Part shown: positions 1 to 53,493 of the stretch, piece after piece | Numbering within the stretch: the first letter of the stretch is position 1 | Layout of the letters: the number at the start of each line of letters is the position of its first letter | Source: Leptolyngbya sp. Prado105 | GTDB lineage: Bacteria; Cyanobacteriota; Cyanobacteriia; Leptolyngbyales; Leptolyngbyaceae | Reading direction: 5' to 3' | Assembly: GCA_025454375.1 (NCBI GenBank) | Contig: JALOOO010000005.1 | Coordinates: 1 to 53,493 of the forward strand | Length of the DNA: 53,493 nucleotides | Made by a program: the position numbers and the translations under genes | Notes under the pieces: model-generated | Seen by the model: only the letters and a program-made list of their open reading frames with translations | The model's database searches: none | Told to the model about the DNA's origin: nothing

Positions 1-360
1 GATGCAATGTTGATTTTGCCGGAAGCAAAATTGAAGGATTCGCTCAGTATCTAGGTTATGACAGGAGGACGCGCTGCACAGAGCAATCTATTTCACAGTT
101 TTGGGAGCTTTTCAGTTCCGACGGGTGGATCAGCGACATTTAATTTGATTGGCACTCCAAATGTTGCTAACCACTGTCTGGAACGATTTACGCAACGTCT
201 CGATAGCTCAGAAAGAATTTCTCAAGCTCCTGAATCGATCGAGCCTTTAGTAGAAGCAACGAATTGGCGACGGAATGCGACAACTGGTAAGGTGCAACTG
301 ATTGCTAGCCAACCGACCAGATCGACCTCGATCGCAAATTTCGCTTCCAAGCTACATTAA
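1..360 (+). pseudogene. Remnant of filamentous haemagglutinin-type adhesin (N-terminus joined to C-terminus)
   Basis: An open stretch from ATG 58 to the stop at 358-360 joins two parts of a large cyanobacterial secreted adhesin. Residues 1-37 (NLFHSFGSFSVPTGGSATFN) match the start of the filamentous haemagglutinin N-terminal secretion domain. From about residue 38 (NHCLERFTQRLDSS, then LVEATNW and GKVQLIA) the text looks like the extreme C-terminus of the same kind of protein, so the long middle is missing. In frame upstream of ATG 58 is LILPEAKL, resembling the usual start of the secretion domain, followed by a TAG stop at 52-54. The gene is therefore both interrupted and internally deleted. 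Its end overlaps the end of convergent priA by 9 bases. It may begin before the window. A functional short protein is unlikely because no signal peptide is attached. Confidence 0.7.
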
Positions 361-2772
361 ATTCATCGGATCGACATCGATGGTTAAACTCACGGTCGAA
401 GGGCAATGCGATCGCAGTTCTAATAAATCTGGAACGCGATCACTTTTGAGTTTTAGTAAAATCTGCCAGCGATATCGGTTGTTGATTTTTGCGATCGTTG
501 CAGGTGCAGGACCTAAAACTTCATTTTCAGAATCAAGCAGCAGATCCGCGATCGTTTCTGCTGTACTTTGGACTGTTCTCTCATTCAATCCACTCAATCG
601 AAACAGAACTAACTGTCCGTAGGGGGGATAGTTGAGCGTTGAGCGCTGTTCTAGCTCGCTCGCGACAAAAGGTTCATACTGCTGACGTTGGACAGCGAGA
701 ATTACAGGATTCTCAGGGGCATAAGTTTGCAAAATCACTCGTCCCGGTTCTTCTCCTCGTCCTGCTCGTCCTGCTACTTGTACAAGCGTCTGAAAGGCTC
801 TCTCGCTGGCTCGAAAGTCGGCTAGGTTCAGTAATCCGTCGGCTGAGATAATCCCAACTAAAGTAACTTGAGGCAGATCAATGCCTTTCGTGAGCATCTG
901 AGTTCCGACGAGTAGATCAGCGTCACCCTGAGCAAATTGACTGAGTAAAGCCCGATGCGATCCTTTTGCACGAGTGGTATCACTATCAAATCTAATCGTT
1001 TTGAGTTCAGGAAATAATCGAGCTAGCTCTTGAACTACTTTTTGAGTCCCACTCCCAAAATTTTTGAAGTACGATGAGCCGCAGGTAGGGCAGCGCTGGG
1101 GCTGGATCTGGGTATGATTGCAGTAATGACATCTTAGTAATGGTTGAGCATTTTCATGAGTGTGATGATAGGACAGTGAAACATCACAATTCGGACAGTC
1201 CATCACATAGCCACAACTGCGACAAGAGACAAACGTGCTATGCCCACGACGATGAATAAAGAGCAAGCCTTTTTGATGGTTCTCTTTGAGCTTTTTCAGT
1301 TGAGCTTGCAGCGATCGACTAAAAATAGATGGATTGCGATCGTGCAATTCTTTGCGCATATCGACAATATCGATTTTCGGCAAAGCTCTATCTAAGATTC
1401 GCTTGGGCAAAGAGAGATAAGTCGAAGATTGCGCGGCGACCCAGGATTCGAGTGAAGGGGTTGCGGAGCCTAAAATTAAGGGACAGTCTTCTAGCTCAGC
1501 CCGCCACTGCGCAACCGATCGCGCATGATAGCAAGGGGCAGGTTGGTCTTGCTTAAAGCTCGAATCATGTTCCTCATCCAGGATAATTAAGCCCAGGTTC
1601 GGTAAGGGTGCGAAAATTGCCGATCGCGTTCCAATCACGATTTGAGGCGAACCTGTGAGCATCTGCCGCCAGGTATCGAAGCGTTCTCCATCGGATAAAG
1701 CACTGTGATAAACACAAACTCGATCTCCAAATCTTGCCCGAAATCGATCGGTTAATTGCGGTGTTAAGCCAATTTCAGGAACGAGGACTAAGGCGGACTG
1801 AGCGCGCTGGAGATAGGGTGCGATCGCTTGTAGGTAAACTTCGGTCTTGCCTGATCCGGTCACGCCATGCAGCAAAATTTTTGCAAAAGACTGTGACGCA
1901 TGAATGGATTCTAAAGCTTTTTCTTGGTCAGGCGTGAGCGATTTGGCTGAGTCAATTTCGACTTGGGTCGGGTTCTCACTTCTCAAAACTTCTCGACCCT
2001 GAAGGATGAGACAGCCTTGCTCTTGTAATCGTTTTACGGTCGGCGAAGTCGTTCGGCAGTGTTGCAGCAGATCGGTGAGCCACATTTCGCCGCCGTTGCG
2101 TTTGAGAACTTCTAGAATTTCGCGCTGTCTGTCTCGCAATTCGCCCTGCATCGAAACGAGAATCACTGCCTGCCGCAGTTGGGGACGAATGGTTGCGGGG
2201 GGCTGTAAATAGCTTTCGACCCAGTTGAGCCTGATTAAGTCCTGTAAGCCCCGATTTGCGCCTTTGACCTGGCGTTGGACAAATTGCCAGGAATAGTCTT
2301 TGGTTTTGCTCGATTTTAGGAGGGTCAAAATCTGCTGGGCGGCACTGTTGAGAAAAATTTCGTTGGCTTCGGGGTTGATGAGTCGAATGCGTCGTTGCGA
2401 TCGCGCGAGTAATCCCGGCGGCAGCGCGACTCGAACGACCTGCATTAATGAAGTTTGATAGTATTGCGCGACACGATCGAGCAATGCCCAATAAGCCGCA
2501 GGAAAAAATCCGGCACTGACGATCGCATCAATCGATCGCATCTGTTTTGGCGGGAGATCGGGGGGGTCGTTGTGAAGTCGAACCGCGATCCCACCGACCT
2601 GCTGTGAGCCAAATGGCACACTCAAAATGTCACCGGGTTGAACCAGGAGATCCGGCGGTAATGCGTAAGTAAATACTCCTTGCGAACCCGGACAATCGAC
2701 TAGCACATCAACCCAGTTCGGCGACACTCGAGACTCTGTTCTCAATTCCGCGACAGACCACAACTCAGACAT
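352..2772 (-). CDS. priA: Primosomal protein N' (replication restart helicase PriA)
   Basis: 806 residues, the usual size for cyanobacterial PriA. The protein is a superfamily 2 DNA helicase that recognises stalled forks and reloads the replisome. In order it shows an N-terminal 3'-DNA-binding domain (about 15-120), a winged-helix region, Walker A HGVTGSGKTE, the DEEHD Walker B box, a zinc-binding region with paired cysteines (CRSCGYVMDCPNC, then CHYCNH and CPTCGS), and the C-terminal helicase lobe with LVGTQMLTKGID and QVAGRAGRG. All key motifs are intact. It is transcribed alone, convergent with the adhesin remnant and divergent from the sigma factor gene. The ATG at 2770-2772 is the only start upstream of the conserved N-terminal domain. 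Confidence 0.97.
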   Translation of the reverse strand: MSELWSVAELRTESRVSPNWVDVLVDCPGSQGVFTYALPPDLLVQPGDILSVPFGSQQVGGIAVRLHNDPPDLPPKQMRSIDAIVSAGFFPAAYWALLDRVAQYYQTSLMQVVRVALPPGLLARSQRRIRLINPEANEIFLNSAAQQILTLLKSSKTKDYSWQFVQRQVKGANRGLQDLIRLNWVESYLQPPATIRPQLRQAVILVSMQGELRDRQREILEVLKRNGGEMWLTDLLQHCRTTSPTVKRLQEQGCLILQGREVLRSENPTQVEIDSAKSLTPDQEKALESIHASQSFAKILLHGVTGSGKTEVYLQAIAPYLQRAQSALVLVPEIGLTPQLTDRFRARFGDRVCVYHSALSDGERFDTWRQMLTGSPQIVIGTRSAIFAPLPNLGLIILDEEHDSSFKQDQPAPCYHARSVAQWRAELEDCPLILGSATPSLESWVAAQSSTYLSLPKRILDRALPKIDIVDMRKELHDRNPSIFSRSLQAQLKKLKENHQKGLLFIHRRGHSTFVSCRSCGYVMDCPNCDVSLSYHHTHENAQPLLRCHYCNHTQIQPQRCPTCGSSYFKNFGSGTQKVVQELARLFPELKTIRFDSDTTRAKGSHRALLSQFAQGDADLLVGTQMLTKGIDLPQVTLVGIISADGLLNLADFRASERAFQTLVQVAGRAGRGEEPGRVILQTYAPENPVILAVQRQQYEPFVASELEQRSTLNYPPYGQLVLFRLSGLNERTVQSTAETIADLLLDSENEVLGPAPATIAKINNRYRWQILLKLKSDRVPDLLELRSHCPSTVSLTIDVDPMNLM

Positions 2773-3341
2773 ATTGCAAATGAAGAGAAAAACTTAAGAA
2801 AACTCACAAATCCGAAATTTTGCGGTATTTAAACTACCAAAGGAATTGAGATATATTAGTTCAAATAAACTATCTAATTCATTCTAATGTGAGATGAGTT
2901 TACCGGATCGCTCGCGCCCTTGCACGACGACTCTACCCGCGACAGATTAGCAAAGAATACGATTGCTTTTCCAACCATTGGTAGAGATGTAAACCGAAAC
3001 AGGTATGAGAGCCTGTTATAGCAGTAGGGGATTCATTTGGACTCCTAAAGTTTAGACATCTAATCTAAGCGCTCACCGCATCTGCAAGGATCACACTCAG
3101 CTACAGCAATCTGAGTCAGTTTGGTCACTCAATCTAAACTCCTTTCTAAAAGTTTCCAAAAGCTTTCTATGAAGTTGCCCAATTTGTCACACGTTCAGGA
3201 GGAATTCATTGTCTTATCCATTTATTCATTGAAACGAGAACATAACATCTAAAACTGTCGATCGCTGACTTAAAGTTTTCCGTCTAGGTTGACACTTAAA
3301 TTGGCTCGCGCCCCCTGTAAAACTTCATTGATAAAAACACT
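2773..3341. other. Long intergenic region between priA and the sigma factor gene
   Basis: 569 bases without a convincing gene. It is AT-rich and must hold the divergent promoters of priA and the sigma gene. A consensus -35 hexamer TTGACA lies at 3289-3294, but the best downstream -10 candidate (TGTAAA near 3316) is about 21 bases away, longer than normal spacing. A purine-rich AGGAGG near 3198-3204 is not followed by a usable reading frame. The length is compatible with a multi-promoter or structured leader for a regulated sigma gene (inference). Confidence 0.5.
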
Positions 3342-4532
3342 ATGAGCGAACAAAGCAACAGTTCTCCAACCGCAACCCTCTCTCAAGATATGGACTTTGC
3401 AATGGATGTTGCTGAGTTAGATTCAGTAGACTCTTTGCAAATAGAAGCTGACTTAGAAGACAGCACACCGATCGAAATTGAACCTGATATTCTTGAACTG
3501 ACTTCAGTATCTGATGAGGCTTCGGATGAAGACGAGGTCGATCAAATTGCTTCAGCCCGATCATCTGGCTACAACAAAACGGTTGCTGATGACGCAGTGG
3601 GGGCTTTCTTTAAGGAAATGGCTCGCTATCCGTTGCTCAAAGCGGATGAGGAAGTCGAACTTGCCAGACGGGTACAGTATTTAGTTGAAGTAGACGAAGC
3701 GCGTCGTAAGCTTTATCAAGAATTAGGTCAACCTCCAACAAAAGCACAGTTAGCAGAGCATTTTGGATTAACTGAACGGCAGCTTGATCATCGGATGCAC
3801 CGGAGTCGTGTTGCCAAGCGGAAAATGATCCGATCGAATCTGCGCTTAGTGGTGTCGATCGCGAAACGTTACCTCAATCGCGGTGTACCATTTCTTGATT
3901 TGATTCAAGAAGGCGCACTCGGACTAAACCGCGCAACTGAGAAGTTTGATCCCGATAAGGGCTATAAGTTTTCGACCTATGCCTATTGGTGGATTCGTCA
4001 GGGGATCACAAGAACGATCGCCAATGATGCCCGCACAATTCGTCTGCCCATTCATATTGTTGAGAAGCTGAATAAGCTGAAGAAAGCCCATCGCGACCTC
4101 AAACGTGAATTGAATCGCAATCCGACTGAGGCTGAACTTGCTCAAGCTTTGGAATTGACGGTTGAACAATTGCAGCATTTGCATCAAGTGCGTCGCCAGT
4201 CTTTATCTTTGAACCATCGAGTCGGGAAAGGTGAAGATACTGAGCTAATGGATTTGCTAGAGGATGGTGATACTCAGTCACCCGAATCTCAGATGAGCGA
4301 GACGATGCTGCGCCAAGAGATTTGGGATGTGTTGGGTAATGTCTTGACTGAGCGCGAGAAAGATATCATTTCGTTGCGCTATGGTCTGACGACGAGTAAG
4401 CCTTGCACGCTTGAAGAAGTGGGCGGCATGTTCAACTTGTCGCGCGAACGAGTTCGCCAAATCCAGAGTAAAGCAATGCGGAAGTTGCGTCGTCCTCAGA
4501 TTGCAGAGCGACTGAAAGGTTGGCTCGGTTGA
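3342..4532 (+). CDS. sigC: Group 2 sigma-70 factor, SigC-like
   Basis: 396-residue RNA polymerase sigma factor. Residues 1-80 are an acidic, low-complexity extension. Region 1.2 reads AFFKEMARYPLL, unlike the IYLQEIGRIRLL of the primary factor SigA or the LYLQEIGR type of SigB/D/E; this and the ending LRRPQIAERLKGWLG instead of a HPNR..LKEYIR tail point to SigC. Region 2 (NLRLVVSIAKRYLNRGVPFLDLIQEG, split as NLRLVVSIAKRY and FLDLIQEG; then YAYWWIRQGITR), region 3 and region 4.2 with its helix-turn-helix (TLEEVGGMFNLSRERVRQIQ) are all present. Region 2.2 has GLNRATEKFD where most factors have GLIRA. SigC in cyanobacteria is known for heat-stress, stationary-phase and carbon/nitrogen adaptation roles. 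The gene has a long upstream region and its own hairpin at the stop codon. SigC rather than another group 2 factor is probable but unproven. Confidence 0.85.
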   Translation: MSEQSNSSPTATLSQDMDFAMDVAELDSVDSLQIEADLEDSTPIEIEPDILELTSVSDEASDEDEVDQIASARSSGYNKTVADDAVGAFFKEMARYPLLKADEEVELARRVQYLVEVDEARRKLYQELGQPPTKAQLAEHFGLTERQLDHRMHRSRVAKRKMIRSNLRLVVSIAKRYLNRGVPFLDLIQEGALGLNRATEKFDPDKGYKFSTYAYWWIRQGITRTIANDARTIRLPIHIVEKLNKLKKAHRDLKRELNRNPTEAELAQALELTVEQLQHLHQVRRQSLSLNHRVGKGEDTELMDLLEDGDTQSPESQMSETMLRQEIWDVLGNVLTEREKDIISLRYGLTTSKPCTLEEVGGMFNLSRERVRQIQSKAMRKLRRPQIAERLKGWLG

Positions 4533-4548
4533 GGCTGAGCGAAGCCTC
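4531..4548 (+). terminator. Stem-loop overlapping the sigma gene stop codon
   Basis: GAGGCT (4531-4536) pairs with AGCCTC (4543-4548) around a 6-base loop. The first two bases of the stem are the last two of the TGA stop. No T-run follows, so this is a weak terminator or an mRNA 3'-end stabiliser. Confidence 0.4.
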
Positions 4549-4700
4549 CGAATGTTTGATGGCTCCCGCACTGAATCGAAAATTTGGTGCGGAACAGCGC
4601 GATCGAGGAGTAAAAAATTCTGGGTCAATTGGGGAAAAACCGACAGTTTTTCTAGCAACTATACTGGGAGAAGATGAGTCCGACATAGGAAAATTAGCCA

Positions 4701-5939
4701 ATGTCAGCAGTACCGAATCCCGAACTCTTAAACGCGATCGAATCTCTGAATTACCGCGCGACGATTGGAGATGTCGCCTCGGTATCGGGGTTAAATATCA
4801 ATTTGGCAGAGCAAGGCTTGCTTGTCCTGGCAGCCCAGGCGGGCGGGCATTTGCAAGTGGCGGAATCTGGAGATGTCATCTATCAGTTTCCGAAGAACTT
4901 CCGCAGTATCTTGCGCGATAAAGATGCTCGATTGCGTTGGCAGGAGCGATGGCAGACGATTTGGCGAATTCTGTTTTATTTGATTCGGATTTCGTTTGGG
5001 ATTGTTCTCGTTCTCTTGATCCTGGCTTCGTTTCTGGCGATTATTGCGATTACGATCGCGGCGAGTTCTTCACGAGATGACAATAATGGCGGCGATTTTA
5101 ATATGCCGACGGTTTGGTTTGGTCCAGACTTCTTCTGGATTTTTACCCCAGATTATGATCAGCGTCGCCCAAAAGAAAAGCGTGAATTGAATTTTCTTGA
5201 GTCGATTTATTCGTTCTTGTTTGGCGATGGCAATCCGAACGCGGATTTGGAAGACAGGCGTTGGAAGACGATCGGGGCTGTGATTCGGACGAATCAAGGT
5301 GCCGTGATTGCAGAACAGATTGCTCCGTACTTAGATGAGGTGGGAACGCAATCAGAGCAGGAGTATGAACAGTACATGCTTCCGGTGCTAGCAAAATTTG
5401 ACGGTCGCCCAGAGGTGAGTCCTGACGGACAGTTGATCTATCAGTTTCCATCGCTTCAGACGACGGCTGTACAAGAAGAACGGCAGTGGATTCCTGCATT
5501 TTTGCGCGAATCGATGTATCAGTTTAGTAAAGCGAGTTCTGGGCAAGTTACTTTAGCCATTGGGTTAGGAGTCACGCTGCTGTTTTTGGCGATCGTACTC
5601 ACTGCAATGGTCGGCGGTGGCGCACTAAAGGTGCTTGCTTTGCTCTCACTGGGCTACAGTACGGCTTTTCTCACAATTCCAGCGATTCGCTACTTTTGGA
5701 TCAAAGGACGAAATCAAAAAATCTTGGATCGAAATCGAGATCGCGAATCTCGTGCGAATTTTCTCTCGCGTGCGGGTGAAGCGATTCAGCAGAAACACGC
5801 TTACGACCGTGGAATTGCAGCGAGACATCTGATTCAGGATTCGGATGTCATCAATTCGAGCGATCGAGATTTGATAGAACAAGACATTGAGCGATCGGAT
5901 CAAATCGATGCAGAATGGCAACGGCGATTGGAAGGTTGA
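4701..5939 (+). CDS. Conserved cyanobacterial/plastid-type membrane protein with duplicated module
   Basis: 412 residues. I recognise it as a membrane protein conserved in cyanobacteria with plant chloroplast relatives (At5g03900 type), whose function is not established. Residues 1-70 form a small helical, winged-helix-like module ending in VIYQFP. Membrane helices follow at about 90-120. A second module (about 180-255) ends in LIYQFP, so the protein carries an internal duplication. Two more membrane helices lie at about 280-335, and a charged, Arg/Asp/Glu-rich tail (340-412) ends the protein. Between the first helix and the second module is an aromatic segment (WFGPDFFWIF). An AGGAAA purine stretch lies upstream of the ATG. 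It follows the sigma gene in the same direction with a 168-base gap. Confidence 0.8.
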   Translation: MSAVPNPELLNAIESLNYRATIGDVASVSGLNINLAEQGLLVLAAQAGGHLQVAESGDVIYQFPKNFRSILRDKDARLRWQERWQTIWRILFYLIRISFGIVLVLLILASFLAIIAITIAASSSRDDNNGGDFNMPTVWFGPDFFWIFTPDYDQRRPKEKRELNFLESIYSFLFGDGNPNADLEDRRWKTIGAVIRTNQGAVIAEQIAPYLDEVGTQSEQEYEQYMLPVLAKFDGRPEVSPDGQLIYQFPSLQTTAVQEERQWIPAFLRESMYQFSKASSGQVTLAIGLGVTLLFLAIVLTAMVGGGALKVLALLSLGYSTAFLTIPAIRYFWIKGRNQKILDRNRDRESRANFLSRAGEAIQQKHAYDRGIAARHLIQDSDVINSSDRDLIEQDIERSDQIDAEWQRRLEG

Positions 5940-5965
5940 TCGTAAAAAAGGTCGATCGTAAAAAA
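5938..5965 (+). repeat. Direct repeat GATCGTAAAAAA, two copies
   Basis: GATCGTAAAAAA occurs at 5938-5949 and again at 5954-5965, starting in the stop codon of the preceding membrane protein gene. Read on the minus strand it supplies the T-run next to the hairpin at 5972-6003. Confidence 0.6.
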
Positions 5966-6003
5966 CGATGAGTGGAGAGATACGGGTTGGAATATCTCTC
6001 CAC
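5950..6003 (-). terminator. Terminator of the SpoIID-domain gene
   Basis: A perfect 10-bp stem, GTGGAGAGAT (5972-5981) and ATCTCTCCAC (5994-6003), lies 25 bases beyond the stop of the minus-strand gene. Reading the minus strand, a run of six T follows about six bases after the stem. It sits between convergent genes. Confidence 0.55.
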
Positions 6004-6027
6004 GCATTGTTTGTGGTGTGTTCCGAT

Positions 6028-7218
6028 TTATCGATCCGTGGCGATCGTAGTAATTCCAACGTTTTTGTAGTATTCCATCAGGATGTCTTGGTAGTTTTTA
6101 CCCCGACGTGCCATGTTATAAGCCCCCCATTGGCTCATTCCGACCCCATGACCAAATCCACGCCCATTGACGACAAATTGCAAGGCGGGCTTGCCACCTG
6201 ATTTACTGGCTGCCACTTGTTGAGGTGTAACGTCAAAAAGGGTACTTCTCAAATTTAAAGCGCTTTGGATGCGTTCACCTGAAACCTTCACAGATTGACG
6301 ATCGCCGATAATTTGCATCTCCCGAATTCGTCCACAAGGAGTTGCGCGAACTGGGACAACTCGTTGAACAGTGCCAACCCCAAAAATATTGCCAAGTTCG
6401 TTCGCTGAGAGTGTTCTTGACCACTCACTGACAGGAGTCCCTTTATCAAAATCGTTCTTCACCATTTGCAGATAAGGGCGAGACGCTGACCAGACATTTT
6501 CAGAAGGTTCAGTACAACCGCCCGCAGACGAGTGAAAATAAGCTTCGATCAATTCACCATTGTGAACCAAAACCTGCCCCGCAGTTTCTGCGACAGCTTG
6601 TAATGTTCCTTGAGACTCAGTTTGAAGTCCTTTGTAAACTTGCGATTGCTGCGTGTCATGCACATCGTAAGCTTGTCCGGCTCGAATCGCATCTCCTCTT
6701 TTTTCTAGAGCGTAACTGCGAGCCGTAACGGCCTGTGCCTTCAATGCTTCTTTGGGCCAGTTGCCATTCATTTCTGCCCCGAGAACACTGAGCAAATATT
6801 GCTCTAATTCAACATTGTTGACCACAAGCAGACGACCGCCGGAAGCAATTAATCGAACTGTTCCGCGATACCAGCGATCGCCAATCCAAACTACGCCATT
6901 ATCTTTTGGCATGATCGTAATTGCACCGGAACGCCATTTGTCGAGAGCGACTTGCCCGTCTTGAACCTGTGCCGCAAACCCATTCATGCCTTGAATTTCG
7001 CCCAGAGCAGTTTGCTCAGTCGCATCTAGGACTTGTGCATTGGTCGAACTTCCGACATTAATTTGCGGAACTCCTTTCTCGATCGCAACTCTCAAATTTA
7101 CGGTATCTCTCGCTTGAGCAGGCATTAATGCGGCTGCCCAGAGTACGAGTGCAAAGCCCCAAATTTTAGGGCGGGCTAGAAACGAAAGAGACGATCGGAA
7201 ATTCATTTGATTAACCAT
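6028..7218 (-). CDS. SpoIID/LytB domain protein (cell-wall amidase enhancer type)
   Basis: 396 residues from the ATG at 7218. Members of the SpoIID family bind and cleave denuded glycan strands or stimulate amidases in peptidoglycan remodelling. The protein has a secretion signal (hydrophobic stretch, then LMPAQA before RDTVNLRV) and SpoIID motifs: LLVVNNVELEQYLLSVLGAE (given in parts: NNVELEQYL, VLGAEM), KAQAVTARSYAL, FHSSAGGCTEPSENVW and, near the end, GRGFGHGVGMSQWGAY. A longer reading from 7293 would add a Cys/Arg-rich segment in front of the signal peptide, so I prefer 7218 or 7206. In non-sporulating cyanobacteria the protein is probably periplasmic. Key catalytic-region residues appear intact. 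Confidence 0.88.
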   Translation of the reverse strand: MVNQMNFRSSLSFLARPKIWGFALVLWAAALMPAQARDTVNLRVAIEKGVPQINVGSSTNAQVLDATEQTALGEIQGMNGFAAQVQDGQVALDKWRSGAITIMPKDNGVVWIGDRWYRGTVRLIASGGRLLVVNNVELEQYLLSVLGAEMNGNWPKEALKAQAVTARSYALEKRGDAIRAGQAYDVHDTQQSQVYKGLQTESQGTLQAVAETAGQVLVHNGELIEAYFHSSAGGCTEPSENVWSASRPYLQMVKNDFDKGTPVSEWSRTLSANELGNIFGVGTVQRVVPVRATPCGRIREMQIIGDRQSVKVSGERIQSALNLRSTLFDVTPQQVAASKSGGKPALQFVVNGRGFGHGVGMSQWGAYNMARRGKNYQDILMEYYKNVGITTIATDR

Positions 7219-7454
7219 ATTTCTACGGGTTTTCACTAACAACAAACAGCGGTCACACGAAGCTATCTGGATCAATTTGCCACGATTTTTCAAATTTCTA
7301 ACATTTGTTAATATATGTCACTTCGTGTCGGCTGTAATCCGGATCACACGAATCACATGAGAATTTCATCGACTCTTTGGCTTTGACCGTCTCGGTTTGA
7401 AACAGGTTCCTGTGGCAGTATGAAGATAGTGTATTGAGTTCAGGTGAGTCGGCT

Positions 7455-8402
7455 TTGCAGATCACATTTTTGGGAACGAGTTCTGGAGTGCCGACGCGAT
7501 CGAGGAATGTCAGTGCGATCGCAATGCGGTTACCTCAACGGGCTGAGGTTTGGTTATTTGACTGCGGGGAAGGGACGCAACATCAATTTCTCCGGAGTGA
7601 TTTGCGGGTGAGCCAGATTCGCCGAATCTTTGTCACGCATGTGCATGGCGATCATATTTTCGGGCTGATGGGGTTATTGGCAAGCTGTGGACTGGCGGGA
7701 AATCCGCAGCAAATTGATATTTATGGACCACCCGATTTAGAGGGCTATCTCAAAGCCTGTAAGCGCTATTCGCAAACGCATTTTTCTTATCCGGTGAAGT
7801 TTCATCCGGTGAGTCCGGGACGGGTATTTGAGGATGAGGAATTCACGGTAACTTGTCAGCTTCTGAAACATCGGGTTCCAGCATTTGGGTATCGGATTAC
7901 CGAGAAAGATCGTCCAGGACATTTCAAAGCGGAAATTGCGAAAGAATTAGGAATTCCGTCAGGTCCAATTTATGGAAAACTAAAGCGCGGCGAAACGGTC
8001 ACGCTCGAAGATGGTAGAACGATCGACGGAAAAACGCTCTGCGGCGAACCAGAAATTGGGCGAAAAGTGGCGTATTGTACCGATACTGTTTTTTGTGAAA
8101 GCGCGATCGAGCTTGCTCAAGGTGCAGATGTGTTGATTCACGAGGCGACGTTTGCCCACCAAGATGCTGAGATGGCGTTTCAACGATTACATTCGACCTC
8201 GACAATGGCAGCCCAGACGGCATTATTGGCGCAAGCGAGGACGCTAATTATGACGCATTTCAGTCCCAGATATGCGCCGGGAAATACGGTTCAGATCCAG
8301 GATTTATTGGCGGAAGCACGGGCAATTTTTCCCAATACAGAATTGGCTTCGGATTTCTGGACATATGAGGTTCCGCGCCGGGTTGTGGACGTTGCGATTT
8401 GA
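7455..8402 (+). CDS. rnz: Ribonuclease Z (tRNA 3' endonuclease)
   Basis: Metallo-beta-lactamase-fold enzyme that trims the 3' trailer of tRNA precursors. It carries the family opening ITFLGTSSGVPT, the zinc-binding THVHGDHIFGLMG, the flexible-arm region (about 150-190), DTVFCESA, HEATF and the closing MTHFSPRY. About 315 residues, normal for a short-form RNase Z. The start is a TTG: position 7455 fits the family N-terminus (one or two residues before ITFLG) and has GGTGAG at 7443-7448. A longer TTG start at 7434 is open but adds seven residues the family lacks. It is divergent from the SpoIID gene and convergent with enolase. Confidence 0.95.
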   Translation: MQITFLGTSSGVPTRSRNVSAIAMRLPQRAEVWLFDCGEGTQHQFLRSDLRVSQIRRIFVTHVHGDHIFGLMGLLASCGLAGNPQQIDIYGPPDLEGYLKACKRYSQTHFSYPVKFHPVSPGRVFEDEEFTVTCQLLKHRVPAFGYRITEKDRPGHFKAEIAKELGIPSGPIYGKLKRGETVTLEDGRTIDGKTLCGEPEIGRKVAYCTDTVFCESAIELAQGADVLIHEATFAHQDAEMAFQRLHSTSTMAAQTALLAQARTLIMTHFSPRYAPGNTVQIQDLLAEARAIFPNTELASDFWTYEVPRRVVDVAI

Positions 8403-8476
8403 TTAAACTACGAATCGAGTTAAATGATTCGATCGTATTTCTCATCATCGCGTCTCTACCAACCCGGCGCAGGGAC

Positions 8477-8515
8477 GATACGGAAATTACTGGATCACCC
8501 AACCCGATCCGTATC
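8477..8515. repeat. Inverted repeat between rnz and eno
   Basis: GATACGGA (8477-8484) pairs with TCCGTATC (8508-8515); a nested GGATC/GATCC pair is an alternative fold. The following bases are A rather than T, so it does not look like a standard terminator for either convergent gene. Its role is unknown. Confidence 0.5.
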
Positions 8516-8548
8516 AAAAAACCACATCCATCAACATAACCGCAGTGA

Positions 8549-9853
<1,305 letters not shown>

Positions 9854-10032
9854 TTATAGAGAGGGAGCAGAAATCAGGCAAATCGATTTTTGCCTTTGCC
9901 TAGGATACGTCCTTGTGTTCCAATCTTGAAGCAACATTCGAGACCATGCCTGCAATAAAGTATTAAAAATCGGAATCACATCTGAGTAGAGCAGGTACAC
10001 TCGATTAGTCTGCGCGTTTGAGGACTGGGATT

Positions 10033-11178
10033 GTGGGACTAGGCAAATGGGTCGGATTTCTGGCATTAGCGATCGCTCTTTATGTTCTGTGGGAGATCCG
10101 CCAGGTTTTGCTGTTAGTCTTTGCGGCAGTCGTGTTTGCAACGGCGTTGAATGCTCTGGTCAATTCCTTGAGACGGTTTGGACTGAAGCGAGGCGGAGCC
10201 GTTCTGGTTGCAATTTCGATGTTGATAACGGCGATGATTTTATTTGTGGCGTTGATTGTGCCGCCGTTTATTACGCAGTTTCAACAATTGATTGAACTGG
10301 TTCCGAGAGGACTCGATCGCGCTCAGGTCTGGGCAGAAGAGATGCAGAATATGCTACCGGGTGGCTCGGATCAATATCTTCCCGATGTGAATGAATTGGT
10401 TCGACAGGCACAGCCGCTTGCCACTCGACTTTTGAGTAATTTCTTTGCCATTTTCTCAAATGCGTTAACGGTTCTATTAAATATTTTGTTGGTGCTGATT
10501 TTGACGATTATGTTGTTGATTGATCCTCAATCTTATCGTCAAGGATTCATTGCTCTATTTCCGTCGTTTTATCGCCGACGTGCGGATCAGATTCTTTCAC
10601 TCTGCGAAGTTTCATTAGTTAACTGGGTGATTGGGATTTTGATCAATATGGTTGTGATCGGCTTAGTGAGCGGGACTGCGCTATTAATCTTGGGGGTGCC
10701 TCTGGTTCTAGCGAATGCGCTGCTCGCCGGATTATTAGAAGCGATTCCAAATGTGGGCCCTGTGTTGAGTGTGATCCCCCCGATCGCGGTTGCACTCCTT
10801 GATGCGCCTTGGAAAGCAGTCGCAGTTTTGATCCTTTACATTGTGATTCAACAGTTGGAGCAGTATTTGCTCGTGCCCTTTGTGATGTCGCGTCAGGTGG
10901 CAATTTTGCCTGCGGTGACCTTGATGTCTCAGGTTGTGTGTGCGATCTTCTTTGGGTTTATTGGATTGTTTTTGGCGATTCCGTTGGTGATTGTCGGGCA
11001 GATTTGGGTGCGAGAAGCGATCGTGCGCGATATTCTCGATCGCTGGCGCAAAGACCGTCTTGAAGCAGAAATTCTCGAACATGCTGGCGCAGAATTGCAA
11101 AAGCTTCCGGAGGCTGCGCCAGTTGTTTCTGCTTCAGAAGATAAAGATAAAACACCTGACGAAATGCAAGACAAATAA
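10033..11178 (+). CDS. AI-2E family transporter (PerM/YdiK type)
   Basis: About 381 residues with the typical plan of this family: paired N-terminal membrane helices (about 1-75), a soluble amphipathic segment (80-140: FITQFQQLIELVPRGLDRA), then five or so C-terminal helices containing the family text LLAGLLEAIPNVGPVLSVIPP and LEQYLLVPFVMSRQV. A charged tail follows. Members include exporters and the Na+/H+ antiporters; the substrate cannot be told from sequence. I chose GTG 10033 because a GAGG (10020-10023) sits nine bases upstream; a TTG at 10018 would add five residues. Transcribed alone. Confidence 0.88.
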   Translation: MGLGKWVGFLALAIALYVLWEIRQVLLLVFAAVVFATALNALVNSLRRFGLKRGGAVLVAISMLITAMILFVALIVPPFITQFQQLIELVPRGLDRAQVWAEEMQNMLPGGSDQYLPDVNELVRQAQPLATRLLSNFFAIFSNALTVLLNILLVLILTIMLLIDPQSYRQGFIALFPSFYRRRADQILSLCEVSLVNWVIGILINMVVIGLVSGTALLILGVPLVLANALLAGLLEAIPNVGPVLSVIPPIAVALLDAPWKAVAVLILYIVIQQLEQYLLVPFVMSRQVAILPAVTLMSQVVCAIFFGFIGLFLAIPLVIVGQIWVREAIVRDILDRWRKDRLEAEILEHAGAELQKLPEAAPVVSASEDKDKTPDEMQDK

Positions 11179-11370
11179 CCAACAGTCAATTCAGAGGTGT
11201 GGGTTGTTCTGCTGATTCGCGGGCGGAAGTCAACGGAGTGATCGACACAAAATTTTGAACACATGCCTACCGAGTTCTATCTCCGTTCTTCAATCCTCCA
11301 AATTTCAATCGCTTACGCCTATCTGATTTGTTTCCGAACAAGGTCGATCCCTCGACCCTGCTCTTGAGCA

Positions 11371-12873
11371 CTACTCAACTACATCTTCTCGCTCAATCTC
11401 GTGTTCCTCTTGCTGTCTTGCCCGACTCCCCGCCAGCGCTACACTAATCGCATCCAAAACCCGCGCCACCGGAATCACCTCCATCCCCACATCTCCATAA
11501 CTCGCGCCCTTCGGCACGATCGCTTTCTTAAATCCAAGTTTCGCCGCCTCTTTCAGCCGCAATTCCGTCTGAGAAACCGGACGCACCTGCCCCCCCAATC
11601 CGACCTCTCCAATCAAAACAGTGTAAGGATCAACGATCCGATCGCGGAAACTCGCTGCAACCGCAACCGCAACTCCTAAATCCGCCGCAGGCTCCCCAAC
11701 ATTCAGCCCACCCGACGAGGCGACATAAGCATCCAGCTTCGAGAGCGGAATTCCAACCCGTTTTTCAAGAACAGCCAGGATTTGTAAAAGTCGGTTGTAC
11801 TCAATTCCAGTCGTCGATCGACGAGGCGAACTATAACTCGTCGCACTGACTAATGCCTGCAATTCCACCACAATTGGACGAGTTCCCTCACAAGCAACGA
11901 TCGTTGCCGTTCCCGTCGCCGCCTCATCTCGACTGCCTAAAAACAATTCCGACGGATTCAGCACTTCTTGCAACCCTTGATCGACCATTTCAAATACGCC
12001 GATCTCATGAGTCGCACCAAATCGATTCTTCACCGATCGCAATAATCGATGACTCGCAAAGCGATCGCCTTCAAAATACAGCACGGTATCGACCAAGTGT
12101 TCTAGAACTTTTGGACCTGCGATCGCGCCTTCTTTAGTCACATGCCCGACAATAAACAGCGTAATATTCTGCCGTTTCGCTACCTGCATTAGCACCGACG
12201 TACATTCGCGCACCTGTGAAACCGATCCTGGAGCCGAAGTCAGCGCACTATAATACAACGCTTGAATACTATCGATAATCGCCACTCTCGGCTTTAGCGA
12301 TTCCAACTCCGCCAAAATCGTATCCAAATCAATTTCCGGCAATAGATGCAGACTGCCCTGCTCCTCAGAATTCTCTAAAAGTTCAGTTTCTTCATCCGTC
12401 GCCTGCTTCCCAACGCCAAGCCGTTGCGCCCGAAGTTTCACCTGCCGTCCAGATTCCTCCGCACATACATAGAGCGTTCGATATCTTGTCGCTAATCGAT
12501 TCGCCGTTTGCAGCAGCAACGTCGATTTGCCGATCCCCGGATCGCCTCCAATCAGCACCAGCGATCCCGGCACGATCCCGCCGCCCAAAACTCGATCGAG
12601 TTCCACATATCCCGAACCTAATCGATCCTGAGCCGTATCCGAAATCTCATCCAATTTTAATGAAGCGATCGCCCGCGCTGGAGTGTCGGATTTATTTCTT
12701 GTCGTTGTTCCTCTTAACCGTGTCATCTGAGCCGTTGTTGCAGATGTGGCAGCCGGACGAGAAACCTGTTCCTCTAGAGAATTCCAAGTCGAGCAACTGG
12801 GACACCGCCCGAAATGTTGAGGAAATTCCGCTGCACATTCATTACAAACAAACGTCGATCGTACTTTAGGCAT
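11371..12873 (-). CDS. radA: DNA repair protein RadA
   Basis: About 500 residues. RadA (Sms) is a RecA-like branch-migration helicase acting in homologous recombination. It starts with a four-cysteine zinc finger (CNEC...CPSC), then Walker A GGDPGIGKSTLL, a Walker B-like VAIIDSIQALY, the RadA-specific KNRFG motif and a C-terminal Lon-protease-like domain (SGGLNVGEPAADLGVAVA, IGEVGLGGQVRPV). All hallmarks are intact. A start two codons earlier (12879, MQMPKV) is possible; MPKVRST fits the family better. It is divergent from rpaB over 173 bases. A small hairpin (GGTCGA/TCGACC) near 11342-11357 lies just past the stop but has no T-run. Confidence 0.96.
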   Translation of the reverse strand: MPKVRSTFVCNECAAEFPQHFGRCPSCSTWNSLEEQVSRPAATSATTAQMTRLRGTTTRNKSDTPARAIASLKLDEISDTAQDRLGSGYVELDRVLGGGIVPGSLVLIGGDPGIGKSTLLLQTANRLATRYRTLYVCAEESGRQVKLRAQRLGVGKQATDEETELLENSEEQGSLHLLPEIDLDTILAELESLKPRVAIIDSIQALYYSALTSAPGSVSQVRECTSVLMQVAKRQNITLFIVGHVTKEGAIAGPKVLEHLVDTVLYFEGDRFASHRLLRSVKNRFGATHEIGVFEMVDQGLQEVLNPSELFLGSRDEAATGTATIVACEGTRPIVVELQALVSATSYSSPRRSTTGIEYNRLLQILAVLEKRVGIPLSKLDAYVASSGGLNVGEPAADLGVAVAVAASFRDRIVDPYTVLIGEVGLGGQVRPVSQTELRLKEAAKLGFKKAIVPKGASYGDVGMEVIPVARVLDAISVALAGSRARQQEEHEIEREDVVE

Positions 12874-13029
12874 TTGCAAAAGTTAATGATAAATTGCGTG
12901 TAAACGTTATCAAAGCTTAAGAAAGCTTGAAGCTCAGCCATAATAGGCATTTGATGCCCTGAAAATTAAAAAGTGAGCTACTATCTCCATAATAAAAGTT
13001 GGAAAAATTAACGACTACGGATTTGACTT

Positions 13030-13034
13030 AAGGA
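13030..13034 (+). promoter_or_regulatory. Ribosome binding site deciding the GTG start of rpaB
   Basis: AAGGAG ending at 13034 lies 12 bases before GTG 13047. It supports the GTG as the true start, since no in-frame ATG lies in front of the receiver domain. Two CATAAT sequences upstream (near 12939 and 12991) are possible -10 boxes. Confidence 0.6.
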
Positions 13035-13046
13035 GTATTACAAATC

Positions 13047-13778
13047 GTGGAAAGTCATAAAGAAAAAATTCTGGTTGTAGACGACGAAGCAAGTATCCGT
13101 CGCATTCTAGAAACTCGGCTCTCAATGATCGGTTACGACGTAGTAACAGCCGCAGATGGTGAAGAAGCCCTCGACACCTTCCGCAACGCTGATCCCGACC
13201 TCGTCGTGCTTGATGTCATGATGCCAAAGCTCGATGGCTACGGCGTTTGCCAAGAACTTCGCAAAGAATCCGATGTCCCGATCATCATGCTCACCGCATT
13301 AGGTGACGTTGCCGATCGTATCACCGGACTTGAACTTGGCGCAGATGATTATGTCGTCAAGCCTTTTTCCCCTAAAGAACTCGAAGCCCGAATTCGCTCT
13401 GTTCTACGTCGTGTAGACAAAACAGGAGTAACCGGGATCCCCAGTTCTGGCGTAATCCATATCAACAGCATCCGCATTGATACCAATAAACGCCAAGTTT
13501 ACAAAGGTGACGAACGGATTCGCTTAACTGGCATGGAGTTCAGCCTGCTCGAACTTCTAGTCAGCCGCTCTGGAGAACCCTTTTCTCGATCTGAAATTCT
13601 CCAAGAAGTTTGGGGCTACACTCCTGAGCGTCACGTAGACACCCGCGTTGTAGATGTCCATATCTCTCGCCTCCGTGCAAAACTCGAAGACGACCCAAGC
13701 AATCCAGAACTGATCCTCACGGCACGTGGAACAGGCTACCTCTTCCAACGCATTCTCGAACCCGGAGAAGAACTCTAA
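13047..13778 (+). CDS. rpaB: OmpR-family response regulator RpaB
   Basis: 243 residues: receiver domain with phospho-acceptor Asp in VVLDVMMPKLDG, conserved Thr (IMLTA) and Lys (VVKPF), and a C-terminal winged helix (MEFSLLELLVSRSGEPFSR, HVDTRVVDVHISRLRAKLE in parts). The text closely fits RpaB (Ycf27), the essential cyanobacterial regulator that binds HLR1 sites, represses high-light genes in low light and controls photosystem I genes; its kinase is NblS/Hik33, which is not in this window. GTG start with a good Shine-Dalgarno. It is divergent from radA and convergent with the GH5 gene. An imperfect GC-rich hairpin near 13782-13814 could end the transcript. Confidence 0.94.
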   Translation: MESHKEKILVVDDEASIRRILETRLSMIGYDVVTAADGEEALDTFRNADPDLVVLDVMMPKLDGYGVCQELRKESDVPIIMLTALGDVADRITGLELGADDYVVKPFSPKELEARIRSVLRRVDKTGVTGIPSSGVIHINSIRIDTNKRQVYKGDERIRLTGMEFSLLELLVSRSGEPFSRSEILQEVWGYTPERHVDTRVVDVHISRLRAKLEDDPSNPELILTARGTGYLFQRILEPGEEL

Positions 13779-13818
13779 ATTGAGTGTTGGCGAGGAACTG
13801 TCCCCGCCCCACTTAAAA

Positions 13819-15135
13819 TTAACGAGACTGCGCTTGCACAGGTTGAACGGGGAGCAATTGATTGAGTAACGCTTGCTTCGGTTGATCGATCGCGACCCAA
13901 TCATCCTTTAAGATCCCACCAGTATCCTGGCTATTCGGATTCCAACTCCAATAGGCAAATCCCAATTGGTTGCGCTTCAAGTAATCGACAAATCGACGCT
14001 GCCAAATTCCCTCTTTCGATTTCTCATCAATCTGCCGCCCGCCGAATTCCCCTACAAAAATCGGCGCAATCTTTTGACGTGCAATATAAAAGAATCCTTG
14101 CTCCCACCGCGTTGTCATATTACGTGGGAAGTCGATCGCACTAAACCAAGGCTGCTTAAAGACTCCTTCCCCATATTCGTGCGGCGAGTAGACTACTCGA
14201 TTTCGCACCGCCAAACGAACTGGAAATCGCTTCACTCCTTCTAAATTGCCGCCCATCCAGTGCTTCAATCTCTGTCCTGGCACATTATTCTCAACGCCTT
14301 CAACCACGATTAACCAATTGCGGTTCACCTTTAAAATGGCATTTCCAGCCCGTTCCGCCGCCAATCGCCAATCCGTTGCTTTATCGCCTGTCCCCCAACT
14401 TGCTTTCCCATGCGGCTCATTCTTCAAATCCGCCCCGATCACATTCGACTGATTCTTATACCGTTCTGCCAGTATCGTCCAAGTTGAGATCCAATCCTCT
14501 TCTGTAAACCCATCCCCATACCAAAGCTCGGGAATGCGCTGATTATTTAACCGATGGCTATCGAGCAGCACCATCAACCCTTGCCGCCCCGCCTCTTGAA
14601 TCACAGCATCCATCACCTCGATCGGCTTTTTCCCCTGTAATTCCCGATTACTCCCAATCTCAAAATTAATTCCACTCACCTCAGGTGCTCGCAAGCCTTG
14701 CACCGAGTAAGGCAAGCGAATCACGTTGTATCCCAGCCCTTTAATCTGAGCCAGCATCTCCTTATAATCCCGCACCCAAAGTCCGTGAGGTGAATTTGTC
14801 TCCGTCTCAAGCCCAAACCAATTCACACCCTGAAGCACGACAGGTCGCTTTGTCGCATCCAAAATTTCAGCCCCTCGCGTCGAAAGCGGAGGTTGAATTT
14901 GCGAAGTCGTTTGAGCTACAGAAGGCAGCAATTCAGGTATAGCAAAACTAAAAAGAATGGCAGCGATCGCAGAAACACAAAAAATCGCATAGAGCAGTTT
15001 ACGGCTCAATCGTCGATACTGAACCGACTGGGCTAAGAGTCCACGCAGTTTGGTGATAAAGCCGTCAATTTGCTGATTGAGTCTCATCATTTCGGGAATG
15101 TTTGAAAAAGGAAACTTGATAAAGCGGAGGAACAC
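13819..15135 (-). CDS. Glycoside hydrolase family 5, membrane-anchored endoglucanase-like
   Basis: 438 residues from GTG 15135 (ATG 15090 is an alternative start that keeps the membrane segment). A cytoplasmic N-terminus is followed by one membrane helix (about 47-70) and a TIM-barrel GH5 domain (about 88-420). Visible motifs: VLQGVNWFGLET at strand 1, RLPYS, LLDSHR, the acid/base Glu in LKNEPHG (E240), SPHEYG (319-322) and the nucleophile Glu in FVGEFGGR (E363). The domain resembles cellulase A-type endo-beta-1,4-glucanases, though beta-mannan or mixed-linkage activity cannot be excluded. The anchor suggests periplasmic action on a glucan in or leaving the envelope. It lies about 2.4 kb before the cellulose-type operon, in the opposite direction. 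Confidence 0.9.
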   Translation of the reverse strand: MFLRFIKFPFSNIPEMMRLNQQIDGFITKLRGLLAQSVQYRRLSRKLLYAIFCVSAIAAILFSFAIPELLPSVAQTTSQIQPPLSTRGAEILDATKRPVVLQGVNWFGLETETNSPHGLWVRDYKEMLAQIKGLGYNVIRLPYSVQGLRAPEVSGINFEIGSNRELQGKKPIEVMDAVIQEAGRQGLMVLLDSHRLNNQRIPELWYGDGFTEEDWISTWTILAERYKNQSNVIGADLKNEPHGKASWGTGDKATDWRLAAERAGNAILKVNRNWLIVVEGVENNVPGQRLKHWMGGNLEGVKRFPVRLAVRNRVVYSPHEYGEGVFKQPWFSAIDFPRNMTTRWEQGFFYIARQKIAPIFVGEFGGRQIDEKSKEGIWQRRFVDYLKRNQLGFAYWSWNPNSQDTGGILKDDWVAIDQPKQALLNQLLPVQPVQAQSR

Positions 15136-15574
15136 TGCACGATTGAATCTGAACTAGCGATCGCGAAAACGCTCAGGTCTAAAATACTCTTCCACCCCTG
15201 ACGCGATACTCAGACAAAAGTCTCATCTTTAAGTATAAATTTCTCGTGAATTACTGAAATCGTGAAATAAAGTTCACCCAGTTCAGGGATTCTACTCCGA
15301 AGGTTCAAACCTTTGTCGCAAAATGATTTTTGCCGAAGCTCATGAAAAAGCAACCGCATTTTTACAGAAACTTTTCCGTGTTTTGGCGATTCTTCATCAG
15401 ATTTACACCCGTTTTCCCGCTTAAACGGATTAAGGTTAGTAGCAATAAGTAATACTCCTGAGTCCCGTGGCTTGCTTTGACTCGATTCAAATTGCGAATC
15501 TTGCGACTTGCGACTCAAAGAAATTACTGACCTTACCCAGTTGTTTGTAACCAAGATACTCAGAACCGTCACTT
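15136..15574. other. Intergenic region between the GH5 gene and the coiled-coil membrane protein gene
   Basis: 439 bases without a supportable gene. It holds the divergent promoter region. Short direct repeats GCGACTT/GCGACTC occur near 15500-15515. No strong hairpin, RNA gene or consensus promoter could be assigned. Confidence 0.5.
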
Positions 15575-16330
15575 ATGTCTTCACTTGCAAAACTCTTCGT
15601 ACCTGCTGTCCTTACTGCTGGAGCGGTCTTCTCAGCCTTCGCGATTCCTCTAACGCTATATGGTTCACACCCCCTTGCCATCCAACTCAAGGAGGAACGT
15701 GTGTTCGAGGGACCCTTGAGAGACGTTGCGCCTCCTTATCTTGCGATCGCTGGCTTTCTCAGCTTTGGAACGAGCCTAACCGTTTGTGCCGCTCTCGGCT
15801 GGAGACGGGCTATCCAAGACGCAGAATTCGCCGACGCGCAACTTCTAGCCGCAGAGAAACAACTGAAGCAAAAAGAAGCTCAGTTACAAGACACACTAAT
15901 GTCTGAAGCTTATCTGACAGATTCTGGGTTGAAATTTTTCCTAGATGAAGACATGCCGATCCCGACTGCTGGAGCCGCGAAGTCTGTCATCCTGCAACCC
16001 ACTACACCTACCCATAGGGAAAAGTTCTCCACAAATTCAATGTCCCAAGCGCGAACGACTGCACCCCTTCATGCAGCACAAGCCTATCTAGGCTTCTCAC
16101 GTCCGACTTCTGCCGCTCAGCCTAGCACAGCTTCCAATGAAGCGGATGCGATCGCCAAAATGCAAAACCTCCAAAGCCAACTTCAACAAATCATGGCTGA
16201 GATTGAAACTATTCAAAGCACCCTGCGGGTTGAATCTACTTCTCCCTCAGCAACCGCAACAAATGCCCCCTTAAACCATCTCGCTCAGCGCTTCCAAGCA
16301 CTTGATCCAGCTTGGACAGTTCAGAAGTAA
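15575..16330 (+). CDS. Two-helix membrane protein with coiled coil, unknown function
   Basis: 251 residues, not matched to a named family. Two membrane helices (about 8-30 and 54-75) are followed by a basic WRR turn and a charged helix (80-110, KQLKQKEAQLQ) predicted to be a coiled coil. A Ser/Thr/Pro/Ala-rich linker (135-185) leads to a second heptad-like helix (188-215, MQNLQSQLQQIMAEIETIQ) and a short tail. The plan suggests a membrane-tethered scaffold or envelope protein. It lies between the GH5 gene and a lipoprotein gene near the cellulose-type operon, so a surface role is possible but not shown. Convergent with the lipoprotein gene. Confidence 0.65.
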   Translation: MSSLAKLFVPAVLTAGAVFSAFAIPLTLYGSHPLAIQLKEERVFEGPLRDVAPPYLAIAGFLSFGTSLTVCAALGWRRAIQDAEFADAQLLAAEKQLKQKEAQLQDTLMSEAYLTDSGLKFFLDEDMPIPTAGAAKSVILQPTTPTHREKFSTNSMSQARTTAPLHAAQAYLGFSRPTSAAQPSTASNEADAIAKMQNLQSQLQQIMAEIETIQSTLRVESTSPSATATNAPLNHLAQRFQALDPAWTVQK

Positions 16331-16332
16331 CC

Positions 16333-16366
16333 AAAAAAGGCATTTAAGCAAGTGTGCTTGAATGCC
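16333..16366 (-). terminator. Intrinsic terminator for the lipoprotein gene
   Basis: GGCATTTAAGCA (16339-16350) pairs with TGCTTGAATGCC (16355-16366) with one wobble and a 4-base loop. Six A precede it on the plus strand (16333-16338), giving six T after the stem on the minus strand. It lies about 93 bases past the end of the minus-strand lipoprotein gene. Confidence 0.7.
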
Positions 16367-16458
16367 CAGTAACTTCTTCAATTCAAAGGCTCCATTTCTA
16401 GCAGCCTTGAGAGGGACGATACGCTGATCATGAAGTAAAAAACTTGATCGAACTAGCA

Positions 16459-17154
16459 TTAACGCATCAATGCTTTTGCTGGAATCGCAGCATCAGTCTG
16501 CTCCTTCACATCAGTTGCTTTATTCACGGGCTGAACTGCAACCTTCACAACTGTTATATCAGTTTTTTGAGTCGCGACTTTAGTAGTTGGCGGCTCGATC
16601 GAAATGAACTGTTCCGTCTGTAAATAGCTTTTCCCATCTGCGGTGAACTGCACACTCGTCGCTTGATTTCCTTCTTTCGATTGAACCTCGATCGAACTTC
16701 CTGATGGATCAGTGACTGCTAGAAACCGCACTTGATTATCGGGTTGAAGTTTGAGGGCTAATGCTTGATTACTCTGCTGCCAAGTCTCCAAAGCTCCATT
16801 CTTAGAGGACTGCAAAAGATTCAGTAAGGTCTGCCATTTCCCTTTTTCAACGCTCACTTGATCCCTTGCTAGGATCGAGTAAGACCGTTCAGAAGCGATT
16901 TTTGCATCTCGTCCCGGAATTTGCAGTGCCCGGATTGCTTGAACTGTAATCAGAGTCTGTTCTGGCAAATTCGTTTGACCTGAAACTCTGTAAACGCCTG
17001 GTTCTCCGGTCGCCTCAACCTGCATCGATAAATTCGTTGCAGGTTGTTGAGAACTGCCAAGGAACGGAATTTGGGCACAGCCTGTACAGAGAATCAGCAA
17101 CGAGATCAGTGTGCTACTCGCACATTTACGGAGAAACGTTTGAAACCTTTTCAT
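16459..17154 (-). CDS. Putative lipoprotein, unknown function
   Basis: 231 residues. The N-terminus has a basic start, a hydrophobic stretch and a lipobox-like ILCTGCAQ, so Cys-26 is the probable lipid-attachment site (the -3 residue is Cys, not the usual Leu). The mature part looks beta-rich: VEATGEPGVYRVSGQTNLPEQT reads like a small Ig-like or carbohydrate-module fold (split here as EPGVYRVSGQTNLP). The C-terminal 50 residues are Thr/Val/Lys-rich and low in complexity. It is divergent from the cellulose-type operon across 397 bases, so a shared control region is possible. No function can be assigned. Confidence 0.65.
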   Translation of the reverse strand: MKRFQTFLRKCASSTLISLLILCTGCAQIPFLGSSQQPATNLSMQVEATGEPGVYRVSGQTNLPEQTLITVQAIRALQIPGRDAKIASERSYSILARDQVSVEKGKWQTLLNLLQSSKNGALETWQQSNQALALKLQPDNQVRFLAVTDPSGSSIEVQSKEGNQATSVQFTADGKSYLQTEQFISIEPPTTKVATQKTDITVVKVAVQPVNKATDVKEQTDAAIPAKALMR

Positions 17155-17551
17155 AGCTCATCAGGGGTAGAGGGCGGTCGTCTAGCGATCGCAAAATTTT
17201 AGCCAACATCCTTATTCATTCCCTGACAGCTTAGGGGACTCACATTTTCAAATCTCAAGGACACTTCAAACATCGTCCAAATAATTGTGCCATTTTTTAC
17301 CAGCCAAGTTAAAAGGGTAATACGCAGAGAAAGATTAAGGTTTCATTCCGAAATTCTGCGGGAACTCTAAGCACGGGAAAAGCTGATACAAGTCATGGTA
17401 CTGAACTCAGTTTTCCAGAAGCCGCAGGGTTCATCCAGATGGGTAATCAATATTACCTATATTTTGCGAGATTACTTAGAACAGGCTTCGTATCCGTCCA
17501 AGTTGAACCACTAAAAACCTGTCTATCGAGCCAATATGGTGTGGGTGAAGC
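17155..17551. other. Divergent control region upstream of the cellulose-type operon
   Basis: 397 bases between the lipoprotein gene and the operon. It contains the inverted repeat at 17442-17457. I looked for a c-di-GMP riboswitch and did not find its conserved core. No clear -35/-10 pair could be fixed. Confidence 0.5.
17442..17457. promoter_or_regulatory. Inverted repeat GGTAAT-N4-ATTACC, possible operator
   Basis: A perfect 6-bp dyad, GGTAAT (17442-17447) and ATTACC (17452-17457), lies about 95 bases before the first operon gene and is followed by TATATTTTG. A dimeric regulator site is plausible; the size would also fit a small mRNA hairpin. Confidence 0.4.
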
Positions 17552-19159
17552 ATGTCAGATCTATCCCGGTTTCCTAAATTAATTTCTCTCGTGTCTTGGG
17601 TCGCCTTCTCGTCGATTGTGACGGTACTTGCTGCGAATGCGAGTCCCAGCAATCCAACCGAAGCAAATTCCTCAACCTCCAAGTCTCCTCAAAAGATTGC
17701 CGCCGTTTCTCAACCCAGCCAGCCATCTGCGCTGATCAAGAAATCGCAACCCATGAGTCAGAGCGAAGCAGACTTGATCCAACAATTATCAGGTCAAGCA
17801 ACATCCGTGAAGTCCATTGCGACCTCAACGCCTAGCTTCACCCCTCCAACTGCCGAAACCGCTCCAATATCTGCGATCGAGATAAATCAAAGCAGCCAAC
17901 GTTCTGAGCCGAATCAACCGTCCTTAGTTGCTTCTACTCTCTCTAGCAGTGACGTAGGGACAAACTTAATTTCCAATCAACGCCTTAAGGCTCCAACCTC
18001 ATCGATTCGAGGTATTAGCCCAGACGCATTTAAGACTCCGATCGCATTTCAATCGACTGCAACACCTACAGAAATCACAACGACCCAGAATAAAACAGCC
18101 TTTCTCGCACAATCCGGTCGCAATGCTGATACTTTAGGCAGATCAAATCGTCCCTTAATTCGTAGTACAGCGCTCACTCCTCCAAGTTTGACATTTCAGG
18201 GTGTCTACCTGCATCAAGGTGACCAAACCTCAGCACGGGCAAGACTTTATGGAATATATCCATTAAGTCCAAGTGCCTTAGTTGGAGCATCGATAGATGT
18301 GACAACAGGTCGAGGGTTCACAGATACGCCAGACGATGGCTTTAATGTCAACGAACTGTACTTTGCAACTTCGCCGCGCGACATTCCCAACTTGCGGTTT
18401 GTGGTTGGTCAAATTGATCTCACTTCTTATTTCGATCGCAATAGCTTTGCAAAAGACGGGGCAACTCACTTCTTCAATCCAATTTTTCAAACCAATCCAG
18501 CCCTCAGTGCAACAGGGATTGCATCTCGTCCCGGCGCACTCGTCAACTTCAGCCTGAGCGACAACATCGAAGCAAAAGCTGCTGTGTTCTCCTCCTCAAA
18601 AGGATTAAGTGATTTTGCATTAGATGGCTTTGCTGGTGAATTAGGAGTTCGCTACGGCAATCTAATCGTGCGTGGCACATACGCAACGGATCGCGATTCT
18701 GGTTCAAACAGTGGGTTTCAAGAAATCTTCCAACTGAGCCGAGGCGGAGGTCAAACTGGATTGCTAAGAGGCGATCGAGAACAAGCCTACGGTGTCAATG
18801 CGGAAGTCTTCATTCCTAACCTGAAGATGGGAATCTTTGGGCGGTATGGACGCTATAACAACCTTGACCTAGATGAAAGTGGCGACACCTTCAGTGGGGG
18901 CATCACCTTCCTCGACCTATTCAGTCCTGACGATCGTTTAGGACTAGCTTATGGTCGTGCTTTATCGAATGACACACTTAGACGCAATAGTGGTGACGAA
19001 GTGCCAGATGCTTTGGAGTTGTTCTACGACTTCAAACTTCTGTCAAACTTACGTGTGGGCTTTTCTGTCCAACAGCGTAATAACTTCTCAGAAACTATTG
19101 CGGGTGTTCGTGTGAAGACCGAATTTGATGTAACACCCAGAGGAAGACTGGTTCAATAA
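17552..19159 (+). CDS. Outer-membrane beta-barrel protein (OprB-like), first gene of cellulose-type operon
   Basis: 535 residues. An N-terminal signal peptide (hydrophobic 9-27, then ANASPS) is followed by about 170 residues of Ser/Thr/Gln/Pro-rich linker and then a beta-barrel domain (about 210-535) of alternating hydrophobic strands and polar loops, e.g. GVYLHQGDQTSARARLYGIY (20 residues) and LRVGFSVQQRNNFSETIAGV. The last strand ends in KTEF before a short PRGRLVQ tail. The overall look is that of the carbohydrate-selective OprB-type porins. As the next gene (14 bases on) is a TPR protein lacking a barrel, this is the best candidate for the outer-membrane pore that BcsC normally supplies by itself (inference). 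Confidence 0.75.
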   Translation: MSDLSRFPKLISLVSWVAFSSIVTVLAANASPSNPTEANSSTSKSPQKIAAVSQPSQPSALIKKSQPMSQSEADLIQQLSGQATSVKSIATSTPSFTPPTAETAPISAIEINQSSQRSEPNQPSLVASTLSSSDVGTNLISNQRLKAPTSSIRGISPDAFKTPIAFQSTATPTEITTTQNKTAFLAQSGRNADTLGRSNRPLIRSTALTPPSLTFQGVYLHQGDQTSARARLYGIYPLSPSALVGASIDVTTGRGFTDTPDDGFNVNELYFATSPRDIPNLRFVVGQIDLTSYFDRNSFAKDGATHFFNPIFQTNPALSATGIASRPGALVNFSLSDNIEAKAAVFSSSKGLSDFALDGFAGELGVRYGNLIVRGTYATDRDSGSNSGFQEIFQLSRGGGQTGLLRGDREQAYGVNAEVFIPNLKMGIFGRYGRYNNLDLDESGDTFSGGITFLDLFSPDDRLGLAYGRALSNDTLRRNSGDEVPDALELFYDFKLLSNLRVGFSVQQRNNFSETIAGVRVKTEFDVTPRGRLVQ

Positions 19160-19173
19160 TTCACCTGAATTTC

Positions 19174-21519
19174 ATGAGTACACGGAAACACCCTGCTAAG
19201 ATGTCTCGCGTTAAGAAACAGTTCACGCTCTCTCTGTGCCTCGGATGGCTGCTTACCGGGACACCTCTGCTGACTTTGGCAGAAGCTCAAATGGCTATCG
19301 CTCAAACGCAAAACATCCCCGCCGATGTCCGTCAAGCCTACACACTGCTTGGTAAAGGTTGGGTGGATGATGCGATTCAAGCTTTCAGGCAATCGATTCA
19401 GCGCTATCCAGAATCAATTGAGGCAAAGCTAGGACTAGCAATTTCGCTGCGCCGAGCAGGTCGCGACTCTGATGCGTGGCAAGCTTATCAACGAGTTTTG
19501 CAGCAAGATCCAAGCAATCAACTAGCTTTGAAAACAGTTGGAATTTTAGCAGGTTTCAAACTGGAGTGGCAGAAACAAGGAATTGATGCCTTAACAACTT
19601 TGCTACAAATCAATGCAGGAGACACAGAAGCTCGTGCCCAACGTGCCTTACTATATGGCTACCAAGGTCGATTTGCTGATGCACTTGCTGACTATGAAAT
19701 CGTTCTGCAAGCGAATCCAACGCCAGAAGTATTGCTAGGAGCCGCTCAAATTTATACCTATGCAGGGGATACTCAGAAAGGTCTGGAATTGTTTGAGCGA
19801 TATCGCTCTCGCACCAATGCTCAAATTACCGGAAATGCAGCGATCTCTTATGCTCGCGCCTTGCGTAAAGCAGGTAATAACACTCAAGCAATTCAGATTC
19901 TAGAAGGACAACTTCCGAGGCAAATGAATGCTTTTGGAATTCAAGTCAGATCTGAACTCTCTCAAGCGTATTTAGCAAATAAACAGTCGGCTCAAGCACT
20001 TGCAATTCTAGATCCATTGCGCGATCGCAACGATTCTCGCCTTCCTTTAGCTCGTGCCTTAAATGAACTGGGTAGACAAGAAAACCGCTCAGAACTTTCA
20101 GCACAAGCAGGAGCGCTTTACAGACAAGTCTTAGCAGAAACATCGAATCCTTCTCCGACATTACTTCGAGAAATTGCAGATGTTTTGAGTGGAATTCCTC
20201 AAGAGCGGCAAACGGCTCTACAAGTCTATCGGCAGTTAGTGCAGCAACAACCTGACAATCAGACTCTCGTAATCCAGCAATTAGCTTTAGAGAGTCAGCT
20301 TGGAACTCTGAATCAAAGTGAAATTCGTCAACGTTTAAGACCGATTCTGCAAGCGTTGCCCAATGAACCTGCTCAACAATTTGCGATCGCTCAAGCCTTA
20401 GTCCGTTTAGAACCCGATCCGGAGTTCTTCGATGTATATGAGGCATTCATTCAAAGAGGAATCAATGAACCCTTTCTGAACTTCCGATTCGCTCAACTTC
20501 TAATCGAACGCAATGAATTTGAAGCGGCAAAGACTGCTTTATCACGCTATCAATCAACTCCAGTGGGCGCACGAGACAAAGCTCCAGAGTTACTCTTTGC
20601 AGAACTCGATCGACGACAAGGCAAGTTAGAATCCGCAGCGAAACGGTATGAAGCATTAATTGCGAATGCCTCGATCAGCGATGATTTACAAGCAGGCGCA
20701 ATCCGCTCTCTTGCAGGGTTAAGGCTTTCTCAGAATCGGTTCGGGGATGCCTTGAAATTGTACGATCGCTTAATCGCAGACAATCCTGACGATTTACAAC
20801 TTCAACTTGGTCGCACTTCTGTTGCCTACCAAGCCAAGCAAATTTCAGAGCGCGAAGCAGAAGTTGCACTCGCAAGATTCTTGCAATCTCGTCCTGCTGA
20901 AACCCCTTCTGAACTCTATACATTAGTTGGAATTCTACCGAGTGATGCAAGTCGAGAACCTTTGTATAACGCCTTAATTGAAGCTGATCCAACGAATGTT
21001 CCAGTTCAGGTGCGCTTGATTCAACTCCTAGCAAGTCGCGATCCAATGCAGGCAAGAGCGCAAGCGAATCGACTGATTGCAAAAGTTCGTCAAACTGCAT
21101 CCGACGATCGCACAAATCTCTCTCTTCTATTCCTCAAAGCTCAATTAGAACAGACACTAGGAAATAGCAACCGTGCAGAAGATGCTTATCAAGCCATTTT
21201 GAAAGTTGAACCAGAGAATTTAGATGCGCTTTCTGGGTTAGGAGGTGTGAAGTTTCAGCAGCGCCAATTCGCCTCTGCTGAAAACATTTACTCTCAAATC
21301 TTAGAAATGAATCCAGACAATTTGATCGCTCAGCAGTCGCTAGCTGAACTTTCTGTCGCTCAAGGTCAACCTCTAGCAGCACTGGATCAGTTTGAACGAC
21401 TGAAAATTCAACAGAGCGAGCAAGGGGCATCAGATTTAGACCTAGAGCAACGAATTCAAAAACTTCAGGAAGGAATGCTGCAACAGCGCGGTTTCCAACC
21501 ACCCTGGGAGCGTTATTAA
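19174..21519 (+). CDS. Secreted TPR protein, BcsC-like scaffold without barrel
   Basis: 781 residues with a signal peptide (about 15-45, ending AIAQTQ). The rest is a chain of tetratricopeptide repeats, e.g. AIQAFRQSIQRYPESIEAKL, ALADYEIVLQANP, ALKLYDRLIADNPDDLQLQL, AEDAYQAILKVEPENLDALS, ENIYSQILEMNPDN. The N-terminal two thirds of BcsC has this plan, but the C-terminal barrel of BcsC is absent and the protein ends FQPPWERY. Periplasmic TPR scaffolds of this type link the inner-membrane synthase and BcsB to the exit pore and bind the polymer. It is 14 bases after the barrel gene and 7 bases before the GH8 gene. Confidence 0.82.
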   Translation: MSTRKHPAKMSRVKKQFTLSLCLGWLLTGTPLLTLAEAQMAIAQTQNIPADVRQAYTLLGKGWVDDAIQAFRQSIQRYPESIEAKLGLAISLRRAGRDSDAWQAYQRVLQQDPSNQLALKTVGILAGFKLEWQKQGIDALTTLLQINAGDTEARAQRALLYGYQGRFADALADYEIVLQANPTPEVLLGAAQIYTYAGDTQKGLELFERYRSRTNAQITGNAAISYARALRKAGNNTQAIQILEGQLPRQMNAFGIQVRSELSQAYLANKQSAQALAILDPLRDRNDSRLPLARALNELGRQENRSELSAQAGALYRQVLAETSNPSPTLLREIADVLSGIPQERQTALQVYRQLVQQQPDNQTLVIQQLALESQLGTLNQSEIRQRLRPILQALPNEPAQQFAIAQALVRLEPDPEFFDVYEAFIQRGINEPFLNFRFAQLLIERNEFEAAKTALSRYQSTPVGARDKAPELLFAELDRRQGKLESAAKRYEALIANASISDDLQAGAIRSLAGLRLSQNRFGDALKLYDRLIADNPDDLQLQLGRTSVAYQAKQISEREAEVALARFLQSRPAETPSELYTLVGILPSDASREPLYNALIEADPTNVPVQVRLIQLLASRDPMQARAQANRLIAKVRQTASDDRTNLSLLFLKAQLEQTLGNSNRAEDAYQAILKVEPENLDALSGLGGVKFQQRQFASAENIYSQILEMNPDNLIAQQSLAELSVAQGQPLAALDQFERLKIQQSEQGASDLDLEQRIQKLQEGMLQQRGFQPPWERY

Positions 21520-21526
21520 CTTAACG

Positions 21527-22765
21527 GTGACTTACTCTATGCTGCGATTGCTTGTCCCCCTTACGATTATCGGATTCATTGGCATCGGTGGCTTAGTGTC
21601 TTGCACCGTTCCGCCTCCGCGATCGACTTTTGCTTCTACTGTAGACGCTCCTGATCATCGTGCCTTACTGACTGAGAGTTGGACAGCCTATCGAAAGCGA
21701 TTCATTCAAGCAGACGGTCGAGTCATTGACTGGGAAGCAACAGGTCGATCGACTTCAGAAGGTCAAGCCTACGCAATGCTTCGAGCCGTGATTGCAGATG
21801 ATCCTGAAACGTTTGAGCGAACACTTCATTGGGCAGAAACAAATCTTCAACGGCAAGATAAATCCAAGACCCCCATTGATTCTCTTTGGGCTTGGAAATG
21901 GGGACAAGATGCGGGTGGAGGATGGGGAATTCTTGATCCGAATGTCGCAAGCGATGCTGATATTGATGGCATTACTGCATTAATTTTGGCATCGCGACGT
22001 TGGCAGAGAGCAGACTACTTAGCTCTAGCTCGCACCAAGTTAAAAGATCTCTGGACGAAAGCGACGGTCACGCTTCGCGCCGATGAGAAACGATATTTAC
22101 TTCCCGGTGCTGTAAATCTATTCCAGCGCAACGAAAAGCTCAAAGCAAACCCCTCATATCTCGCCCCTTATGCCTTTCGTCTCTTTGCCCAAGTTGATTC
22201 AGAGCGAAATTGGCTGAGTCTTGTCGATAGTAGCTATCAGATGTTAGAGCAATCCTCGAAGGTCTCACCTGTAGGCTTACCGAGTGATTGGATTGCCCTC
22301 GATCCCAAAACTGGTCAATATAGTGCATTAGATCCAGGCAGTCCATTGATTACCCAATATGGTTTTGATGCAAGTCGAGTTTGGTGGCGCGTTGCCCTAG
22401 ATGCCACCTGGTTCAATGAACCCAGAGCGAAATCCTATCTGAGATCGCATCTTGGGCATCTCAAACAGATGTGGCAAACTCAGCGCAAAATCCCTGCCAA
22501 GCTGGATTTAGAAGGACGTGCGGTTGTGGATTATGAAGCCACCTCACAATACGGCATGTTATATGCTGCATTCCGAGTCATTGATCCCGCGATCGCTCAG
22601 GAAATTCTCACTGAGAAGTTACTGCCCTCGTATCGTAATGGATTCTGGGATAACGATTCCGCTTACTACTCTCAGAATCTCGCCTGGTTTGGACTGCTCC
22701 CTCCAAATGTCATGGCGGCTTATCTTACAGACCCTACTCAAGCTGCAACTATATCCCTCCCATGA
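21527..22765 (+). CDS. bcsZ: Glycoside hydrolase family 8 endoglucanase, BcsZ-like lipoprotein
   Basis: 412 residues. The N-terminus is a hydrophobic stretch followed by the lipobox LVSC (Cys-26), so it is probably an outer-membrane- or membrane-attached lipoprotein, unlike soluble periplasmic BcsZ of Escherichia coli. The GH8 (alpha/alpha)6 domain shows VIDWEATGRSTSEGQAYAM with the catalytic acid Glu (E78), the SLWAWKW segment, SDADIDGITALILASRRW, and YGFDASRVWWRVALD around the expected catalytic Asp. BcsZ-type enzymes hydrolyse beta-1,4-glucan and are needed for proper cellulose export. The stop overlaps the next start as ATGA, which implies translational coupling to bcsB. Confidence 0.9.
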   Translation: MTYSMLRLLVPLTIIGFIGIGGLVSCTVPPPRSTFASTVDAPDHRALLTESWTAYRKRFIQADGRVIDWEATGRSTSEGQAYAMLRAVIADDPETFERTLHWAETNLQRQDKSKTPIDSLWAWKWGQDAGGGWGILDPNVASDADIDGITALILASRRWQRADYLALARTKLKDLWTKATVTLRADEKRYLLPGAVNLFQRNEKLKANPSYLAPYAFRLFAQVDSERNWLSLVDSSYQMLEQSSKVSPVGLPSDWIALDPKTGQYSALDPGSPLITQYGFDASRVWWRVALDATWFNEPRAKSYLRSHLGHLKQMWQTQRKIPAKLDLEGRAVVDYEATSQYGMLYAAFRVIDPAIAQEILTEKLLPSYRNGFWDNDSAYYSQNLAWFGLLPPNVMAAYLTDPTQAATISLP

Positions 22766-25284
22766 ACAAACGGTTTTCAGATCAGTCCTCGCAGTCGGGG
22801 CATCCCCATCGATTCTCTAAAACAATGCTGAAACGTGCATTGATTCTCTGCTGTGCAGGGTTAGTTACTGGACTTGCGATCGTGCTGCTGCACACACCGC
22901 AACCAATTTCAGCCCAAAGCGTTCAGAAACAGGAAGATCAACTGATTCGGGACTTCAAACTCCCATCAACGCCTGTCGAAGCACCTATCTATCGTCCACA
23001 AGCACCTGTCTACCAGCCTGAGCCTGCTCCAGAAGCACCCCCAGCGAGTGAACCTTATTACGAGCCTGCACCTGTAGAATCGGCTGCACCTGTAGAATCG
23101 GCTGCACCTGTAGAATCGGCTGCACCGCAACCAGAGAAAAAATCTGAGCCAGTAAAAGCTGCGAATACAGCGCCATTGAGCAGGTATGTTTTAGAATTCA
23201 ACCGGAGTCCTGCGATCGGAAACCGTTTCCGCCTACAAGGGACTTATGCAGAAGCGCGAGTTGGCTTCACACGACCCAAAAACTGGAATGTCAAAACCGC
23301 AAAAGCGATGATTCGATTCCAGCACTCTCCAGCGATCGTGGCAGACCAATCGAATCTGATTGTCCGCGTCAACGATACCAGCATTGGCAGTGTTCCACTG
23401 AACTTGAAAAATGCTCAAATCGGTGAAGCAGTTGTCAATATTCCAGCAAATCTAATTCAGGATTACAACGAAGTCACGCTTGTGGCTCAACAAACAAATT
23501 CACCAACTTGTGCAAATCCTGACGATAAAGCACTTTGGTCAGAAGTTTTGCCTGACTCAAAAGTCGTCTTGGATTATCAGTCTCAACCCGTAGCATTAGA
23601 TTTTAGCCGCTATCCTCTGCCGTTTTTTGATCATCTCGGCTTAGAGACCACTCGGCTAAACTATCTCCTTCCTGGACAACTTAACGAATCCTGGCTCACT
23701 GCAACGAGTCGTTTTCATGCTCATTTCGGACGATTAGCTGATTTTCGATCGCTCGAAACTAGCCTTGTGAAAGACGCGAAGAAGTTTCAATGGAACGATC
23801 GCTTAGTCATTATCGGAACACCGAAAGATCAACCGACTCTCAAATCGATGAAGTTGCCACTCAACATCACGAACGATCAGATTATTGATGGTAACAAAGC
23901 TCCACTGCCTGAGAATGTGGGTGTGTTGATGCTAGCAACGCTTAACAATGGCGGTATTCCGGTGCTGATTGCCTCTGGAAATAGTCCAGAAGCTGTAGCG
24001 AAAGCAGTTCAATTCCTGGTACAGCCAAGCAACAGCCAAATTGGAGCCGGACAAGTTGTCTTAGTGCAAAATGTGGCTGAAATTGAAAGTCCGAATCCTC
24101 GAAATTGGGAGCGCTACTTGCCCCTCAAAGACTCATTCCAATTGAGCGCTTTGAAAGGATTGGATAACAAGCCATTCAAAGATGTAACAGTGCGGGGAAC
24201 TTCTGCGCCGCCTGTCCAGTTTCAATTTCGAGCATTGCCTGACGATCGTATGTTACGCGGTAGCTCAATGAACTTGAAATATAGCTACAGCGCTCAAGTG
24301 AATACGCGCAAATCGTCGCTCTCTGTACGAATTGATGGGGTCACGATCGGAAGCAAGAAACTAACTTCGGACAATGGTGGAAAAGACGAAACGTTCAATG
24401 TTGATTTGCCGCCGAATTTGATTAAGTCAGATTCTGTGATTGATGTCGCATTTGATCTTTATGCAAAAGAATCTTTGAAGTGTGGTCAGGTCAGCGATCA
24501 GCAGCTTTGGGGAACTGTTCACAGTTCGACAGATTTCAATGTCAAACGTGAAAATTCTGTTGAGTTACCCGATCTCAAATTGTTGACCACAGGTTATCCA
24601 TTTACCGGGCCCCAAGATCTCTCCAAAACGGCGATCGTGGTTCCCGACTCTCCAACTGAAGCTGATGTGATGACGGTGTTGAAATTTAGTGAGCGTTTAG
24701 GGCGACTTAGCCAAGCTCAATCGGTCAAGCTAGATGTTTACAAGCCTGCAAGTTTAACTGAACAAGTCAAGCAAGATCGACATCTTGTTGGAATTGGGAC
24801 GCGAGATCGCTTCCCAGTCAAAGAAATGCTAGAAGCAAATAGTGGCTTCCGTTTGATGGAGTCTTTTGCACGGGAATCGGGTAAAGAGAAGATTAACGTT
24901 CTGCCAGATCAAGGTGGCGTAATCAAGAGCATGATGTCGCCTTGGAATCGCGATCGCGTTCTCCTTGCACTGACGGCTCAGGCAGATTCAGGCTTGAAGC
25001 AAGTTCAAGACGTTTTTAGCAACGACCTTTGGTTCTATCAACTCAAGGAAGATACGGCTCTGATTAGTACTAATCAGGTCAATCCTTCGCCTTTCGATTC
25101 CAATGCTTATCAAATGCAGTTTGTGAGCCAGTCAGAGCGTCGTCGAATTGAAGATACCAGCGTTGTCAGCAAGGCAAGGCAGTTTTTGCAAGAACAATGG
25201 TATCTTCTTCCAGTTGGGATTATCGGTAGCTCGGTGATGCTCTACGGAATTGGTCAGCTTTTCCTCAAACGGGTTGGAGGCTAG
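22762..25284 (+). CDS. bcsB: Cellulose synthase regulatory/periplasmic subunit BcsB
   Basis: 840 residues. BcsB wraps the nascent glucan in the periplasm and anchors to BcsA through its C-terminal membrane helix. A signal sequence (about 24-51, ending PISAQS) is followed by a Pro/Glu/Ala-rich linker (70-145) that includes three copies of PVESAA. The beta-rich carbohydrate-binding and flavodoxin-like domains follow, duplicated as in BcsB (RVNDTSIGSVPLNL and RIDGVTIGSKKLTSD mark the two jelly-roll copies). A C-terminal helix (about 811-833) ends in FLKRVGG. It overlaps the GH8 gene by 4 bases and precedes bcsA by 6 bases. The proline-rich linker is longer than I would expect for the proteobacterial protein. 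Confidence 0.9.
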   Translation: MNKRFSDQSSQSGHPHRFSKTMLKRALILCCAGLVTGLAIVLLHTPQPISAQSVQKQEDQLIRDFKLPSTPVEAPIYRPQAPVYQPEPAPEAPPASEPYYEPAPVESAAPVESAAPVESAAPQPEKKSEPVKAANTAPLSRYVLEFNRSPAIGNRFRLQGTYAEARVGFTRPKNWNVKTAKAMIRFQHSPAIVADQSNLIVRVNDTSIGSVPLNLKNAQIGEAVVNIPANLIQDYNEVTLVAQQTNSPTCANPDDKALWSEVLPDSKVVLDYQSQPVALDFSRYPLPFFDHLGLETTRLNYLLPGQLNESWLTATSRFHAHFGRLADFRSLETSLVKDAKKFQWNDRLVIIGTPKDQPTLKSMKLPLNITNDQIIDGNKAPLPENVGVLMLATLNNGGIPVLIASGNSPEAVAKAVQFLVQPSNSQIGAGQVVLVQNVAEIESPNPRNWERYLPLKDSFQLSALKGLDNKPFKDVTVRGTSAPPVQFQFRALPDDRMLRGSSMNLKYSYSAQVNTRKSSLSVRIDGVTIGSKKLTSDNGGKDETFNVDLPPNLIKSDSVIDVAFDLYAKESLKCGQVSDQQLWGTVHSSTDFNVKRENSVELPDLKLLTTGYPFTGPQDLSKTAIVVPDSPTEADVMTVLKFSERLGRLSQAQSVKLDVYKPASLTEQVKQDRHLVGIGTRDRFPVKEMLEANSGFRLMESFARESGKEKINVLPDQGGVIKSMMSPWNRDRVLLALTAQADSGLKQVQDVFSNDLWFYQLKEDTALISTNQVNPSPFDSNAYQMQFVSQSERRRIEDTSVVSKARQFLQEQWYLLPVGIIGSSVMLYGIGQLFLKRVGG
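23071..23124 (+). repeat. Three perfect 18-bp tandem repeats inside bcsB
   Basis: The unit CCTGTAGAATCGGCTGCA occurs at 23071-23088, 23089-23106 and 23107-23124. It encodes PVESAA three times within the linker after the signal peptide. Perfect identity suggests recent copy-number change. Confidence 0.9.
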
Positions 25285-25290
25285 ATTAAC

Positions 25291-27846
25291 ATGGCAAATT
25301 CATCTCCAAGACGCTATCAAAGTAAAGGACAAAGAGTTCTTGCTTGGTTCGTTGAACTCATTCCGAATTTCTTCGATCGACTTTTCCAAAAAAACAGCGC
25401 TCCTCAACTTGTGCTACTGATGGGACTACTTTTAGTCCTGTCGATTCCTCTCATCATCACTCCTCTGGAGATTTGGCAGCAAGGAATTGTTGCAGTTCTG
25501 CTTGTGGGATTAGGTTGGGGAGTGACGGACATTGAACACAAACATGCGAAAGGTCAGACTAGCGAGTATCTCCACCTTTTTATGGTGTGGCTTAGTCTAA
25601 TTACAACGTTTCGCTATCTCTACTACCGCACCAATTACACGCTTAATTTGACAAGTGGTTGGCTCGATGCGACTTGTAGTGTGCTGCTCTTTTTAGCAGA
25701 ACTCTATGCGATCATGACGCTTGCTTTAGCGTTCTTTCAAACGCTGAAACTCAAAGAGCGTCAGTCTGTTGATTTAGCGACCATTCCCGAAAATCAATGG
25801 TTTAAGGTTGATATCTACATTCCGACTTACAGTGAGGATGTGGAAATTGTTCGCAAGACAGCATTGGGAGCATTAGCGATCGACTATCCCGCAGACAGAA
25901 AGAGAGTCTACATTCTAGATGATGGTCGAGCAGAAAAATTTCGCGATCGGCGCGAACAGCTACGTCAAATGTGTGATGAGCTAGGGTGTACGCTTCTAAC
26001 TCGCGATAATAACGATCACGCGAAAGCTGGCAATATCAATACGGCATTGCGTCGGACAGGGGGTGATCTCGTTCTAATTCTTGACTGTGACCACATTCCC
26101 GTGCGTCACTTCTTGAAAGACACCGTTGGCTTCTTCTACAATCCTAAAATTTCTCTCGTCCAAACCCCTCACTGGTTCTATAATCCTGATCCGTTTGAGC
26201 GGAACTTGCAGACAGGTGGGAAGATTCCGGTTGGGAATGAACTGTTTTACAAAGTGCTGCAAAAAGGAAACGACTTCTGGAATGCTGCATTTTTCTGCGG
26301 TTCTGCTGCGGTAGTTCGGAAATCACATTTATTAGAAGTCGGCGGAATTGCCGTCGAAACTGTGACGGAAGACTGTCATACCTCTTTAAGATTGCATTCT
26401 TTGGGCTATGAATCTGTTTACTATGACAAAATCATGGTAGCGGGACTTGCACCCGAGAAATTCTCAGCTTATGTGGGTCAGCAGATTCGCTGGGCGCGAG
26501 GCATGGCACAGATTCTTCGGATTGAGAATCCTTTGTTTAATCCGAAATTGAAACTGTCGATCGGACAACGAATCTGTTACTTCAGCGCAACGTCTCACTT
26601 CTTTTACGGGTTTCCTCGATTGATGTATGCTCTAGCTCCAGCGCTGTTTCTGGTGTTTGGGATCAATCCAATCCGAGGTCTAGGGTTAGAGACACTTGCT
26701 TATGCACTGCCACATTTCTTTGTTTCAACCTACGCGAACTATATTACTTACAAGAATGTACGGTTCTCGTTCTGGAATGAGATTTATGAGTTTGCAATGT
26801 CCTTCCATGCGGGGATTGTTACGGTGCTAGCATTAGTCAATCCGAAATTGGGGAGCTTCAACGTTACTGATAAGGGATTGTCTGTGACGAAGCGGAGTTT
26901 TGACTGGGGTTCGGCAAGAGCTTTAGCAGTCGTGACATTGCTTGTTGTGGCGGCGATCGCGGCAGTTCCGTTCTGGCTGATTCTGCGTCCTCAAGATGCG
27001 GAAGCCGTGTTAGTTAACATGGTTTGGAGTCTATTTAACTTGATGCTGATTATTTCAGCATTGCTCGTTGCATTAGAACAACCGCAGTTGAGACGGGCAC
27101 ATCGACTTGATCGTAAGTTGTCTGCGACACTTTACAGCAATGGTGCAACTGTTCAAGGATACACCCAGAATGTGAGTGAAACAGGCTGCCAGCTAATTGT
27201 TGAGAGTTGGGCAGATTTTCTTGAAGACGCAGAAATCGAACTGGTTGGAGATTATGGCGCACGGGCATTTGTAAAAGGTCAGATTATTCGGATCGTTCCT
27301 GTGAGTGAAACGCAGTCGATGTTATCGATCGAATTTATTGAACTCACCCGCGCTCAGCTTGATGCACTCAATATTGTGATTTACTCAGATGTACGGGAAT
27401 GGTACTCGCAACAACGGGAAAATGTAGACGATCCGATGCAGTCCTTCAAGTTTATTGCGGGAAGTTTCTTTCGATCGTTCCGTCAACGGAATGCTGAACC
27501 CGGTAATGTTACGAGAGTTCGGAAAACTATCAATGCTCATGCCCAGCTTTATTGGAGAGGACAATTCTACTCAGGGATTGCAACTCAGATTAGCAATCGC
27601 AGTTTGAGATTGGAAATTCAATCAGACGCGATCGAAGATGTCAGACTTCTAGAGTACTACCAGCCTTTGGTTGGATTGCTTCTGAGTCAGACGGCTGATG
27701 AATCTCTGCCGAATCGATTACTTGCAAGGGTGGAGCGAGTTGACATGATCATAGGCGATCGCACAATTGTCGAATTGCAATTCCCAGAGCAGGTGATGCA
27801 GCGACAAGAAGGCAAAATCAAACAGCTTGTCGATACGCTGAATTAG
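25291..27846 (+). CDS. bcsA: Cellulose synthase catalytic subunit BcsA with PilZ and extra PilZ-like tail
   Basis: 851 residues. Family 2 glycosyltransferase that polymerises UDP-glucose into beta-1,4-glucan and threads it through its own membrane channel. Visible parts: N-terminal helices (about 35-155); the GT domain with DDGR (about 210), DCDH (265, normally DADH), FFCGSAAVVRK, TED (359-361) and QQIRW (397-401); channel helices; the gating loop FNVTDKG (523-529), diagnostic for BcsA; and a PilZ domain with RRAHR (601-605) and NVSETG (627-632), the two c-di-GMP-binding motifs. A further segment (about 742-835; RKTINAHAQLY, ISNRSLRLEI) resembles a second PilZ fold without binding residues. 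Last gene of the operon, followed by a terminator. High sequence agreement with BcsA rather than with the shorter cyanobacterial CesA/XcsA forms is my reading. Confidence 0.93.
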   Translation: MANSSPRRYQSKGQRVLAWFVELIPNFFDRLFQKNSAPQLVLLMGLLLVLSIPLIITPLEIWQQGIVAVLLVGLGWGVTDIEHKHAKGQTSEYLHLFMVWLSLITTFRYLYYRTNYTLNLTSGWLDATCSVLLFLAELYAIMTLALAFFQTLKLKERQSVDLATIPENQWFKVDIYIPTYSEDVEIVRKTALGALAIDYPADRKRVYILDDGRAEKFRDRREQLRQMCDELGCTLLTRDNNDHAKAGNINTALRRTGGDLVLILDCDHIPVRHFLKDTVGFFYNPKISLVQTPHWFYNPDPFERNLQTGGKIPVGNELFYKVLQKGNDFWNAAFFCGSAAVVRKSHLLEVGGIAVETVTEDCHTSLRLHSLGYESVYYDKIMVAGLAPEKFSAYVGQQIRWARGMAQILRIENPLFNPKLKLSIGQRICYFSATSHFFYGFPRLMYALAPALFLVFGINPIRGLGLETLAYALPHFFVSTYANYITYKNVRFSFWNEIYEFAMSFHAGIVTVLALVNPKLGSFNVTDKGLSVTKRSFDWGSARALAVVTLLVVAAIAAVPFWLILRPQDAEAVLVNMVWSLFNLMLIISALLVALEQPQLRRAHRLDRKLSATLYSNGATVQGYTQNVSETGCQLIVESWADFLEDAEIELVGDYGARAFVKGQIIRIVPVSETQSMLSIEFIELTRAQLDALNIVIYSDVREWYSQQRENVDDPMQSFKFIAGSFFRSFRQRNAEPGNVTRVRKTINAHAQLYWRGQFYSGIATQISNRSLRLEIQSDAIEDVRLLEYYQPLVGLLLSQTADESLPNRLLARVERVDMIIGDRTIVELQFPEQVMQRQEGKIKQLVDTLN

Positions 27847-27866
27847 AAAACATTTCACAAGTATTC

Positions 27867-27899
27867 AAAGAGGGCATATAAAATACCCTCTTTTTTTAT
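27867..27899 (+). terminator. Intrinsic terminator of the cellulose-type operon
   Basis: AAAGAGGG (27867-27874) pairs with CCCTCTTT (27886-27893), followed by a T-rich run to 27905. It lies 20 bases after the bcsA stop, between convergent genes. Confidence 0.88.
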
Positions 27900-27903
27900 T
27901 TTT

Positions 27904-29085
27904 TTAGGTGAGAGTCCCTCTAAGCTTTCTGCCGCGCCAAGTCCAACCCCAGCCTGTCTCAGTTTTGACGATCGACGTTAAAACAATTCCGCAAACAATC
28001 AATCCCCCGATTCCACTCATCCACCAATACTGTGGTGAGATATTCGTAAACGGTTCGCCCTCGACTCGGATGCGGTAATGCAGAAAAATACCGATCGCGC
28101 TCATGACAAGAATGATCACGTTCCAAATTGTTAAAGACGATCGGGCTAGATCGATCAATCCACTCACGCAACCAATCCAAGGCATCGCAAAAATCATGAA
28201 TGTCACAAATACACAGTACAAAGCGGCTTGATAGTTACGATTTGACCCCATGAACCAATTTTTTGTCCAGCCTTCCCACAAGGCAGAAAAAGACTGATAC
28301 ATCTGCGCTTCAGCGAGATTCAGACCCAATCCATACCACAGTTTGAACTGATTCCGTTTGATCAACTGGCTCAGTTCGACATCTTCAACGACTTGATCAT
28401 GAACGGCAGCATGTCCCCCGATCGCATCATAGGCACTGCGACGAAACAGCATAAACGGTCCTGCGGCAAATGCGGTTTCTGAAGTCGGATCATTCACAGA
28501 CCCAAAATCAAATCCGACTCCTAGTAAATTGAACACGATCGGTTGAACCAGCCATTCTGACCAATGCCGACATAAAAAGATGACAGCCAGGGAGAGCAGA
28601 TCAATTTTTTCTTGTTGAGCGTAAGCGATCGTCGTTTCAATGCTTTTTGGCTGCAATCGCACATCTGCGTCAATAAATAGAACAAATTCGCCCTTAAGTT
28701 GCTGAACCGCCTGAGTACAAGCCCAATTTTTGCCGACCCAAATCTCTCCTTGTGGACGAGATTTTCCGGCTAAGAATTTCAATCTGGGATCTGGGTCGGA
28801 TGCTTGAAGCCGTTGCACGATCGCAGCCGTTTCATCCGTCGATTGATCATCAACCACCAAAACTTCGAGATTTAAATCTGTGCTTTCTAAAACAGAAGTC
28901 ACGCAAGCCTCTATATTCGCAGCTTCGTTATAGGCAGGAATCACGATAGATACAGAGGGGAAAGAATCTACTGAATCGAGATCAATTGAAATCTTTGGGG
29001 CGCTATTCAAGGTACGACGGAGATTGCCGGAGAAGATTATGATTGCAACGAGAGAAACAACTAAACCAAATACGAGAATTAGCAC
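27904..29085 (-). CDS. Glycosyltransferase family 2, membrane protein
   Basis: 393 residues. One N-terminal membrane helix is followed by a GT-A domain with SIVIPAYNEAANIEACV, VVDDQSTDET, the metal-binding DADVRL, and VVEDVELSQLIK, then GWTKNWFMG and three or four C-terminal helices. The arrangement resembles the CruC/CrtQ-type carotenoid and the HpnB-type hopanoid-associated glycosyltransferases, which act on membrane lipids rather than making a polymer; it lacks a QxxRW motif and a PilZ domain. The acceptor is unknown. It is convergent with bcsA and divergent from rpaA, so it is probably not part of the operon. The ATG is at 29083-29085. Confidence 0.85.
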   Translation of the reverse strand: MLILVFGLVVSLVAIIIFSGNLRRTLNSAPKISIDLDSVDSFPSVSIVIPAYNEAANIEACVTSVLESTDLNLEVLVVDDQSTDETAAIVQRLQASDPDPRLKFLAGKSRPQGEIWVGKNWACTQAVQQLKGEFVLFIDADVRLQPKSIETTIAYAQQEKIDLLSLAVIFLCRHWSEWLVQPIVFNLLGVGFDFGSVNDPTSETAFAAGPFMLFRRSAYDAIGGHAAVHDQVVEDVELSQLIKRNQFKLWYGLGLNLAEAQMYQSFSALWEGWTKNWFMGSNRNYQAALYCVFVTFMIFAMPWIGCVSGLIDLARSSLTIWNVIILVMSAIGIFLHYRIRVEGEPFTNISPQYWWMSGIGGLIVCGIVLTSIVKTETGWGWTWRGRKLRGTLT

Positions 29086-29190
29086 AATTAGTCAATGCCT
29101 GGAGGAAACGGACAACGTTCCTTACCTTATCGCATCGATGACAGAAGACTTCCGCCAGAAAGTCAGTCCTCATCTGGCAAGATACATTTA

Positions 29191-29210
29191 GTTACAAATT
29201 AATTACAAAG
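29191..29210 (+). promoter_or_regulatory. TTACA direct repeat upstream of rpaA, HLR1-like
   Basis: GTTACAAATTAATTACAAAG holds two TTACAAA half-sites whose starts are 11 bp apart. The RpaB-binding HLR1 element is two (G/T)TTACA(T/A)(T/A) half-sites 10 bp apart, so this is a near match with one extra base. It lies about 85-105 bases before the putative -10 of rpaA. Confidence 0.45.
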
Positions 29211-29295
29211 ATTTTAGATTTGAAAAAAAGTACTTTTTGCTCTATTTTTTTCTATGAGACTAACTTTATATATCGAAGGAATTTAGATCCTTGCG

Positions 29296-29301
29296 TATAA
29301 T
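29296..29301 (+). promoter_or_regulatory. Putative -10 box of rpaA
   Basis: A consensus TATAAT at 29296-29301, about 80 bases before the start codon. No clear -35 hexamer is at the matching distance, which fits an activator-dependent promoter. Confidence 0.5.
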
Positions 29302-29380
29302 CTGAACAAGGTTCTTTACTTATTTTTGAGTCCCGACTCGCACGATCATTCAACCTCCTTTAGTTAGAAGAGATTTAATC

Positions 29381-30118
29381 ATGCCTCGTATCCTTGTAAT
29401 CGACGATGATCCTGCGATCGCGGAACTCGTCTCAGTCAATTTAGAAATGGCAGGCTACGACGTGAACCAAGCGTCGGACGGCATTCATGGACAAGCCCTT
29501 GCGCTCCAAATTCAGCCTGACTTGATCATGCTCGATTTGATGCTGCCTCAGGTTGATGGATTCACCATTTGCCAACGAATTCGTCGGGATGAACGCACGG
29601 CTGATATCCCAGTCCTGATGCTGACCGCCTTGAGCCAAACACAAAATAAGGTCGAAGGCTTCAATGCAGGGGCAGACGACTATTTAACCAAACCGTTTGA
29701 AGTTGAAGAAATGCTGGCGCGGGTGCGTGCTTTATTAAGACGAACTGATCGCATTCCTCAAGCAGCAAAACATTCAGAGATTCTCAGTTATGGTCCCTTG
29801 ACGCTTGTGCCTGAGCGCTTTGAGGCAATTTGGTTTGCGAAAACGGTAAAACTGACTCATCTAGAGTTTGAATTGCTCCATTGCTTGCTTCAGCGACATG
29901 GGCAAACTGTGTCGCCGAGCGAAATTCTCAAAGAAGTTTGGGGATACGATCCCGATGATGATATTGAAACAATTCGCGTCCATGTTCGCCATTTAAGAAC
30001 CAAACTCGAACCCGATCCCCGACATCCTCGGTATATCAAAACCGTTTACGGTGCGGGCTACTGTTTGGAATTGCCCAATGAAAGCGTCTCGATCAAAGAA
30101 GTGCAGATGGCTGGCTAA
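29381..30118 (+). CDS. rpaA: OmpR-family response regulator RpaA
   Basis: 245 residues: receiver domain with the phospho-acceptor in [32 protein letters not shown] (20 residues) and [12 protein letters not shown], and a winged-helix domain with [20 protein letters not shown] and [15 protein letters not shown]. This text is characteristic of RpaA, the output regulator of the cyanobacterial circadian clock, phosphorylated by SasA and dephosphorylated by CikA, and also involved in phycobilisome-photosystem coupling. The ATG is preceded by AGAAGAG. It has an HLR1-like repeat upstream and converges on a small crr7-like gene with only four bases between the stops. Confidence 0.95.
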
Positions 30119-30122
30119 TCGT

Positions 30123-30380
30123 TTACTTTTCCAATCGAACTGCATACCACTGTAAATATTCTCCGGGAGCCATATCTAGCTCGCAGGTTGTATCTAATAG
30201 ATATCGGATCTGATCGTCGATCGCAGCAATTTGCTGAAGATCTGGAGACAAATTATCTTGGCGGGCGGTTAGAATCGATCGCAGTTTTTCGCTCAGTTCG
30301 GCTGCGGTCAGGATTTCTTCAGGTTGGTTGGTTTCAAGAACAACAAAGTATTCTTCTTCGTACATAGAAGCCGCAGACAT
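30123..30380 (-). CDS. crr7: Crr7-family small protein (NDH-1 assembly/activity)
   Basis: 85 residues. The C-terminus (DTTCELDMAPGEYLQWYAVR, 20 residues, then LEK) is the hallmark of the chlororespiratory reduction 7 family, found in cyanobacteria and chloroplasts. In plants CRR7 is required for accumulation of the chloroplast NDH complex; the cyanobacterial role is presumed to be in NDH-1 biogenesis or cyclic electron flow. A shorter start at the second Met (30365, MYEEEY) is equally possible. The gene is convergent with rpaA. Confidence 0.75.
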   Translation of the reverse strand: MSAASMYEEEYFVVLETNQPEEILTAAELSEKLRSILTARQDNLSPDLQQIAAIDDQIRYLLDTTCELDMAPGEYLQWYAVRLEK

Positions 30381-30493
30381 GGCAATTCAGAGATGAAGAT
30401 CTCTCTAATTTTGACATTTAAATCCCCCGCAGGTCAGAACCAGATCGCTTCGTAGCCGTGATATTCAGAAGTTAACGAATATGCTGAACTCAC

Positions 30494-31459
30494 ATGCAAA
30501 CAGCACACTTGATCTTTAATCCAGTCGCAGGTCAGGGCAACGCTGAAGAGGACCTTGCCCAGATTCAAGAATTATTGGGCGGGAAGTTTGAGCTTGAAAC
30601 CAAATTGACGACCCCAGAAATTGGAGCAGATGAATTGGCAAAGCAAGCCGTTGAGCAAGGTGTGGATGCAATTTTTGTGTCAGGAGGAGACGGAACGGTT
30701 TCGAGCGCAGCGACGGCAGTGATTCGCACAGGAATTCCTTTAGGCGTGATTGCGCGGGGCACTGCCAATGCGTTTGCAAATGCGCTGGGGATTCCAACTG
30801 CGATCGAGGTCGCTTGCGAAACGATTCTGAACCAGCAGACGAAAACAGTGGATGTTGCGTTTTGTAACCAGTTGCCGATGGTTTTGCTTGCCGGGATCGG
30901 ATTTGAAGCCGAAACCGTTCAGCTTGCGAGTCGAGAAGCGAAAAATCGATTCGGCATTTTGGCATATATTTTGGCAGGGCTGCGAAAATTGCAAACCCTT
31001 GAACAATTTGAAGCAGAAGTGGAAACGGATGATCGTGTCATTTCTTTCACAGCATCTGCATTGACGATCGCAAATGCAGCGCCCGCAACGTCAGTCTTAG
31101 CCCAAGGTCCAGCAGGTTTAGTCGTCGATGATGGATTACTCGATTTGACGATCGTAGCTCCCGCAAACCGGACGAGCGCGATCGCGGCTACCTATCATTT
31201 GCTGCAATCGGCACTGAGTGGCAATCCAGCCGAGCGCGATGATGTGGGCTATTTGCGTTCAAAACGCTTTAGAGTCACCACAACCCCCCCTCAGAAAGTC
31301 GTCGTCGATGGTGAGATGGTGGGGACAACACCAATTGAGGTGGAATGCGTGCCAGCAGGTCTAACCATATTTATGAATGACCCTGCAGCAGAGATCCCGA
31401 CTGAGAAATTAGAAGGACTGCCCGATCTGGTGATCGAACCTAAAGATTCCAGAACTTAA
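30494..31459 (+). CDS. Lipid kinase of the diacylglycerol kinase/YegS family
   Basis: 321 residues. The N-terminal ATP-binding lobe opens HLIFNPVAGQG and holds the phosphate-loop SGGDGTVSSAA and IARGTANAFANALGIP; the C-terminal beta-sandwich carries GIGFEAETV, ANAAPAT, DDGLLDL and VVVDGEMVGTTPIEVE. These are the hallmarks of bacterial YegS/DgkB-type kinases that phosphorylate diacylglycerol, sphingoid or related lipids. The exact lipid is unknown. The gene stands between crr7 (divergent) and the hybrid kinase (same strand, 145 bases on). Confidence 0.9.
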   Translation: MQTAHLIFNPVAGQGNAEEDLAQIQELLGGKFELETKLTTPEIGADELAKQAVEQGVDAIFVSGGDGTVSSAATAVIRTGIPLGVIARGTANAFANALGIPTAIEVACETILNQQTKTVDVAFCNQLPMVLLAGIGFEAETVQLASREAKNRFGILAYILAGLRKLQTLEQFEAEVETDDRVISFTASALTIANAAPATSVLAQGPAGLVVDDGLLDLTIVAPANRTSAIAATYHLLQSALSGNPAERDDVGYLRSKRFRVTTTPPQKVVVDGEMVGTTPIEVECVPAGLTIFMNDPAAEIPTEKLEGLPDLVIEPKDSRT

Positions 31460-31461
31460 CG

Positions 31462-31515
31462 ATCGACAAATCTTTCCGTACACTATAAATCGACAAATCT
31501 TTCCGTACACTATAA
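31462..31515 (+). repeat. Perfect 27-bp tandem duplication upstream of the hybrid kinase gene
   Basis: The 27-base unit beginning ATCGACAAATCTTTCCGTAC and ending ACTATAA occurs at 31462-31488 and 31489-31515 with no mismatch. Each copy ends in CACTATAA, which resembles a -10 box, so the duplication may double a promoter or a regulator site. It lies 90-143 bases before the hybrid kinase start. Confidence 0.9.
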
Positions 31516-31604
31516 AAAGAGACAGAACGCTGTTCTAACTTCAGACAACACAAGAAAATTCGTAGTTTTGGCTGTTTCTTAAGCAAAGCTGCGAATTGAT
31601 CACT

Positions 31605-34600
31605 ATGGACGTTGGTAGGCAAATGGCGGTGAGTGTCGAATGGATCTTGGGTGGAACGGCTCTCTTAGCCGCGATCGCAAATGGGGCTACGCTTTGGCAT
31701 TATTGGCGATCGTCCCAAACAGAAAATTCAGAGCAAGAATTGCAGGAAGCTCTTTGGCGGCAATCGATCGCCGTTGAAGCAGCTTTAGATGGGATTGCAA
31801 TTCTCAATGACGATGGCAAGATCCTCTATCTCAATGATGCTCATCTCAAGATGTTTGGCTATAGTCGGACAGAATTGATTGGGAAAAGCTGGAAAACACT
31901 TTACTATCCAGAAGAAAGTCAAAGAATTGAACAAGAAATTCGCCCGATTCTAAAACAGACGGGGCAATGGCGAGGACAGGTTGTTGCAAAGCGCAGAGAC
32001 GGCGGCACCTTTTTTGAAGAGATTTCACTGACGCATACCGAAAAAGGGGTGATCTCAGTTTGTCGAGACATTACTGAAACTAAACAGACTGAAATCCGTC
32101 TCAAAGTTTTGGAACGCGCAATTAGTGCAAGTAGTAACGGGATCATCATCACAGACCCAACTCAGTTGGATAATCCGATGATTTACGTCAATCCAGGATT
32201 TGAGCGAATGACCGGGTATGATGCCGCAGATGTCCTTGGCAGAAATAGTCGCTTGCTCCAAGGTATTGAAACCGAGCAATCCGCAGTCGATCGCTTACGT
32301 CAGGCATTCCAGCAAAAAGAAGCCTGTACCGTCACCCTGCGGAATTACCGCAAAGATGGGACGCTCTTCTGGAATGAATTGTCGATTTCGCCGATTCTAG
32401 ATACCCATGAAACGGTCACTCACTACATTGGGATTCAAACAGATGTCACTGAACGTATTCGGACAGAAGAAGCGCTTCAACTTCAGATCCAACGCGCTCA
32501 TCTCCTGAAGCAAATCACCCAAGATATTCGTCAAAGCCTGGACACAGAAGAAATCTTTCAGACAACCGTGACCCAGATCGGCAGAACATTTGGAGTCGAT
32601 CGCTGTTTGCTTCATGCTTACTTAGAAAGCGAAGAAGATGCGATCGTATCGGGGTTTTCGCTGTCTCAATTGGATAAAGTCTTTCCGCAAATTCCAATCG
32701 TGGCGGAATATCTGGAGCGGGGTTGCGATTCTATGCAGGATTTTCATATTCCGATTCGTGGAAATCTTCATGCGGAGGCTTTGTTAAGAAGCGATCGAGC
32801 CATTTCTTCTCCAGACATTTATGCAGATCCCTTACTTGAAGCTGCGGCTCCCCTCTGTCAGCAAGCGAATCTTAAATCCATGCTGGCGGTTCGCACCTCT
32901 TATCAAGAGATTCCAAATGGACTGATCTGTCTACAACAATGTGATGCAGTCCGGCATTGGAACGAGGATGAGATCGAATTACTCGAAGCGGTCGCCGATC
33001 AAGTTGGAATTGCGATCGAGCAATCTCGACTCTTGAAACAGGAGCGCTTGCAACGCGAGCAACTCACCGAACAAAATCTAGCACTCGAACAAGCCAAGCA
33101 AATTGCTGAAACTGCAAACCGCGCAAAGAGTGAGTTTCTTGCAACCGTGAGTCATGAAATTCGCACGCCTATGAATGCCGTGATTGGACTAACGGGGTTA
33201 CTGCTGGATATGGAGTTGAGCGATCAACAACGAGATTTTGTCGAAACGATTCGCAGCAGCGGCGATTCGCTCCTGACCATCATTAATGACATTCTAGATT
33301 TCTCAAAAATCGAATCGGGCAAGCTGGATTTAGAACAACAACCTTTTGATTTGAAAGCTTGCATCACTGAATCGATCGATTTACTCAGTACCAAGGCAGC
33401 CGAGAAACATCTCACTTGCACCTATCAAATTGCGCCAGAAGTCCCCGAAACGATCGTCGGGGATGTGACTCGACTGCGGCAGATTCTTGTTAATCTCTTG
33501 AGCAACGCCATCAAATTTACGCATCAAGGTCAAATTAAGATTTCCGTGACCCTCGCCTTGCCTTGCAATATGGCAATGGATTGCCAAGCATCTAATCTCC
33601 ATTGCGCTCAGCTTCCGAGGGAGAAAACTTTAGGATTGCAATTTGCAGTTAGCGATACAGGCATCGGAATTCCGCCAGAACGAATGGGGCGATTATTTAA
33701 GTCATTTAGTCAGGTTGATTCATCTACCAGTCGGCAATATGGGGGGACAGGATTAGGTTTAGCCATTAGTCGGCGATTAAGCGAAATGATGGGAGGCTCG
33801 ATGTGGGTTGAAAGCCAGGGGGCAATTGCAGGCTGTCCTTCTCAAAATTTTGTTTCTGTCCAAGAGTCGTCTCAATCTGGCTCGACCTTTTACTTCACGC
33901 TCTGCACCAGTGCAGCGACATTGAGCATGACGCGATCGATCGGGGCAAAAGCGATCAAGACCTCTATCCAGCCCGAACTAACGAAGGCACAGCCACTCAG
34001 AATTTTGCTTGCAGAAGATAATGTTGTCAACCAGAAAGTCGCCTTGCATCTACTGTCGCGATTGGGATATCGCGCAGATGTTGCAGGAAATGGGCTAGAA
34101 GTCTTAACGGCGCTCGATCGTCAAGTGTATGATGTGATTCTCATGGATGTGCAAATGCCTGAGATGGATGGATTAGAGGCAACTCGGAAAATTGTATCGG
34201 GTGCATTTCCAGGTCAGCCCTACATTATTGCGATGACAGCCAACGCCATGGAAGGCGATCGCCAACTCTGTTTAGACGCAGGCATGAACGATTATTTGAG
34301 CAAACCGATCCGGATCGATGCGCTAGAATTTGTTCTCAGCAAGTGTAGCCCTGTCGCACGATCGTCGTTCAAGCTGAGCAATTGTGATCAACCCGAGTCC
34401 CCCCCTTCTCCGGTGCGATCCTCTCTGTCAATAGTTGCCGCAGCCCCAACGCCTGACCTTGCTGTCCTACCATCTCGTGACTTTACCCACGATGCTGGAT
34501 TCACCCGCTCTCCTGATTTAATCGATCGCTATCTGAGCGATACCCAGCTTTGGATGAACCAAATCCAGCACGCTGCTGATCCAATCAATCCGCAGACCCT

Positions 34601-34799
34601 ACATCAGATTGTTTGCCGCTTGCGATCGAGCAGTCTGGACGTTGGGGCGGCAGCTATTGTCGAACAATGCGATGCGTTGGAAACCTGCCTCAGTCTGGGA
34701 ACGCTAGAGCAGGTCGCTTTTCGAGTCCGCCAATTAGAAGCTGAGTACAATCGCGTACAGGCTTCGCTACACCTGGAACTTCAGCAATGTCAGAGATGA
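31605..34799 (+). CDS. Hybrid sensor histidine kinase (TM-PAS-PAS-GAF-HisKA-HATPase-REC-HPt-like)
   Basis: About 1064 residues from ATG 31605 (a TTG at 31596 would add three). Order: one N-terminal membrane helix (about 8-28); PAS/PAC 1 (45-165) and PAS/PAC 2 (165-290, with [19 protein letters not shown]); GAF (300-470); a short coiled coil; HisKA with phospho-acceptor His-517 in [12 protein letters not shown]; HATPase with [20 protein letters not shown] and [11 protein letters not shown]; a receiver (about 805-925) with Asp-848 in [10 protein letters not shown]; and a C-terminal HPt-like helix bundle (about 965-1060). The HPt His is replaced by Cys (codon 34614-34616: [13 protein letters not shown], where AHTLKSSSANLGA is typical). 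The second PAS resembles blue-light LOV or oxygen-sensor types in part but lacks the NCRFLQ core. The stop overlaps the diguanylate cyclase gene. Confidence 0.92.
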
Positions 34800-35737
34800 T
34801 GCCCTCTTTCCATAATCCCCCGCTAATCTTAGTTGCAGATGATGATAAAACAATGCGACTCGGCGTGCGTCAAGCAATGGAGCAAGATGGCTATCAAGTC
34901 ATTGAGGCAAATGATGGGAATTCGTGCCTTGCTGTGTTTGAGCGAGTGCGCCCGGATGTGGTCTTGCTTGATGCCATTATGCCTGCGATCGATGGGTTTA
35001 CCTGCTGCCGTCGAATTCAAGAAATGAGTGGGGCGCGTCGAACTCCCGTTCTGATGATTACGGGTCTCGAAGATCAAGATTCGGTCGATCAAGCCTTCTC
35101 GGTTGGAGCGGTTGATTATATTACGAAGCCGATTCACTGGGCTGTTTTGCGCCAGCGAGTAAAGCGGCTGATTCAGCAGGTTCGGCTCTATCAGCAGCTT
35201 GAGACAGCGAATCATGAATTGCAAAGATTAGCTGCGATCGATGGCTTGACTCAGGTTGCAAATCGCCGCCGTTTTGATGAGTATATGCAGCAAGAATGGC
35301 AGAGGATGTTGCGCGAGCAGTTGCCGTTATCGCTGATTTTGTGTGATATCGATTGTTTCAAGCTCTTTAACGATACCTATGGGCATCAAGCAGGCGATGA
35401 TTGCTTGCGGCAGGTCGCTCAGGTGATTCAGAATTCTGCAAAAAGAGCGATCGACTTACCTGCGCGATATGGCGGGGAAGAATTTGCAGTCATTTTGCCG
35501 AATACGGATCAAGAAGGCGCGATCTTAGTAGCTCAGGATATTCAGAGTGGTGTAAAGCAATTGGGAATTTCTCATGCGGCTTCTAAAGTCTGTGACACGG
35601 TAACCGTGAGCTTAGGGGTATCCAATACGATTCCAAGTGTGATTACATCTCCAGAGTTGCTGATCAATGCGGCAGATAAAGCGTTGTATCAGGCGAAGGC
35701 AGAAGGACGCGATCGGTATTGTACTTGTCTTAGTTAA
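34787..35737 (+). CDS. Response regulator diguanylate cyclase (REC-GGDEF)
   Basis: 316 residues. The receiver (about 12-130) has acidic pocket ADDD, phospho-acceptor in [12 protein letters not shown] and Lys in YITKP. The GGDEF domain (about 150-314) has [35 protein letters not shown], the active-site GGEEF (229-233) and an RxxD inhibition site RAID (220-223) exactly five residues before it. It should make c-di-GMP, with phosphorylation control and product inhibition. The start overlaps the kinase gene by 13 bases; an internal ATG at 34796 would give an ATGA overlap. The coupling strongly suggests it is the kinase's partner. Its product is the known activator of PilZ-type BcsA encoded 7 kb upstream (inference). 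Confidence 0.94.
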
Positions 35738-35844
35738 TGCGGAACAAATTTAAAATACGGGCTGTCTGAAGCTGTATTAGGGTTAAACCTCAATACAGCT
35801 TTTTAGTTTGAGTTTCGACTGTGCTTAACCCGCTAGGTTCCTGG

Positions 35845-35896
35845 CTCTTGAGCGTTAAGCGAAGCCAAAACTCTTGAGCGTTAAGCGAAGCCAAAA
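35845..35896 (+). repeat. Perfect 26-bp tandem duplication
   Basis: A 26-base unit beginning CTCTTGAGCGTTAAGCGAAG and ending CCAAAA occurs at 35845-35870 and 35871-35896. The unit contains GCGTTAAGCG-type imperfect dyads. It is outside any gene. Confidence 0.9.
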
Positions 35897-36034
35897 CGCA
35901 GTCATCAATGACTTTGTGCCTTTACTGATTGGGGTTCTATAGGTCATTGCATCGCAGCAGGGGCTGATTGAGCCAATCGTTGAGTGAACGGACTAACTGA
36001 TGGGCGCAGGTCAGCAATACTGTCGAAAAAGAAA

Positions 36035-36224
36035 TCATATTTTCCGAAATACCTGGATGAGTTCGCGTAGTTATTTTCAGCCTAAAAGGTTAGGATGTCT
36101 TCTCCAAAAGTACGGCTTGTAGGTGAGGAAAACCGAACTTCAACGCTAAATATTCACGCCTAAAAATTGCGAATAGGAATGCTTTATTCAGCCAAAAATC
36201 TGAAAGCATTCCTATTTTTTTGTC
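36035..36224 (+). ncRNA. Candidate structured small RNA with its own terminator
   Basis: The strong terminator at 36172-36221 has no open reading frame before it on the plus strand for more than 400 bases. Just upstream are a perfect hairpin CCTAA-AAGG-TTAGG (36074-36087) and a longer one pairing TCTTCTCC (near 36099) with GGTGAGGA (near 36122). The 5' end is a guess (about 36035, after CATATTTT); a length of 120-190 nt would fit. I do not recognise it as 6S, tmRNA, SRP or RNase P RNA. Confidence 0.45.
36172..36221 (+). terminator. Strong orphan intrinsic terminator
   Basis: A perfect 14-bp stem, AATAGGAATGCTTT (36172-36185) and AAAGCATTCCTATT (36203-36216), with a 17-base loop, runs into seven T (36215-36221). 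It lies 435 bases after the diguanylate cyclase stop and 290 bases before the next gene. Confidence 0.9.
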
Positions 36225-36510
36225 CTCTTAAAAATTGTCATATTCTATTATGTGACAGTTAGAAAACAGCCCATTAATCTGGATACTTTTAGAGTTCTAA
36301 CGATACAACTTAGATATGAGAAATCGATACGGTTTGTAAGCGATAACTCACCATTCCTCCAAAGATAAATCAGCAAATCAACCTCTTGAAGATCAAGCTA
36401 AAAAGTTGCTGAGTTTCTAGGAACAAAACCTCTCTTTCTTACGACATTAAAAGTAAGAACTCCAAGAGAAAAACCTTCAATCAAATCTTCAGTTACTCTA
36501 GGACACAGTC

Positions 36511-37038
36511 ATGAAACTCTCTCTTAAGTCAGTTGCAACTCTCTCTGCTCTTTCCGCACTCGTTCTTTCTCCTTTGTTCGTTGCAGGTTCTGCGTCTGCT
36601 CAGCCTGTCCGCTTTGATGGAAGTTATGTAGGTGCAGGGGTTGCAGCAGGTGTGACGAACGGTGGACGCGATAACGATGCGGCAACATTCGGTGGTAACA
36701 TCCAAGGTCGGTTTGCCGTTCCAAATGCGCCTGTTTCTGTTCGCGGTTCCGTCTTGTTTAACGGCGAAAATAGCGTGATCATTCCTTCTTTAACCTACGA
36801 CCTTCCTGTTGCTAAAAACACGAACGTTTATGCAGGTGCAGGATATGGTTTCGTTCAGAAAGATGGTCAAGCTTCTCAAATGGGAAATAAGGACGCAGCC
36901 GTTCTTTCTGTAGGTGTTGAATCTGAAGTCGCGAGAGGTGTTGTTGTCTATAGCGATGCGAAATACGGCATCAATGCCTACGAAGGAAGTGGCGCAGGTT
37001 CGTTGAGCTTACAAGGCGGTGTTGGAATCAGATTCTAA
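36511..37038 (+). CDS. Small outer-membrane beta-barrel protein
   Basis: 175 residues. A clean signal peptide (MKLSLKS..., cleavage after GSASA) leads to a short barrel of about eight strands with alternating hydrophobic residues: GSYVGAGVAAGV, GNIQGRFAVP, VSVRGSVLFNG, SVIIPSLTYDLPV, NVYAGAGYGFVQ, AAVLSVGVESEV, GVVVYSDAKYGI and a final LQGGVGIRF. The terminal Phe is the BAM assembly signal. It resembles the OmpA-type or porin-family outer-membrane beta-barrel fold, but no larger domain is attached. It has a 470-base upstream region with a candidate sRNA and its own terminator, so is likely expressed singly. Function unknown. Confidence 0.82.
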   Translation: MKLSLKSVATLSALSALVLSPLFVAGSASAQPVRFDGSYVGAGVAAGVTNGGRDNDAATFGGNIQGRFAVPNAPVSVRGSVLFNGENSVIIPSLTYDLPVAKNTNVYAGAGYGFVQKDGQASQMGNKDAAVLSVGVESEVARGVVVYSDAKYGINAYEGSGAGSLSLQGGVGIRF

Positions 37039-37083
37039 TTGATTCTGCAATTTCAATCCGTTTGTCTCTCTGATCTAAAGATT

Positions 37084-37113
37084 AGCTCCTAGCGATGCTA
37101 GGAGCTGTTTTAT
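37084..37113 (+). terminator. Intrinsic terminator of the small barrel gene
   Basis: AGCTCCTAGC (37084-37093) and GCTAGGAGCT (37097-37106) form a perfect 10-bp stem with a 3-base loop, followed by GTTTTATT. Confidence 0.88.
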
Positions 37114-37196
37114 TAGCCTTAAGAAAGAGGGTATTTGGAAGCCACTTCGTCAATATAAAGATAGAAATTTGAATAAGTTTTTAAGTTGAGGATTGT

Positions 37197-38042
37197 ATGA
37201 CTAATTCTGTCAAAGAAAAGATTTCAACCGATCTGAAACAAGCCAAAGAAGTTGGGCAATTGCGTGCCGATTGCATTCGGGACATTATGCGCAGTGCGAT
37301 CGCTCAGGTGATGTCAGAACTCAAATCGGGTACTGGAGATATTCGATCGCTGGTTAAGGATGCCTTCTCCAGTGCAGCAAACAGCTTACAAGAAAGCGGA
37401 ACCCAAGTAAAAGAAGACATTACGGCATCGGTTGAAGGAGTCATTGAAGGCATTAGCCGCGCTCGGCAGCAGCGGATTGCAGAAACCGAAGCGGAAGTGA
37501 AGCGCTTACAGGCTCAACTGTCCGAGCAGGAGGACGAGCTAGAGCAAGAAGTCGAGGCAGGAATGCACGGCTTAAAAGACGCTGCTAAAGACATGTCGAT
37601 CGAAGTTCGAGAACAAATTGACCAGACGATCGAATCGATTCGCAGTAGTGAGGAAGCGGCTTTGTTGAAGCGACGATATGCTCAGGTGCAAGCGCAATTA
37701 GCAATTTTGAGAGCAAATCTGGCAGCACGGACGGAAGATTATCACGATCGCGCTCAAGCCCATCTCGACGAAGCGAAAGAGTGGTATGACAAAGCGCGAC
37801 CGCAAGCTGAAGCGACAAAGGCTCAGGCAGACCAGAAAATGGCTGAGCTAGATCAAAAGATGGGTGAAGCGGGAAGTGCGCTAGCTCGCAAGGAGCGGCA
37901 GGTGAAACAGTTGCTCAGAGATCTCTTGAAGCAGGCAACGGATGTCGTGAAAGATGCGAGTGAGTCGCGCAAATCTAGCAAAACTTCAGAGCCAGCATTA
38001 CCGCCGACTCAGATTGAGATTGAAGATAGCAAAATTCGATAG
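37197..38042 (+). CDS. Coiled-coil, amphipathic-helix protein of unknown function
   Basis: 281 residues, almost entirely charged helix. No signal peptide or membrane helix. Long heptad-like stretches (about 75-125, AETEAEVKRLQAQLSEQEDE; 140-250, with YDKARPQAEATKAQADQKMA) resemble apolipoprotein- or LEA-like repeats. The first 70 residues have DIRSLVKDAFSSAANSLQES, recalling phasin-like helices. A Ser/Pro-rich tail follows. It may be a stress-protective, membrane-surface or scaffold protein; none of this is shown. Starts at ATG 37197, with the barrel gene's terminator upstream and a terminator downstream, so probably monocistronic. Confidence 0.72.
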   Translation: MTNSVKEKISTDLKQAKEVGQLRADCIRDIMRSAIAQVMSELKSGTGDIRSLVKDAFSSAANSLQESGTQVKEDITASVEGVIEGISRARQQRIAETEAEVKRLQAQLSEQEDELEQEVEAGMHGLKDAAKDMSIEVREQIDQTIESIRSSEEAALLKRRYAQVQAQLAILRANLAARTEDYHDRAQAHLDEAKEWYDKARPQAEATKAQADQKMAELDQKMGEAGSALARKERQVKQLLRDLLKQATDVVKDASESRKSSKTSEPALPPTQIEIEDSKIR

Positions 38043-38057
38043 ATTTGATCCCTAATT

Positions 38058-38108
38058 AAAAAATCGTTCGCCCTGGTCTTTCTAAAAAACTAGAGCGATC
38101 GATTTTTT
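38058..38108. terminator. Bidirectional terminator between convergent genes
   Basis: AAAAAATCGTTCGC (38058-38071) pairs with GCGATCGATTTTTT (38095-38108) with one mismatch. The T-run is read on the plus strand after the stem and the A-run gives T on the minus strand, so it can serve both the coiled-coil gene and the oxoamine synthase gene. The stem contains the HIP1 core. Confidence 0.75.
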
Positions 38109-38141
38109 GATCAGATGATCGATATTATTGAATCCGCAATC

Positions 38142-39428
38142 CTAAGCGCTAATCGTTGCCGCTTCCTGTTTGTACATTAGCTCCCGCACCTTGACCATGC
38201 CTGCTACGAGTTGATCCATCTCCTCGTGAGTATGCAGCGCATTCACCGTAATCCGAATTCTTGGCTTGGCAATAAACCAGATTGGAGACACCCAAATTCC
38301 CAACTCCAGCAACTCCCGCGCATAGACTTTCGGATTCATCTCAGTTGAAAGTAAAACCGGAACGACATTCGTTTCCCCGATCGCTTCAAATCCTTGAGCC
38401 GCTAAGCGCGATCGCAAATAGCGAGTACTTTCTTGCAAGCGCGAAACCAATTCTGGTTCTTTTTGCACTTCGCGGAAGCTCTGCAATGCAGCAGCCGTCA
38501 AAGGAGGAGCCAAAGAACAAGTCCCGATCGAAGTCGGTGAGCAGTTCATTAAAGGCTTCAACTCGGCGACATGCGTACTGATCGCCGCCCCCACCGAAGC
38601 GCCAAATTTTGCAAACGTCGAGAGAATCAAGGGATTAATTCCCCGATTAATCGCATCTTGTGGCTTTAAGCCAAAATGCTCATAAATCCCACGTCCTGTC
38701 TTACCCAGTGCTCCTGTTGCGTGCGCTTCATCCATCAGCAACGTACTATCTGGGTAGTGCGACAGAATTTCAATCATCTCCGGCAACGGCGCAATATCGC
38801 CATCCATGGAGAAGACTGCATCCGAGACGACCATAATGCGATCGCTCGGTTGCGCATAACGCTTTAGCTTCCGCGCCAAATCTTCCGTATCACAGTGGCG
38901 GTAAGCCTTGACGCGAACTCGGGGACTATAGCCGAAAAGTTTCCCTGATCGAGTTCCCGCATGAGCCAATGCCGACACAATGCAGCCATGATTTAGGACA
39001 TCTGTCATGATCAGCGTTTCGCGGGTATGCTCAAATCCCGGAATCGGAATCGCCAAGTGGCAGAACGCATCCATCAATGCCTGCATTCCCATCCAGGCAT
39101 TGAGAAAAAGCTGCGTATGAGGCAAATGCTTGAAACTTGACACCTCATCTTCAAGCTGACGGTGCAAATCAATCCGACCGCTAAGAACCGAGGTCGAACT
39201 ATTTGACGTACCGTATTGAAAAATAGCATCGATCGCAGCTTGTTTGACCGCTTCATTCTGAGTTAGACCCAGCACATCGTTCGTGCAAAACGTTAGAACT
39301 GTGCGTCGTATCCCGGTTTCAGCCTCCTCAATTTCCACCATATTTCCCTGGCGCTGATGACAGAGATACTCATCCGGGTCGAGTTCACTTTCATACCAAC
39401 GCCGCACATATTCCTTAACAACTTGCAC
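38142..39428 (-). CDS. Alpha-oxoamine synthase family PLP enzyme (KBL/BioF-like)
   Basis: 428 residues, fold-type I aminotransferase family. Enzymes of this group condense an amino acid with an acyl-CoA (or acyl carrier protein), releasing CO2. Visible: TNDVLGLTQN near the start, GTSNSSTSVLSGRIDLHRQL, LNHGCIVSAL (PLP-ring contact His), VVSDAVFSMDGDIAPL, MDEAHATGALGKTGRGIYEHFG in parts (MDEAHATGALG), and the Schiff-base Lys in STFAKFGAS. The GGY that usually follows the lysine loop is SVGAA here, and there is an insert HLAIPIPGFEHTRETL before the PLP region, so the substrate may differ from that of BioF or Kbl. No biotin genes are adjacent. No start choice problem; ATG 39428. Confidence 0.85.
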   Translation of the reverse strand: MQVVKEYVRRWYESELDPDEYLCHQRQGNMVEIEEAETGIRRTVLTFCTNDVLGLTQNEAVKQAAIDAIFQYGTSNSSTSVLSGRIDLHRQLEDEVSSFKHLPHTQLFLNAWMGMQALMDAFCHLAIPIPGFEHTRETLIMTDVLNHGCIVSALAHAGTRSGKLFGYSPRVRVKAYRHCDTEDLARKLKRYAQPSDRIMVVSDAVFSMDGDIAPLPEMIEILSHYPDSTLLMDEAHATGALGKTGRGIYEHFGLKPQDAINRGINPLILSTFAKFGASVGAAISTHVAELKPLMNCSPTSIGTCSLAPPLTAAALQSFREVQKEPELVSRLQESTRYLRSRLAAQGFEAIGETNVVPVLLSTEMNPKVYARELLELGIWVSPIWFIAKPRIRITVNALHTHEEMDQLVAGMVKVRELMYKQEAATISA

Positions 39429-39581
39429 AGTTTACTCCTCTCACCTGCATGACGTTCGCAATTTGCTTCTGACTCAACAGTATATTTGTCGATGATGAAT
39501 TTCGCTCATAAATCAAGCGCAATTCTGGTTGATCTCAAAATATTAAGACGTGATAACAGCTTATCAGGACTCACAGAAATC

Positions 39582-39622
39582 AAAAAAAACAGCGATCGCA
39601 ATTCAAGTGCGCGATCGCTGTT
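39582..39622 (-). terminator. Intrinsic terminator built from two HIP1 palindromes
   Basis: AACAGCGATCGC (39588-39599) and GCGATCGCTGTT (39611-39622) form a 12-bp stem around 11 bases. The A-run at 39582-39589 gives T on the minus strand, so it ends transcripts of the gene at 39642-40529. Confidence 0.85.
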
Positions 39623-39641
39623 TCTGAGGGAGTCAATTCTC

Positions 39642-40529
39642 CTAGATTTCTGCGACTGCCCGTTCTACGAGACGACGCGCTAGGGTTTGCGTTCCCGTGT
39701 GGGTGTAGTATTTCACGGCAACGTCAAGAAATGCGCCCACATAGTCGAGTTTGTCAGCCGAAACGTCCACAACTCCTTTCACTCGATCGAGCAGGGTCTG
39801 CTGGGTCAAATTTCGCTCTGAGACAAAATTTCCCATCCAGCCCTTGACCGAATCAAAGCTCTGCCCAATAAATCCAAGTTTGTCGGACGAATTATTGCCC
39901 GGAATCAAGGATTGGACACTATTAAAGGATTGATTTTTCTCCAATTCGTCTGGACTGGTGCTGCTAATCGTAGACAGTCCTTTTTGAATAAAATCGCCCC
40001 CCAGGGGGATCAAGCCATCAAAACTCACCAATGCCGCCATTCGCATCAAAGATTCGCCGCTATAGTCTCCTAGAGCCGCGAGAAAGTCTCCAATGCTGTC
40101 CCCTGGAATTCCGTTAATTTGACAGAATGAAACCAGTTCGACGACGAGCTTGACACAGAGATCAATACTTTGAGCTTTTTCGGGCTTCGGGGTCAGGTTG
40201 CTCAAGAAGCCCAGGAACGAGATATCTTGACCGACTTTGTTTGCCAAAGCAGCGGCTCCAAGTGCCCCTGCGGCATTATCGACGGTCTGATAGAGCCACA
40301 TGGCGCGCTGATAGCCCTGAGATTCGTCGTTATAGAGATATACGGCGCGTTCTCCGATCGCTTGGATCAGGCTTTCGTCGGTTTCGCCTGTAACGGCACG
40401 AATCGTGTTGGTGAACCCGGTAAGATTTTGCCATTGCCCAGGGACAAGAAAATCAAGGGTTTGAAGGGCCTTGACAGTCGTGCCTCCGGTGGGCAGTTCG
40501 TCTACCAGTTCAAAAATCGGTTTACTCAT
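39642..40529 (-). CDS. Hypothetical protein, unknown function
   Basis: 295 residues, not recognised. No signal peptide or membrane helix is evident. It is mostly predicted helix with moderately hydrophobic segments (AAGALGAAALANKVGQ, LVVELVSFCQI) and one Asn/Ser-rich patch (about 190-215). A C-terminal ARRLVERAVAEI helix ends it. It is 39 bases after a lipoprotein gene in the same direction, so the two probably form an operon closed by the HIP1-type terminator. A cytoplasmic or peripheral role is likely; nothing more can be said. Confidence 0.65.
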   Translation of the reverse strand: MSKPIFELVDELPTGGTTVKALQTLDFLVPGQWQNLTGFTNTIRAVTGETDESLIQAIGERAVYLYNDESQGYQRAMWLYQTVDNAAGALGAAALANKVGQDISFLGFLSNLTPKPEKAQSIDLCVKLVVELVSFCQINGIPGDSIGDFLAALGDYSGESLMRMAALVSFDGLIPLGGDFIQKGLSTISSTSPDELEKNQSFNSVQSLIPGNNSSDKLGFIGQSFDSVKGWMGNFVSERNLTQQTLLDRVKGVVDVSADKLDYVGAFLDVAVKYYTHTGTQTLARRLVERAVAEI

Positions 40530-40568
40530 AAAAAACCTATAATGAAAATTTCAGAATCGGAGCGAGTC

Positions 40569-41093
40569 TTAGCCTTTTAGCTGAGACAGTCCTTTAAGGT
40601 CAAATTTCGAGAGCCACTGTTCGCGGTCTTGCTTAGTAAAAGAAGGGTCACGCGATAACACTTTGACCTGATACTTTCCGACGAGGACTCCTGTTTGGGT
40701 ATTGCCCATCGTCATGGCGGGAAAGCCATTGATCTTTTCAGCCGCGTTTTGATATTTTGCAGCAGCAGCAGGCAGGCTAGATGTATCGGAGATCGACAAC
40801 ATTGCGAGATCCTTGCCGTCTTTTTTTAATTTGGCTTCTGCAAAGCCTTTTTTCTCCTGGGTATAAACTCTCTCATAACCTGCACCCGGTTTTGGGAAGT
40901 ACTTGTTGAACTGGCTGCCTTGAGTGGCATCTTTTGCAACCGCAACTACGCCAGGTTTGTTGCTCTCTTTCTGTGCCTCAGAAAAGCGATCGGGGGCTTT
41001 CGCCTGACAGCCGCTAATAAACAAGGCGATCGCTAACATCATGGCGACGATCCCACGCCGCCAACCTGTGAAAGTCAATGCTTGGTGTCTCAT
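40569..41093 (-). CDS. Putative lipoprotein, unknown function
   Basis: 174 residues. Basic N-terminus, hydrophobic stretch and lipobox FISGC (Cys-29) show a lipoprotein. The mature part (about 45-170) is a compact mixed domain: YERVYTQEKKGFAEAKLKKD, DLAMLSISDTSSLP, GFPAMTMGNTQTGVLVGKYQ, VKVLSRDPSFTKQDREQWL. The pattern of a short beta-sheet with a final helix suggests a small binding or stress-related module, but I cannot name the family. First gene of a two-gene unit with the protein at 39642-40529. Confidence 0.72.
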   Translation of the reverse strand: MRHQALTFTGWRRGIVAMMLAIALFISGCQAKAPDRFSEAQKESNKPGVVAVAKDATQGSQFNKYFPKPGAGYERVYTQEKKGFAEAKLKKDGKDLAMLSISDTSSLPAAAAKYQNAAEKINGFPAMTMGNTQTGVLVGKYQVKVLSRDPSFTKQDREQWLSKFDLKGLSQLKG

Positions 41094-41275
41094 AGGAGTG
41101 TTGAAAATTGAACTATACGATCGATTAACGCGCGCATCTGTTTTGTGGCAACCGACTCAAGTTAGAGATCGCGCACGATCCCTACAAAACTCAGAGGCTC
41201 CTCCGCTACTGTAAAAGGTTCTCGTCCGAATTTCACGCGATCGCAGCACTTTGCAATGAAAAAAGAAAATTTTTA

Positions 41276-42337
41276 TCAATCGGAGCGAAGATAGCGATCG
41301 TATTGCTTCACGATCAATCGCTGAACCGCGATGATAGCGGGATTTACTTCGACGTAGCGGCGAGTGGGATCTTTCAGGTAGTTTGCTTGTTCCGATTCGA
41401 TCATTTCAATATCTTGATGCAAGAATGGCAAGAATAATAGATGTAAGATTAGTGGCTGCAAGGCTCGACGCAACGGATTGAGTAACCAAGTTGGAATCGG
41501 AAGTCGCAAGAAGAACAACGCAAACGATCGACTCTCAGTTTGTGAGATGGGCAGGCGCATTAAGTAGAGTGAGGAGACGTTTTCGAGTTTATTCACATAA
41601 TTTGGATACTGATAATCGATCGAAATTGTCTTTGTCGTAGTGCCGCCATCTTTGCTAAATCCAAGCAGCTTCGTGAGGAATCCTCGATACGAAACTCGGT
41701 ACTCTGCAATGATCGATTCCTCAGTTTCACGGAGCTTGATGAGTACAGGGTCAAACCAGCCTTGTAAATTTTGATGGAGGTAGCCATGAAATACATCCAT
41801 CGTGTTTTCATTGCAAATTGAGAAGTGGGCTTTGAACGCAGCCCCAAGCGGAATCATTAAACAGTTTGGATCGTCGTATTCGGGGATTTGGAGAGGGGAC
41901 TGTGTTGCGGCTAAAGCCCGATCGCCTGGAAAAATCCAAATCAACCCATACTTTTCCTGTACCGCGAAAGTTTTCATTTGAGCGCAAGGCAGCTTTTGCC
42001 CTTCATTCCAGTAGGGAATCCCAACACATTCGCCTTGTCCGTTGAATTCCCAACCGTGATAGCCACAGACGATCGCATCGCCTTGGACTTTGCCTTTATC
42101 CATCGCAACGCCTTTGTGGGGGCAGACATTTTCGACGGCTTGAACTTGATTTTGGGAATCTCGGTAGAGTGCGATCGCTTGGTTCCAAATGCGGATGGGC
42201 AAAATTTTTTCAGCTTTCAAATCCTCTGCCCAAGCAACTGCGTACCAGTAGTTTGGGTTAATTCCGACTTCGCGCACCCGGTTCTGAATGGTCTGACCTT
42301 GAAGCGTTGTTGAAAGTGTACTTGCCAATTCGAGCAT
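41276..42337 (-). CDS. Rieske non-haem iron oxygenase, alpha-subunit type
   Basis: 353 residues. The N-terminal Rieske domain binds a 2Fe-2S cluster through C72-x-H74 (VCPHKG) and C91-x2-H94 (CGYHGW). The catalytic domain has NENTMDVFHGYLH (176-188), with Asp-181, His-184 and His-188 placed as the electron bridge and mononuclear iron ligands. Two hydrophobic stretches near 275-305 (LPIPTWLLNP, LILHLLFLPFLH) suggest membrane association, as in the chlorophyll-breakdown and ring-hydroxylating PaO/CAO-type enzymes of phototrophs. The substrate is unknown. It is flanked by same-strand genes separated by terminators, so is probably a single unit. Confidence 0.87.
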   Translation of the reverse strand: MLELASTLSTTLQGQTIQNRVREVGINPNYWYAVAWAEDLKAEKILPIRIWNQAIALYRDSQNQVQAVENVCPHKGVAMDKGKVQGDAIVCGYHGWEFNGQGECVGIPYWNEGQKLPCAQMKTFAVQEKYGLIWIFPGDRALAATQSPLQIPEYDDPNCLMIPLGAAFKAHFSICNENTMDVFHGYLHQNLQGWFDPVLIKLRETEESIIAEYRVSYRGFLTKLLGFSKDGGTTTKTISIDYQYPNYVNKLENVSSLYLMRLPISQTESRSFALFFLRLPIPTWLLNPLRRALQPLILHLLFLPFLHQDIEMIESEQANYLKDPTRRYVEVNPAIIAVQRLIVKQYDRYLRSD

Positions 42338-42381
42338 TACCTAGTTTTTCCTCTGGAATCCGTGTGATTCATACTAGCAAC

Positions 42382-42409
42382 AAAAAAAGGGGCATATCTC
42401 CCCCTTTTT
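42382..42409 (-). terminator. Intrinsic terminator of the DUF2752 gene
   Basis: Plus-strand AAAAAAAGGGG (42382-42392) pairs with CCCCCTTTTT (42400-42409) around CATATCT. On the minus strand the stem is followed by seven T. It lies 76-103 bases past the stop of the gene at 42485-42898. Confidence 0.82.
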
Positions 42410-42484
42410 CCTAGATTGCTCATTCGAGTTTACGACCCATGTGTAGTGTTTCAGGACTGAAGCTTTTTTGACTGGTCGAATTTG

Positions 42485-42898
42485 CTACATAACAAGCTGA
42501 TAGAGCATTTCTCTAAAGAATAAAAACCGCACCAGCCAGTATCCTAAGAGACTTCCGATCAATAAAATCGTCAAGCGATTTCGAGACTCCAAGCGTTCAA
42601 GCAGATGAACCAACTTTGAGTGTCTTGACTGAGGGAGCACGATCGCGCTCCCCATTAATCCGATAACTAGCACTACAAGCGGCGCAAACGCATGAATCTC
42701 TAACGCATGATCTATATGTCCGTGCATGAATTCGATCGTGGCACGCGACAGTCCACAACCCGGACAAGGGACACCTAATCCGGCACGAATCGGACATTGC
42801 CAACTGGGTAAACCGAGCGTCAGTAAGCTGAAGTGCAGTAATCCAAGTCCGATTAAACCGAGGCAGATTTTGCGCGATCGCACTAATGTAGCCAACAT
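42485..42898 (-). CDS. DUF2752 membrane protein
   Basis: 137 residues with three membrane helices (about 10-30, 72-90, 107-127). The family signature is the cysteine motif CPIRAGLGVPCPGCGLSRA after the first helix, with TIEFMHGHIDHALEIHAFAP behind it. DUF2752 proteins are widespread and uncharacterised; the CxxC could bind metal or be redox-active. It lies three bases from the stop of the DUF429 gene on the same strand, so the two are likely co-transcribed. Confidence 0.88.
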   Translation of the reverse strand: MLATLVRSRKICLGLIGLGLLHFSLLTLGLPSWQCPIRAGLGVPCPGCGLSRATIEFMHGHIDHALEIHAFAPLVVLVIGLMGSAIVLPQSRHSKLVHLLERLESRNRLTILLIGSLLGYWLVRFLFFREMLYQLVM

Positions 42899-42901
42899 AA
42901 C

Positions 42902-43615
42902 TCAAACGATTGTAGGTACTACAATATAGCCCGAGTCTCGATCACCGAGGACTAAGTTTTTCTCTAATCCCCAATACCACCAGTATGCTGCTGCATAGGC
43001 ACAAATCAGACTATCAAGCTGATCTTCTAACGCTTTCAATTCAGTTCCTTTGTTTGGAATTTCTGGGAGCGTTGCGATTTCTAATCGCGGTTTTATGTTT
43101 GGTAATTTCTCTAAGATGTGTTGTCTTAATTGTATTAATCCAGCTTTGCGTTGTGCGATCGTGCCTTTTTTATATTTTAAGATCTGATTCAATCCGAATA
43201 GATGAATCATTGCCGGATGTGGAAACATTTCGATTTGGTAGCGTCCTAGAGATCGAGGCTGAATCGTTGGCGCATGGGCAAATCCGCGTGCTTCTAACCT
43301 GAGTCCAACGCCTAAAGTACGATCGGCAAATGGCAAATTTAAATTCGCGGGATAGCATCCGGCATGATATTTACCAAAATACTTGTGAGCCAAACGATCG
43401 GGAATTCGACTGCCCGTTTGATTTGGAATCAGAGTGGGAGCATCAACCGCAACAATTCCTGCATCCGGGCTAAAGTGATCAACCCACGCAAAAATATCTG
43501 CGATCGAGGTTTCTCGTCGCAGATCAAGCAAAACCAATGTGTCGCTAGCAAAATTTAGACAGCACAGACCGCTAGGATTTTCGCCCCAAGCGAGATCAAT
43601 CCCTAAACACCTCAA
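42902..43615 (-). CDS. DUF429 family protein (predicted RNase H-fold nuclease)
   Basis: 237 residues. The N-terminus GIDLAWGENPSG is the DUF429 signature with the first Asp of the RNase H-like fold. VAVDAPTLIPNQTGSRIPDR (20 residues) supplies the second acidic residue and the region LEDQLDSLICAYAAAYWW the third. Members are predicted nucleases without a known substrate. It heads a probable two-gene unit with the DUF2752 gene (four-base gap). The gene before it on the same strand is 42 bases upstream, so the unit may be longer. Confidence 0.85.
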   Translation of the reverse strand: MRCLGIDLAWGENPSGLCCLNFASDTLVLLDLRRETSIADIFAWVDHFSPDAGIVAVDAPTLIPNQTGSRIPDRLAHKYFGKYHAGCYPANLNLPFADRTLGVGLRLEARGFAHAPTIQPRSLGRYQIEMFPHPAMIHLFGLNQILKYKKGTIAQRKAGLIQLRQHILEKLPNIKPRLEIATLPEIPNKGTELKALEDQLDSLICAYAAAYWWYWGLEKNLVLGDRDSGYIVVPTIV

Positions 43616-43657
43616 AGAACCCTCCGACAGCAGGTTTAAATCAGTCGCAAAATAAAG

Positions 43658-44038
43658 CTAGCGATGCTCTTCGGTTCTCAATCTTTCGATCTCGGCTCGA
43701 ATTGCTGCAAGTTGGGCTGTAAGTTCTTGCAGTTCAAGCTGAACTTCTGGCGAGGGAGGCTTGACTTCGATTGCCGTTGTCGGAACGGTGGTCGAAGCAG
43801 AACTCATTTCACTGCGTCTTTGAGCAATAAAATTATCGACATAGTTGCGAGCCTCAACTTCTGTGACTTCGCCCTTTTCTGCCCATTCCTGAGTCAACCC
43901 TTCCAAATCAACCTTGAGCTTTGCTAAATTTGCCTCTCGCTTCTGCGGATCTTGCAGAATTTCGACGAGTGAAGCAGTGGCTCCAAGGGTCACCCGAAAA
44001 CTCTTTTGTAGTAATCGAACAACAGTATCAGTGGTCAT
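43658..44038 (-). CDS. Small coiled-coil protein, phasin-like
   Basis: 126 residues. The N-terminal half is an amphipathic helical region (VVRLLQKSFRVTLGATASLV, 20 residues; then LQDPQKREANLAKL) resembling phasins and related short cyanobacterial proteins. A Ser/Thr/Pro-rich linker (about 75-95) joins a final coiled coil (LELQELTAQLAAIRAEIERL). No membrane helix. A granule- or membrane-surface role is possible, but it is not shown by the neighbourhood. It precedes the DUF429 gene by 42 bases on the same strand. Confidence 0.7.
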   Translation of the reverse strand: MTTDTVVRLLQKSFRVTLGATASLVEILQDPQKREANLAKLKVDLEGLTQEWAEKGEVTEVEARNYVDNFIAQRRSEMSSASTTVPTTAIEVKPPSPEVQLELQELTAQLAAIRAEIERLRTEEHR

Positions 44039-44196
44039 AGATAACGTTGTAATTCATTACTTGGATCTTACTGCAATCATTCTTGAGTCGGGTAAATGTT
44101 CACGATCGCTCAAACGATCGAGGTCGTTCAGAAGAGAGAGGTAAAGGCTTTGATTCTTGCTTAGCGTATGAATCGAAGTGTTTAAGATTACTCACA

Positions 44197-44988
44197 ATGA
44201 AACCCTCACTTAAGTTTCTCATCGCAGGTCTTTTAAGTTTTAGTCTCAGTGTTGCGCTGCCTTCCATGGCACAAACTCAAGGCAGTCCGGCAACTCCTTC
44301 TTCTGGAAATCGCCCTGATGGAATTGCGCCAACTGAAACGAATAGCCCAGCAGCACCGGAAGATCGCGACACCGGGATTCCTCCTGTCCAAACGCCTTCA
44401 GGTAATCAAAATATTCCGGGTAATCAAAATATTCCGGGTAATCAAAATATCCCAGGCGTTGTTACTCCGGCAAACCGCCCAACGGGAGAAACGTTTTCAA
44501 GCGCAGAAGATCAAACGATCGATCAAATTGTCCGCACCAATCGATCATTTGAACTGTTTAACGCACTTCTAAGAGTCGCTGAATCTCAAGGCACATTTGC
44601 TGGAGAGTTCGCAGGTAGTGCTGATTACACCGTATTTGCCCCAACCGACGAAGCGTTAGCAGCGATTCCAGCAGCGACCTTTAAGGCATTAGTTCAACCA
44701 GAAAATCGGGATGTACTGGCACAAGTGCTAGAGAATCATATTGTGCAGGGTCGAGTGTCTTCGAGTGATCTCGCGGCAAGACAAGTGCGATCGCTCGGTG
44801 GGAATCCGCTCCCGGCTCAAGGCGGCGCGGGTGCATTAGCGGTTGGCAATGCTCGTGTGATTGGACCGGATATTCTAGCAGACAATGGCATTATCCATGC
44901 GGTTGATCAAGTCATTTTGACTCCTGATTTACAGTCGAGACTGACGACTCTGGTTCCGCAAGCCTCAACAAATCCCACGGTTCGGTAA
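44197..44988 (+). CDS. Secreted fasciclin (FAS1) domain protein
   Basis: 263 residues from ATG 44197; the frame is open further upstream but that part has no signal peptide. Signal peptide with cleavage near PSMA-QTQ, then a Pro/Asn/Gly-rich linker with three GNQNIP repeats, and one FAS1 domain (about 105-250): DQTIDQIVRTNRSFELFNAL (20 residues), YTVFAPTDEAL, LENHIVQGRVSSSDL, NARVIGPDILADNGIIHAVD and QVILTP. FAS1 domains mediate adhesion or matrix contact. It is secreted or surface-exposed, expressed alone, and followed by an unusual hairpin. Confidence 0.9.
   Translation: MKPSLKFLIAGLLSFSLSVALPSMAQTQGSPATPSSGNRPDGIAPTETNSPAAPEDRDTGIPPVQTPSGNQNIPGNQNIPGNQNIPGVVTPANRPTGETFSSAEDQTIDQIVRTNRSFELFNALLRVAESQGTFAGEFAGSADYTVFAPTDEALAAIPAATFKALVQPENRDVLAQVLENHIVQGRVSSSDLAARQVRSLGGNPLPAQGGAGALAVGNARVIGPDILADNGIIHAVDQVILTPDLQSRLTTLVPQASTNPTVR
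44401..44454 (+). repeat. Three 18-bp tandem repeats in the fasciclin gene
   Basis: GGTAATCAAAATATTCCG occurs at 44401-44418 and 44419-44436, and a copy with two changes at 44437-44454. It encodes GNQNIP three times in the linker between signal peptide and FAS1 domain. Confidence 0.88.
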
Positions 44989-44998
44989 GAGAATTGGC

Positions 44999-45063
44999 AG
45001 ACCTCGATCGCACAATTCATTCTCGCGATTCATTCTCGCGATTCATTCTCGCGATCGAGGTCT
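44999..45063 (+). terminator. Large hairpin with triplicated 13-bp loop repeat, downstream of the fasciclin gene
   Basis: A perfect 13-bp inverted repeat, AGACCTCGATCGC (44999-45011) and GCGATCGAGGTCT (45051-45063), encloses three perfect copies of ATTCATTCTCGCG (45015-45027, 45028-45040, 45041-45053); the last copy runs into the right arm. It lies 10 bases after the stop codon. There is no long T-run, so it may be a factor-independent end, a stabilising stem or a repeat element. Confidence 0.7.
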
Positions 45064-45118
45064 CTGTCCCCAACCTCTGACACAATGACTAATTGAATAT
45101 GCTTGGAGCGCAAAATTT

Positions 45119-45580
45119 ATGCTTCCGTCCTGGTTAGTCATTGGTGGGGTCACATTCTTGATTGCATTGGGAAGTAGCTTTCTGCGTCCCAAAGATATCA
45201 AATGGTTCAATCGCTTGCAACGCCCCCGATGGCTCACCTTTGAGAAAGCGATTCCCATTATTTGGACGATCGTCTTTATCTGCGGAGCTTGGTCAGCCTA
45301 CATCATTTGGGAAATGACAAAAAGCTGGCAAACGATGCTGTTCTATATGCTGGTTGAAGCGGTCATCGTCGCCTATTCCCCAGTTTTATTTTGGACGCGC
45401 AGTTTGAGGAATGGCACGATCGTCGGAGGACTCGGATTTCTTTTAGGCTTATTCTTAGCGGTTTTAGTCTTTCCAGTTTCAACCGCAGCAGGACTGTTGC
45501 TCTTACCTTACTTAATTTGGAGTCCCATTGGCACTTACACAACCTGGGAGATGGGAAAATTAAATCCCGAATCGCTCTAA
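45119..45580 (+). CDS. TspO/MBR-family membrane protein
   Basis: 153 residues with five membrane helices. It resembles TspO (tryptophan-rich sensory protein/peripheral benzodiazepine receptor), with RLQRPRWLTFEKAIPIIWT (19 residues) after helix 1, the IIWEM turn, VLFWTRS, and a final YLIWSPIGTYTTWEMGKLNP. TspO proteins bind porphyrins and can affect tetrapyrrole metabolism and stress responses. The classical WAxFY and Asn-rich cores are modified, so this is a divergent member. It is followed 45 bases later by ccmO on the same strand; co-transcription is possible. Confidence 0.78.
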   Translation: MLPSWLVIGGVTFLIALGSSFLRPKDIKWFNRLQRPRWLTFEKAIPIIWTIVFICGAWSAYIIWEMTKSWQTMLFYMLVEAVIVAYSPVLFWTRSLRNGTIVGGLGFLLGLFLAVLVFPVSTAAGLLLLPYLIWSPIGTYTTWEMGKLNPESL

Positions 45581-45625
45581 GCCATCGAACGTTAAGATAA
45601 GGGTACTATTTCTGCCCCTGTGCCA

Positions 45626-46522
45626 ATGAATCGCCAAGATCGTTTCACCGATACTGCCCTTGGACTCGTCTCAACGCAAAGCTTTCCCGCGATCGTGGGG
45701 ACGGCTGACATGATGCTGAAGTCGTCCGGTGTCACCCTTGTTGGTTACGAAATGATTGGCGGGGGTTACTGTACCGCCGTGGTTCGGGGCGGAATCTCCG
45801 ATGTGCGGCTAGCGGTCGAAGTGGGAGCCGAAACTGTCGAGCAATTTGGCATGAAGGTTTCAACGGTGATCATTCCGCGTCCAATGCCAAATCTAGATGC
45901 CGTTTTACCGATCGGCAGCAAACTTGCTGCAATGATTGGCAATCAAGGCACGAGTCAGTTTCGCAATATGGCAGTCGGACTGCTAGAAACCCGAGGCTTT
46001 CCGGCAATGGTCGCTGCTGCCGATGCCATGCTCAAGTCGGCAGACGTTACATTGACCGCCTATCACACTATTGGGGATGGATTGTGTACCGCGATCGTGC
46101 GCGGAACGGTTGCCAATGTCGCCATGGCCGTCGAAGTCGGAATGCAAGAGGCAGAGCGAGTAGGAGAACTCCACTCCGTGATGGTGATTCCACGTGCGCT
46201 AGACGACTTGGATCAGACTTTACCGATCGCCTCTTGTTGGGTGGAAGAACTCAAACCGCTGCAAATTCCGATCACCGTTAAAGAAGTCGAGAAGCCGCTC
46301 GTTGCTCTGCCCGAATTGGCTCAACCCGTACCGTTGGAATTACCCGCTCAAGTTGAAAGAGCATTACCCGAAGCGCAAGCGATGGCAATACAACCAGAGA
46401 ACCCAGCGGAATTTGAACGACAAGAAATCGAGAGAGAGGAAACCCTCTTAGTGCAAGAAACCGCGATCGAGCTACCTGAACCGGATTCTCAGGCTGAAAA
46501 ACAACCCGAAAGCGAGTCTTAA
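45626..46522 (+). CDS. ccmO: Carboxysome shell protein CcmO (tandem BMC)
   Basis: 298 residues from ATG 45626 (a GTG at 45620 would add two). Two bacterial microcompartment domains in tandem (about 11-88 and 112-190): ALGLVSTQSFPAIVGTADMM with VTLVGYEMIGGGYCTAVVRG and AVGLLETRGFPAMVAAADAM with VTLTAYHTIGDGLCTAIVRG. This is the CcmO plan; CcmK has one domain and CcmP a different fold order. CcmO is needed to close the beta-carboxysome. A 105-residue Pro/Glu/Gln-rich tail (EIEREETLLVQETAIELPEP) follows. The other carboxysome genes are not here, so this is a satellite ccmO. It is followed by a terminator-like hairpin. Confidence 0.93.
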   Translation: MNRQDRFTDTALGLVSTQSFPAIVGTADMMLKSSGVTLVGYEMIGGGYCTAVVRGGISDVRLAVEVGAETVEQFGMKVSTVIIPRPMPNLDAVLPIGSKLAAMIGNQGTSQFRNMAVGLLETRGFPAMVAAADAMLKSADVTLTAYHTIGDGLCTAIVRGTVANVAMAVEVGMQEAERVGELHSVMVIPRALDDLDQTLPIASCWVEELKPLQIPITVKEVEKPLVALPELAQPVPLELPAQVERALPEAQAMAIQPENPAEFERQEIEREETLLVQETAIELPEPDSQAEKQPESES

Positions 46523-46537
46523 AACTTAATTGGAGAT

Positions 46538-46577
46538 AGGTGATTTGTACATAGAATGAAGGTGTAATCACTTTTTT
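46538..46577 (+). terminator. Probable terminator of ccmO
   Basis: AGGTGATT (46538-46545) pairs with AATCACTT (46566-46573) with one G-T, followed by a T-run to 46577. It is 16 bases after the stop. Confidence 0.6.
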
Positions 46578-46708
46578 GATCCCCGAGAGCGAATCAGTGC
46601 GCTTCGGATTGCTCCTGTGATTTTTGAACCTCATTACTCAAAAAAAGCGAGTGCTTAAAAGCCCTTCAAGGAAACCCTCTAGAGCAAAGTCATTGCTTCT
46701 CTTGGTAA

Positions 46709-46975
46709 ATGTTCGATCCTCTATTTAAGCTCATCTGCTTTAAGCTTGGGGCAATCATGCAATTTTATTGGACAATGCGCTACGAATTTTTGGGAGAGTC
46801 TCTGGATGCAAAGCCAGGAACTGCTCTACTCGTGATTGAGTATCAAGAGAGGTATGAGGGTGCAGAAGATGCTTATGCAGTTGCTTCAGTCTTAGCAGAC
46901 ACCTTAATCGAAGGTCGATCGTCAAACTGTTTACGCGCTGAACCTGATCTTGTCATTCAGGTACATCAGCATTGA
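46709..46975 (+). CDS. Small hypothetical protein
   Basis: 88 residues from ATG 46709; an internal ATG at 46757 preceded by GGGG may be the real start, giving 72 residues (MQFYWTMRYEFLGE...). The product is soluble and mixed in composition (ALLVIEYQERYEGAEDAYAV, 20 residues). No family recognised. It is short and isolated, with no other support than its length and a possible Shine-Dalgarno, so it may not be a gene. Confidence 0.4.
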   Translation: MFDPLFKLICFKLGAIMQFYWTMRYEFLGESLDAKPGTALLVIEYQERYEGAEDAYAVASVLADTLIEGRSSNCLRAEPDLVIQVHQH

Positions 46976-47080
46976 CGCACTAAAGCAGCAGAAAGTCTCG
47001 CATCTCTGGAAGAGAAAGAATTCGGCTTGAATGATGAGATTTGGGAATGCCCTCAAATCCACATCACTTGTGCGACGCGA

Positions 47081-47305
47081 TTAAGCACTCTCTAGCTGCC
47101 AAGATAACTGCGGCAAATCTAAGATGGCTGAATGATTTTCAGACGATCGAGAAATTTTTCTTACACGCGATCTTCTAGATCTCTTACTTTTTAATGCCTT
47201 AATAATTGCCTGACAGGTTTTTGCACAGCAGGTTGTCGCTAGCAAAGTGTCGCCTTCATAAATTCCCCAGCGTCCATCTGCAAGTTGCTTTTCGTAATAT
47301 TCCAT
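47081..47305 (-). CDS. Small basic hypothetical protein
   Basis: 74 residues. The first 30 (YYEKQLADGRWGIYEGDTLL, 20 residues) read like a compact beta-hairpin domain of a kind common in small cyanobacterial proteins, with a CC/C pattern (TCCAKTC). A strongly basic, Arg/Lys/Ser-rich tail (KSKRSRRSRVRKISR) follows, suggesting nucleic-acid contact. It lies in an otherwise gene-poor stretch. Existence is probable, function unknown. Confidence 0.5.
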   Translation of the reverse strand: MEYYEKQLADGRWGIYEGDTLLATTCCAKTCQAIIKALKSKRSRRSRVRKISRSSENHSAILDLPQLSWQLESA

Positions 47306-47362
47306 TCTAAATTTCTTATTAAATCTAAAGATTAGTTTAAACTAAAAGGCTTTCTTTTCACA

Positions 47363-47382
47363 ATGTCATGCAAAATTGACAT
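47363..47382. promoter_or_regulatory. Inverted repeat ATGTCA-N8-TGACAT
   Basis: A perfect 6-bp dyad (47363-47368 and 47377-47382) lies between the divergent small-protein gene and the AEC permease gene. The size and spacing suit a dimeric regulator site, but no regulator is known to me for this motif. Confidence 0.35.
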
Positions 47383-47527
47383 CACGAGAGTGACCTCATT
47401 TGGGCTTTGCTCTAACTTAGCCAAGTTCATCATTTTTTCTAGAAAATGTCTCTCTTTTCACTGTGCCGATTGCTTTCACAATCCGTTACACTGTAGAAGT
47501 GAATAGCGCCCGGTGGCGGGTGATGGC

Positions 47528-48499
47528 ATGATCGGAAGTTTGGTTCACGCTTACACTCCTCTCATCCTTTGGACGGGTGTAGGGGCTTTGTTGTTTCGTT
47601 TTTTACCAGAATCGTTCCCACGATTCTTAGGTCGAAGTCTTTACTGGGTCGGAGTTCCTTGGCAAATCTTTGCCTTGGTTCGAGAAACAGATTTTTCATC
47701 CAACATTGGCATCGTTCCCGCCGTGACGATCGCGACAATCGGCACAGGATTGACGATCTCATGGATTGCGCTGCAAATTTTGATCTGGCTAAAAACTCAG
47801 GCAAAACCCACCTGGCTCAGTCGGGTCGAACCGTGGTTTCCGCCGCTCGATCGCGCATCTCAAGGCACATTTGTGATCGCAGCCACGATCGGAAACACTG
47901 GCTTTGTCGGGTTAGGCTTAATCCCTGCACTCATTGGGGATGGCGATCTGAGTTGGGCAGTTTTCTTCAGCGTGACGCAAAACTTAGTTGGAACTTTTGG
48001 GATTGGGGTTTTAGTGGCGAGTCACTATGGGCGATCGCAGACTCAAAGCACACCCCTAACATTGCTGCGAGACATTCTGACCGTTCCGACGCTGTGGGCA
48101 TTTGCCGCAGCCTATTTTACTCAATCTATGACTTTCCCAAACTGGGCAGAAACATTGTCGCGATCGTCACTTCTGTTTGTGATTCCAGCTTCGTTTTTGC
48201 TGATGGGAATGAGGCTAATTCAACTAGATGGAATGGATAGCTTGAAAGCAGCGACCGTGCCCGTTTTATTAAAAGCGGTAATCTTGCCCAGTTTAGTCGC
48301 GATCGCAGTGATGCTTCTAGGGCTGAATCATGATGCACGGCTATCATTGACGATCATGGCAGGAGTACCCAGTGCATTTGCAAGCTTGATTCTAGCAGAG
48401 GAATATAATTTAGACCATAATCTTGCCGCAAGTAGTATTGCTTTAAGTACGATCGTCATACTAGTGACAATTCCGATCTGGCTATTCATTAGTAATTAA
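47528..48499 (+). CDS. AEC-family (auxin efflux carrier-like) permease
   Basis: About 323 residues from ATG 47528 (a GTG at 47513 would add five). Ten or so membrane helices, in two five-helix halves separated by a cytoplasmic loop (about 95-110). Conserved family features include VPWQIF early on, the helix break TIGNTGFVGLGLIPAL in the middle and AGVPSAFASLILAEEYNLD near the end. AEC proteins are secondary transporters for malate, amino acids or, in plants, auxin; the substrate here is unknown. Followed after about 35 bases by the phosphate-type response regulator gene on the same strand. Confidence 0.88.
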   Translation: MIGSLVHAYTPLILWTGVGALLFRFLPESFPRFLGRSLYWVGVPWQIFALVRETDFSSNIGIVPAVTIATIGTGLTISWIALQILIWLKTQAKPTWLSRVEPWFPPLDRASQGTFVIAATIGNTGFVGLGLIPALIGDGDLSWAVFFSVTQNLVGTFGIGVLVASHYGRSQTQSTPLTLLRDILTVPTLWAFAAAYFTQSMTFPNWAETLSRSSLLFVIPASFLLMGMRLIQLDGMDSLKAATVPVLLKAVILPSLVAIAVMLLGLNHDARLSLTIMAGVPSAFASLILAEEYNLDHNLAASSIALSTIVILVTIPIWLFISN

Positions 48500-48534
48500 A
48501 ATCTTGAAAAAGTGTATAAATCCATACTAGATTC

Positions 48535-49344
48535 GTGATCAATGGTAGAATTTTGCCGACAAGTCGAGATGCACTTTATATGCCGACCCCGATTCCGACT
48601 GAATCCGCTCCTGTCACGCCCAAGCTGACCTTGGGACGCATTTTGGTTGTCGAAGACGAAGATTTGATTCGAGACACGATCGCGCTCACGCTCTCCGATG
48701 AAGGCTACGAAGTCATTACCGTCGCAGATGGGCGACAAGCCTTAGAACACCTCCAGTTTGCGGTCAGAGGTGACCGTGCCAACGAGGTTTCCCTACCTGA
48801 CTTGATCATTTTGGACTTAATGCTGCCCTTCGTAAATGGGCTAGATATCTGTCGCTGGATGCGGCGCGAAGGCAGTAGCGTTCCGATTCTGATGCTGAGT
48901 GCAAAAGACAGCGAAATGGATCGCGTCGTTGGACTGGAAGTCGGAGCCGATGACTATCTGACCAAGCCTTTTGGCAAGCGAGAACTCGTGGCTCGCTGTC
49001 GTGCTTTGCTGCGTCGTCATCAGCACTTTCAGCCGACGCAAGCCGAACCGACGCTGCAATTCCAAGAGGTAATCATTTATCCTCAGGAATGTCGGGTTAC
49101 CGTACGCGGCGAAGTTGTTAATTTTTCCCCGAAAGAGTTCAAGCTTTTAGAACTGTTTCTGCGTCATCCCAAACGAGTTTGGTCACGAGATCAACTGTTA
49201 GAAAAAATTTGGGGTCACGATTTTATCGGGGAAAGTAAAACCGTGGATGTCCATATTCGATGGTTAAGAGAAAAACTGGAAATTGATCCAAGTAGCCCTC
49301 AGTATTTAGTCACTGTCAGAGGTTTTGGCTATCGCTTCGGTTAA
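48535..49344 (+). CDS. sphR: OmpR-family response regulator, SphR-like
   Basis: 269 residues; translation may begin at 48580 (MPTPIP), after a short non-conserved leader. Receiver: RILVVEDEDLIRDTIALTLS (20 residues), phospho-acceptor in LIILDLMLPFVNG, LMLSAKDSEMDR, YLTKPFGKRELVAR. Winged helix: VVNFSPKEFKLLELFLRHP, FIGESKTVDVHIRWLREKL. An insert RGDRANEVSLP in the receiver is typical of SphR. SphR activates phosphate-starvation genes such as alkaline phosphatase and the Pst transporter by binding Pho boxes. It is followed after 46 bases by its likely kinase. I saw no obvious Pho-box array upstream. Confidence 0.85.
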   Translation: MINGRILPTSRDALYMPTPIPTESAPVTPKLTLGRILVVEDEDLIRDTIALTLSDEGYEVITVADGRQALEHLQFAVRGDRANEVSLPDLIILDLMLPFVNGLDICRWMRREGSSVPILMLSAKDSEMDRVVGLEVGADDYLTKPFGKRELVARCRALLRRHQHFQPTQAEPTLQFQEVIIYPQECRVTVRGEVVNFSPKEFKLLELFLRHPKRVWSRDQLLEKIWGHDFIGESKTVDVHIRWLREKLEIDPSSPQYLVTVRGFGYRFG

Positions 49345-49390
49345 GCTAGGAAACATGAGAATTTATCTCATTTGAACTCTAGCCCTCCTT

Positions 49391-50680
49391 TTGCCTGTGT
49401 CTGTTCTCTGGTTTCTGGCTGGACTTGCGATCGGGATTCTTCCTCTGACGATTTATCGGAATCATCTCAGTTCTCGCATCGATCGACTGGCAAGAGACTT
49501 GCCACCCAATGAATCGGCTGTCGATCTCTCGATGATGTCGCGGCTGTCAATGCGGATTGCGCATGACCAAGCTCAAACTGAACAACTCGAACGCAGATTA
49601 GACGTGTTGAAGCAGATTGTCCATCTTGCTCCGATTGGCTATCTTCAAGTCGATGAAGAAAATCAATTAATTTGGTGCAATACTGCTGCATCGCAATTGC
49701 TTGGGATCAATCAAGGCGATGACTATGCGCCTCGTCTCTTGTTAGAGCTAGTACGATCGTATGAGTTGGATTCTTTAATCGAGAAATCGCGCGAAAAAGG
49801 TCAGCCGCATCAGCGTGAATGGACGCTTTACCCTGTTTCTGCGAATGCTGAAAACCTCTCTCAAGCCAAATCAACTCCAATTCGAGGACTCGCGTTTCCT
49901 CTTCCGGCAGGTGAAGTGGGGGTGTTTCTCGAAGATCGTCAAGAAGCAATGACGCTCTCACAACAGCGCGATCGTTGGACTTCTGACGTTGCCCATGAAT
50001 TAAAAACGCCGTTGACATCGATTCGGCTTGTCGCTGAAACGCTGCAATCTCGATTAGACGAGCCAAATCGTCAATGGGTCGATCGATTGCTCAATGAAAC
50101 GATTCGTCTTAGTCGCTTAGTGCAGGATCTACTGGATCTGAGTCAACTCGATCTCAACCCAGCCCAGCGTTTGAGACTCAAGCAAACCGATCTGATCAAG
50201 CTTATTTATGAAGCATGGCAAAGCCTAGAACCGATCGCCCGCGAAAAACGAGTACAGCTTCACTACAGTGGCTTAGAGTCAGTCATTATCCGCGCCGATG
50301 AAGCGAGAATGCACCGCGTCTTTCTCAACCTACTCGACAACAGTTTGAAGTACAGTCCGCATCAAAGTATCATTCGCATCACGACAACCTTACACGACCA
50401 AGCGAAGCCCAAGATTCAAGTCGATTTAATTGATGCTGGAGCAGGATTTCCTGAAGACGCGATCGAACACGTGTTTGAGCGCTTTTACCGCGCTGATCCC
50501 TCACGAGTGCGATCGGCGCAAGGACGAGAAATCATGCAGCCGACAGGCGGCAGCGGCTTAGGACTCGCGATCGTTCGGCAAATTATTGAAGCTCATCAGG
50601 GAAGCGTTCGCGCTCAAAATCATCCTGAGACTGGAGGAGCCTGGTTGCAGTTGGTCATGCCCTGTGACCGAACTTCATAA
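49391..50680 (+). CDS. sphS: Sensor histidine kinase, SphS-like
   Basis: 429 residues from TTG 49391 (GTG 49397 is an alternative). One N-terminal membrane helix (about 3-22), a PAS domain (about 68-185, LAPIGYLQVDEENQLIWCNT), HisKA with the phospho-acceptor in VAHELKTPLTSIRLV, and HATPase with NLLDNSLKYSP, DAGAGFPEDAIEHVFERFYR (20 residues) and GSGLGLAIVRQII. It is close in plan to the phosphate sensors SphS/PhoR, and the pairing with an SphR-like regulator supports this. PhoU, which normally controls it, is not in the window. Ends in AWLQLVMPC. Confidence 0.85.
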   Translation: MPVSVLWFLAGLAIGILPLTIYRNHLSSRIDRLARDLPPNESAVDLSMMSRLSMRIAHDQAQTEQLERRLDVLKQIVHLAPIGYLQVDEENQLIWCNTAASQLLGINQGDDYAPRLLLELVRSYELDSLIEKSREKGQPHQREWTLYPVSANAENLSQAKSTPIRGLAFPLPAGEVGVFLEDRQEAMTLSQQRDRWTSDVAHELKTPLTSIRLVAETLQSRLDEPNRQWVDRLLNETIRLSRLVQDLLDLSQLDLNPAQRLRLKQTDLIKLIYEAWQSLEPIAREKRVQLHYSGLESVIIRADEARMHRVFLNLLDNSLKYSPHQSIIRITTTLHDQAKPKIQVDLIDAGAGFPEDAIEHVFERFYRADPSRVRSAQGREIMQPTGGSGLGLAIVRQIIEAHQGSVRAQNHPETGGAWLQLVMPCDRTS

Positions 50681-50828
50681 ATACTTATCGCTGAGTCGCA
50701 ACGGATTACAAATTCTGAATTACTCCATTCTTAAGCCATTGTACTGAATACAGACTGATGTAATATTTGTACATACTAGTGTTTACACAGTAGCTTCAGC
50801 TTCTAACTCACCTCACTTTGATTTGTTT

Positions 50829-51620
50829 ATGCCTGAAAGAGTCCAAAAAATTCTTTCACAATGGGGAATCGCCTCCCGTCGGCAGGCGGAACAGATGATC
50901 TTGGAAGGACGAGTAAGACTTAATGGCACGATCGCGCAACTGGGACAGAAAGCCGACCCTGACTTAGACCAAGTCGAAGTCGATGGGCAAGTGATTTATC
51001 CTACCGATCGTCCAGAATTTCTCTATTTACTTCTAAATAAACCGAGCGGAATTGTTTCCACTTGTCACGATCCGCAAGATCGTCGAACTGTACTTGAGCT
51101 TTTACCCAAAACCTTAAGACATGGGCAAGGACTACACCCAATCGGTCGCTTAGATGTAGAATCGACCGGGGCACTTTTACTCACCAACGATGGAGCATTG
51201 ACTCATTACTTGACTCACCCGCGCCATCATATTGCCAAAACTTATGAAGTCGAGGTGACTGGAGAACTGTCCGCTTTAGCCTTGAAGCAATGGCGTGAAG
51301 GTGTAATTTTGGACGATCGTAAAACGCTACCCGCAACTGTGAACATTATGAATCGTACTTCGTCTGGTACACTATTGCGTGTTGTTCTCCGTGAGGGTAG
51401 AAACCGACAAATTCGGCGGGTTGCAGAACAGTTAGGTCATCTTGTTGTTCGGCTTCACCGGATTGCAATCGGCGAGGTTTTACTCAACTTACCTAGGAAG
51501 CCTGCATTGCAACCAGGACAGTACCGTCTACTAGAAGATTTTGAAATTCGATTATTGAAGCAGGGAATCACCCTACCAGAAGAGAGGTTGCCAGCACAGA
51601 TGAAGGAGCAGCGCAGATGA
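50829..51620 (+). CDS. Pseudouridine synthase, RsuA/RluB/E/F family
   Basis: 263 residues from ATG 50829; a TTG at 50823 would add two. The S4 RNA-binding domain (2-62: RVQKILSQWGIASRRQAEQM, 20 residues) is followed by the catalytic domain with the active-site Asp in PIGRLDVESTGALLLTNDG and the later GRNRQIRR. The size and S4 domain fit RluB-type synthases that modify 23S rRNA near position 2605, but RsuA-like targets cannot be excluded. The stop overlaps the next start (ATGA), so it is translationally coupled to the rodZ-like gene. Confidence 0.92.
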   Translation: MPERVQKILSQWGIASRRQAEQMILEGRVRLNGTIAQLGQKADPDLDQVEVDGQVIYPTDRPEFLYLLLNKPSGIVSTCHDPQDRRTVLELLPKTLRHGQGLHPIGRLDVESTGALLLTNDGALTHYLTHPRHHIAKTYEVEVTGELSALALKQWREGVILDDRKTLPATVNIMNRTSSGTLLRVVLREGRNRQIRRVAEQLGHLVVRLHRIAIGEVLLNLPRKPALQPGQYRLLEDFEIRLLKQGITLPEERLPAQMKEQRR

Positions 51621-52417
51621 GACAGCAAACCCTCCAAACGAATCGAGAACAAGCTGAACGATTAGCCGAGTTGGGGGCACAACTTCGCGATCGCCGTCAA
51701 GCTCAAGAGATCCCTCTCGAACGGGTGGCAGGCACGACTTGTATTCAGCCCCGATTGTTACGCGCGATCGAGCAGGGCAAGATTGAGGAGTTGCCTGAGC
51801 CTGTTTATATTCATAGTTTTCTTCGCCAGTATGCAGATGCAATTGGCTTAAATGGCGTACAGTTTGCCAGTGACTTTCCGACTACTGGCGTGATGGCATT
51901 GCCCCAGATGCGAACGTCTTGGAGGAGTTTGCCAGGAGCGCAGTTGCGTCCCATGCACTTATATTTGCTGTACATGCTGCTGATTGTGGGCGCAGTAAAT
52001 GGATTGTCGTATTTTTTAAATCGATCCGTCCAGTCTTCGCTCATGCCGATCGAGGTACAAAAGCCTCCTGCGGCTCCAGTCGCACAGATGGGACCCACAC
52101 TTCCCACTCAGCGCACTACTGAGGCGAGAAAATCGTCTCCTGCGTCGAATAAGCCCGTGCGCGTGGGTATAACCCTGACAGCAGAATCCTGGGTGCGCGT
52201 CTTAGCCGATGACAATGTAGCCTATGAAGGCGAACTGCCAAAAGGGGCGCAGCGGACTTGGACAGCAAATAATCAAGTCGTTGTGACTGCTGGCGATGCT
52301 GGAAGCGTGATTATTTCTTTTAATGAAAGCGCAGGTCAGCCTTTGGGATCGCCAGGGGAGGTTGAGGAGAAGGCATTCCCGCCCAATTCAAAAGTTGCTA
52401 ACGCAGATGTACCATAA
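51617..52417 (+). CDS. RodZ-like cell-shape protein (HTH, TM, DUF4115)
   Basis: 266 residues. An N-terminal RodZ-type helix-turn-helix (about 12-85: LRDRRQAQEIPLERVAGTTC, YIHSFLRQYADAIGLN), one membrane helix (about 116-136, LYLLYMLLIVGAVNGLSYFL), a Ser/Pro-rich linker and a C-terminal beta-rich DUF4115 domain (about 180-240, ITLTAESWVRVLADDNVAYE). RodZ connects MreB filaments to the cell-wall elongation machinery. The gene overlaps the pseudouridine synthase by 4 bases and is followed by a strong terminator. Confidence 0.88.
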   Translation: MRQQTLQTNREQAERLAELGAQLRDRRQAQEIPLERVAGTTCIQPRLLRAIEQGKIEELPEPVYIHSFLRQYADAIGLNGVQFASDFPTTGVMALPQMRTSWRSLPGAQLRPMHLYLLYMLLIVGAVNGLSYFLNRSVQSSLMPIEVQKPPAAPVAQMGPTLPTQRTTEARKSSPASNKPVRVGITLTAESWVRVLADDNVAYEGELPKGAQRTWTANNQVVVTAGDAGSVIISFNESAGQPLGSPGEVEEKAFPPNSKVANADVP

Positions 52418-52423
52418 CTTTGT

Positions 52424-52452
52424 AAAAATGGAGTGAAATTTGCTCCATTTTT
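52424..52452 (+). terminator. Intrinsic terminator of the rluB/rodZ-like pair
   Basis: AAAAATGGAG (52424-52433) and CTCCATTTTT (52443-52452) form a 10-bp stem with a 9-base loop; the T-run continues to 52453. The A-run also gives T on the minus strand, so it may serve the convergent SRAP gene, whose stop lies at 52452-52454. Confidence 0.88.
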
Positions 52453-53099
52453 TATGGTGATTGAGTGATGCAATCAGGTGACTCGTGACCGGGGCTATTG
52501 ACCCGCGTTGAGACTGGATAGTGCGTCATTGCTTGAGCATCATAGGGATGCAGCAAGGATTGAGCGGATTTGAAATTGGGGTCGAGCCAGCGATCGTAAT
52601 CATTTTGGTTTAAGATGACGGGCATTCGATCGTGGACAGGCGAAGCGAGTTCGTTTGCAACGGTGGTAATAATCGTGCAGGTTTCGAGCCTGTCTCCGGT
52701 AGGTGAATCCCACTGCTCCCACAAACCAGCAAAGGCGAAGATATCGCCAGATGCGAGTCGAAAATAGAAGGGTTGTTTCTTGTCGGGTTGCTTTTTCCAT
52801 TCGTAGTAGCCATCGGCTGCAATCAGGCAACGGCGACGCTTAAAAGCAGTTCGGAAGGAAGGCTTTTCGCTGACGGTTTCGGCGCGAGCATTGATCAATT
52901 TGGAGCCGATCGTTGGATCTTTTGACCAAGATGGGATCAAGCCCCAATAGAGGAATTTGAATCGATGAGGAGCGACGATCGCGAAAATCAATTGGGTTGG
53001 CGCAATGTTGTAGCGAGGTTGCCAATCGGGCGTTTCTTCGAGATCAAATCGTTCTGCAAGGTCAAGATTTGAATGGGTTTGGGTAAATCTGCCGCACAT
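52452..53099 (-). CDS. SRAP domain protein (HMCES/YedK abasic-site protein)
   Basis: 215 residues. It starts MCGRFT, so that Cys-2 becomes N-terminal after Met removal and forms the thiazolidine cross-link with abasic DNA. Other catalytic positions are present: YNIAPTQ, WGLIPSW, INARAETVSEKPSF and HDRMPVIL (the His that catalyses cross-link formation). The protein shields abasic sites in single-stranded DNA. It is convergent with the rodZ-like gene and followed upstream by two hairpins. Confidence 0.94.
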   Translation of the reverse strand: MCGRFTQTHSNLDLAERFDLEETPDWQPRYNIAPTQLIFAIVAPHRFKFLYWGLIPSWSKDPTIGSKLINARAETVSEKPSFRTAFKRRRCLIAADGYYEWKKQPDKKQPFYFRLASGDIFAFAGLWEQWDSPTGDRLETCTIITTVANELASPVHDRMPVILNQNDYDRWLDPNFKSAQSLLHPYDAQAMTHYPVSTRVNSPGHESPDCITQSP

Positions 53100-53120
53100 A
53101 AGCGATAAAAAATGTGAGGA

Positions 53121-53145
53121 CTCCGAAGTTTCAGAAGCTTCGGAG
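53121..53145. repeat. Hairpin upstream of the SRAP gene
   Basis: CTCCGAAG (53121-53128) and CTTCGGAG (53138-53145) form an 8-bp stem with a 9-base loop, 22 bases before the SRAP start on its upstream side. Confidence 0.6.
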
Positions 53146-53183
53146 ATCTTATAGCAATCCAGTCTGAGTTGTAAATTTTGAGC

Positions 53184-53213
53184 GTGCCCCCAAACTTAGA
53201 AGTTTGGGGGCAC
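53184..53213 (-). terminator. Long perfect palindromic hairpin, probable rhodanese-gene terminator
   Basis: GTGCCCCCAAACTT (53184-53197) and AAGTTTGGGGGCAC (53200-53213) form a 14-bp stem with a two-base loop. Reading the minus strand it lies about 50 bases after the rhodanese stop and is followed by GCTCAAAATT. There is no T-run, so it may be a stabilising hairpin or a small repeat element instead. Confidence 0.5.
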
Positions 53214-53262
53214 AATTAATCTCGCCCTTCACGACTGATTTAGGATTGCGATATGCCAGCCA

Positions 53263-53493
53263 TTACGGCTTTTGAAAGTCGATTTCTTGCCGCTCAAAGT
53301 GGTTCTTCACATTTGTCACGACGTTATAGGCATTTGCACCCGGTTCAGCGCGGGTTTCATCCACCCCTTCAGTCGAACCGCCAACTTCTTTCCAGGCTTC
53401 GAGTCCACCTTTGAGTTCTGCAACGTTGAGGTAACCTGCTTGCCGCAGCAAGTTTGCAGCTTCAGCGGTTTCTTCATCCGTTGCACCATAGAC
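53263..53493 (-). CDS. Rhodanese-like domain protein, C-terminal part (runs off the window)
   Basis: The frame is open to the window edge; reading backwards from 53493 it gives VYGATDEETAEAANLLRQAG (20 residues) followed by YLNVAELKGGLEAWKEVGGS. This is the second half of a rhodanese (sulfurtransferase) domain, just after the active-site Cys loop, which lies outside the window. A 30-residue tail (EGVDETRAEPGANAYNVV) follows. The start and the catalytic cysteine cannot be seen. Confidence 0.85.
   Translation of the reverse strand, partial: VYGATDEETAEAANLLRQAGYLNVAELKGGLEAWKEVGGSTEGVDETRAEPGANAYNVVTNVKNHFERQEIDFQKP

Follow-up and report, generated by a model that had tools for sequence, protein, structure and literature searches.

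In the Escherichia coli K-12 record the cellulose genes read bcsA-B-Z-C, and the last of them encodes BcsC, which carries a TPR array and an outer-membrane barrel of 16 strands on one chain. In alginate export the corresponding parts are two proteins, the TPR scaffold AlgK, described as a lipoprotein, and the outer-membrane barrel AlgE (PMC9734138). Barrels of 16 to 18 strands are given jointly for BcsC, PgaA and AlgE in PMC9601211, which assigns 18 strands to AlgE and also describes a composite translocon, EpsX/EpsY, in which polysaccharide is exported by a separate barrel coupled to a periplasmic protein. For cyanobacteria, a phylum survey of 2015 reported BcsC_C to be absent from those analysed and considered that their synthases likely work with different proteins (PMC4594306), and five BcsC-type barrels, e.g., alr3754 of Anabaena 7120, have been reported from other cyanobacteria (PMC4365693). 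According to a 2025 review, cellulose secretion in this group is poorly defined, the sole model being an untested XcsA-XcsB(HlyD)-TolC system with a PilZ-bearing cellulose synthase (PMC12430437). In the literature searched, to which the review of cellulose operons in Trends in Microbiology (2015) did not belong, we found no description of a cellulose exporter composed of a barrel and a TPR protein.

A five-gene cellulose block in Leptolyngbya sp. Prado105

The window analysed here, the whole stretch of 53,493 nucleotides from Leptolyngbya sp. Prado105, carries a block of five genes, called as ORFs on the same strand, for a barrel protein, a TPR protein, a GH8 enzyme, BcsB and BcsA (Table 1). 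The intergenic gaps of 14, 7, -4 and 6 bases given in an earlier note are reproduced by the ORF coordinates, and the E. coli K-12 record bears out its statement that the order is opposite to the proteobacterial one. The block shares four functions with the E. coli system, with homologous BcsA, BcsB and GH8 enzymes and with a barrel and a TPR array as exporter parts, but it differs in its reverse gene order, in having an OprB-family barrel instead of BCSC_C, and in placing the TPR array on its own chain, encoded by a separate gene. All five genes are present a second time in the Prado105 genome, on contig C360.

Table 1. Positions of the block, its neighbours and selected protein features in the window.
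Feature	Positions	Strand	Basis
GH5 cellulase, upstream of block, possibly associated	13819..15135	-	Pfam; locus counts
Unnamed 251-aa protein, hydrophobic N-terminus, upstream	15575..16330	+	ORF; locus counts
Unnamed 231-aa protein, signal-like N-terminus, upstream	16459..17154	-	ORF; locus counts
Outer-membrane barrel protein, OprB-type, 535 aa	17552..19159	+	ORF, homologue profiles, predicted model
EADLIQQ, copy of motif E-x-x-[FL]-I-Q-Q near linker start	17765..17785	+	Read from sequence
Barrel domain taken into alignments A1 and A2	18137..19156	+	
Loop between strands 5 and 6, at position of porin constriction loop L3	18419..18523	+	Predicted model, conservation
TPR protein, periplasmic, 781 aa	19174..21519	+	ORF, Pfam, predicted helical-repeat superhelix; no lipobox found
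Conserved C-terminal tail of TPR protein, RGFQPPWERY	21487..21516	+	
GH8 endoglucanase, BcsZ-like, 412 aa, GTG start	21527..22765	+	ORF, Pfam, NCBIfam
BcsB, 840 aa	22762..25284	+	ORF, Pfam, solved-chain homology
BcsA with PilZ domain, 851 aa	25291..27846	+	ORF, Pfam, NCBIfam, motifs

BcsA contains Pfam GT2 domains and PilZ and just clears the curated cut-off of NCBIfam TIGR03030 CelA (702.2 vs 699.1 bits). By this score and by its DxD, TED, QxxRW and PilZ (RxxxR...NxSxxG) motifs it is a UDP-forming cellulose synthase, and an FxVTxK motif is present as well. BcsB is a clear member of its family (PF03170, E 1.7e-100, 337.6 bits against a cut-off of 21), and the third protein has a GH8 domain (PF01270, E 7.7e-42, 144 bits against a Pfam cut-off of 24). 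The latter scores 180 bits against the 299 required for the NCBIfam BcsZ equivalog and is therefore considered a BcsZ-type GH8 enzyme rather than the curated equivalog. Solved chains homologous to BcsA, BcsB and GH8 were found. Reading of the GH8 sequence reveals a lipobox-like LVSC at residues 23-26, and a lipobox occurs in 36 of the 67 GH8 proteins from relatives' loci (best 80 of 184 stretches), where the patterns SEGQxYA and [YF]DAxR are found in 60/67 and 62/67, respectively. The block has a PilZ-bearing synthase in common with the XcsA model, but BcsB takes the place of the HlyD-like partner, no HlyD-like protein occurs among the nine tested from the block and its surroundings, and the operon encodes a barrel and a TPR protein of its own.

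The barrel and its TPR partner

The barrel protein consists of a signal-like N-terminus, a linker rich in Ser, Thr, Gln and Pro, and a predicted barrel of 340 aa and 16 strands. The long linker had already been remarked upon from the window alone, and its relatives have one too (median 243 residues, range 102-878; loci from the best 80 of 184). The motif E-x-x-[FL]-I-Q-Q was counted in 48 of 77 barrel homologues against 0.9 expected, which is no independent test because the pattern was written after the sequences had been viewed; three of the 80 loci were dropped from this count, L045 and L079 lacking the N-terminus and L110 having a changed anchor.

The barrel of the window matches no Pfam or NCBIfam family, and nothing was hit when the barrel alignment was run against PDB sequences. 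Its homologues do match OprB (PF04966), at E 1 in 13 of 22 members of a diverse set and at E 0.01 or below in 51 of 57 members of a larger one (best 2.5e-12), as did eight of nine bcs barrels in a separate test (the exception being L035), so that the assignment holds for the family through these homologues rather than through the window's own protein. The predicted model has 16 main strands, compared with the 18 of AlgE, and its fold is closest to OprB. The most conserved part is the L3-type loop between strands 5 and 6, whose DRNSFA motif is common to bcs barrels and ordinary SLH porins and is therefore not cellulose-specific. While family, fold and loop motif are those of OprB and the cyanobacterial SLH-OprB porins, the block barrel differs from the latter by its long low-complexity linker, by the linkage to bcs genes and in that no SLH domain was found; furthermore, the bcs barrels form a group apart from OprB and SLH-OprB porins in an unrooted tree (built from 11 of the 22 A1 rows). 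Besides these 22 rows, alignments of the window with 56 of 79 usable loci (A2) and with 45 of 73 (A3) were used. An ordinary porin was considered and rejected, since among the OprB-type ORFs of Prado105 the bcs-barrel profile picks only an SLH-OprB porin whose relatives adjoin clpB. The barrel is a divergent clade of OprB-type porins and not a piece of BcsC.

The earlier note had proposed that BcsC is split and that the barrel may be a recruited porin. The second idea is supported by the OprB matches of the homologues and by the predicted fold. From the first it stands that the place of BcsC is taken by two proteins with separate genes, whereas the notion of a split, with the barrel as a BcsC fragment, was rejected (hhalign against the E. 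coli BcsC barrel, probability 0.1%). Since most homologues tested match OprB, the predicted fold is closest to OprB and BcsC is unmatched, BcsC has been replaced, not split, a recruited porin and an independent TPR protein now standing in its place.

The TPR protein carries Pfam TPR families and is predicted to fold as a helical-repeat superhelix. Both by sequence and by fold its matches are generic TPR proteins, and it resembles BcsC in this generic way only; BcsC is absent among the 50 fold matches listed, which excludes nothing. Like AlgK and AlgE, scaffold and barrel are two proteins, but AlgK is a lipoprotein, listed with Sel1 repeats, and a lipobox was found in 0/73 TPR proteins here (loci among the best 80 of 184 stretches). 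EpsX/EpsY likewise has a separate barrel with a periplasmic partner, but this barrel is AlgE-like and 18-stranded, the partner is an OPX protein and the pathway is Wzx/Wzy (PMC9601211). The tail RGFxPxW is conserved at the TPR C-terminus and lacking in two of three TPR proteins from barrel-less clusters; it may dock the protein on the barrel. This pattern, too, was written after viewing the sequences and gives no independent test.

Distribution in cyanobacteria

No BcsC_C barrel domain (PF05420) was detected in the block or in the Prado105 genome (assembly 93% complete), and a full-length BcsC elsewhere in that genome, anticipated earlier as a possible objection, is rejected on this ground. 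Of 388 cyanobacterial genomes, seven gave weak partial matches covering about 64-99 of 336 positions, and no convincing BcsC barrel was obtained. A fused TPR-barrel form was also rejected, no barrel ORF matching the TPR query in 80 loci (best 80 of 184).

Named loci were found via the barrel and comprise the best 80 of 184 confirmed stretches. Enough downstream DNA was available in 68 of them, and all four partners follow in block order in 63/68, in lineages from Leptolyngbya-like organisms to Nostoc, Calothrix, Scytonema and Moorena. The conservation that the earlier note had asked about is thereby established, and barrel orthologues adjoin bcs genes across the class, contrary to the concern that they might never do so. 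Among the 62 loci with enough upstream DNA, the GH5 cellulase is present in 27, the 251-aa protein in 45 (46 if counted anywhere in the locus) and the 231-aa protein in 57.

Considering the best 150 places per profile in the 388 genomes, 103 genomes have both a strong BcsB and the barrel, one has BcsB without barrel and six have the barrel without BcsB, a near-complete co-occurrence over about 12 families. Two halves of a broken barrel were counted separately in these rows, and related lineages are included in both the co-occurrence and the order counts. In twenty further genomes only weaker BcsB-like matches occur (best E 1e-4 to 5e-25), and a strong barrel is missing; some BcsB match was obtained in 124 genomes, 20 of which do not reach the best 150 BcsB places. 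At E 0.001 the barrel profile matches 200/388 genomes, the weaker matches being ordinary porins where examined. A 117-genome draw of the phylum, whose listed rows all belong to the window's class, gave seven matches at E 1e-30 or better, all of them in that class.

Exceptions to the pattern exist. No barrel lies inside 9 kb of 37 of the best 150 BcsB places, many of which are on other contigs. Secondary clusters in G057, G143, G126, G032 and G135 have no barrel nearby, those of G032 and G135 also being without TPR, and all five genomes carry a barrel elsewhere. In G188 and, judged by coordinates, also in G182 and G355, some 27-28 kb separate barrel and BcsB. In L108 barrel and TPR are present but BcsB/BcsA are not, L073 is without TPR and GH8, and on plasmid pMIC7113.02 the barrel-TPR pair is oriented away from BcsB and the accompanying glycosyltransferase, which lie about 5 kb distant.

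A candidate cellulose export route and its alternatives

We consider it likely that the block encodes a full synthase-dependent export line for cellulose, with BcsC replaced by a porin of the OprB family, apparently recruited once, and by a free periplasmic TPR superhelix, and we infer that cellulose is exported through the barrel. BcsA would polymerise UDP-glucose upon c-di-GMP binding to its PilZ domain and hand the chain to BcsB, the TPR protein would span periplasm and peptidoglycan, the GH8 enzyme would trim or clear chains, and the chain would exit via the barrel, passing the conserved loop of L3 type. The exporter halves could be held together either by the RGFxPxW tail or by the N-terminal linker of the barrel with its E-x-x-F-I-Q-Q. 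With moderate confidence we further propose that an OprB-family uptake porin was turned once, in cyanobacteria, into a dedicated polymer-export channel, onto which the TPR scaffold docks by its C-terminal tail and which serves as the cellulose exporter of BcsA-BcsB cyanobacteria.

OprB porins are carbohydrate-selective channels, and this family background, the constriction-type loop with a conservation unmatched elsewhere in the barrel and the cellulases in and near the operon would all suit a sugar-uptake porin recovering cello-oligosaccharides from GH8/GH5, with cellulose leaving elsewhere, e.g., through a TolC-like channel. We regard this as quite unlikely given the near-obligate pairing of the barrel with strong BcsB, its adjacency in most loci to a TPR protein and not to an uptake transporter, the long variable linker replacing the SLH region of ordinary porins, and the absence of any other exporter among the tested proteins that surround the block. 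That the barrel anchors or assembles a cellulose sheath at the surface, as Wzi does for capsules, instead of forming the channel is very improbable: the long Pro/Gln/Ser/Thr-rich linker could tether, and a local barrel is missing from some bcs clusters, but the predicted fold is that of a porin, and the operon would be left with no outer-membrane channel.

The machine might also work as described on a different or modified beta-glucan, which is compatible with the barrel-TPR exporter reading. Sequence gives no chemistry, and the GH5 neighbour and the unnamed pair of upstream proteins might alter the product; however, BcsA clears, if narrowly, the cut-off for UDP-forming cellulose synthases and has the catalytic patterns, and we find a different polymer unlikely. 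That the neighbourhood reflects chance, or mere inheritance without shared function, is scarcely credible. In many lineages the order of genes is passed on vertically and the counts include kin, but the order is not due to chance because it is kept in nearly all assessable loci, across the lineages named above, and in two complete five-gene clusters of Prado105, and the co-occurrence over families already counts against such an explanation.

Many cyanobacteria thus appear to export cellulose via a repurposed sugar porin and a separate periplasmic scaffold. The barrel-TPR gene pair is a concrete, testable exporter candidate in named strains and the likely answer to how cyanobacteria export cellulose without BcsC. 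If this is true, an import porin family would have been converted to polymer export, and the two parts of BcsC would be replaceable independently of each other.

Organisation of the gene block and its copies

The five open reading frames (outer-membrane barrel, TPR protein, GH8 enzyme, BcsB and BcsA) and the gaps between them (14, 7, -4 and 6 bases) are as the earlier note gave them, as confirmed by the ORF positions in the window. Profile searches recognised the TPR protein, the GH8 enzyme, BcsB and a PilZ-bearing cellulose synthase within the block, the synthase clearing the CelA cut-off (NCBIfam TIGR03030) only narrowly. The claimed reversal with respect to the proteobacterial bcs order also holds: the E. 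coli record reads bcsA-B-Z-C, whereas the block in the window carries the same functions in the opposite gene order. A second five-gene copy is found on contig C360 of the same genome, and a third, lower-scoring synthase is located on contig C190.

A pattern search of the window's BcsA found the DxD, TED, QxxRW, FxVTxK and PilZ patterns, all of which are likewise present in 63 of 63 BcsA ORFs longer than 800 aa from 80 loci; we take the first three to be catalytic, FxVTxK to belong to the gating loop and the PilZ pattern to relate to c-di-GMP. Judged by eye, the last 150 residues of the window's BcsA, past PilZ, resemble a second, degenerate PilZ-like domain, and a profile search returned no match for this C-terminal region. 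The BcsA of contig C360 (locus L003) continues past its PilZ domain with a PF02577 (bifunctional nuclease) domain plus a UVR motif, an extension that is missing from the BcsA of the window; for that reason the C360 protein is probably an assembly chimera.

Positions of the features discussed, on the window or on contig C360 of the same genome
Feature	Location	Positions	Strand
Unnamed protein, distal to the operon	window	15575-16330	
Unnamed protein, proximal to the operon	window	16459-17154	
Five-gene block	window	17552-27846	+
BcsA	window	25291-27846	
BcsA with nuclease/UVR extension	C360 (L003)	10347-12935	

Conservation and co-occurrence in cyanobacteria

Scanning the barrel alignment against one genome per species confirmed 184 stretches, the best 80 of which were used; judged by their titles, all 80 are cyanobacterial, and the nearest among them is that of Phormidium tanganyikae FI6-MK23. 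Partners could be assessed in the 68 of these 80 loci that carry at least 9 kb past the barrel. TPR, GH8, BcsB and BcsA accompany it in 63 of the 68, in the same order in all 63, which settles in the affirmative the question raised earlier of whether the five-gene block is kept in other cyanobacteria. GH8 is missing in three assessable loci (L060, L115 and L120), the barrel of L073 has only BcsB and BcsA as partners, and that of L108 has TPR alone. In the remaining 12 loci, with less than 9 kb past the barrel, TPR is visible in 10 and no partner in two. The longest barrel ORFs of the 80 loci, both from Moorena, have 1277 (L119) and 1229 residues (L123). Two unnamed proteins are kept upstream of the operon, the distal one in 45 and the proximal one in 57 of 62 loci, and may be part of the cellulose system.

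In a survey of 388 genomes of the window's class, the best 150 BcsB places and the best 150 barrel places were compared; the former fall in 104 genomes and the latter in 109, with 103 genomes common to both. At 113 of the best 150 BcsB places the barrel shares the strand of BcsB and lies 2.1-5.3 kb upstream of it. The co-occurrence has a p of ~1e-85, by a statistic that ignores kinship, and 12 families, counted from the survey tables, take part. A further 20 of the 388 genomes, mostly of families f5, f14, f16, f26 and f6 with one in f13, have weaker BcsB-family matches and no strong barrel, and may use something other than the barrel.

No BcsC barrel detected, and the tail of the TPR protein

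The earlier note had named a full-length BcsC elsewhere in the window's genome as one of two refuting outcomes, and a search of that genome with PF05420, the BCSC_C barrel domain, gave no match. Across the 388 genomes PF05420 gave partial matches only, in seven genomes and over ~64-99 of 336 positions, four of them just above the cut-off. As far as the accessible parts of the following sources go, BcsC_C is absent from every cyanobacterial strain analysed and BcsB occurs in very few (PMC4594306), cyanobacterial operons are described as having no bcsB and an XcsAB-TolC model, with a synthase, an HlyD-like partner and TolC, is reported (PMC12430437), and some alphaproteobacteria have lost BcsC, their exporter being unknown (PMC7112194). 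No description of an OprB-type barrel paired with BcsAB was found in the accessible parts of the literature searched, a scope that excluded the main cellulose-operon review.

Structure prediction gives the TPR protein 43 helices, wound into a long superhelix of helical repeats (pLDDT 88.8, pTM 0.61); the protein's likeness to BcsC is generic TPR only, and a lipobox was found in 0 of 73 TPR proteins. Among its most conserved segments is RGFxPxW at the extreme C-terminus, and RG[FY]xPxW was found in 88 of 94 TPR ORFs, four of the six misses being short or broken pieces. The other two belong to L125 and L126, secondary clusters without a barrel, while the third TPR protein of such a cluster (L124) retains a variant of the tail; since both genomes are related, the losses in L125 and L126 may go back to one event. 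In BcsC the barrel comes after the TPRs, whereas here the RGFxPxW tail occupies that place, and we infer that it could act as a docking tail.

A porin as candidate cellulose exporter

In the proposed mechanism BcsA and BcsB would make cellulose, gated by c-di-GMP, the TPR superhelix would guide the chain through the periplasm, the GH8 enzyme would trim it, and the chain would exit via the porin. Several observations speak against this reading. Some bcs clusters have no local barrel, the barrel lies ~27-28 kb from BcsB in three genomes (G188, G182 and G355), and L108 and L073 are incomplete. On plasmid pMIC7113.02 the gene layout differs as well, the barrel-TPR pair facing away from BcsB and its glycosyltransferase at a distance of ~5 kb, and the barrel there is annotated as a hypothetical protein. 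The clusters without a local barrel include secondary ones in G057, G143, G126, G032 and G135 (L124-L128); each of these genomes has a barrel elsewhere, and two of the clusters also have no TPR gene.

The system is real and widespread among cyanobacteria. That a recruited porin, together with a free TPR protein, took the place of BcsC is well supported. What the analysis shows is genes, homology, predicted folds and linkage; export of cellulose through the barrel is a likely, proposed role.
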